Source of the DNA: Prevotellaceae bacterium | Lineage (GTDB): Bacteria > Bacteroidota > Bacteroidia > Bacteroidales > Paludibacteraceae | Assembly (NCBI GenBank): GCA_031290375.1 | Contig: JAITNR010000020.1 | Coordinates: 1-34,847 of the forward strand | DNA: 34,847 nt | Direction of reading: 5' to 3' | In this document: positions 1-34,847 of the stretch, in pieces | Layout: every line of letters begins with the position of its first letter | Numbering within the stretch: the stretch's first letter is position 1 | The notes under the pieces: model-generated | What the model was told of the DNA's origin: nothing | The model's input: only the letters and a program-made list of their open reading frames with translations | The model's database searches: none | Translations under genes and position numbers: made by a program

Positions 1-1
1 A

Positions 2-127
2 AGACACACAAACAATATATCAAGCAATGAAAAAACGCCGAAGTTTAGTGCCTTATCAATTACTCGAAAATTAAAAAATGTAGTGGCTCGCTGTTTTGGT
101 AAGTCATTGAATGATATTGCTTTGTGA
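2..127 (+). CDS. C-terminal end of an unidentified protein (partial)
   Basis: A frame open from the window edge ends in TGA at 125-127 and encodes about 41 residues, lysine- and serine-rich (ending KSLNDIAL). It is outside the ORF track because its start lies off the window. I do not recognise the family. It faces folA convergently, with about 30 bases between the stops. It could be a real gene tail or chance reading of AT-rich DNA. Confidence 0.3.
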   Translation, partial: RHTNNISSNEKTPKFSALSITRKLKNVVARCFGKSLNDIAL

Positions 128-158
128 TTTTTGACCGTAGAAGTCAGGATTGAAAATA

Positions 159-668
159 TTACAAGTTATTTATTTTTTGTGCCTGAACAATTCTATCATA
201 AACAAGATACGAAAAGTTTAAATCGGCTTTTTCATCGTAAAAAGTTTCCGATTTGTCGGTCAGTTGCCACTTTTTTGTGTCAATTTCAGGGAAAAACGTG
301 TCCCCCTCAAAAGCCTTATAAACTTTTGTCAGATAGAGCCTGTCTGCCAAATCCATCGACTGTCTGTAGATTGACGCTCCGCCGATGATAAACACTTCTC
401 TGTCGTTTTTGCAAAGTTCAAAGGCATGCTGCAACAAATTAACCACCTCCGCTCCATCAATTAGAGTCAAACTCTCGGAAATCACAATGTTACGGCGATT
501 TTTCAAAGGACGAAAGGGCAGGGAAAAATAAGTCTTCCTGCCCATTATAACGGTGTTATTCTCAGTCAGTTGCTTAAACCGCCTTAAATCTTCCGAAATG
601 TGCCACAAAAGCGAATTGTTTTTGCCTATGATACCGTTCTCAGCTACGGCTACAATTATTGAAATCAC
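159..668 (-). CDS. folA: Dihydrofolate reductase
   Basis: Reduces dihydrofolate to tetrahydrofolate with NADPH in the cytoplasm, supplying one-carbon cofactors for thymidylate and purine synthesis. The 169-residue length matches chromosomal DHFRs. The N-terminus MISIIVAVAENGIIG, Trp22, the catalytic acid Asp27 (SEDLRRFK), the NADPH-binding segment VIMGRKTY and the late VFIIGGASIY motif are all visible. The start is GTG (plus-strand CAC at 666-668), chosen because it gives the canonical family N-terminus with no upstream extension. It follows the YugP-type protease gene with a 16-base gap, so the two are probably co-transcribed. No thymidylate synthase gene is next to it, which is the usual partner. 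Confidence 0.95.
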   Translation of the reverse strand: MISIIVAVAENGIIGKNNSLLWHISEDLRRFKQLTENNTVIMGRKTYFSLPFRPLKNRRNIVISESLTLIDGAEVVNLLQHAFELCKNDREVFIIGGASIYRQSMDLADRLYLTKVYKAFEGDTFFPEIDTKKWQLTDKSETFYDEKADLNFSYLVYDRIVQAQKINNL

Positions 669-684
669 TGTTTGTGCCGAATTT

Positions 685-1359
685 TTAATTTCTTCTTGAT
701 GTAAAAATCATTATGTAGTAAATCAGTGTAGCCAACGAGGTAAGAGCCGCCACAACGTATGTGTAAGCCGCTGAACGCAAGGCACTTTCTGCCATTGGTT
801 GCAAAGTGTTGTCTGTAACACCTTCTGCCCTGAGCCATACTAATGCGCGCTTTGACGCATTAATTTCAACAGGCAATGTGATGAAACTAAACAGGGTAGT
901 TGCCGCAAACAACACTATTCCTGCCAACAAGAGTTGTGGAAAAGTTTTCAGCAGAAGCATACCGCCAAGCAATAGCCACGTTACATATTTTGACGAAAAA
1001 TTAACTACAGGCACTAACGCAGAACGCATTTTTAGCGGAGCATACGCCGCAGCGTGCTGAACGGCATGTCCGCACTCGTGAGCTGCTATCGCAGCCGCAG
1101 CAACGCTGTGTCCGTTAAAAACACCATTACTCAGATTTACCGTCTTGTTGAGCGGATTGTAATGGTCGGTCAGCATACCGCCAACGGTTGATACCTGAAC
1201 ATCTTCTATTCCGTTGTCCCTTAACATTTTACGTGCAATATCTGCGCCTGTCATTCCGTTAGGGAGCATTACACTCGAATATTTTTTCATTCGGCTGTTA
1301 AAAAGAGCCGACACTGCCATACTCAAAACTACAGTTCCAATAAACAAAATCCAATACAT
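685..1359 (-). CDS. Zinc metallopeptidase, YugP family (DUF/peptidase membrane protein)
   Basis: A 224-residue membrane protein of the YugP (neutral zinc metallopeptidase) family. A hydrophobic N-terminal helix (residues 2-20) precedes a soluble part with the zinc-binding HECGH motif at residues 94-98. Two or three hydrophobic helices follow (about 125-160 and 200-220). HEXXH histidines bind zinc and the glutamate activates water; the substrate of this family is not established. The length fits the family. The downstream gene is folA at 16 bases; upstream, a 175-base AT-rich gap separates it from the START-like gene, so it may have its own promoter, though I see no clear one. Confidence 0.85.
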   Translation of the reverse strand: MYWILFIGTVVLSMAVSALFNSRMKKYSSVMLPNGMTGADIARKMLRDNGIEDVQVSTVGGMLTDHYNPLNKTVNLSNGVFNGHSVAAAAIAAHECGHAVQHAAAYAPLKMRSALVPVVNFSSKYVTWLLLGGMLLLKTFPQLLLAGIVLFAATTLFSFITLPVEINASKRALVWLRAEGVTDNTLQPMAESALRSAAYTYVVAALTSLATLIYYIMIFTSRRN

Positions 1360-1534
1360 ACTTTACTTAATTATGAAATATAAATTAATAATTATTCTAT
1401 CAATGGTGGTATATCAAAAATTTTGCCAAACGCTGATATATGACAAAATTACCGATTTTTGCAAATATGCAGAAAGTTATTATTCCAAATTTGCAGGCAA
1501 GCAGGTTCAAATCGCATTTGTCATTTTAGGTCAA

Positions 1535-1939
1535 TTAAATTCCCAAATTTCTTTTGAGTTTTTCGATGCAGTAGTTCCAAAACATCTTTTCTCCTTCCAA
1601 ATCCTCTTCAGAACAATGGTCATCAACAATCAGGGTAATCAAACCCGTGAGTTCGTCCTTTGTTAATCTCAACTGAAAAAAAGTTTTCTCCTCTTGGTCA
1701 TTCCAATGCAGACGTATCAGTTCATTAGGTTTAACTGTCTTAATAACAGCGTCTTGTATTTGGTCTTTCCACTTAAATCTCAAATTTTTCTCGTCAATAG
1801 TTTCTACTTCATCAGCAAACCACTTACTTAAACCGCCAGGCGTGCTGATGGCTATCCAAATGCTTGGAAACGAATTTCCATTCAGCACATACTCAATGTG
1901 ATAGGGTTGTTTGGGCATAATTTTTTTATTAAAATTCAT
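1535..1939 (-). CDS. START-like domain (SRPBCC/AHSA1-type) protein
   Basis: A 134-residue protein whose alternating strands and helix resemble the SRPBCC/START fold: an HIEYVLNGNS opening strand, SIWIAISTPGGLSKWFADEV, and WKDQ and LHWNDQEE strands, then a long C-terminal helix ending KLKRNLGI. Small Bacteroidetes members of this group are conserved and of unknown function; the fold commonly makes a hydrophobic cavity for a ligand. The ATG at 1939 overlaps the cdd stop as ATGA, which suggests translational coupling with cdd. The internal ATG (MPKQPYH, residue 8) is an equally plausible start that would abolish the overlap. Confidence 0.75.
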   Translation of the reverse strand: MNFNKKIMPKQPYHIEYVLNGNSFPSIWIAISTPGGLSKWFADEVETIDEKNLRFKWKDQIQDAVIKTVKPNELIRLHWNDQEEKTFFQLRLTKDELTGLITLIVDDHCSEEDLEGEKMFWNYCIEKLKRNLGI

Positions 1940-2418
1940 AAATATTCCTGTGAAAAAGCCAAGGGTAAAAGATGTGATATTCTATCTATGACAAAAATCT
2001 CCTTTGTGCCGTACAATAGCGTTACAATCGGACTTTTGTATCTGTTTTCCGTTTCCAGCAAAGACTGACGGCAACCTCCGCATGGTGAAATAGGATTTGG
2101 CAAAAAACCATCTTTGTTTTTAGCCGCAATGGCAATAGCAACCGGTTTTACATCAGGGTATTGCGAATTTGCATAAAACATGGCAACTCGCTCGGCACAC
2201 AAACCGGAGGGCGAAGCTGCATTTTCCTGATTGTTACCGCAAACCACCTGCCCATTTTCGAGCAGCACAGCAGCACCAACGTTAAACTGCGAATATGGAG
2301 CGTAGGAAATGCTTGTTTGCAACTTTGCTTTTTCAACCAAATCTCTATATATTTCATCAAGTGATTGAAAATCAACCACTTTAATATTAATTAAAATCTG
2401 TTTATCGGTCATACTCAA
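1936..2418 (-). CDS. cdd: Cytidine deaminase
   Basis: Converts cytidine or deoxycytidine to uridine or deoxyuridine in pyrimidine salvage. The zinc site is explicit: Cys74 and Glu76 in CAER, then Cys113 and Cys116 in PCGGCRQ. The SYAPYSQFNVGAA segment is the usual substrate-side motif. At 160 residues it is a homotetrameric-type Cdd. A good promoter (TATATTTG with TTTG 19 bases upstream) lies directly before it, and it heads a short operon with the START-like gene. The ATG at residue 3 is an alternative start. Confidence 0.95.
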   Translation of the reverse strand: MSMTDKQILINIKVVDFQSLDEIYRDLVEKAKLQTSISYAPYSQFNVGAAVLLENGQVVCGNNQENAASPSGLCAERVAMFYANSQYPDVKPVAIAIAAKNKDGFLPNPISPCGGCRQSLLETENRYKSPIVTLLYGTKEIFVIDRISHLLPLAFSQEYL

Positions 2419-2432
2419 AATTTATTTTTTTG

Positions 2433-2463
2433 CAAATATAGCATTAATTTTATAATTGACAAA
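2433..2463 (-). promoter_or_regulatory. Bacteroidetes-type promoter of cdd
   Basis: On the minus strand TTTG (2460-2463) is followed after 19 bases by TATATTTG (2433-2440). This matches the known Bacteroides primary sigma consensus TTTG-N19-TAnnTTTG and lies 15 bases before the cdd ATG. Confidence 0.7.
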
Positions 2464-2629
2464 TTTATTTTCCAGCTTTTTTACAAATTTAGGGAAAAAG
2501 TTGTATTCAGGTGTTGAACCTGCCTGATAAAAAAGGTAGAAAAGGCTAAAATTTTTTTTGAGATGCCAATTTTTTTGAGTGATATTGCAGAGTATTGAAA
2601 TCGAGAAGAAACAGAATAAAAAAGTTAGC

Positions 2630-4789
2630 CTACTTTTTGTCCATTAGCCCGAAAATCAACTTGTTGTCTTTTTCATCTACTTTTACAGTTGATTGTGTGG
2701 TAATTTCGCCTGAAATGATTTTCTTTGAAAGTTCGTTGAGCAAACTGCGCTGGATAACACGCTTTACAGGTCTTGCCCCAAACTGAGGGTTATAACCTTC
2801 ATTTGCAATAAATTTGAGAGCCTTATCCGTTACTTCAAGCGTTATATTGTTGCCTGACAGCATTTTTCTTACGCTGTCAAGTTGCAGCAACACCACTTTG
2901 GCTATTTCGTTTTTATCCAAAGGAGTGAACATTATTATCTCGTCAATACGGTTGAGAAATTCAGGTCTGATTGTCTGTTTCAATAGGTCAAACACTTCAT
3001 TTTGCGTTCGCTGAATAGTTTCTTCTTTGTTTTGGTCGTTAATTTGTTCAAAATTCTCTCTAATCAACTGAGAACCAAGATTTGATGTCATTATGATTAT
3101 GGTGTTTTTGAAATTGACTACACGTCCCTTGTTATCTGTAAGTCGCCCATCGTCAAGTACTTGCAGCAGTATGTTAAATACGTCAGGGTGAGCCTTTTCT
3201 ATTTCGTCAAACAGCACCACCGAATATGGCTTGTGGCGAATAGCCTCAGTCAGCTGTCCGCCCTCGTCATATCCGACATATCCGGGAGGTGCACCGACAA
3301 GCCGTGTAGCTGAAAATTTTTCCTGATATTCGGACATATCAATTCTTGTCATAAGGTTATCATCATCAAATAGATACTCTGCGAGAGCCTTTGCAAGTTC
3401 AGTTTTGCCAACGCCCGTTGTACCCAGAAATATGAATGAGCCTATCGGGCGTTTTATGTCCTGCAAGCCCGCTCTGCTGCGGCGAATTGCGTTTGCAACA
3501 GCCTCAATAGCATCGCTTTGTCCGATAATGCGTTTATGCAGTTCGGCTTCGAGGTTTAGCAGTTTGTCCTTTTCCGTCTGCATAATTCGCATTGCAGGTA
3601 TGCCTGTCCAACGGCTTACCACCTCCGCAATGTCTTCTTTATCAACTTCTTCTTTAACCAAAGGATTGCCGTCCTGAATTTTTGCAAGCTCCATTTGGTT
3701 AGATTGAATTTTTTGCTCTTCTTCCTTGATTTTTGCGTAACGAATTTCGGCTACCTTGCCGTAATCTCCTTCACGTTCAGCCTTTTCCGCTTCAAATTTA
3801 AAGTTTTCAATACTTGCTTTTGATTGTTGAATTTCTTCAATGATCTTTTTTTCTTCTTTCCATTTTTTGCGAATTTCTTCTGCTTTGTGTTTTTGCGTTT
3901 CTATCTCCTGAGAAAGATATTTTAGTTTTTGTTCGTCATTATCACGCTTGATTGCTTCACGTTCAATCTCTAACTGCTTAATATTACGCTCTAAAACATC
4001 CAGTTCTTCGGGTACGGAATCCGCTTCAAGACGCAGTTTTGCGGCTGCCTCGTCCATCAGGTCTATCGCTTTGTCGGGCAGGTAACGATTCGTGATACAG
4101 CGAGTTGACAGTTCTACGGCTGCAATTATAGCCTCGTCCTTGATTCTGACATGGTGATGGTTCTCATAACGCTCTTTAAGTCCGCGAAGAATGGCGATGG
4201 CACTTGACTGGTCAGGCTCATTTATCATAACTATCTGAAACCGCCTTTCCAATGCTTTGTCCTTTTCAAAATATTTTTGATATTCGTCCAAAGTGGTGGC
4301 ACCGATAGCACGCAGTTCGCCCCGTGCCAATGCCGGTTTGAGAATATTTGCTGCGTCCATTGCTCCCTCGCTTTTGCCTGCACCAACCAAAGTGTGAATT
4401 TCATCGATGAAAAGAATTATTTCGCCCTCAGCGGCAATTACCTCATTTACAACTGATTTCAATCTTTCTTCAAATTCACCCTTGTACATTGCCCCTGCAA
4501 TCAACGCACCCATATCGAGCGAAAATATTTTCTTGGACTTCAGATTATCGGGTACATCGCCGCGAAAAATCCTTTGAGCCAGCCCGTCTGCAATGGCGGT
4601 TTTGCCTGTACCGGGCTCGCCGATAAGAATGGGATTGTTTTTGGTTCTGCGGCTAAGTATCTGCAACACACGACGAATCTCGTCATCCCGTCCTATTACG
4701 GGGTCAAGTTTGCCGTTTCTTGCTCTCTCATTAAGGTTTATGGCATACTTTGCCAAGCCGATTTCCTGCTGGTTTTGATTATTATTCAT
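2630..4789 (-). CDS. clpB: ClpB-type AAA+ disaggregase lacking the N-terminal domain
   Basis: Hsp100 chaperone that threads aggregated proteins through a hexameric pore with DnaK. The 719 residues contain AAA-1 with Walker A GEPGTGKT (57-64) and Walker B ILFIDEIH, then the ClpB-specific coiled-coil middle domain (roughly 255-385, rich in K and E). AAA-2 follows with Walker A GTTGVGKT, Walker [12 protein letters not shown], and the ClpB C-terminal domain. Family members are usually about 850-870 residues; the roughly 140-residue Clp_N repeat domain is missing. The ORF begins only about ten residues before the linker-AAA-1 junction, and an in-frame TGA lies a few codons upstream, so no longer start exists. 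It resembles the short isoform that other bacteria make by internal initiation. The ATPase core looks intact, so it is probably active. Confidence 0.92.
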
Positions 4790-5316
4790 TTTTAGTTTTC
4801 AATTTCGTTGTTTATTTACAACATCAAGAATTATTCCAGAGATAAAAACAGGACAAAAAGGCAGTTCTTTTGTTTTTTATCTGCTATTTTGTCTTATAAA
4901 ATTTCATATGATTACTCTCACTACTATTTGCACTTGAGCCAATACGAAATCAATTGTTCCAGCGCATTTTTACTCTTGAAATTTATCAATAATTCGCTAA
5001 TCGGTAGCTGACCAACACTAAGTTGAACCTCGAATCTTTTTCGCATGATGTGAATCTTTTGTTGTTTATTGGAAATATATTATCGCTATTCCCTGATTTC
5101 CATGCAAATATACATATTTTATCGCTCTCTTCCAAATTTTTTACCGAAAATTTCAACCGAGAAATCAAATCTTATCTTGATATCAAACAATTGGGTATCT
5201 ATTTTTCTTAGATACACTAATTAGTGCAGCGCAATATTATTCCGTTATTCATTATTCATTGTTCATTACTCATTATTAACAGTGCCTCCAAAAAAGATTT
5301 AGCAGCAAAATCATTT
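4790..5316. other. AT-rich intergenic region without a supported gene
   Basis: Between the start of clpB and the trxA promoter. The small ORFs here on both strands have no recognisable domains and biased low-complexity composition. It holds an ATTCATTATTCATT-like simple run near 5240-5275 and, at 5282-5301, a degenerate copy of the GCACCTCAAAAAAAGATTTA motif seen again at 10863 and 15689. No Clp_N-like coding remnant was seen. Confidence 0.6.
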
Positions 5317-5347
5317 TTTGCCGTGTGATAAAAAAGCATTAAATTTG
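5317..5347 (+). promoter_or_regulatory. Promoter of trxA
   Basis: TTTG (5317-5320), 19 bases, then TAAATTTG (5340-5347): a full match to the Bacteroidetes primary sigma consensus, 43 bases before the trxA ATG. Confidence 0.75.
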
Positions 5348-5390
5348 CATAAGTAAAAAAATAATAACAATCATAAAAATAAATATTGAT

Positions 5391-5705
5391 ATGACGAATG
5401 TTACAGACACTTCTTTCGACGGTATTTTATCTGCAAACGCTGTTTGTGTGATAGATTTCAGTGCTACGTGGTGCGGACCCTGCAAAAAAATTGCCCCAAT
5501 TGTTGAAGAGTTGGCAAAAAATTATGAAGGCAGGGCATTTCTCGGTAAAGTTGATGTTGATGAAGCTCCCGAAATTACGGAGAGATTTGGCATCAGAAAC
5601 GTGCCTACAATCCTCTTTTTCAAAAACGGTGAAATCCAACAGGACAGAGTAATCGGTGCTATTGACAAATCATCTTTGGAAAACAAGATAAAGGCTTTGT
5701 TGTAG
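5391..5705 (+). CDS. trxA: Thioredoxin
   Basis: Cytoplasmic dithiol-disulfide carrier reduced by thioredoxin reductase. The 104 residues form one thioredoxin fold with the classic active site WCGPC (Trp27, Cys28, Cys31) and the cis-proline segment NVPTIL. There is no signal peptide, so it acts in the cytosol. It is transcribed alone from a strong consensus promoter and is convergent with ispD. It is one of two thioredoxin-fold proteins in the window; the other, at 14204, is exported. Confidence 0.95.
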   Translation: MTNVTDTSFDGILSANAVCVIDFSATWCGPCKKIAPIVEELAKNYEGRAFLGKVDVDEAPEITERFGIRNVPTILFFKNGEIQQDRVIGAIDKSSLENKIKALL

Positions 5706-5810
5706 GCAACAGTTTTTTATATTTTGGGGTTTTCCAACTGTAATGCCTATAGCATTGTTTCGGAAAGTACTTTTGACACATTGATTTACTGCTGGTGCAA
5801 TCTCAACAAG

Positions 5811-6476
5811 CTATAAAATTATTGCTTCTGCCATTTTCAAATCGGCTTTGGTAGTGATTTTTATGTTCTCGCTGTTGCCTTCAACGAGCACGATTTTTTT
5901 GCCGTACGCTTCCAACACTGAAGCATCGTCTGTAAAAGTTTCGGAAAACGGCTGTGAGTATGCCGCCTTGACCAATTCCGAATCGAATGTTTGTGGCGTC
6001 TGCACGAGTCTGATTTTGTTTCGGTCGAAAATTTTGTTGTCCTCTTCCAAAATTTCTCTTACGCTGTCGTTGCACTTGATAGCAGGCACGGCGTTCCCAT
6101 ACTTTTCGGCGATGGAAAAACACCTTTGCAAAGTGTCAAAACTCACAAGTGGACGAACCCCATCGTGTATTGCAACTATCGCATTGTCAGGTACTTTGTT
6201 TAATCCGTTTTTCACTGAAAAAAACCTCTCTGCGCCACCCTCAACTATTGTGTGAGGAACATCGAAGTTATATTTTCTGCATAGATTTTCCCAAAAACTG
6301 ATGTAAGAAGTGGTAAGAACCAAAATTATGTTGATTTTAGGGTTAAAACTATGGAATTTTTCAATTGTGTGCATCAAAACAGGCTTGTTTTTGAGTAAAA
6401 GAAACTGCTTTGGAATGTCGCCTGTCCCCATTCTGACACCTTTGCCTGCCGCCACTATTAATGCAAAAAGTTTCAT
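5811..6476 (-). CDS. ispD: 2-C-methyl-D-erythritol 4-phosphate cytidylyltransferase
   Basis: Third step of the MEP pathway: couples MEP with CTP to give CDP-methylerythritol for isoprenoid synthesis. The 221-residue length is standard. The nucleotide-binding loop LIVAAGKGVRMG with IPKQF opens the protein. HDGVRPLVS carries the metal and substrate contacts, and TPQTF and TDDASVLE are the usual later motifs. It lies 42 bases downstream of the polyprenyl diphosphate synthase gene, on the same strand. This puts precursor supply and chain elongation of isoprenoids in one probable transcript. Confidence 0.95.
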   Translation of the reverse strand: MKLFALIVAAGKGVRMGTGDIPKQFLLLKNKPVLMHTIEKFHSFNPKINIILVLTTSYISFWENLCRKYNFDVPHTIVEGGAERFFSVKNGLNKVPDNAIVAIHDGVRPLVSFDTLQRCFSIAEKYGNAVPAIKCNDSVREILEEDNKIFDRNKIRLVQTPQTFDSELVKAAYSQPFSETFTDDASVLEAYGKKIVLVEGNSENIKITTKADLKMAEAIIL

Positions 6477-6518
6477 TTTTTATAATTGAAATAGTGCTAA
6501 TTACCGGTAACCTAATGC

Positions 6519-7490
6519 CTAAAACTCCCTGTCAATCACATAATTCAACAACCCCACCAACAAGTCCTTTTCGGTAGAATCAGGTATAAACTCAATGCAG
6601 TTCAACGCCTGTTGCCTGAATTCCAGCATTTTAGCCTCTGCATATTCAATGCCTTTGTAATTGATAATCAAGTTAGAAACAAAGTTGATATCTTCCTTTG
6701 AAACAGTGTTGCCATGCAGAATTTGCAACACTTTATCTCCTTCATTACCAGCCGATTTGGACAGAGTATAAATCAACGGCAAGGTGATTTTTCCTTCGGT
6801 AATATCATTAAAAAGTGGCTTACCCAGCAGTTTATTCGATTTATAGTCAAAAATATCGTCCTTTATTTGAAAGCAGATACCAAGGTTTTCTCCAAAATCG
6901 GACAAAGCTTTAACTTGCTCAGAATTGCCTCCGCCCGTTAAAGCTCCTGATTTGGCACAAATGGCAAACAGGGAGGCTGTTTTATGCCTGATTACTGTGA
7001 AATAATCTTCATCTTTTATAAAATTATGAGAATGTTGCTGTTGCAACAGCTCGCCTCTAACGATCAAAGAACCAAAACTTTGCAACAATTCGAGATATTC
7101 CAAATTCTTTGTTAACAAGACAAAATTTATAGACTTGGTCAGTAAATAATCCCCTACCAACACTGCGGTCTTGTTGTCGAAAGTCTTGTTGAGCGAGGGT
7201 TTGTTTCTGCGCTGTTCGGAATTGTCCACTACATCATCGTGTATCAGGCTTGCCAAGTGTAGCAACTCGTATGCAGAGGCGAGATAATTGGTATTTTGAG
7301 TTGCTTTTCCTACTGCCTTTGCCGCCAAAATCACCAGAATGGGACGAATTTGCTTGCCCTTTTGTGGCAAAAGATACTCCAAAGCTTTATTCAGAAGATG
7401 TTCTTCCGAATGAAAAACTGTTGAGAAAATTTTGTTAAATTCTTCTAAATCTTTGGTTATTAATAGTTTTATACTTTCAAAATTTGACAT
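6519..7490 (-). CDS. Long-chain polyprenyl diphosphate synthase (IspB/heptaprenyl type)
   Basis: Trans-prenyltransferase that adds isopentenyl diphosphate units to an allylic primer, giving the quinone side chain. At 323 residues it shows the first Asp-rich motif DDVVD within LIHDDVVDNSEQRR (around residue 87) and the second, KDDIFDY, with the QIKDD context. Both chelate magnesium-diphosphate. Product chain length cannot be read safely. Bacteroidales usually make menaquinones, so a role in menaquinone synthesis is an inference. It is followed by ispD, and the Wzz-like gene lies 28 bases upstream on the same strand. Confidence 0.9.
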   Translation of the reverse strand: MSNFESIKLLITKDLEEFNKIFSTVFHSEEHLLNKALEYLLPQKGKQIRPILVILAAKAVGKATQNTNYLASAYELLHLASLIHDDVVDNSEQRRNKPSLNKTFDNKTAVLVGDYLLTKSINFVLLTKNLEYLELLQSFGSLIVRGELLQQQHSHNFIKDEDYFTVIRHKTASLFAICAKSGALTGGGNSEQVKALSDFGENLGICFQIKDDIFDYKSNKLLGKPLFNDITEGKITLPLIYTLSKSAGNEGDKVLQILHGNTVSKEDINFVSNLIINYKGIEYAEAKMLEFRQQALNCIEFIPDSTEKDLLVGLLNYVIDREF

Positions 7491-7518
7491 TATATGTTTT
7501 GTTTATCCTTAGCACGCA

Positions 7519-8469
7519 CTAATCTTTCGTTTTTAAAAAATTCACAATATTTTTTCTCTTTTTGAAAATCACGGCAATTATCAAACTAACCGCAAAACCT
7601 AAAATCCCGAAGATTATCAATGTATATAGGCGTGGAAAAGTACTGATAAAGAACTTGTCGGAAATAAAATTAATCACATCAGGGGTCGAGGCTTTGACCG
7701 AAATCAGATAATCTTTTTCTTTCAACAATTCTCTCATATTCTTGTAATAGAGGTCTTTTCGAGCAGGCTCTATCGTTATTCCCTCTCTGATAAGAGTTTT
7801 TTTGTTGCCGCCAAAATAATCATATTCCGAAAATCTGTCAAGTCTGTCAAGTTCCTTGATACAAAAGTCGATTTTCTCATCCAACATTGACTTGCTTGCT
7901 TCATCTATTCGGGCTATCCTTTTGTTTTCATTAAAATAAGTAACCAATCCATTCAAAAGATTGTCGAATTTTTGTGCCCCTATCAAAGAAATCTGCAATC
8001 CCAGACGGTCAGGCATCACAGGATTTATGCTATCGGCAAAAGTTGCAGCCGTAAATTTGAATGCAATCAAGTCGGGAATAGAGTCGTGTCTCATATCCAC
8101 CACAGGATAGGTTCTGAAGCAGAATATACTGCGCGCCTCATTTACACTGATATTCAGTTGTTTAGCCAAAGTTTTACTGTCGAGCGTATTTAAAGTGTTC
8201 AACACTTCAAACTCATTGATAATGGCAGCTTTAGCCTCTTTTGAGAATAAAATTGTGGTCGTACCTTTGTAAATTGTCTTGCTGTTGGTCGTACTAAAAA
8301 ATCCCAACAAGACAGACAACATCGTAACAGAAACGGTTATCCAAAAATATTGAACCGTAAGTTTAAATATCTGACACACAAAGTTTATCAGCCCCCAAAA
8401 CAGATTTTTCATTCCCCTGCCCAACGCAATAAACATCTCAAATAGGTTTATTTCTCTTTTCACTTCCAT
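7519..8469 (-). CDS. Wzz-like polysaccharide chain-length/subunit interface protein
   Basis: A 316-residue inner-membrane protein with the two-helix layout of polysaccharide co-polymerases. There is a cytoplasmic N-terminus, a membrane segment at about residues 38-60 (QYFWITVSVTMLSVLLG), a mostly helical periplasmic domain, and a second membrane segment near 275-300 (IFGILGFAVSLIIAVIF) before a basic tail. Such proteins set O-antigen or capsule chain length. No polymerase or glycosyltransferase is adjacent; the UDP-sugar dehydrogenase is 8 kb away, so the partnered polysaccharide is unknown. It sits between clpX and the polyprenyl synthase gene. Confidence 0.75.
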   Translation of the reverse strand: MEVKREINLFEMFIALGRGMKNLFWGLINFVCQIFKLTVQYFWITVSVTMLSVLLGFFSTTNSKTIYKGTTTILFSKEAKAAIINEFEVLNTLNTLDSKTLAKQLNISVNEARSIFCFRTYPVVDMRHDSIPDLIAFKFTAATFADSINPVMPDRLGLQISLIGAQKFDNLLNGLVTYFNENKRIARIDEASKSMLDEKIDFCIKELDRLDRFSEYDYFGGNKKTLIREGITIEPARKDLYYKNMRELLKEKDYLISVKASTPDVINFISDKFFISTFPRLYTLIIFGILGFAVSLIIAVIFKKRKNIVNFLKTKD

Positions 8470-8581
8470 AATATTTTAGTTTTAGTCATCAATTGTTAAT
8501 GTTTGCCGTTATGCTGCTACCAAGTAGTAGCCCGCAAGTTCCACAGCTCGACTGCGTATTTTCTCATATTTTTCAATTGTC

Positions 8582-9796
8582 TCATGCCAACAGTCTTGTA
8601 GCCGAATGTTCTATTCTTTCTTTGGTGTAATTAAGGTCAATATTCAGCTTGTCCTGATGCTCGGAAGGAATGTCAAACATTGCATCCGTCATAACAGTTT
8701 CCACAATTGCCCTGAGCCCTCTTGCTCCAAGTTTGTATTCAATTGCCTTATCCACAATATACTCCAATACCTCATCGTCAAAACTCAAATCAACGTTATC
8801 CATTTTGAACAGTTTGACATACTGCTTGATAATAGAATTTTTAGGTTCGGTAAGAATCCTACGCAAAGCCTCTCTGTCAAGTGGTTCAAGGTAAGTCAAA
8901 ACGGGCAATCGACCGATTATTTCCGGTATTAGCCCAAACGCTTTCAGGTCTTGCGGAGCGATATACTTCATCATGTTGTTTCTGTCAAAGGTGATTTGAT
9001 TGTTACTGCTGAACCCCACAACATTGGTATTCAAACGGTTTGCAATACGTTTTTCTATTCCGTCAAAAGCACCGCCGCAGATAAAAAGGACATTTTGCGT
9101 ATTAACGGGTATAAATTTCTGCTCAGGGTGTTTTCTACCGCCCTGTGGAGGCACATTCACAACTGCCCCTTCGAGCAGTTTGAGAAGCCCCTGCTGAACA
9201 CCCTCACCGCTCACATCGCGTGTAATACTCGGATTGTCGCCTTTGCGGGCAATCTTGTCAATTTCGTCAATAAAAACAATGCCCTGTTCGGCTACTTTCA
9301 CGTTGTAATCGGCTGCCTGCAAGAGCCTTGTGAGAATGCCCTCTATGTCTTCTCCCACGTAACCTGCCTCTGTGAGAACGGTCGCATCAACAATAGTAAA
9401 AGGAACGTGCAGTTTTTTGGCTATTGTACGAGCCAAAAGAGTTTTGCCTGTACCCGTTGCCCCAACAAGTATAATGTTCGATTTCTCTATTTCAACGTCT
9501 TCAACATCAGTTTTCTGAGAAATCCTTTTATAGTGATTATACACTGCCACCGACAAAAAACGCTTTGCTGCGTCCTGTCCTATCACATACTGGTCAAGAA
9601 AAGTTTTAATTTCTCGTGGCTTGGGAATTGATTTTCCCTTCATATCAAAGGCATCATCCTTTACCAGTTCGCCCTGTACCGCATCGTGTGCAGCTTCAAC
9701 GCAAAAATTGCAGATGCAAGCGTCAAAGCCCGTAACCATCAATTTTGCATCTTTGTTTGTTCTTCCGCAAAAATTACATTTACTATTTTTTGCCAT
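8582..9796 (-). CDS. clpX: ClpX, unfoldase subunit of the ClpXP protease
   Basis: AAA+ hexamer that recognises tagged substrates, unfolds them and feeds ClpP. The 404 residues contain the N-terminal C4 zinc domain (Cys7, Cys10, Cys29, Cys32), Walker A GATGTGKT and Walker [13 protein letters not shown]. The sensor and arginine-finger region and the ClpX C-terminal domain ([12 protein letters not shown]) follow. The ClpP-contacting loop reads VVGF rather than the commonest IGF, a conservative change. No clpP or tig is adjacent, although these often precede clpX. The stop TGA is followed by about 110 bases before the wzz-like gene. Confidence 0.96.
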
Positions 9797-9847
9797 CTGT
9801 TTAGGTTACTTTAAAATCAATTACTTAAAAATCACTTTTTCAGTCCG

Positions 9848-9855
9848 CAAAGTTA
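9848..9855 (-). promoter_or_regulatory. Possible -7 element of the clpX promoter
   Basis: TAACTTTG on the minus strand, 51 bases before the clpX ATG, matches TAnnTTTG. No TTTG lies at the preferred 19-20 base distance (the nearest is 23 or more), so only the -7 half is supported. Confidence 0.4.
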
Positions 9856-9889
9856 GTAAATTTTATTGATATTTTTTCCAACAAAGCCA

Positions 9890-10615
9890 TCAATCTAATC
9901 TTCGCTGTAAGATTTCCATAAACTCCTGTACAACTTCACTTTCCATATCCCATTTTAACTTGGTTGAAATATAGGATTGTGCCTGCTGAAAGTTTTCCAT
10001 CTTATTGAAATCGGTCAATGCCCCTGAAAGTTTTTCGCCATTGCCCTCGAACAGCTCTCTTTGAAAACGAAACCTGTCAGCAATGCTGATAGCCTGCTTT
10101 ATATCGGTTATTTTGTGTTTGGAAATATTTCCAGCCAAAGAATTATCTGTATTGGTAAGCTTGTCGTTTAAAATATTTATTTCGGGCAAATTTTTATCCT
10201 TTGGTTCAATCCAAATTTTCTCCTCAACCACTGGAGTTTCAACATTTTCTATAGTTTCAATTTTTTCGGGTCGAATCTCTTCCTGTTCAATCTCGATTTC
10301 AGGCTCTTTTTCAACAAGCAAAATTTCAGGTTCCTGTACAGGTGTTTGTATTTCTTCAGCCTCCTTTTTTTCAGGTTCTTGTTGAACAGAATCCTGCTTG
10401 TGTTCAATTCTCTCTTCTTTAATTACCTCTATCTCATTTTTTTCGGCAACAGGCAATGGCAATTTTTGCAGACAATCCACTATGTTTTGAGCTTTTGAAA
10501 TGGACAAATCAATCAAAATCTGAGGATAAGAGAGCATTTGTTCAAGCCCCTGCGTTAATATTTCCAATTCCCTTATATCCTTTTGAATAAGGGTAATCAA
10601 CAATTTATCTGACAT
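9890..10615 (-). CDS. Conserved Bacteroidetes hypothetical protein with acidic middle region
   Basis: A 241-residue protein of unknown function. The N-terminal part is helical (residues 1-60). A long Glu/Pro/Val-rich low-complexity linker spans about 70-150. A compact C-terminal segment (ISIADRFRFQRELFEG to the end, FMEILQRRLD) resembles a tail motif I associate with conserved Bacteroidales hypotheticals. The ORF track starts at 10696. I prefer the ATG at 10615 because a consensus promoter (TTG-19 bases-TAACTTTG) lies just upstream of it and inside the longer version. No catalytic motif is visible. Confidence 0.75.
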   Translation of the reverse strand: MSDKLLITLIQKDIRELEILTQGLEQMLSYPQILIDLSISKAQNIVDCLQKLPLPVAEKNEIEVIKEERIEHKQDSVQQEPEKKEAEEIQTPVQEPEILLVEKEPEIEIEQEEIRPEKIETIENVETPVVEEKIWIEPKDKNLPEINILNDKLTNTDNSLAGNISKHKITDIKQAISIADRFRFQRELFEGNGEKLSGALTDFNKMENFQQAQSYISTKLKWDMESEVVQEFMEILQRRLD

Positions 10616-10636
10616 ATTTTTTTCTTTATTTTTGTG

Positions 10637-10666
10637 CAAAGTTAATAGATTTCTTTGAAATAACAA
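10637..10666 (-). promoter_or_regulatory. Promoter that fixes the start of the 9890-10615 gene
   Basis: On the minus strand TTG (10664-10666), 19 bases, then TAACTTTG (10637-10644), ending 21 bases before the ATG at 10615. It makes the longer ORF-track start at 10696 unlikely. Confidence 0.65.
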
Positions 10667-10711
10667 CCATTTAGAAATAATCAACCGTGAAATCAAGTTG
10701 TTTTTCTACGA

Positions 10712-10861
10712 CTCACTACGCTTTATTTTGAGAGTTTTACCGAAGACGAACTTCGCCGTTTTGGATACAGCAAAGACAACAAATTCAATCAGGAACAGGT
10801 TTTGCTGGCACTGCTGGTAACCGATAAGGATTTGCCTGTTGGCTGCGACCTTTTCAGGTAA
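10712..10861 (+). pseudogene. Remnant of an IS1634/IS4-group transposase
   Basis: Too short for the ORF track. The frame from 10712 reads LTTLYFESFTEDELRRFGYS, then KDNKFNQEQVLLALLVTDKD and LPVGCDLFR, and stops at 10859-10861. This matches the pattern of IS1634-type transposases around the first catalytic block (TTLYFES, GYSKDNKFNQ, LALLVT, LPVG). The preceding bases give FYDS in another frame, so there is also a frameshift at the left end. Only about 50 of the expected 500 or so residues survive, so it is a dead fragment. A repeat shared with 15689-15711 starts one base after the stop. Confidence 0.75.
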
Positions 10862-10862
10862 A

Positions 10863-10886
10863 TTAGCACCTCAAAAAAAAGATTTA
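10863..10886. repeat. Dispersed motif TTAGCACCTCAAAAAAAAGA...TTTA, copy 1
   Basis: A 24-base sequence next to the transposase remnant. A reverse-complement copy differing only by one A in the run is at 15689-15711, and a degenerate copy is at 5282-5301. It may be the end of a mobile element. Confidence 0.55.
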
Positions 10887-10920
10887 GCCAATTTAATTCT
10901 GTTTTTTACAAAATTAATTT

Positions 10921-10928
10921 TAACTTTG
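10921..10928 (+). promoter_or_regulatory. -7 element of the psd promoter
   Basis: TAACTTTG, 16 bases before the psd ATG. The region 19 bases upstream has TCTG instead of TTTG, so the match is partial. Confidence 0.45.
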
Positions 10929-10944
10929 CAAAAAAAAGTACAAA

Positions 10945-11664
10945 ATGACAAAAGCGTCAAAAAAACTTGTTCAAAGGGTTGGAAACCGCAATCGTAAAAT
11001 CAAAATTCACAAGGAGGGAAAAACAATTTTAATTTCACTTTTTATTTTTCTTGTGGGAATTAATTTAATTTTTCACTTTTGGACCTCGTGGGGAGTGGGT
11101 TTTATCGTCAATTTTATTGTTTCTGTAGTAGCGTTTTGCTTTTTCCTTTTCTTTTTCAGAAATCCGTACAGGCTGACCAATATTGATGATGACAGTTTTG
11201 TGGTCGCCCCAGCTGACGGTCGGATAGTGGCAATCGAACTAACCGAAGAATGCGAATATTTTGAAGGCAAAAAAATGATACAGGTGTCGATTTTTATGTC
11301 TGTCTTTTCGGTTCACGCCAACTGGTATCCCATCAACGGCATCGTAAAATACACTAAGCACCACAACGGCAAGCATTTGGTAGCCTATTTGCCTAAGTCA
11401 AGCCACGAAAACGAGCACTCTTCCACCGTAATAGAAACCAAAACGGGCAAGCAGATACTTGTCAGGCAGATTGCGGGTACTTTGGCTCGGAGGATTGTTA
11501 CTTACGCCTCTGTTAATCATCCGGCACAAGTCAATCATCATCTTGGCTTTATCAAGTTTGGTTCACGGGTGGATATGTTTTTGCCCGAAGATTCGGAAAT
11601 CTTTGTTCGTATGAGCGAAAGCACAAAAGGCAACGAAACAATTATAGCAAAGTTGCCTGATTAA
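10945..11664 (+). CDS. psd: Phosphatidylserine decarboxylase (short type)
   Basis: Makes phosphatidylethanolamine from phosphatidylserine at the inner membrane. The enzyme is a proenzyme that cleaves itself at a Gly-Ser bond, and the serine becomes the pyruvoyl group. Here the 239-residue protein has an N-terminal hydrophobic hairpin (about residues 28-72), the APADGRIV motif, FSVHANWYPI with the conserved His, NHPAQVNHH, and the cleavage site FGSR near residue 212. FGSR is the form used by short PSDs instead of LGST. The usual neighbour pssA is not adjacent. The nucleoside permease gene follows after 41 bases. Confidence 0.92.
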   Translation: MTKASKKLVQRVGNRNRKIKIHKEGKTILISLFIFLVGINLIFHFWTSWGVGFIVNFIVSVVAFCFFLFFFRNPYRLTNIDDDSFVVAPADGRIVAIELTEECEYFEGKKMIQVSIFMSVFSVHANWYPINGIVKYTKHHNGKHLVAYLPKSSHENEHSSTVIETKTGKQILVRQIAGTLARRIVTYASVNHPAQVNHHLGFIKFGSRVDMFLPEDSEIFVRMSESTKGNETIIAKLPD

Positions 11665-11705
11665 TTTCATTTTTTAAAATAATATAATATTATATCAACA
11701 AAATT

Positions 11706-13001
11706 ATGAGAGTCAGATTAATAATAATGAATTTTCTGCAATTCGCAGTTTGGGGAGCGTATTTAACCTCAATGGGTTCGTATTTGGCTTCGGCTGGTAT
11801 GGGCACGAAAATCGGTTTTTTTTACTCAATGCAGGGAATTGTTTCGCTGCTGATGCCTGCACTGATGGGCATTGTGGCTGACAGGTGGATACCTGCGCAA
11901 AAACTTTTGGGTATTTGCCACGCACTTTCCGCAATGTTTATGTTTTTTGCGGGCTATTATGCGTTGGGAGCAGGAGACGCGGTGCAATTTTCAACGCTCT
12001 TTACATATTATTCGCTTAGCGTGGGGTTTTATATGCCCACCATCGCCCTGTCCAATTCGGTGGCATACAGTGTGTTAAACAAAGCAGGACTGGAAACGGT
12101 AAAACACTTTCCGCCAATTCGCGTCTTTGGCACCGTCGGATTTATTGTTGCAATGCTTGCGGTGAATTTTATCACCTCAAAGGGAATTGCCATTCAGCAT
12201 ACGCCAATCCAGTTTCTTGTTTCGGGCGATATTGGTTTAGTGCTGGCTATTTACGCTTTTACCCTGCCAAAATGTAACATAGACAAATCAAACAGAAAAC
12301 GTTCATTGTCTGAAGTGCTTGGGCTAAATGCTTTCGCACTTTTCAAACGCAAAAAAATGGCAATTTTCTTTATCTTTTCGATGCTTTTGGGGGCATCGCT
12401 GCAAATTACCAACGGCTATGCAAATCCTTTTATTACAGGGTTTTCCGAAGTAAAAGAATTTGCTCAAACCTGGGGGGCACAAAACGCAAACGCTTTGATT
12501 TCCCTCTCGCAAATTTCGGAAACGCTCTGTATTTTGCTCATACCATTTTTTCTTAAAAAATTTGGCATAAAAAAAGTTATGCTTATGTCGATGTTTGCGT
12601 GGGTTTTGCGTTTCGGCTTTTTCGGCTTGGGCAACCCCGGTAACAATGTTTGGCTTTTTGTCCTTTCAATGATTGTTTATGGCATTGCGTTTGACTTCTT
12701 CAATATTTCAGGCTCGCTTTTTGTGGACAGGGAGACTGATACCTCCATACGTTCGAGTGCCCAGGGACTGTTTATGATGATGACTAACGGTTTTGGAGCT
12801 ACCATCGGAATGTTGGGGGCACAGTCGGTTGCAAATCGTTTTGTCTATTCGCAGACAGACCCGCTGGCGAAGATTGAAGGGTGGCAGACGGCTTGGTTTA
12901 TTTTTGCCCTTTACGCTCTTGTGGTCGGCATCGCATTTGCATTTATTTTTAAATATAAGCACGATTCCAATAACGGTGGAGAATTGAGAGTGGAGAGTTG
13001 A
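11706..13001 (+). CDS. Nucleoside:H+ symporter, MFS family (NupG-like)
   Basis: A 431-residue inner-membrane transporter with about twelve hydrophobic helices. The opening MNFLQFAVWGAYLTSMGSYL and the GIVADRWIPAQKLLG loop are characteristic of the nucleoside:proton symporter family (NupG/XapB). Substrates are likely purine and pyrimidine nucleosides; cdd elsewhere in the window would use imported cytidine, but there is no operon link. It is probably co-transcribed with psd. The C-terminus (SNNGGELRVES) runs into repeat-like DNA, so the last few residues may be acquired from the repeat. Confidence 0.88.
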   Translation: MRVRLIIMNFLQFAVWGAYLTSMGSYLASAGMGTKIGFFYSMQGIVSLLMPALMGIVADRWIPAQKLLGICHALSAMFMFFAGYYALGAGDAVQFSTLFTYYSLSVGFYMPTIALSNSVAYSVLNKAGLETVKHFPPIRVFGTVGFIVAMLAVNFITSKGIAIQHTPIQFLVSGDIGLVLAIYAFTLPKCNIDKSNRKRSLSEVLGLNAFALFKRKKMAIFFIFSMLLGASLQITNGYANPFITGFSEVKEFAQTWGAQNANALISLSQISETLCILLIPFFLKKFGIKKVMLMSMFAWVLRFGFFGLGNPGNNVWLFVLSMIVYGIAFDFFNISGSLFVDRETDTSIRSSAQGLFMMMTNGFGATIGMLGAQSVANRFVYSQTDPLAKIEGWQTAWFIFALYALVVGIAFAFIFKYKHDSNNGGELRVES

Positions 13002-13193
13002 CAAAATGGCACAACGCTCTGCATCATTGCGAGTTCCAAAGGGCAAACAATCTATATGCGATGGATTGCTTTGGGTTATTGCCTCTGCACAAAGACAAGA
13101 GAAAATGTTCTTTGACAGGATCGGTTAGTCCATTCAAATGAAAAACGATATAAATAACAGGCTTTAGCCAAACAAACAATTAATAGCGAACAG
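13002..13193. repeat. Intergenic segment with a CATTGCGAG-type repeat fragment
   Basis: Between the nucleoside permease and obgE. CATCATTGCGAG, and then GGATTGCTTTGGGTTATTGC, belong to the same loose family as the palindromic repeats at 18840-18877 and 23024-23128. No gene is seen. Confidence 0.4.
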
Positions 13194-14186
13194 ATGAACT
13201 CAAACTTTATAGATTACGTAAAAATATATTGTCGTTCGGGCAATGGCGGTGCAGGCTCTACGCATTTTCATCGGGAAAAATTCGTTCCCAAAGGCGGACC
13301 CGACGGCGGGGACGGTGGACGTGGCGGACATGTCATTCTGCGAGGCAGTAAGGATTATTGGACTTTGTTACATCTGAAATATGCCCGTCATATTTTTGCA
13401 GGACACGGGGGACATGGTAGTGGTAGTCGCAGTTTTGGCAAGGATGGTGAGGACAGAACTATCACAGTTCCCTGTGGCACAGTTGCCTGCGATGCTGTAA
13501 CGAGAGAATTTCTGTGCGATATTACCGAAGATGGACAGGAGGAAATTCTTCTCAAGGGCGGACGTGGTGGTTTGGGTAACTGGCATTTCAAAACCGCCAC
13601 CAATCAAACCCCCCGCTATGCACAGCCGGGTGAACCTATGCTGGAAAAAGAGGTTATCCTCGAACTTAAAGTACTGGCAGATGTGGGTTTGGTAGGCTTT
13701 CCAAATGCAGGCAAATCAACCTTGTTGTCCGTGATTTCAGCCGCGAAACCCGAAATTGCCGATTATCCATTTACAACGCTTGTGCCAAATCTCGGTATTG
13801 TGCCGTACAGGGACGGAAAGTCGTTCTGTGTTGCCGACATACCGGGCATCATAGAGGGGGCTGCCGAAGGTAGAGGGTTGGGATTGAGGTTTTTACGCCA
13901 TATCGAAAGAAACTCTATCCTGCTTTTTCTTGTGCCCGCCGATAGCAACGATATTAAAAAAGAGTATGAAATTCTTCTCTCCGAACTGGAAAGATATAAT
14001 CCAGAACTGCTTGATAAACAACGAATTTTGGCTGTTTCAAAAATTGATATTCTCGGAGAAAATATGATCAAAGAGCTGAAAAAAACATTGCCGGAAAATG
14101 TACCACATATCTTTTTTTCGTCGATAACCCGTTTTGGACTGGAAAATCTTAAAGATATGCTCTGGCAGAAGTTGAATGAACTGTAA
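13194..14186 (+). CDS. obgE: Obg GTPase (ribosome assembly, 50S)
   Basis: Essential GTPase acting in late 50S subunit assembly and stringent-response signalling. The 330 residues show the glycine-rich Obg fold ([24 protein letters not shown]) over about 1-157. The G domain follows with G1 GFPNAGKST, the G2 region DYPFTTL, G3 DIPGIIEGA and a G4 of SKID in place of NKxD. There is no long C-terminal extension, as in many Bacteroidetes Obg proteins. The ATG start yields the normal N-terminus (FIDYVKIY). It is convergent with the periplasmic thioredoxin gene, with 17 bases between the stops. Confidence 0.96.
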
Positions 14187-14203
14187 TTTACGAATTACAC
14201 ACC

Positions 14204-14665
14204 TTATTTGCTCAGCAAATACTGCTTAATTTCGTTTTCGAGTTGGGCTTTATCTCTGTAGCCCGATACCATAGTAGGTTGCTTGCCGATTGGCACAAAC
14301 AAAATTGCGGGAATGCTGTTTATTCCGAACAATGCAGCAAGTTCCTGTTCTTTTTGGGTATCAATCTTATATACGTAAATTTGGTCTTTGTAAAGAGTTG
14401 CAATTTCGTCCACAATTGGCGACAGCATACGGCAGGGGCGACACCAGTCGGCATAAAAGTCTATGATACAAGGCTTGTCACCGAGATATTTCCAATCGTT
14501 AGACTCACCTGATTTATAATCAACAACTTTCTTTTTAAAAGTTTCTTTTGTGAGAAATTCAGGCTTTATTTTTGTTCCCTGAACATCGGTTTTAGTTTGC
14601 CCAAAGGCTATGAACATCAACGATGTAGATAAAAATACCGTCAAAACGATTTTAAAATTTTTCAT
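14204..14665 (-). CDS. Exported thioredoxin-fold protein, WCRPC active site
   Basis: A 153-residue protein with a signal peptide (about residues 1-22, FLSTSLMFIAFG) and one thioredoxin domain whose active site is WCRPC (Cys75, Cys78), plus the cis-proline segment SIPAILF. Periplasmic thioredoxins of this kind reduce substrate disulfides and must be re-reduced through a membrane carrier. The gene directly upstream encodes a CcdA/DsbD-like membrane protein that could do this. The Arg in the CxxC dipeptide is less common than Gly and will affect redox potential. The gap of 111 bases leaves open whether both share one mRNA. Confidence 0.88.
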   Translation of the reverse strand: MKNFKIVLTVFLSTSLMFIAFGQTKTDVQGTKIKPEFLTKETFKKKVVDYKSGESNDWKYLGDKPCIIDFYADWCRPCRMLSPIVDEIATLYKDQIYVYKIDTQKEQELAALFGINSIPAILFVPIGKQPTMVSGYRDKAQLENEIKQYLLSK

Positions 14666-14776
14666 AATTTTGGGTTATTTATAATCTATGTTTAGATAAT
14701 AATTTCTGTTTATGGTTTAATTAAGATTTTTGCTTGTAAGTCGCAAGTTTTTAATATGAAATATTGGTTTTATTTT

Positions 14777-15484
14777 TCAGTGAAAAAAGATATTCTCTAT
14801 TAAAAGATAAATGCTTGTCAGTACAAATATTGCACCTGTTATTTTTACGAACCATCGTCCCAGTTTGTCTGCTATTTTGTAAAATTTGTCTATTTTATTC
14901 AACCCAAAAGTCATTATAATTGTTATCAGAACAATAATTAAAACTGTTGCCAAAACAAAAACAAACGGTAAAACTATACCATAACTGACAGATAATGAGA
15001 GCGGTAATAAAATTCCAAAAAACAAAATTACGTTTGCAGGACAAAATATAAGCGAAAGTACTGCCCCTAATACAAAGGCTCTGATATTGTTGTGTTTAAA
15101 TCGGTGTCCAATTTTTTCTGCCGAAAACGATATTCTTAACCACGAAATTTTATCTGCAAAAATCAAGGCTAATCCGAAGATAAACAATATCGGAACTAAA
15201 ACAATTTCCCCCCAAGTATCGAAAAAACTTTGAAAATGCGAAATCGAATAACCTTTTTTAAGAATTAAAACAAGCCCCAGCCCCAGCCCTGCCAATACTA
15301 ATGTTCTGCCCAAAATATAAAAAAGACTGTTTAAAAGAATTATCTTTTTATGAGCATAATCCTTTGTTAAATAGCCTATTGCTGAAATATTTACAAGCAA
15401 AGTGCAAGGGTCAAGCATAAAAACGAACCCTAAAACAAAAGCGACCAGGCAAGGTGATGATATATTTTGAACGAAATCAATCAT
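14777..15484 (-). CDS. CcdA/DsbD-type membrane thiol carrier (ArsG-like)
   Basis: A 235-residue polytopic inner-membrane protein with about six helices. One cysteine lies in the first helix (LDPCTLLVN) and another in the middle (FCPANVILFFG). This is the pattern of CcdA/DsbD proteins, which pass electrons from cytoplasmic thioredoxin to the periplasm. The text DPCTLLVNISAIGYLTKD and the LGRT segment also resemble the ArsG-type permeases of some arsenic operons, but no ars gene is here. The ORF-track start at 15565 is wrong: its first residues are antisense of tRNA-Ser. The ATG at 15484 gives a clean start (MIDFVQN). Confidence 0.8.
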   Translation of the reverse strand: MIDFVQNISSPCLVAFVLGFVFMLDPCTLLVNISAIGYLTKDYAHKKIILLNSLFYILGRTLVLAGLGLGLVLILKKGYSISHFQSFFDTWGEIVLVPILFIFGLALIFADKISWLRISFSAEKIGHRFKHNNIRAFVLGAVLSLIFCPANVILFFGILLPLSLSVSYGIVLPFVFVLATVLIIVLITIIMTFGLNKIDKFYKIADKLGRWFVKITGAIFVLTSIYLLIENIFFH

Positions 15485-15519
15485 TTTGAGGATAATTCGA
15501 TTGAAAATGAGACATGATT

Positions 15520-15608
<89 letters not shown>

Positions 15609-15640
15609 TTTTAACAATATATGAAAAAATAAATTTAGCA

Positions 15641-15648
15641 CAAAGGTA
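15641..15648 (-). promoter_or_regulatory. -7 element for tRNA-Ser
   Basis: TACCTTTG on the minus strand, 32 bases before the tRNA 5' end. No convincing TTTG at -33. Confidence 0.4.
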
Positions 15649-15688
15649 ATATTTTTTTTTGAAAATATGATATTTGTTTCAGAAGGGT

Positions 15689-15711
15689 TAAATCTTTTTT
15701 TGAGGTGCTAA
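15689..15711. repeat. Dispersed motif TTAGCACCTCAAAAAAAGA...TTTA, copy 2 (inverted)
   Basis: Reverse complement of 10863-10886 with one fewer A in the run. See that entry. Confidence 0.55.
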
Positions 15712-15733
15712 ATAGTGTTCAAAATCAGGCACA

Positions 15734-15791
15734 AAAAATAAATAATTTGTAATGTTTTTAATTTCTGGATTGCTTCGTTCCTTGCAATGAC
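15734..15791. repeat. 58-bp dispersed repeat, copy A
   Basis: Ungapped match to 18791-18848 with 7 mismatches by eye (shared core AAATAAATAA-TTGTAATGTTTTTAATTTC). Both copies end in CAATGAC, the core of the GTCATTG palindromic repeats. Confidence 0.7.
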
Positions 15792-15811
15792 TGAATAATG
15801 AATAATGAAAA

Positions 15812-15877
15812 ATGAAAAAATGCGGACTTTGCGTGATAATTGCATTTATGCACGTAGGGCATCCATATCAATAGAAA
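15812..15877. repeat. 66-bp dispersed repeat, copy A
   Basis: Ungapped match to 21399-21464 with 6 mismatches by eye. The core includes GCGGACTTTGC, GATAATTGCATTTATG and the small palindrome GTCCGTAGGAC (written CACGTAGGGC here). Confidence 0.75.
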
Positions 15878-16065
15878 AATATGGAATACAACATGTATTT
15901 ATGTCCGTAGGACAGAATGTGAATAAGCTTAAGTGAAACTTACGGCTAAAGACAACCGGCACCATTTTTGAAAAAACAAATAAATATGATGTTATTTTAC
16001 ATAAAACACGAAATATAGCATAATTAGCCACTACAAAAACAACTTTTACTCAAAAAGTGCCATTT

Positions 16066-16358
16066 TTACACAGTTTGGATATGGGGATTGGGGGATAGAG
16101 TGTCGAAGTCAGGAGATTTGATAAAGTCAAGTATATTGGCAGCTTGGCAAACTTCTATTAGTTGTTCAAAATTTATTTCATTATCGGAAATTGCGATATT
16201 TTCGGCGATTGTTCCGCTAAAAATTTTGCCGTCCTGCAGCACAATTCCGCATTGATCACGCCATTCGTCCGTAAAAATTTCATTAATGTTTTTGTCGTTC
16301 AAAAATATTTTGCCAATTTCAATGTTGTAATGTGCCAAAAGTAATTTTATACTTTACT
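16066..16358 (-). pseudogene. Fragment of a peptidase/bacteriocin-type ABC transporter ATPase domain
   Basis: Reads IKLLLAHYNIEIGKIFLNDK, then ...WRDQCGIVLQDGKIFSGTIAENIAI. These are the residues just after Walker A, then the Q-loop (VLQDG) and helical region of ABC exporters, closest in feel to C39-peptidase bacteriocin exporters. Walker A itself, the LSGGQ signature, Walker B and all membrane and peptidase parts are absent. An in-frame TAA lies right before SIKLLL, and the reading decays after DFIKSPDFDTLS. The ORF-track start is TTG. The left break coincides with an 11-bp inverted repeat at 16347-16420. It is a dead remnant. Confidence 0.75.
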
Positions 16359-16420
16359 AACACTAAAGTTCCAAATTTTTGATAACTACAATGCACAAAA
16401 CTATGCCGCGTAAAGTATAA
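16347..16420. repeat. 74-bp segment bounded by an 11-bp perfect inverted repeat
   Basis: TTATACTTTAC at 16347-16357 and its exact complement GTAAAGTATAA at 16410-16420 enclose 52 bases with no gene. It sits exactly where the ABC fragment is broken, so it may be a miniature element or an excision scar. Confidence 0.5.
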
Positions 16421-16465
16421 CTTGTGATTGTCTTGATTTTAAAATATAATTGAGTTGCGGCAACG

Positions 16466-17758
16466 TTACAGTCTTCCATCCACAAACCGTCTATCAAGTG
16501 TGGCTTTTACATCGAATACTACTACCCCGTTTTTGTGGTATGTTTCAAAGTCTAATTTCTGGAAATCGTTGTGTGCAACGGCATGTATTACAGCCTGATA
16601 TGTCTTTTCCGTGTTCAGTTTGGCGATAATATCAATGCCATACTCGTGTTTCACTTCCTCTGCCGATGCCCAAGGGTCATAAATATCTACATTTACTCCA
16701 AATTCGCACAATTCGCGATAGATATCCACCACTTTGGTGTTGCGAATGTCAGGGCAATTTTCCTTGAAAGTAACTCCAAGCAACAGTACGTTCGAGCCTT
16801 TGACCTTTTGGTCTTTCTGCATCATCAGTTTCAGCACTTTGTTGGCGATAAACGGTGCTACACTGTTGTTTACATGCCGCCCCGAGAGTATCACCTGCGG
16901 AATGTAACCCATTGATTCTGCCTTACTTGCAAGATAATACGGGTCAACGCTGATACAGTGTCCGCCCACAAGTCCGGGACTATATTTGAGAAAATTCCAT
17001 TTAGTGCCTGCCGCCTCTATCACATCGTTTGTGTCGATGCCGATTTTATCAAAAATCAAAGCCAATTCATTTACAAAAGAGATATTTACGTCTCTTTGCG
17101 AATTTTCAATAATTTTAGATGCTTCGGCTACCTTGATACAGGGTGCTTTGTGTGTGCCAGCCTCAATGATAGAGGCATAGAGGTTATCCACATAGTCGGC
17201 AATTTCAGGGGTAGAGCCTGATGTAACCTTTTTAATTTTTGTCAGGGTATTTATCTTGTCGCCCGGATTGATACGTTCGGGGCTGTAGCCTGCAAAAAAG
17301 TCTCTGTTGAACTTCAATCCGGAAACATTTTCGATAACGGGGATACAATCATCTTCAGTACAACCGGGATAAGTAGTTGATTCATAAATCACTACACTTT
17401 TTTTGGAAATTACCCGTCCAAGCATCTCCGAAGCCTCAATAAGAGACATAAGGTCGGGTTTGTTGAAGTTATCAATCGGGGTAGGCACGGTAACTATAAA
17501 GGTGTTGTATTCCCTGAGATCTATCTCTTTACAAGAAAAAGCAAGTCCTGTTTCTCCATTTTTCCTCAAATCCATCACCTGCTTCATCTCTTGCAGGTCT
17601 GCTTCAAGAGTATGGTCTTTGCCCTGTTGCAATTCTGCAACTCGCTGAGTATTAATGTCAAAACCCAATACATCATACTTTTTGCCGTACTCAATAGCCA
17701 ACGGCAAACCTACATAACCTAATCCAATAACAGCAATTTTGGGTGTATTTAATTTCAT
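16466..17758 (-). CDS. UDP-N-acetylhexosamine 6-dehydrogenase (WbpO/TviB type)
   Basis: NAD-dependent four-electron oxidation of a UDP-N-acetylhexosamine (GalNAc or GlcNAc) to the uronic acid, for capsule or O-antigen. At 430 residues it has the N-terminal Rossmann motif VIGLGYVGLPLA (about 10-21), PTPIDNF, STTYPGCTE, and the catalytic cysteine in GGHCISVDPYYLA. The C-terminal UDP-binding domain includes GVTFKENCPDIRNTK. The segment EYGKKYDVLGFDIN is typical of TviB/WbpO rather than UDP-glucose dehydrogenases, but the exact sugar cannot be fixed. It is isolated: the partner epimerase and glycosyltransferases are not in the window. The glucosaminidase gene lies 81 bases upstream on the same strand. 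Confidence 0.9.
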   Translation of the reverse strand: MKLNTPKIAVIGLGYVGLPLAIEYGKKYDVLGFDINTQRVAELQQGKDHTLEADLQEMKQVMDLRKNGETGLAFSCKEIDLREYNTFIVTVPTPIDNFNKPDLMSLIEASEMLGRVISKKSVVIYESTTYPGCTEDDCIPVIENVSGLKFNRDFFAGYSPERINPGDKINTLTKIKKVTSGSTPEIADYVDNLYASIIEAGTHKAPCIKVAEASKIIENSQRDVNISFVNELALIFDKIGIDTNDVIEAAGTKWNFLKYSPGLVGGHCISVDPYYLASKAESMGYIPQVILSGRHVNNSVAPFIANKVLKLMMQKDQKVKGSNVLLLGVTFKENCPDIRNTKVVDIYRELCEFGVNVDIYDPWASAEEVKHEYGIDIIAKLNTEKTYQAVIHAVAHNDFQKLDFETYHKNGVVVFDVKATLDRRFVDGRL

Positions 17759-17839
17759 TGTGTTTATATTTTTTTAGACGGCGAACCGGAGAAAGCCGTA
17801 ATTTGCAATTAAAATCTTGGCTCTGTTATCATTATATTT

Positions 17840-18766
17840 TTATCTCAAATAAAGCACCATTCCTTCTCTGGCGGGGATACCATAGGTAATATTGTTGCGC
17901 CTATACAGTGATTTTAGGGTAATACCAAATTTTTGTGCAACAGAGTGCATGGAATCACCTACCCCAACGGAATAATTCCTGCTGTTCTCATTAGCCTTAT
18001 TTTTTTTTCTCGTGGTATAAACATAGGTACCCGCACTGAGAGTTGCGTCTTCAAACATATCGTTGTAATAGAGTAATATTTTGATATTACGCTTGTTAAG
18101 AGCTACGGATACGTCTTCAATGGTAGCGTCCTGTTTCAATTTATAGCAGGTAATTCCGTTGTTTTGGGTTCTTATGAGCAAATCTGAAAATTCTTCAGTA
18201 TTTTCAGAAGAATATTTTTTTCTTTCATCTTTGCTTGAAATCGCATCACCTTTACTGTTGTAAGTCAAGTAAATTAGATCATTAAGATTATAATCTTCTA
18301 TAAGAATTATCAGTTTGTTTGCATAATTTTTATCGGTAGCGTAGCCTGCTTTTTGCAAGCCGTTTGCCCACGATTGATAATCTTTCAGCGGATATTTAAA
18401 CAGAGGCTCATAACGCGGACGTTTGAGAAACTCCGAATGGTCTTCGTATGACTCAATAACCTCATTATATTTGCGAAAACACTCTTGAATGCGGTCATCG
18501 TCCTTGTTGATGGTTTTCCCTGTCCAATTGCTGCCACACTTCACCCCAAAGAAATTTTTGCCTTTTACTGCCAGCATACTTTCCCCCGCAGCCGACTCCA
18601 AAAGAGCCTGAGCCATAGTAATACTCGCAGGAATACCGTGTATGTGCTGCTCTCTTACCGCCAAATCCTTGTATTTTTCTATAAATTCAACATATTTGGT
18701 TTTTTTTTGAGCAAAAACAACTAAAATACTGCTACACAATAGAATAATCAACGATATTTTCTTCAT
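17840..18766 (-). CDS. Exported glucosaminidase with C-terminal LysM domain
   Basis: Peptidoglycan hydrolase cleaving beta-1,4 N-acetylglucosaminyl bonds. It has 308 residues: a signal peptide (1-19), then a glucosaminidase domain (about 25-165). That domain carries the general-acid Glu in ALLESAAGES and the motifs NFFGVKC, FRKYN and WANGLQKAGYATDKNYA. A linker region is followed by a LysM domain at the C-terminus (YSVGVGDSMHSVAQKFGI...LYRRNNI). The layout is common in Bacteroidetes division-related muramidases. The promoter is not obvious; the 58-bp and palindromic repeats lie upstream of it. Confidence 0.9.
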   Translation of the reverse strand: MKKISLIILLCSSILVVFAQKKTKYVEFIEKYKDLAVREQHIHGIPASITMAQALLESAAGESMLAVKGKNFFGVKCGSNWTGKTINKDDDRIQECFRKYNEVIESYEDHSEFLKRPRYEPLFKYPLKDYQSWANGLQKAGYATDKNYANKLIILIEDYNLNDLIYLTYNSKGDAISSKDERKKYSSENTEEFSDLLIRTQNNGITCYKLKQDATIEDVSVALNKRNIKILLYYNDMFEDATLSAGTYVYTTRKKNKANENSRNYSVGVGDSMHSVAQKFGITLKSLYRRNNITYGIPAREGMVLYLR

Positions 18767-18790
18767 ATATTTTGTACTTTTTTAGGGATG

Positions 18791-18848
18791 AAAAATAAAT
18801 AACTTGTAATGTTTTTAATTTCCGGTTTGCTTCGTTTTGCGCAATGAC
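18791..18848. repeat. 58-bp dispersed repeat, copy B
   Basis: Partner of 15734-15791 in the same orientation. Its end overlaps the inverted repeat at 18840-18877. Confidence 0.7.
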
Positions 18849-18877
18849 GCATTGCTTTTGGGCTTCGCGTCATTGCG
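18840..18877. repeat. GTCATTGCG-type palindromic repeat
   Basis: CGCAATGACGC (18840-18850) and GCGTCATTGCG (18867-18877) are perfect 11-bp arms around a 16-base loop. Related copies are at 23024-23128, and a half copy is near 13020. It lies between the glucosaminidase and DUF4387 genes and could fold in RNA. Confidence 0.65.
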
Positions 18878-18904
18878 AGTAACGAGCAATCCTGACTTGT
18901 TTTT

Positions 18905-19222
18905 TTACATTTCAAATGAATAGTCCATCAAGGGAGCGTGCTGTTGTGCTCCATAAACGTCTGTTTCTCCGAATGCACCCGACGGCAACGGGCGAACTAT
19001 CGTAACCTTTACCGCCTTTGCAGGCTCAAAATAGACCACTTTAATGATGTGTTCCTGTGGAATTTGATAAAGTTCGGCGAACATTTTTTCGTTAAAAACA
19101 TTGTTCTCCTTAGCTTTGTAAAACATCTCAAAATCAGTGAATATCACATCAAAAGTCAGTTCGTAAGGACCTGAATTTTTGCTTCTGATAACAGAGGCAA
19201 TATTTTTTAAATCGTATTTCAT
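18905..19222 (-). CDS. DUF4387 family protein (AtuA-associated small subunit)
   Basis: A 105-residue protein. The segments ASVIRSKNSGPYELTFDVIF, FEPAKAVKVTIVRP and the tail DVYGAQQHAPLMDY are the family signature of DUF4387. This domain normally accompanies, or is fused to, the AtuA/DUF1446 protein of acyclic-terpene and related acyl-CoA catabolism; its biochemical role is not settled. Here no AtuA gene is adjacent: ssb lies upstream behind a terminator, and the glucosaminidase gene is downstream. The protein is full length for a stand-alone DUF4387. The AtuA partner may be elsewhere in the genome, or the gene may have another role. Confidence 0.85.
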   Translation of the reverse strand: MKYDLKNIASVIRSKNSGPYELTFDVIFTDFEMFYKAKENNVFNEKMFAELYQIPQEHIIKVVYFEPAKAVKVTIVRPLPSGAFGETDVYGAQQHAPLMDYSFEM

Positions 19223-19291
19223 AAATGTGTTTTAATTTTTTTTAGATTGTAAAATTAATATATTTTTTTGGTTTTTGGGTATTTTTCACAT

Positions 19292-19320
19292 AAAAAAAAC
19301 TGCCTTGCAGCAGTTTTTTT
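19292..19320 (-). terminator. Intrinsic terminator after ssb
   Basis: ACTGC-cttgca-GCAGT flanked by A8 and T7 gives a hairpin with U-tract on either strand. It lies three bases past the ssb stop and separates ssb from DUF4387. Confidence 0.8.
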
Positions 19321-19323
19321 GTT

Positions 19324-19776
19324 TTAGAAAGGCAGGTCGTTGTTGCCGTCAGGCTCTATTACAGGAGCATCAGCGGAATAATCGTTTGTTGAAACTGAAC
19401 CTGAGTAATTATTTGACTCTTTGGGCTCGTCTGAAATAGTGCCTTTTTTGTCCAACAATTCCAAGTTATCAACAACAACCTCAGTTACATAGCGTTTTAT
19501 GCCTGTCTTATCTTCGTAAGAACGGCTTGTGATTTTACCTTCAATAAAGATTTTACTTCCTTTTCGGATGTATTTTTCAGCCACTTCTGCCAATCCACGC
19601 CAGAGCACTATGTTGTGCCATTCGGTTTTGTCGGGTACCACTGTACCGTCTGCCTTTGTGTAGCCTCTGTCTGTGGTTGCAAGTGTAAATGAGGCTTTTC
19701 TGGTATTGCTGTCAAAATAATGAACTTCGGGGTCTCTGCCTACGTTGCCAATGAGAAAAACTTTGTTAAGTGCCAT
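19324..19776 (-). CDS. ssb: Single-stranded DNA-binding protein
   Basis: Tetrameric ssDNA-binding protein for replication, repair and recombination. At 150 residues it has the OB-fold from MALNKVFLIGNVGRDPEV through WHNIVLWRGLAEVAEKYIRKGSKIFIEGKI and SYEDKTGIKRYVTEVV (to about residue 110). A disordered linker and the protein-docking tip DLPF follow. It has its own consensus-like promoter about 145 bases upstream and an intrinsic terminator right after the stop, so it is monocistronic. Confidence 0.96.
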   Translation of the reverse strand: MALNKVFLIGNVGRDPEVHYFDSNTRKASFTLATTDRGYTKADGTVVPDKTEWHNIVLWRGLAEVAEKYIRKGSKIFIEGKITSRSYEDKTGIKRYVTEVVVDNLELLDKKGTISDEPKESNNYSGSVSTNDYSADAPVIEPDGNNDLPF

Positions 19777-19919
19777 AATTGAAAATGTGTATGTAAATAA
19801 GTTAGGTAATATGCTGTAAATTATGTAAAAACAATGCTAATAACTCTATCCCTGCTTGAGTTTCTGAAATCTAAGACTGACTTGTCTTTCTCCATTCGTT
19901 AATTCATTTATTAAAAATG

Positions 19920-19949
19920 CAAATTTACAAATTTTTTAATAAAAACAAA
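19920..19949 (-). promoter_or_regulatory. Promoter of ssb
   Basis: On the minus strand TTTG (19946-19949), 18 bases, TAAATTTG (19920-19927). It implies a leader of about 140 bases. Confidence 0.55.
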
Positions 19950-19952
19950 AAA

Positions 19953-20519
19953 TTATTTGTTATTAAATTTATTCATTGCCCTTGAAAGTCCCTCCAAACA
20001 GAACGATTTTATGGCTTCTACGGCTAAATCTATCTTTTCATCAACGATTTTTCTCTCCTCTTCCGAAAATTTTCCCAGAACAAAATGAATTTGTGCCCCT
20101 TGCAAAAAATCATTGCCAATACCAAATTTAAGACGTGGATATTGCTGATTTTCAATCATTTCTTCGATGCTTTTCAGTCCGTTATGTCCTGCACTGCTGC
20201 CATTACCCCTCAAACGGACAGCACCGATAGGCAACGAAATATCGTCAACAATTACCAAAAGTTGTTCTGTCGGAATGTTCTCTTTCTGCAACCAATAACG
20301 AATTGCTTTTCCACTATTATTCATATAAGTTGATGGTTTTAAGAGAATTAGCGTGTGATTTTTTAACCTTAATTCTGCCACTGCTCCGTAACGTTTATTC
20401 ACGTCAAAAGCTGCATCAGAAGCCTTTGCCAGAGCATCTAGTACGTCAAAACCTATATTATGGCGGGTATGAGCGTATTCTTCCCCGATGTTTCCCAATC
20501 CTGCAACAAGATATTTCAT
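19953..20519 (-). CDS. pth: Peptidyl-tRNA hydrolase
   Basis: Releases tRNA from prematurely dropped peptidyl-tRNA. At 188 residues it has all catalytic positions of bacterial Pth: Asn10 (AGLGN), His20 (TRHNIGF), Asn67/68 (YMNNSG), Asp93 (IVDDISLP), and the SSAGHNGL motif. It follows rplY, the common rplY-pth order in bacteria. A terminator-like hairpin in the 83-base gap may reduce read-through from rplY. Confidence 0.96.
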   Translation of the reverse strand: MKYLVAGLGNIGEEYAHTRHNIGFDVLDALAKASDAAFDVNKRYGAVAELRLKNHTLILLKPSTYMNNSGKAIRYWLQKENIPTEQLLVIVDDISLPIGAVRLRGNGSSAGHNGLKSIEEMIENQQYPRLKFGIGNDFLQGAQIHFVLGKFSEEERKIVDEKIDLAVEAIKSFCLEGLSRAMNKFNNK

Positions 20520-20540
20520 AAATTATGAACTGTTTTTAGC

Positions 20541-20585
20541 AAAAAAACACAAAAACAGGTAAAAATCCCTGCTCCTGTGTTTTTA
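20541..20585 (-). terminator. Terminator or attenuator between rplY and pth
   Basis: On the minus strand ACACAGG...CCTGT, with flanking A and T runs, forms an imperfect hairpin followed by T7. It lies after the rplY stop and before pth. Confidence 0.55.
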
Positions 20586-20602
20586 TTAATTAACCGCAGC
20601 AA

Positions 20603-21256
20603 TTATTTTACTGCTGCCTCCGTAGCTGCCGCCGCTATAGAACCACGAGTTACAGCAACGGTACAAACTACATTTTCAGGTCCGTTGAGCAGTTCAAGAT
20701 TGTCAAAACTGAGGTTCTTAACCTGAATAGATTTGCCAAGTTCGAGGCTTTCTACGTTGATTTTCAGGTTTTCAGGGATATTGCCTATCAAACCTCTCGA
20801 CCTCAATTTTCTTGTAACGAGACTCAACTTACCACCGGCACGAACACCTACAGCAAATCCCTCCAACACAACAGGAACTTCAATCACTATCGGTTTTTGG
20901 TCAAAAACCTCAAGAAAATCCAAGTGCAGAATCTCTTCCGTAACAGGGTGAGCCTGCAAAGCTTTGAGGATTGCCTTACGGGTTTTTCCATTGACTGTCA
21001 ATTCCACAAGAAAGATTTCTGGTGTAAAAATCAACTTTCTTACAGCATCAAACGTTACAACGAAATTGCTGACAATTAAACCTTTACCTTGATTTTCGAC
21101 AAGGTTTTCTCCTTTTTCCAATTTTCCCTCGTAGGGCAGTTCCACTGTTTCGCCGCCGTAAAGAATTGCAGGGATAAGACCCTGACGGCGAAGCGATTTA
21201 ACCGATTTTTTTCCTAATTCAACTCTTGGTTGACCTTCTAATTGAAATGTTTTCAT
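20603..21256 (-). CDS. rplY: Ribosomal protein bL25 (CTC/TL5 type)
   Basis: Binds 5S rRNA in the 50S subunit. The 217-residue long form has the N-terminal L25 domain (GKKSVKSLRRQGLIPAILYG, then TFDAVRKLIFTPEIF) over about 1-95. The TL5-type beta domain follows (HLDFLEVFDQKPIVIEVPV, RSRGLIGNIPENL), ending in an Ala-rich tail. A good promoter lies about 80 bases upstream and pth follows, giving the conserved translation pair. Confidence 0.95.
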   Translation of the reverse strand: MKTFQLEGQPRVELGKKSVKSLRRQGLIPAILYGGETVELPYEGKLEKGENLVENQGKGLIVSNFVVTFDAVRKLIFTPEIFLVELTVNGKTRKAILKALQAHPVTEEILHLDFLEVFDQKPIVIEVPVVLEGFAVGVRAGGKLSLVTRKLRSRGLIGNIPENLKINVESLELGKSIQVKNLSFDNLELLNGPENVVCTVAVTRGSIAAAATEAAVK

Positions 21257-21336
21257 TAATTTCTTTTTTTGTGTTACTCAAAATTAGTTAGTTGCCTAAT
21301 TCCCCATACACTAAACCTTTGGGATAAAAAAGCGTG

Positions 21337-21368
21337 CAAAGGTAACATTTTTTTATTATTTGCGCAAA
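21337..21368 (-). promoter_or_regulatory. Promoter of rplY
   Basis: On the minus strand TTTG (21365-21368), 20 bases, TACCTTTG (21337-21344), about 80 bases upstream of the rplY ATG. Confidence 0.65.
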
Positions 21369-21398
21369 TTATTTATGACAGGGCAAAAAAAATGAATA

Positions 21399-21464
21399 AT
21401 GAAAAAATGCGGACTTTGCATGATAATTGCATTTATGTCCGTAGGACATTCATACCAATAGAAA
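21399..21464. repeat. 66-bp dispersed repeat, copy B
   Basis: Partner of 15812-15877, same orientation, 60 of 66 identical by eye. It lies between rplY and the 3' end of the FISUMP gene. No coding sense is seen. Confidence 0.75.
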
Positions 21465-21512
21465 CAAATCTACGAATCATAATAATCACTAAAATCACAG
21501 TTCAGTCAATTT

Positions 21513-22914
21513 TCATTCTATAACACAACGCACACTAAACCCGTATGCTCTGTAATTCGTTGAGTTTATCTTGACTTCTGTACCGGTAAAGAGCAGGCTG
21601 CGCGCAAGAGTCGACGTTGCTGACACCGTACTCATCCAATAGTCACCTTCGGCATCACTGGTCTTCTGGGCATCACTACTATTATGGTGTCGGTTAAAAC
21701 CTCTTGGCAAGAAAAGCAAAGGCTCTTTAGCAGCAGGATTAGTGAGGTCAGTCGTATAAGAGGTGTTGGCTGTCCAATCAGCGTCCGCGTAAATAGCGTA
21801 ACCCGCCGAGTTGGCATCGTAGCTTACACCAGAATTATCTCTGGGTATATCCCAAGAATTACTGGCTACACATTTGCCTGTAACAGCACTACTGGTGGCG
21901 CAAACAACAGGTACCCAAGTCAAACCTTTACCATTACTTTTGCCATTGTCAGGTATACCGGTAATGTTAACAGTTGCGACAACATAATTAGGCAGGCAAT
22001 CATAAGCCCCCAAACGCTCCCATTCGTCCTCTGTAGGAACGCGAAAGCCGGAAGGACAAGGATTGTTCTGCGGCATAACCCAAGTAGTAGATTGAAAAAA
22101 TTTACCGTCGTTATTAGTATCAGTGCAACCGGAACAAACAACACCGCTACCGGAAGTTTCAACACCTGAAGTCTTACCATTACCCCAAAGAGCGTCATTT
22201 TGGAGTATAGCGCCAGCAATAAACATGGTGCCGTTAGGACTGTTAGGCTGACCGTTAGCATCATAACCAACATTAGCATAGGTTTCTACACCGTTAGCTA
22301 TACCAGGACCCCAGCGGCGTGTACGGGTAACAGTACCGTCAGGAAGAGTATTAATCTGTACAGCGTGTCTCCAACCTATTTTGTCCTTGTCGGGTTTGTT
22401 TCGGTCAGCCTCATAACCGCGTCCCCACTGAAACCAACCGCCGTAAACATTAGCGTCATGTATATCGAAAACGTGGTCTGCAAGATATTGCATCTGTTTC
22501 TTAGGGGTGTCGTACTTAGGGTCGGCACCGAGGTTGTAAGCCATAAAGGCAACAAGTGGAACGGATAATTGACTGCAAGTAATATCAGGAATTTCTACAG
22601 CAGGCTGACACGCTCCTATAGGTGCAGATATCCACTCCTTGCCGTTCCAAAACTCAACACAGTTTTTTAATTGTGTTGTAAATGGTTAGTCCTTTAATAG
22701 CCTCTTCCGTACCGTATGCGTCGCTCAACGCTTTACGTTGAAGTGTTGTCAGTTGCGGCAGCCGCAGACCTCTTTCACCGTTGGAAATCAGTTCCAAGAG
22801 GGAGAACGTTTCGGGCGTTTTGTCCTGCCCGATTGTAACCTGTGCGTTAATGCCTGTTGGCAAGAGCACTGCTGCGAAAAGCAGCGTTAAAAATGATACT
22901 TTTGTTCTTTTCAT
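21513..22914 (-). pseudogene. FISUMP-domain surface protein, split by one frameshift
   Basis: Two ORF-track entries are one gene. The 5' part (22654-22914) encodes a signal peptide ending INAQ and the Bacteroidetes header VTIGQDKTPETFSLLELISN...RGLRLPQLT. The 3' part, read on from the frameshift, gives NCVEFWNGKEW, then a long domain ending YWMSTVS...RAYGFSVRCVIE. This is the Fibrobacter-succinogenes major paralogous domain (FISUMP). The frames join if one A is removed from the A6 run (plus-strand T6 at 22663-22668, where the N-terminal part reads IKKLC-stop). The full product would be about 466 residues, secreted and probably surface-associated; its function is unknown. The break could be a real mutation, a phase-variable tract or an assembly error. 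Confidence 0.82.
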
Positions 22915-23023
22915 TTTGAATAATCCTTTTTAGTTTTTGATAAATGATATTTTTTAAAAAAAATTCTCTTAATTCTTAAAATTTTATGAATATCGTATCT
23001 AATACCTAATCACTTCCAAATAC

Positions 23024-23128
23024 CCGTCATTGCGGGCTACGACCCGCAATCCCCTGTTTTTTTTAGGGATTTATTTAGAGGGGGCTTGCATGTCATACCC
23101 CAAAGGGCATAGGCGCTCGCAATGACGG
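23024..23128. repeat. 105-bp palindromic element of the GTCATTGCG family
   Basis: Arms CCGTCATTGCGGGC (23024-23037) and GCTCGCAATGACGG (23115-23128) pair at 13 of 14 positions. A smaller hairpin, GCGGG-ctacga-CCCGC, lies inside the left end. Shares its core with 18840-18877. Confidence 0.65.
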
Positions 23129-23390
23129 CACTTTTGTTGCTTTTCAGGTTAAATATACGATATTCATTATTTTTTATTTTTAATTGAACAGGTACAGCAA
23201 AAGCAGCCCGTTTTATTAACAGGCTGTATATCAAATAGATAGATAGACAGACAGAAAAAAGCACGTAATTACCTGATAATCAACGACTTGGGGAGAGTAA
23301 CTCGCTCATAATCAATGAGTTACTGGCTTTTTCTGTCCGTAACGCTATAATCATTAACATTTGCAAGTAACCTGTCATATTTTTGAGTTA

Positions 23391-23420
23391 TCTTTTTTTA
23401 TCTTTTTTTATCTTTTTTTG
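23391..23420. repeat. Three tandem 10-bp units TCTTTTTTTA
   Basis: TCTTTTTTTA, TCTTTTTTTA, TCTTTTTTTG in a row, just downstream (in the minus-strand sense) of the FISUMP promoter. A slippage-prone tract. Confidence 0.75.
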
Positions 23421-23435
23421 TATATAAAACGGGTG

Positions 23436-23467
23436 CAAAGGTAAGTAGAATTTTTGAATTGTGCAAA
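23436..23467 (-). promoter_or_regulatory. Promoter likely serving the FISUMP gene
   Basis: On the minus strand TTTG (23464-23467), 20 bases, TACCTTTG (23436-23443). The next minus-strand gene is the FISUMP gene about 520 bases away. Confidence 0.5.
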
Positions 23468-23504
23468 TTTATTTTTTGTGCCTGAATTGACGCATTTTTT
23501 TTTT

Positions 23505-24986
23505 TCACTGTCCTGTTCTCTCATAAGCCCCCAAGTCCGGTTTGGAATCGAAAAGGCGGTTTCTACCCAACAGGTCTAATGGGTATTGTGCTGCAACCGC
23601 ATAGTTGGCTTTGTCTTTGGCGCGTGAATTTACTGCCAGTTGAAAGTTGAAATAGCCGGTTGTTTTGATGTTGTCAATGGAAGTATTGACAAAAAGCGTG
23701 TCATATTTTACTTCACCCGAAGTCTGATTTTGAGAATAACTCCAGATAATATTCTGTAATTCAGGTCGTTCTATTTTTTTTGCTTTAACTAAACAATTGC
23801 TAATCAATACGTTAAAAGATATTGTAGATGTGTCTTGCAAAACAAGTTCGGTATTGCAATTACCAAAAATGATTGAGTTTTCAATCACAGATGAATTGAT
23901 GGGACACGGCACAAGTGTCTTGTCTTGGGTTGTATAGTTTGCAATAAAGACGGCAGGCGTTTTGCGTAACGAAGCGATAAAGGAGTTGGGAATGTAGTCT
24001 GCAATAGTGCTTTGTGCAACTTTGAGTTTTCCGCCAAGTTGAGCAATACACGAAAAGCCACAGTTAGAAATTTCGGAGTTAACTATCTGAACATCACCAA
24101 ATTGTGAAAGCACGCCGTAGGTATTCATATTGTGAACAACAGAGTTTTCAATCTTCAATTTTGTGTTGATTTGCGAAGAGCCGTACACCACAATCCCCAG
24201 GTTGCCGTTTCTTATGATAGTGTTCTGAAGCAGATTTTCACCCGATGGACTTTTGATGTAAATTCCGCCCCACTGCGATGGCAAATAGTCGTATAGAATA
24301 TCAATGTAAGCAAGGTCAAATCTGTCCCCTCGTATTGTAACAGGCTGACTGTTAGTGCCTGTTGCAATAATATTGCCATCAACTACTATGTCTGTATTTT
24401 TGTGTAAAAAAAGTTCCGTACCTGCGTTCAATGTCAGTGTTGCACCTGCGGCAATATGTAGATAATCAAAGATTAAATAGGGTTTTTCTGTGGTAAAAAC
24501 TGTGTTTGTCGTAATCGAAACTCCGCGCAAAATGTTTGCATCTCGTCCATACGCTTCCAGCACGAGCGATTGCTCTGTATTATTAACCGTAAAAACAAGA
24601 TTGTCAGTGATATAAATTGGAATTGTGGTGTCATTTTCTTTCAGAGTGGTTTCAATCATCACAAAAATGCTGTCTTTTGCACCTATAACAATGTTTTCCA
24701 GTATATTGGACTCCGGGGCAGCAAATCCGTCCGCGTTAAACCTGAAAACCGATTTTTTGCCATTTGACAGTGATATTTTACTAATATTCAGTGCTTTACT
24801 GTTACGATTGTAGATAATCACCTCAGCAGTGCGGGAGGGGATAGTCGAAAAAATTGTGTCAAACGACACGGTGTCGGACGAAAATATCAGCCTGTCTTTT
24901 GGGTCGGTAGAAAACGACTCATTGATACACGAGGCAAAAAATATCGACAACGATGCAATAAGCAAATATAACAATTTGATTTTCAT
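23505..24986 (-). CDS. Lipoprotein with predicted right-handed beta-helix
   Basis: A 493-residue lipoprotein: signal peptide with lipobox FFASC (Cys about residue 20), then a beta-sandwich-like region (about 25-150) with VSFDTIFSTIPSRTAEVIIYN. A long run of short repetitive strands follows (LTLNAGTELFLHKNTDIVVDG, TIIRNGNLGIVVYGSSQI, VVHNMNTYGVLSQFG, SEISNCGFSCIAQLGG), as in parallel beta-helix proteins. The end, PLDLLGRNRLFDSKPDLGAYE, is typical of POMP-like helix proteins. The ORF-track start at 25022 is replaced by the ATG at 24986, which begins the signal peptide. It is conserved in Bacteroidales but of unknown function, and it is transcribed divergently from the B12 locus. Confidence 0.8.
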   Translation of the reverse strand: MKIKLLYLLIASLSIFFASCINESFSTDPKDRLIFSSDTVSFDTIFSTIPSRTAEVIIYNRNSKALNISKISLSNGKKSVFRFNADGFAAPESNILENIVIGAKDSIFVMIETTLKENDTTIPIYITDNLVFTVNNTEQSLVLEAYGRDANILRGVSITTNTVFTTEKPYLIFDYLHIAAGATLTLNAGTELFLHKNTDIVVDGNIIATGTNSQPVTIRGDRFDLAYIDILYDYLPSQWGGIYIKSPSGENLLQNTIIRNGNLGIVVYGSSQINTKLKIENSVVHNMNTYGVLSQFGDVQIVNSEISNCGFSCIAQLGGKLKVAQSTIADYIPNSFIASLRKTPAVFIANYTTQDKTLVPCPINSSVIENSIIFGNCNTELVLQDTSTISFNVLISNCLVKAKKIERPELQNIIWSYSQNQTSGEVKYDTLFVNTSIDNIKTTGYFNFQLAVNSRAKDKANYAVAAQYPLDLLGRNRLFDSKPDLGAYERTGQ

Positions 24987-25047
24987 TGAATTAGAATAAA
25001 AGGTATTCGTCTGCAACAGCACACGAAAAAAATAAATGAATAAAACA

Positions 25048-25079
25048 CAAAATTAGTAATATTTTTTGATAGAATCAAA
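25048..25079 (-). promoter_or_regulatory. Promoter of the beta-helix lipoprotein gene
   Basis: On the minus strand TTTG (25076-25079), 20 bases, TAATTTTG (25048-25055), about 61 bases from the ATG at 24986. It overlaps the divergent btu promoter. Confidence 0.6.
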
Positions 25080-25096
25080 AAAAAGTATTATCTTTG
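25065..25096 (+). promoter_or_regulatory. Promoter of the cobalamin-riboswitch btu operon
   Basis: TTTG (25065-25068), 20 bases, TATCTTTG (25089-25096). The riboswitch begins a few bases after the expected start site. Confidence 0.75.
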
Positions 25097-25103
25097 TGCC
25101 GAC

Positions 25104-25270
25104 TTAGGTTCAAGTTGCTTTAAATGCAAAGCAATTGACTAACAGGGAATTCCGTGAAAATCGGAGACAGTCGCGCTGCTGTAAACTTCAAAAAAAAATT
25201 TTTGAACTGCAAACCACTGCTAAAAGCGGGAAGGGAACAAAAACGAAGTGAGTCAGAAGACCTGCCTGAG
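25104..25270 (+). promoter_or_regulatory. Cobalamin (B12) riboswitch
   Basis: Contains the family landmarks in order: TTAGGTTC, AACAGGGAA, CCGTGAAAATCGG, the B12 box GACAGTCGCGCTGCTGTAA, CCACTGC, GCGGGAAGG and GTCAGAAGACCTGCC. Binding of adenosylcobalamin or a related cobalamin to such RNAs shuts off expression of uptake genes. A GC-rich pair (CCC...GGG around 25291-25305) lies between the aptamer and the btuB ATG at 25316 and may form the expression platform, probably acting on translation. It controls the gene that follows. Confidence 0.95.
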
Positions 25271-25315
25271 TAATTATTAACACTTAAAAGCCCTCGCGAA
25301 AATGGGTTAAAAGGT

Positions 25316-27352
25316 ATGTTCAAAAAGGGATTTCGCCTAAATTTATTTGTTTTTCTGCTACTTTTTGCAGATAGCTTCGTGGTCTTTTCTCGGGAAAACA
25401 ACGACAGTATTACGGCACATAACCTTGAACAACTGCAAGTTACAGCCAAAAGAAGTATCAATGAGATAATCCCGTCCCAAAAACTTTCGGGAAAGCAATT
25501 GGAGGCACTTAACAGTTTTTCTGTTGCCGATGCAATTCGTTATTTTTCAGGGGTACAAATCAAGGATTACGGTGGTATCGGCGGACTGAAAACAGTAGAT
25601 ATTCGCAGCATGGGAACCAACCATATGGGTGTGTTCTATGACGGCATTCAATTGGGTAATGCTCAGAACGGACAAATTGATTTGGGCAAATTTTCGTTAG
25701 ACAACATCGAAGAAATTTCCCTGTACAACGGACAAAAAAGCGAAATTTTTCAATCTGCCAAAGACTTCGGTTCGGCAGGGACAATTTATCTGTACACACG
25801 GCGTCCCCGTTTTACTGACGGAAAGAAAGCCAATATCAAAGCCTTTTTCCGCACAGGTTCTTTCGACTTCGTAAATCCTTCTGTCCTCTGGGAACAGAAA
25901 ATCAGCAAAAATATCAGTTCCTCATTCAGTACCGAATATATTTATTCTTCAGGGAAATATAAATTTCGCTATCGCAAAAGGCTTCAGGACGGAACGGTGG
26001 CATGGGATACAACCGCCGTCCGACAAAATGGGGATATTCACGCCATGCGTTTGGAAGGCGGTTTTAACGGTTTGGTAGAACAGGGTAAATGGAACACCAA
26101 AGCCTATTTTTATAATTCGGAAAAGGGAATACCCGGTCCTATTGTCAATAACGTATGGAAACGTTCGCAACGGCAATGGGACAGAAATTTTTTCGTACAA
26201 GGCAGTTTTCAAAAACAACTGTTCAAGGGGTATGATATATTATTTAACATGAAATATGCCAGTGATTTGATGCGTTACCTCAATCCTGATACAACTTTGA
26301 TGTATATTGACAATACTTTCCGCCAGCAAGAAATTTATGCCTCGCTTGCCAACAGATATTCTATACTTCCGCAATGGGATGTGAACCTGTCAGCCGATTA
26401 TCAATGGAATATTTTAGATGCCAACCTAAAGGACTTTGTTTATCCGCAGCGAAATACGGTTTTGGTAGCTTTGGCTACGGCTTTTGAATGGAAACGATTG
26501 AAAATGCAGGCAAGCCTTTTGGGTACATTCGTTTCTGAAAATGCAAAGAAAGGAGGGAAAACGCCGGATGACAGGCAAAAATATACGCCTGCTGTTTTTC
26601 TTTCATACCAACCTTTCAAACAACACCGTTTCAATATACGGGCGTTCTACAAACGTATTTTCAGAATGCCTACTTTCAATGATTTATACTACACTGATAT
26701 AGGCAATATTGCCCTCCGCCCCGAATATACCACGCAATATAATCTCGGATTTCAGTATAATAAAGATTTTAACAGAGGTATAATCAGCAGTTTGAATTTC
26801 CGTGCCGATGCCTATTACAATGAAGTAACGGACAAAATTGTTGCCATTCCCAAAGGTAGCGGACAATACCGTTGGATGATGATGAATATTGGATATGTGG
26901 AAATCAGGGGAATAGATGTGTCGGGACAAATGCAATGTAAATTGCCTTACAAAATAAAATTAAATATCAGCCTGAATTATACCCATCAAAAAGCACAGGA
27001 TTTCAGCAAAAAAGGAGAATGGTGGGCAGGGCAAATCGCCTATATTCCATGGCACAACGGCTCGGCTATCGTAAATATGATTTGGAAATCGTGGGATTTG
27101 AATTACAGCTTTATCTATGTCGGCGAACGCTATCACAATTCAGCCAACATCCGTGAAAACTACGAACAACCTTGGTACACACACGATTTGACATTTGGGA
27201 AAACATTCAAATGGCGCACCAGCAAAGGGATTAATCCCCTTATCAAACTCTCGGCAGAAGTAAATAACATTCTCAATCAACAATATGACGTAGTGTTGAA
27301 TTACCCGATGCCGGGACGTAATTATAAACTGATTTTAAAAATAGAAGTATGA
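25316..27352 (+). CDS. btuB: TonB-dependent cobalamin receptor BtuB, copy 1
   Basis: A 678-residue outer-membrane receptor: signal peptide (about 1-25), TonB-box-like segment LEQLQVTAKR (similar to the VVTA box of E. coli BtuB), then a plug domain (about 40-160). The plug has SVADAIRYFSGVQIKDYGG, IRSMGTNHMGVFYDGIQLG and LDNIEEISLYNGQ. A 22-strand-type barrel follows, ending PGRNYKLILKIEV. There is no SusC-type N-terminal carboxypeptidase-like domain. Substrate assignment rests on the cobalamin riboswitch directly upstream and on the adjacent BtuG homologue. The btuG start overlaps its stop (ATGA). About half of its plug is nearly identical to the second copy at 31230. Confidence 0.92.
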   Translation: MFKKGFRLNLFVFLLLFADSFVVFSRENNDSITAHNLEQLQVTAKRSINEIIPSQKLSGKQLEALNSFSVADAIRYFSGVQIKDYGGIGGLKTVDIRSMGTNHMGVFYDGIQLGNAQNGQIDLGKFSLDNIEEISLYNGQKSEIFQSAKDFGSAGTIYLYTRRPRFTDGKKANIKAFFRTGSFDFVNPSVLWEQKISKNISSSFSTEYIYSSGKYKFRYRKRLQDGTVAWDTTAVRQNGDIHAMRLEGGFNGLVEQGKWNTKAYFYNSEKGIPGPIVNNVWKRSQRQWDRNFFVQGSFQKQLFKGYDILFNMKYASDLMRYLNPDTTLMYIDNTFRQQEIYASLANRYSILPQWDVNLSADYQWNILDANLKDFVYPQRNTVLVALATAFEWKRLKMQASLLGTFVSENAKKGGKTPDDRQKYTPAVFLSYQPFKQHRFNIRAFYKRIFRMPTFNDLYYTDIGNIALRPEYTTQYNLGFQYNKDFNRGIISSLNFRADAYYNEVTDKIVAIPKGSGQYRWMMMNIGYVEIRGIDVSGQMQCKLPYKIKLNISLNYTHQKAQDFSKKGEWWAGQIAYIPWHNGSAIVNMIWKSWDLNYSFIYVGERYHNSANIRENYEQPWYTHDLTFGKTFKWRTSKGINPLIKLSAEVNNILNQQYDVVLNYPMPGRNYKLILKIEV

Positions 27353-28491
27353 ACAGACAGACTTTTTTATTTATGATTGTCGGGCTGTGCCTTTGTTTGG
27401 TTGCCTGCCGCAAAGAAAGTGAAATTTTTCAGCCTGAAGTTGTTACGGTAGATGTTCCCGAATATACTTCTATTCAGGGATTCTATCTGCTCAACGAAGG
27501 AAATATGGGCAGCAACAAATCCACTTTGGATTACTTCGATTACGAAACGGGCGAATATCACCGCAATATTTTTGCCGCTGCCAATCCTGCTGTTCCCAAA
27601 GAGTTGGGCGATGTGGGCAATGACATTGAAATCTACGGAGGCAAACTCTATGCCGTTATTAATTGTTCCAACAAGGTGGAAGTGATGGACAAGTACACCG
27701 CCAAGCGATTGGGACAGATAAACATTCCGAATTGTCGATATATCCGTTTCCATAAGGGATATGCCTACGTTACTTCGTATGCGGGACCGGTGGAAATCAA
27801 TCCAAACTATACACAGCAGGGTTATATAGCTAAGGTGGATACGGCTACTTTTCAGATTATAGACCGCTGTTTGGTGGGCTTTCAGCCTGACGAACTGGAG
27901 ATTGTGGGCAACAAAATCTACGTTGCCAATTCGGGCGGATATATGGCACCAAACTATGAAAGTACCGTTTCGGTGATTGACATACCATCTTTTACCGAAA
28001 CAAAACAGATTGAAGTAGCCCGAAACCTGCACCGCCTGCGTGCAGACAGGCATGGCACGCTATGGGTTACATCGCGGGGCGATTATCAGAGTCAGCCCTC
28101 GCGTCTGTATTACGTAGATTTGCAAACGGAAACATTGACCGATTCGATAGACATTGCCGTTTCCAACTTCCATTTGGATGGTGATTTGCTTTACCTCTAC
28201 AGCGTAGAATGGAGTTATGTCAGTATGTCGAACGTGGTTACTTACGGCATCGTAGATGTGGCACAGAAAACGGTTGTTACCCGCAACTTCATTACCGATG
28301 GAACAGAGCAACAAATTACCGTTCCTTATGGCATTATGGTTAATCCCTTGACAAAGGATATTTACGTTACGGATGCAACGGATTATGTATCACCCGGAAC
28401 GCTTTACTGTTTCGACAGGGAAGGCAAACAAAAATGGAACGTGAGGACAGGAGATATTCCTGCGCATTTTGTGTTACTCGGAAAATATTAA
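27349..28491 (+). CDS. btuG: BtuG-like B12-binding surface lipoprotein, copy 1
   Basis: A 380-residue lipoprotein (lipobox LVAC, Cys at about residue 20) with a YncE/DUF5074-type beta-propeller. Repeated strands of the form KLYAVINCSNKVEVMD, YAYVTSYAG, YVANSGGY and TVSVIDIPSFTETKQIEV make up the blades. BtuG in Bacteroides thetaiotaomicron is such a propeller: it binds B12 with extreme affinity and sits on BtuB. The same partnership is suggested here by the ATGA overlap with btuB1. The B12-binding residues cannot be named from sequence alone. Copy 2 at 33428 shares GFYLLNEG, LGDVGND and YVSPGTL(F/Y)CF. Confidence 0.85.
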   Translation: MNRQTFLFMIVGLCLCLVACRKESEIFQPEVVTVDVPEYTSIQGFYLLNEGNMGSNKSTLDYFDYETGEYHRNIFAAANPAVPKELGDVGNDIEIYGGKLYAVINCSNKVEVMDKYTAKRLGQINIPNCRYIRFHKGYAYVTSYAGPVEINPNYTQQGYIAKVDTATFQIIDRCLVGFQPDELEIVGNKIYVANSGGYMAPNYESTVSVIDIPSFTETKQIEVARNLHRLRADRHGTLWVTSRGDYQSQPSRLYYVDLQTETLTDSIDIAVSNFHLDGDLLYLYSVEWSYVSMSNVVTYGIVDVAQKTVVTRNFITDGTEQQITVPYGIMVNPLTKDIYVTDATDYVSPGTLYCFDREGKQKWNVRTGDIPAHFVLLGKY

Positions 28492-28524
28492 ATAATGGAA
28501 AATTTAGTACAAAGAATAAAAAGA

Positions 28525-29778
28525 ATGAAAAAGACTGTTGTTACAGCACTGATTGTGCTTATTAATGTATTTTATGGGATTGCAGGTCATACTTCGGCTT
28601 TGTTCAGTAACCAAGTTGACAATGATGACAGGGACATATCGCCTTACATATACAAGGTGTACGATTTTATGCCCGCTCCCGGACAATTTGTCAATACATT
28701 GCCGAAATATCTACAGGGCGATACCCGCGAAACTATGATTATCAAGGCTGAAACAGCCATCGCCAACGATAATCGGGGTACCATTTCACTCGGCGGATAT
28801 GGCGGATACGTTGTCTTTGGGTTCGACCACGAAGTGAAAAACATTCCAGGAAAATATGATTTCAAAATTCTGGGAAACGCCTTTTTCTCCAACTCGAACA
28901 CTAACCCGGAGGCTCCAAGAGAAGGAGGAAACTGTGAACCGGGCATTGTCATGGTGTCGTATGACGCCAACAACAATGGCATTCCCGATGATGAATGGTA
29001 TGAACTGGCAGGAAGTGAATATCACAGACCTGAAACCATCCACAACTATGAAATCACCTATTACAAACCCGATGAAAACAAAGATAAAACTCCCGACCCG
29101 AATTATCCTTTTCTGAATGATACCACTTATATCAGATGGACAAGTAATCAGGGAGATTACGGCTACGTATCTCGCAATACCTATCACTCCCAACCCTACT
29201 ATCCGCAATGGATAACCGCCGAAACCATCGTGTTTGAAGGAGCTAAACTCGCCAATAATTACATTGACGAAAGCGGAACAGGCTCTTATTACGTGCAATA
29301 CGCCTACGATTGGGGATATGCCGATAATTACCCGAACAGCCACAAACGTTCCGGTTTCAACATCGAATGGGCAGTGGATTCAGACGGCAATTGTATGAAC
29401 TTGCCCGGTATCCATTTTGTGAAAGTTTATACAGGCGTAAATCAATACTGTGGCTGGCTGGGCGAAACAAGTACCGAAATTTTGGGGGCTGAAGACCTGC
29501 ATCTGACAGACGGAGACGAAGATGTTGAAGATGGTGCAACCGCCATAGAACCGCTACAGGCTGAGAAATCAATTGTATTACTTCAAAATCCTGTTACGCA
29601 GCAGTTGTTCATTGCCTCCGCCGAACAGCAAAAGGCAGATGTGTATAATCTTATGGGCAACAAGGTGATGACTTTTCAGTTGCAAAGCGGAACAAATCAT
29701 ATTGCCTGCAACCTATTGCAAGGGCTTTATGTACTTGTGGTAGATAATCAAACAATAAAATTTATCAAAAAAAAATAA
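28525..29778 (+). CDS. T9SS-secreted cell-surface protein of the B12 locus
   Basis: A 417-residue secreted protein. I prefer the ATG at 28525 (MKKTVVTALIVLINVFYGIA) over 28495 because it gives a standard signal peptide. The body carries GGYGGYVVFGFDHEV, EPGIVMVSYDANNNGIPDDEWYELAGSEY and VKVYTGVNQYCGWLGETSTEI. Similar proteins sit next to BtuB/BtuG in Bacteroides and are called cell-surface or PKD-like; their role is unproven, but cobalamin handling is a fair inference. The last 70 residues (SIVLLQNPVTQQLFIASAEQ... to KFIKKK) fit a type IX sorting tail. It follows btuG1 closely: 3 bases from the ORF-track start, 33 from mine. Confidence 0.8.
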   Translation: MKKTVVTALIVLINVFYGIAGHTSALFSNQVDNDDRDISPYIYKVYDFMPAPGQFVNTLPKYLQGDTRETMIIKAETAIANDNRGTISLGGYGGYVVFGFDHEVKNIPGKYDFKILGNAFFSNSNTNPEAPREGGNCEPGIVMVSYDANNNGIPDDEWYELAGSEYHRPETIHNYEITYYKPDENKDKTPDPNYPFLNDTTYIRWTSNQGDYGYVSRNTYHSQPYYPQWITAETIVFEGAKLANNYIDESGTGSYYVQYAYDWGYADNYPNSHKRSGFNIEWAVDSDGNCMNLPGIHFVKVYTGVNQYCGWLGETSTEILGAEDLHLTDGDEDVEDGATAIEPLQAEKSIVLLQNPVTQQLFIASAEQQKADVYNLMGNKVMTFQLQSGTNHIACNLLQGLYVLVVDNQTIKFIKKK

Positions 29779-29802
29779 TATTAATTAAATCAAAAAAAAG
29801 TT

Positions 29803-31140
29803 ATGAGAAAAGAAAACAGTTTCAAGGCATTGTTGTTAGTAATGATGACGGTGACGGTCAACAATCTATTTGCCCTTCCGGGTGATACGATTATATTGAA
29901 TTTAAATCAACCTACCAATCCCGAATCAATTGCGTTTGATGCGCAAAATGGATATTGGACAGGTACTTTTGACACCAATTATCCGATTATCGAATTTGGT
30001 GATTTCGCTTTTTCCCATTCGGGATCGGGCGGTTATTGGAACGGATTTACTGTGTCCAACAGTGGTGATAACACCGATTACGGCAATGGCGGCAATGCCA
30101 GTTGGGTACCTTATCAATGGGGCTGTATGGCAGGCGGCGGTATCAAAACCGATGCTTCAGGCAAAGTTGTCAAAGATGCCTCAGGCAAGGTGGAAACAGA
30201 ACAGGGAATTCCCTATTTAGTGGCTTATTGGGGTTACTTTATGGAAAGCGATGAAGACCATTCTCTTCAAACTATTCTTTATAATAGCTATGAAGCTGTC
30301 GGCGTATATGTAAACAATCACCCCTGGCCCTACTACGGCAATATCAGTGGCGATGGTTTTGCCCGTCCTTTTGTGGAGGGGGACTACTTAAAACTGTTTA
30401 TACACGGCTTGAACGAGGACTATGAAAGTAACGGTTTGGTGGTGGAATACACTTTGGCTGAATTTACAAACGGACAACTCATAGAAAGTCCTGACTGGGA
30501 ATGGATAGATTTGAGCAGTCTGGGAACGATTTCAGGTTTTTATTACACAATGGAATCGACCGATGGTTCGGAGTGGGGTCCCAATACAGCTGTTTATTTC
30601 TGTTTGGACAAATTGCAGGTTCGCCAGCCCAATACACCTCCTTCAATACCGACCGATTTGCAGGCTGTGGCAACGAAAACCACGATAGCCTTTTCGTGGA
30701 CAGCATCAACAGACGATGGTCAGATAACAGGTTATCAGGTATATTTGGATGATCAATTAGTTGAAACGGTTACCGAAACATCTTATCTGTTTGAAGGGCT
30801 TATTCCGAATACATCTTACGAATTGGGAGTTGTTGCTATTGACAATGCTAATGCGTTATCGGGGAAAGCAACAATTACGCAATCTACGTTAAATACTGTA
30901 TGGATTTCTTCTGTTATCGGAGATAAAGTTGTGGTATATCCCAATCCGTTTATCGATTACATAGTGGTAAATATTGACAGTGACAGTGAGGCGCATCCTC
31001 TTGTTATATCCGACATATCGGGTAAAACAGTGTTGAGTGTAGATGTAACCGCCGGTGCTAATTGCATTAACACCTCGACATTGGAAAAAGGCGTTTATCT
31101 TGTGCGATACGGTTTGAATACTGCAAAAGTGGTTAAATAA
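29803..31140 (+). CDS. DUF4465-like secreted protein with FN3 and T9SS tail
   Basis: A 445-residue protein: signal peptide to about residue 24, then a DUF4465-like domain (about 30-275, marked by GGYWNGFTVSNSGDNTDYGN, YLVAYWGYFM and VYVNNHPWPYYGNI). A fibronectin type III domain (about 280-365, DLQAVATKTTIAFSWTASTD...GYQVYLD) and a type IX secretion C-terminal domain (VVYPNPFIDYIVVNI...GVYLVRYG) follow. A short internal repeat, DASGKVVKDASGKV, is present. Its place behind btuG makes it a candidate for the BtuH-like class of B12-binding surface proteins reported in gut Bacteroidetes; I infer this and cannot prove it. The gene starts 24 bases after the previous stop. Confidence 0.82.
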   Translation: MRKENSFKALLLVMMTVTVNNLFALPGDTIILNLNQPTNPESIAFDAQNGYWTGTFDTNYPIIEFGDFAFSHSGSGGYWNGFTVSNSGDNTDYGNGGNASWVPYQWGCMAGGGIKTDASGKVVKDASGKVETEQGIPYLVAYWGYFMESDEDHSLQTILYNSYEAVGVYVNNHPWPYYGNISGDGFARPFVEGDYLKLFIHGLNEDYESNGLVVEYTLAEFTNGQLIESPDWEWIDLSSLGTISGFYYTMESTDGSEWGPNTAVYFCLDKLQVRQPNTPPSIPTDLQAVATKTTIAFSWTASTDDGQITGYQVYLDDQLVETVTETSYLFEGLIPNTSYELGVVAIDNANALSGKATITQSTLNTVWISSVIGDKVVVYPNPFIDYIVVNIDSDSEAHPLVISDISGKTVLSVDVTAGANCINTSTLEKGVYLVRYGLNTAKVVK

Positions 31141-31150
31141 ATTGAGAATT

Positions 31151-31199
31151 AAGGGCAAAACCCTTACAGCATTAGGGTAGGGTATGGTAGTACCCTACC
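31151..31199 (+). promoter_or_regulatory. Two RNA hairpins before the second btuB
   Basis: AAGGG-caaaa-CCCTT (31151-31165) is followed by GGTAGGGTA-tggtag-TACCCTACC (31176-31199). Neither is followed by a T tract, so they look like processing, stability or attenuation structures rather than plain terminators. Confidence 0.55.
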
Positions 31200-31229
31200 T
31201 GATAGCTGTTGGTTATTAACTGTTCTTTT

Positions 31230-33236
31230 ATGTTAAAGAAAAGAATTTGTTTAAATTTAGTTGTTTTTGTACTGCTTTTTGCAGATAGTTGTGTGGTTTT
31301 TTCTCAGGCAAACAACGACAGTGTTGTGATATATAGCCTTGAAGAACTGCAAGTTACAGGCAAAAAAAGTGTCAATGAGATAATCCCGCCGCAAAAGCTT
31401 TCGGGTGATATGCTCAAAAACCTTGCTTCGGAATCAGTTGCTGATGCGGTGCGTTTTTTTGCGGGCGTACAAATCAAGGATTACGGCGGCATCGGCGGCA
31501 TAAAAACCATCAATGTACGCTCGATGGGTACAACTCAAATCGGCGTTTTCTATGACGGAGTTCAACTTGGCAACGCACAAAACGGTCAAGTGGATTTGGG
31601 ACGCTTTTCGCTTGATAACATTGAGAGCATATACATCTACAACGGGCAAAAGTCCGCTCCCTTGCAGTCGGCAAAGGATTATGTTTCGTCGGGCACAATT
31701 TATATTAATACTCTTCTGCCTCAATTTTCTGAAAACAAGAATTTTAACTTTACCACAAGGGTAAAAACAGGTTCGTTTGGGTTGATAAATCCGTCAATTC
31801 TTTGGCAGCAGAAAATCAGTAAAAACCTGAAATCTTCGTTCAGCACTGAATTTACCAACGCCAACGGCAAATATCGTTTTGCCTTGACCAATCCTATGAC
31901 TAATACAGATACCGTTCTAATGAGGCAAAATACCGACATCACCGCTCTTAGAACGGAAGGTTCGCTCTTCGGCAATTTCACCGGTGGTGAGTGGATATTT
32001 CAGATTTACAACTTCAATTCTCAGCGAGGATTGCCGGGATATATTGCCCGTAATCTCTATGTCAGTCACGAACGTCAGTGGGATAACAACTTTTTTGTGC
32101 AGGGTAGCATCAAAAAATATTACAGCAAACATTCCCATGTTTTTAGGGCAAAATATGCAAATGACTACACTCATTATACGCAAAACCCTGCCAACCCAAA
32201 TTTAGTCGGTAATTATTATCGACAACAGGAAATTTATTTCTCTTTTGCCAACGCATATCGTCCGATAAATATTTTGGATTTTTCGTTATCGGTTGATTAT
32301 CAATTTAACAAATTAGATGCGAATTTGAGAGAGTTTGTTTTTCCTCAACGTAACTCGCTTTGGGGTGCTTTTGCTACCTCTTTGAAGTTATCCAAATTCA
32401 AGGCGATGGCTTCACTTTCGGCTGTTTATGCAAAAGATAAGTTGAAACAGAACGCTTCGGGCGGCAAAAAACTTGAGTTTTCACCTGCCGTTATGGCTAC
32501 TTACTCGCCGTTCAAACATTTTCCTTTGAGTTTCAGAGGGTTTTACAAGAAGTCATTTAGAATGCCTGCCTTTAATGATTTGTATTACACTATAAGTCAA
32601 CAGTTTTCACATCTAAAACCCGAATTTGTATCTCAATATGATTGTGGAGTAGAATATATTTTAAAAAAAGAGGGTAAAATAATTAAAAACCTCAATATTT
32701 TAGCCGATTTTTATTATAATGATGTTAAAGACAAGATAACAATCGTGCCTACTTCAAGTGCGTTTCGCTGGCAGATGATGAACTTGGGCATAGTTAAGAT
32801 TTTTGGTGTTGATTTTTCGTCTGATATATTTTTGGCTTTATATAAAAATTTGAATTTGAATATTTTAGTTAATTATTCATATCAAAATGCAAGAGATTTT
32901 ACCGACAAAACCGACTATTTTTACGGAGACTTAATTCCATATTCGCCCAAACACAGTATTACGGCGGTGGCAAATCTACAATACAAATCCTGGCGACTGA
33001 ACTACTGCTTTCTCTATACGGGCGAACGATATTCTGCAAAGGCAAATTTGGAAGAAAATCGTATCCGTCCGTTTCAAACGCATGATGTTTCGGCAGGTTA
33101 TGTTTTTGAGTTGAAGAAAATGAAATTAACTGTAAATCTTGATATTAACAATGTTTCCAATCAACAGTATCAGGTGGTATTGAACTATCCTATGCCGGGC
33201 ACGAGTTTTAAAGTTGGGATAACGGCTGAGTACTGA
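31230..33236 (+). CDS. btuB: TonB-dependent cobalamin receptor BtuB, copy 2
   Basis: A 668-residue paralogue of the receptor at 25316, with the same order: signal peptide (MLKKRICLNLVVFVLLFADS), TonB-box-like LEELQVTGKK, plug with SVADAVRFFAGVQIKDYGGI and DGVQLGNAQNGQVDLG, and a barrel ending NYPMPGTSFKVGITAEY. The N-terminal 160 residues are strongly alike in both copies, while barrel and loop regions differ, as expected if substrate range diverged. The ORF-track start at 31209 is extended; the ATG at 31230 aligns with copy 1. No riboswitch or TAnnTTTG promoter lies directly upstream, so it is probably read from the first btu promoter. Confidence 0.9.
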   Translation: MLKKRICLNLVVFVLLFADSCVVFSQANNDSVVIYSLEELQVTGKKSVNEIIPPQKLSGDMLKNLASESVADAVRFFAGVQIKDYGGIGGIKTINVRSMGTTQIGVFYDGVQLGNAQNGQVDLGRFSLDNIESIYIYNGQKSAPLQSAKDYVSSGTIYINTLLPQFSENKNFNFTTRVKTGSFGLINPSILWQQKISKNLKSSFSTEFTNANGKYRFALTNPMTNTDTVLMRQNTDITALRTEGSLFGNFTGGEWIFQIYNFNSQRGLPGYIARNLYVSHERQWDNNFFVQGSIKKYYSKHSHVFRAKYANDYTHYTQNPANPNLVGNYYRQQEIYFSFANAYRPINILDFSLSVDYQFNKLDANLREFVFPQRNSLWGAFATSLKLSKFKAMASLSAVYAKDKLKQNASGGKKLEFSPAVMATYSPFKHFPLSFRGFYKKSFRMPAFNDLYYTISQQFSHLKPEFVSQYDCGVEYILKKEGKIIKNLNILADFYYNDVKDKITIVPTSSAFRWQMMNLGIVKIFGVDFSSDIFLALYKNLNLNILVNYSYQNARDFTDKTDYFYGDLIPYSPKHSITAVANLQYKSWRLNYCFLYTGERYSAKANLEENRIRPFQTHDVSAGYVFELKKMKLTVNLDINNVSNQQYQVVLNYPMPGTSFKVGITAEY

Positions 33237-33427
33237 ACGCAAAAGCAGAAACAGTGAATAACTAATAGTGAACAATAAAATGCAATTACGAATTACGCAC
33301 AACTAATTACGTACAGCGGACTACGAACAACGCTCTAAAAGTCCCGTCATCCCTCGCCGCTGAGAACGTTCCGACATGTAAATTATTTTTTTATCAATAA
33401 TATTAACTAATTTTTTAAAGTATCTTT
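33237..33427. other. Non-coding gap between btuB2 and btuG2
   Basis: About 190 bases, unlike the overlapping btuB1-btuG1 pair. It contains simple-sequence text (GTGAATAACTAATAGTGAAC) and no clear promoter, riboswitch or gene. Confidence 0.5.
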
Positions 33428-34549
33428 ATGAAGAAATTGTATTTTTTATCAGTGATGTCAGCTGCTCTTTTGTTTGGCAGTTGTAACCCGGACAAACCTG
33501 TTATTCCCCCGGGTGGTGAACCTGTCGACAACCAAATTACAGGGTTTTACCTTTTGAATGAAGGAGCTATGGGGTCGAACAACGCAAGGCTTGATTTCTA
33601 CGATTACCAGAAGGCAGTGTTTAGCAGAAACATTTTTCCTGCGGTAAATCCCGAAGTTACAGGCGGACTTGGTGATGTAGGCAACGATTTGAAAATCTAT
33701 GGCAGTCGCCTCTATGCAGTTATCAACGCCTCAAATCTGGTTGAGGTGATGGATGCCAAAACGGCTAAGCACATCGGCGTAATTTCTGTAACAAATTGCA
33801 GAAGTATAGCGTTTGACGGAGGCAAAGCGTATGTTTCGTCCTTCGCAGGATCGGTGTACGGAGCTTCGCAAATCGGCTACGTTGCCGAAGTGGATACGGC
33901 TTCCCTACAGGTTTTACGGACTGTAAATGTTGGACACGAACCGGAAGAGATGGAGGTAATGAACGGAAAACTCTATGTGGTAAATTCGGGCGGCTACAAC
34001 CCTCCCGCTTACGACAATTCGGTTTCAGTAATTGATATTTCGTCTTTTACAGAAACAGGGAAAATTGATGTAGCAGTAAATTTGCTTAACCTTAGAAAAG
34101 ATGCTCATAACAATCTTTTTGCTTTGGGTCGTGGTGATTACAGTGCCGTTCAGCCCGATATTTACAAAATCAATACGCAAACAAATGCAGTTGAAAAAAT
34201 CAACGTTCCTTATGCTTCAAATTTCTGTGTTTCAGGTGATTCGCTGTTTATTTTGAGTAACAACACCGACTACTCAAGTGGCACAGCAGTTACTGTTGCA
34301 AAGTTTGTGATTTACAACACTCAAAGTAAGCAAGTTATGACGGAAAACTTTATTACTGACACTTCTGATGCTCAGATAAGTCTGTCATACGGAATTGCCG
34401 TTAATTCAATTACAAAGGAGATTTTCATAACCGATGTCAAAGATTATGTTTCTCCCGGAACGCTGTTCTGTTTTTCGCTGGAAGGCAGCAAAAAATGGAG
34501 CGTTATGACTGATGTTATTCCCTCAAAAATTGCTTTTTTGTGGAAATAG
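33428..34549 (+). CDS. btuG: BtuG-like B12-binding surface lipoprotein, copy 2
   Basis: A 373-residue lipoprotein with signal peptide and lipobox LFGSC (Cys at about 19) and the same YncE/DUF5074-type propeller as copy 1. Shared blocks include GFYLLNEGAMGSN, RNIFPAVNPEV, LGDVGND, LYAVINASNLVEVMD and DVKDYVSPGTLFCF. It lies 190 bases after btuB2, and the pair is a diverged duplicate of btuB1-btuG1. It probably forms a receptor complex with btuB2. Hairpins follow its stop. Confidence 0.85.
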   Translation: MKKLYFLSVMSAALLFGSCNPDKPVIPPGGEPVDNQITGFYLLNEGAMGSNNARLDFYDYQKAVFSRNIFPAVNPEVTGGLGDVGNDLKIYGSRLYAVINASNLVEVMDAKTAKHIGVISVTNCRSIAFDGGKAYVSSFAGSVYGASQIGYVAEVDTASLQVLRTVNVGHEPEEMEVMNGKLYVVNSGGYNPPAYDNSVSVIDISSFTETGKIDVAVNLLNLRKDAHNNLFALGRGDYSAVQPDIYKINTQTNAVEKINVPYASNFCVSGDSLFILSNNTDYSSGTAVTVAKFVIYNTQSKQVMTENFITDTSDAQISLSYGIAVNSITKEIFITDVKDYVSPGTLFCFSLEGSKKWSVMTDVIPSKIAFLWK

Positions 34550-34572
34550 ATTTCCAATTATTCTGGAAAATA

Positions 34573-34599
34573 TTTTGAATATCAGGATGATATTCAAAA
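34573..34599. repeat. Perfect 11-bp inverted repeat after btuG2
   Basis: TTTTGAATATC (34573-34583), loop AGGAT, GATATTCAAAA (34589-34599). It abuts the next palindrome with no gap. Confidence 0.75.
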
Positions 34600-34658
34600 G
34601 TGTTAGCCATTAAAAAAGGGTAGTACCGCAAGTACTACCCTTTTTTAATGGCTAACAC
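34600..34658. terminator. Perfect 27-bp-stem hairpin, likely bidirectional terminator
   Basis: GTGTTAGCCATTAAAAAAGG...GTAC (34600-34626), loop CGCAA, and its exact complement (34632-34658). The A6/T6 runs sit inside the stem, not after it. It ends the btu locus and stands between it and the IS1595-type gene. The length and perfection are unusual for a simple terminator and raise the option of a mobile-element end. Confidence 0.6.
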
Positions 34659-34739
34659 TGACAGGTCTTTGTCATGTTCAGTTAATTGTCTTTTATTAAT
34701 CAAATTGGTATAAGCGTTTAGGTTGCCCAAAAAAAATGC

Positions 34740-34747
34740 TACCTTTG
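34740..34747 (+). promoter_or_regulatory. -7 element before the IS1595-type transposase
   Basis: TACCTTTG only 4 bases before the GTG start, so the transcript would be nearly leaderless if GTG is the true start. The -33 half is not at normal spacing. Confidence 0.4.
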
Positions 34748-34751
34748 TAGC

Positions 34752-34847
34752 GTGAAAACAAGAGAAAAATTTACAGGAGTGAATTCAATAGAATTTTATA
34801 AACGCTTTCAAAGCGATGAGGATTGCTACAAATATATTGCCAACATA
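34752..34847 (+). CDS. IS1595-family transposase, N-terminal part (cut by window edge)
   Basis: The frame GTG AAA ACA AGA GAA encodes MKTREKFTGVNSIEFYKRFQ and SDEDCYKYIANI and runs off the window. This is the start typical of IS1595-type transposases in Bacteroidetes (FYKRFQSDEDCYKYIA, ahead of the zinc-ribbon). The catalytic DDE part is outside the window, so integrity is unknown. The left terminal repeat was not identified. Confidence 0.8.
   Translation, partial: MKTREKFTGVNSIEFYKRFQSDEDCYKYIANI

Follow-up and report, generated by a model that had tools for sequence, protein, structure and literature searches.

A long perfect hairpin behind a cobalamin-uptake cluster as the probable intrinsic terminator of its transcription unit in a Prevotellaceae genome

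The longer of two abutting perfect hairpins that follow a cobalamin-uptake cluster in the genome of a Prevotellaceae bacterium (hairpin 2) probably ends the btu/DUF5074 transcription unit as an intrinsic (Rho-independent) terminator, one built on a stem that is unusually long and perfect, and the shorter one (hairpin 1) appears to be an accessory part of the 3' untranslated region. Termination itself is what we infer from the sequence, the predicted fold, the position of the hairpin behind the stop codon, the hairpins that relatives carry at this position, and its independence from the neighbouring insertion sequence (IS). The window, that is, the whole stretch of 34,847 nucleotides that was analysed, is the entire contig C148, one of the 273 contigs that make up a draft genome of 2.19 Mb, and the coordinates of its relevant features are collected in Table 1.

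The cluster upstream of the hairpins contains a cobalamin riboswitch at positions 25089–25283, two TonB-dependent receptor genes, whose position suggests a btuB-like identity and the second of which encodes a Plug domain, and two genes of the DUF5074 type. The last of these has its closest named relative, at 56% identity, in a Paludibacter MAG, so that the organism probably belongs to Paludibacteraceae or to a nearby group of Bacteroidales. From the stop codon of this gene, which ends at position 34549, the distance is 24 bp to hairpin 1 and 50 bp to hairpin 2; both lie 3' of the DUF5074 gene that closes the cluster. Another pair of abutting hairpins, with no T-run behind it, occurs inside the cluster at about 31141–31209, between a DUF4465 gene and the second btuB-like gene; at 31150–31209 it consists of AAGGG-CAAAA-CCCTT followed by an imperfect 19-bp stem with GGGTAGGGTA/TACCCTACC, and the word GGTAGTACC is common to it and hairpin 2.

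Table 1. Positions in the window of the two hairpins, their parts and the flanking elements
Feature	Coordinates	Strand	Description and basis
DUF5074 lipoprotein-like gene, last before the hairpins	33428–34549	+	ORF; Pfam PF16819, E = 2.8e-14
Hairpin 1	34573–34599	+	AT-rich; perfect stem of 12 bp around a 3-nt loop, no T-run behind; inverted-repeat finder and fold
Hairpin 2	34599–34659	.	Perfect stem of 28 bp around a 5-nt loop; putative intrinsic terminator, proposed to act in both directions
Outer 5' arm of hairpin 2	34599–34611	.	AGTGTTAGCCATT; pairs with 34647–34659; outside the A/T tracts
Putative terminator core within hairpin 2	34612–34646	.	A6-GGGTAGTAC-CGCAA-GTACTACCC-T6; sequence and RNA fold
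Outer 3' arm of hairpin 2	34647–34659	.	AATGGCTAACACT
Left end of multicopy IS (probably IS1595 family) with transposase start (GTG at 34752)	34707–34847	+	Copy comparison; contig ends inside

The geometry of the pair is exact. The inverted-repeat finder returned arms of 100% identity for both hairpins, at 34573–34584 and 34588–34599 for hairpin 1, which can equivalently be described as an 11-bp stem with a 5-nt loop, and at 34599–34626 and 34632–34659, around the loop CGCAA, for hairpin 2. Base 34599 is common to the two full-length hairpins, and when hairpin 2 is trimmed to 27 bp (34600–34658) it abuts hairpin 1 with a gap of 0; the initial description of two flawless abutting palindromes, with stems of 11 and 27 bp, thus slightly understated full stems of 12 and 28 bp. 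The pair is not a product of chance: when the window was simulated 200 times with a first-order Markov model, the longest perfect stems were 8–14 bp, against the 28 bp observed, and the RNA folding z-score of the pair was about -12 relative to shuffles. The 3' untranslated region as a whole (34550–34659) is predicted to fold into three successive hairpins.

Several features of hairpin 2 argue for termination. It is a stable stem-loop just 3' of the transcription unit, with a predicted folding energy for the core of -19.3 kcal/mol with the A/T tracts included and of -13.2 kcal/mol for its 9-bp GC-bearing stem alone, and T6 stands directly behind that 9-bp stem, though T6 itself pairs with A6 and is followed by further pairing bases. 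RNA polymerase would transcribe A6 and the core, the core would fold, and the polymerase would pause and then release at the U6 behind it, so placed that the outer 13 bp would lie past the predicted release point and pair only in read-through RNA. In published work (PMC1852404), a bidirectional terminator is described as a hairpin that has As on one flank and the complementary Ts on the opposite one, a description that the core with its mirrored A6 and T6 fits; given this mirror symmetry of the tracts, transcription from the opposite side may stop at the same DNA, and hairpin 2 may be used in both directions. With such terminators it shares a GC-bearing stem, a short loop, mirrored tracts, and a position just past the last gene, but it differs from them in that its stem runs 13 perfect bp beyond the tracts to a total of 28 bp and that a convergent partner gene was not seen, the far side running into the IS in which the contig ends. 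In Escherichia coli, inverted repeats after stop codons (arms of at least 8 bp, spacers of at most 8 bp) are mostly parts of intrinsic terminators (PMC6060812), and hairpin 2 resembles the cruciform-forming repeats at gene ends described there in being perfect, in having a small spacer, and in lying directly 3' of a stop codon, whereas it belongs to a different phylum and has long arms. What speaks against reading it as a terminator is that the T-run comprises just six bases and is followed by 13 more complementary bases that are superfluous for termination. A stock terminator scan of the window did not list hairpin 2 among its sites, because the rule of the scan seeks Ts after a complete stem and here the Ts lie inside the stem; a terminator with its tracts hidden inside a longer palindrome can thus escape finders that make this demand. 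Our literature search on terminators of Bacteroidota found nothing specific. Among the options first offered for the palindrome, that of a terminator is well supported by the anatomy of the core, the position 3' of the last gene, and the hairpins in relatives, and the remark that it far exceeds an ordinary terminator holds as regards stem length.

The same position was compared in orthologues of the last gene and their downstream DNA from four other genomes of the genus and from Paludibacteraceae MAGs. A hairpin with a T-run lies 3' of the orthologue in three of the four congeners and in two family members, soon after the stop codon in each case, at loci L062 (-16.3), L063 (-28.3), L065 (-8.1, weak), L057, and L060; that of L063 has an 18-bp stem in which the A/T tracts are likewise part of the stem. 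No such hairpin was seen at L064, L066, and L067, where another coding sequence apparently lies close behind, and in the further relatives L042 and L043 no hairpin with a T-run follows the gene. The hairpins behind the orthologues in five relatives suggest that termination at this position is frequent in the group, and their sequences are unrelated, a lack of conservation that would be expected of terminators. At L062, in the congener G002, about 150–500 bases past the DUF5074 stop, there are also degenerate repeats of the form TTATACCCTAAAAGTTTG.

The insertion sequence beyond the hairpins is a neighbour, separate from the hairpin element. About 20 IS copies share sequence from window positions 34704–34707 onward, with the terminal inverted repeat (TIR) GGTATAAGCGTTTA, so that the IS starts 47 bp beyond hairpin 2. 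The IS1595 label given to it is plausible, resting on a zinc-ribbon match (PF12760) that falls below the Pfam cut-off and was obtained on a second, truncated copy. When the target duplication ATCAAATT was used to pair the left junction with a right-junction contig, it found no match among the assembled right ends. Within the IS, the segment 34730–34752 carries TACCTTTG just 5' of the GTG start, which resembles the -7 promoter element of Bacteroidota, TAnnTTTG. A copy of about 364 bp elsewhere in the genome (L009, G000:C101:20044-20407) has both IS ends and little interior, is apparently an internal-deletion derivative, and shows no simple target duplication in its flanking bases.

The proximity of this IS, at just 47 bp, raises the question of whether hairpin 2 is itself an IS end, a fold-back MITE, or a preferred transposition target of the IS, a reading also favoured by palindromes that may resemble paired IS ends and occur twice at locus L128 of the congener G003. 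This origin, already largely refuted, is highly improbable: with up to 3 mismatches allowed, neither hairpin arm has a second copy in the genome, the outer arm at up to 2 mismatches gave one weak match, no more than a control, and the arms are absent from the 299 other genomes of the family (300 searched, including its own) and from viral contigs. As the arms are single-copy and absent from these genomes, an IS end, a MITE, or a repeated target is not supported, and these identities were rejected. The TIR of the IS, moreover, differs from the hairpin arms and begins separately at 34707, and among 21 left and 13 right IS junctions the present one alone has a stem of at least 12 bp within 200 bp of flank. 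In the two checks proposed with the sequence-only reading, the genome-wide search gave both arms as single-copy and the survey of the 33 other IS junctions revealed no comparable palindrome; its suggestion of a transposition end or target is not supported. Nothing suggests a target preference of the IS for the palindrome, and our literature search on IS targeting found nothing specific. Hairpin 2 resembles REP-type and IS-end palindromes, examples of which occur elsewhere in this genome (TGTCTGAACTGTGATTTTAAT, CGTCATTGCGAGG), in being perfect and intergenic, but unlike them it is single-copy. For annotation, hairpin 2 would mark the end of the cobalamin-uptake unit, and a suspected mobile-element feature is removed. 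The palindromes of G003 (L128:16796-16851 and 18929-18988) are near-identical, perfect, and 26–28 bp long (TTACTGTCCGCTAAA...), and we take them to be possibly paired IS ends or MITEs.

A perfect palindrome could also have been made by a fold-back join during assembly, and hairpin 2 does lie about 190 bp from a contig end in a 273-contig draft. We consider such an artefact improbable, given that the hairpin is followed by 47 bp more DNA and then by a correctly joined IS left end common to other contigs, that its core has the anatomy of a terminator, and that similar perfect hairpins occur inside other contigs.

How unusual the hairpins are was gauged in a sample of 61 contigs, the window among them, that covers 494 kb of the genome and holds 13 perfect hairpins with stems of at least 15 bp, the longest being 35, 28, 25, 20, 19, and 19 bp, so that hairpin 2 has the second longest. 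The claim that so long a stem should be unstable in replication unless selected or recent is overstated, because long perfect stems recur in this genome. Others with the A/T-tract form follow genes at L113 and L101 (both between convergent frames), L121, and L081. Five hairpins of the sample combine mirrored A/T tracts with a GC-bearing core; of these, hairpin 2 extends 13 bp past the tracts and the others 0–2 bp, and hairpins 1 and 2 are the sample's only tandem pair of perfect stems of at least 10 bp within 30 bp, such a pair being found in none of five simulations.

Standard intrinsic termination has no use for the outer extension. One could suppose that hairpin 1 and the outer stem form with the terminator a composite, selected 3'-end module that adds RNA processing or protection to termination, the proposed functions being mRNA 3'-end protection, the cutting of read-through transcripts by RNase III, or a site in the DNA for protein binding or cruciform formation. 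The outer extension and the tandem arrangement, both unique among the hairpins of the sample, would favour such a module, as would the threefold fold of the 3' untranslated region and the folding of 31141–31209 into two abutting hairpins, but it is a single case, and the outer arms show no sequence conservation in any relative and hence no sign of selection, so we regard the module as unlikely. Nor does the element belong to an Rfam family at the gathering threshold; a known RNA family was rejected, since microRNA and small-RNA models matched only below threshold and as generic hairpins. An integron attC site, whose inverted core boxes read RYYYAAC ... GTTRRRY, was likewise rejected, the arms GTTAGCC ... 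GGCTAAC having the reversed order and not fitting the consensus. Hairpin 2 is best read as a terminator with an added outer stem, and template switching in replication, which can generate or perfect stems in one event (PMC8794818), is probably the likeliest origin of that extension, the overlong perfect stem being a tidy candidate for the growth of a terminator in this way.

Two further kinds of repeat were observed. A dispersed palindromic repeat of REP-like look, TGTCTGAACTGTGATTTTAATGTGATTA, occurs at L098:1520-1601, L114:3678-3722, L127:785-816, and window positions 21475–21505, and its set includes a 35-bp perfect hairpin that lies between convergent frames. At L088:10299-16890, many copies of ATTGACTAATCGACTA are found on both strands within a few kilobases.
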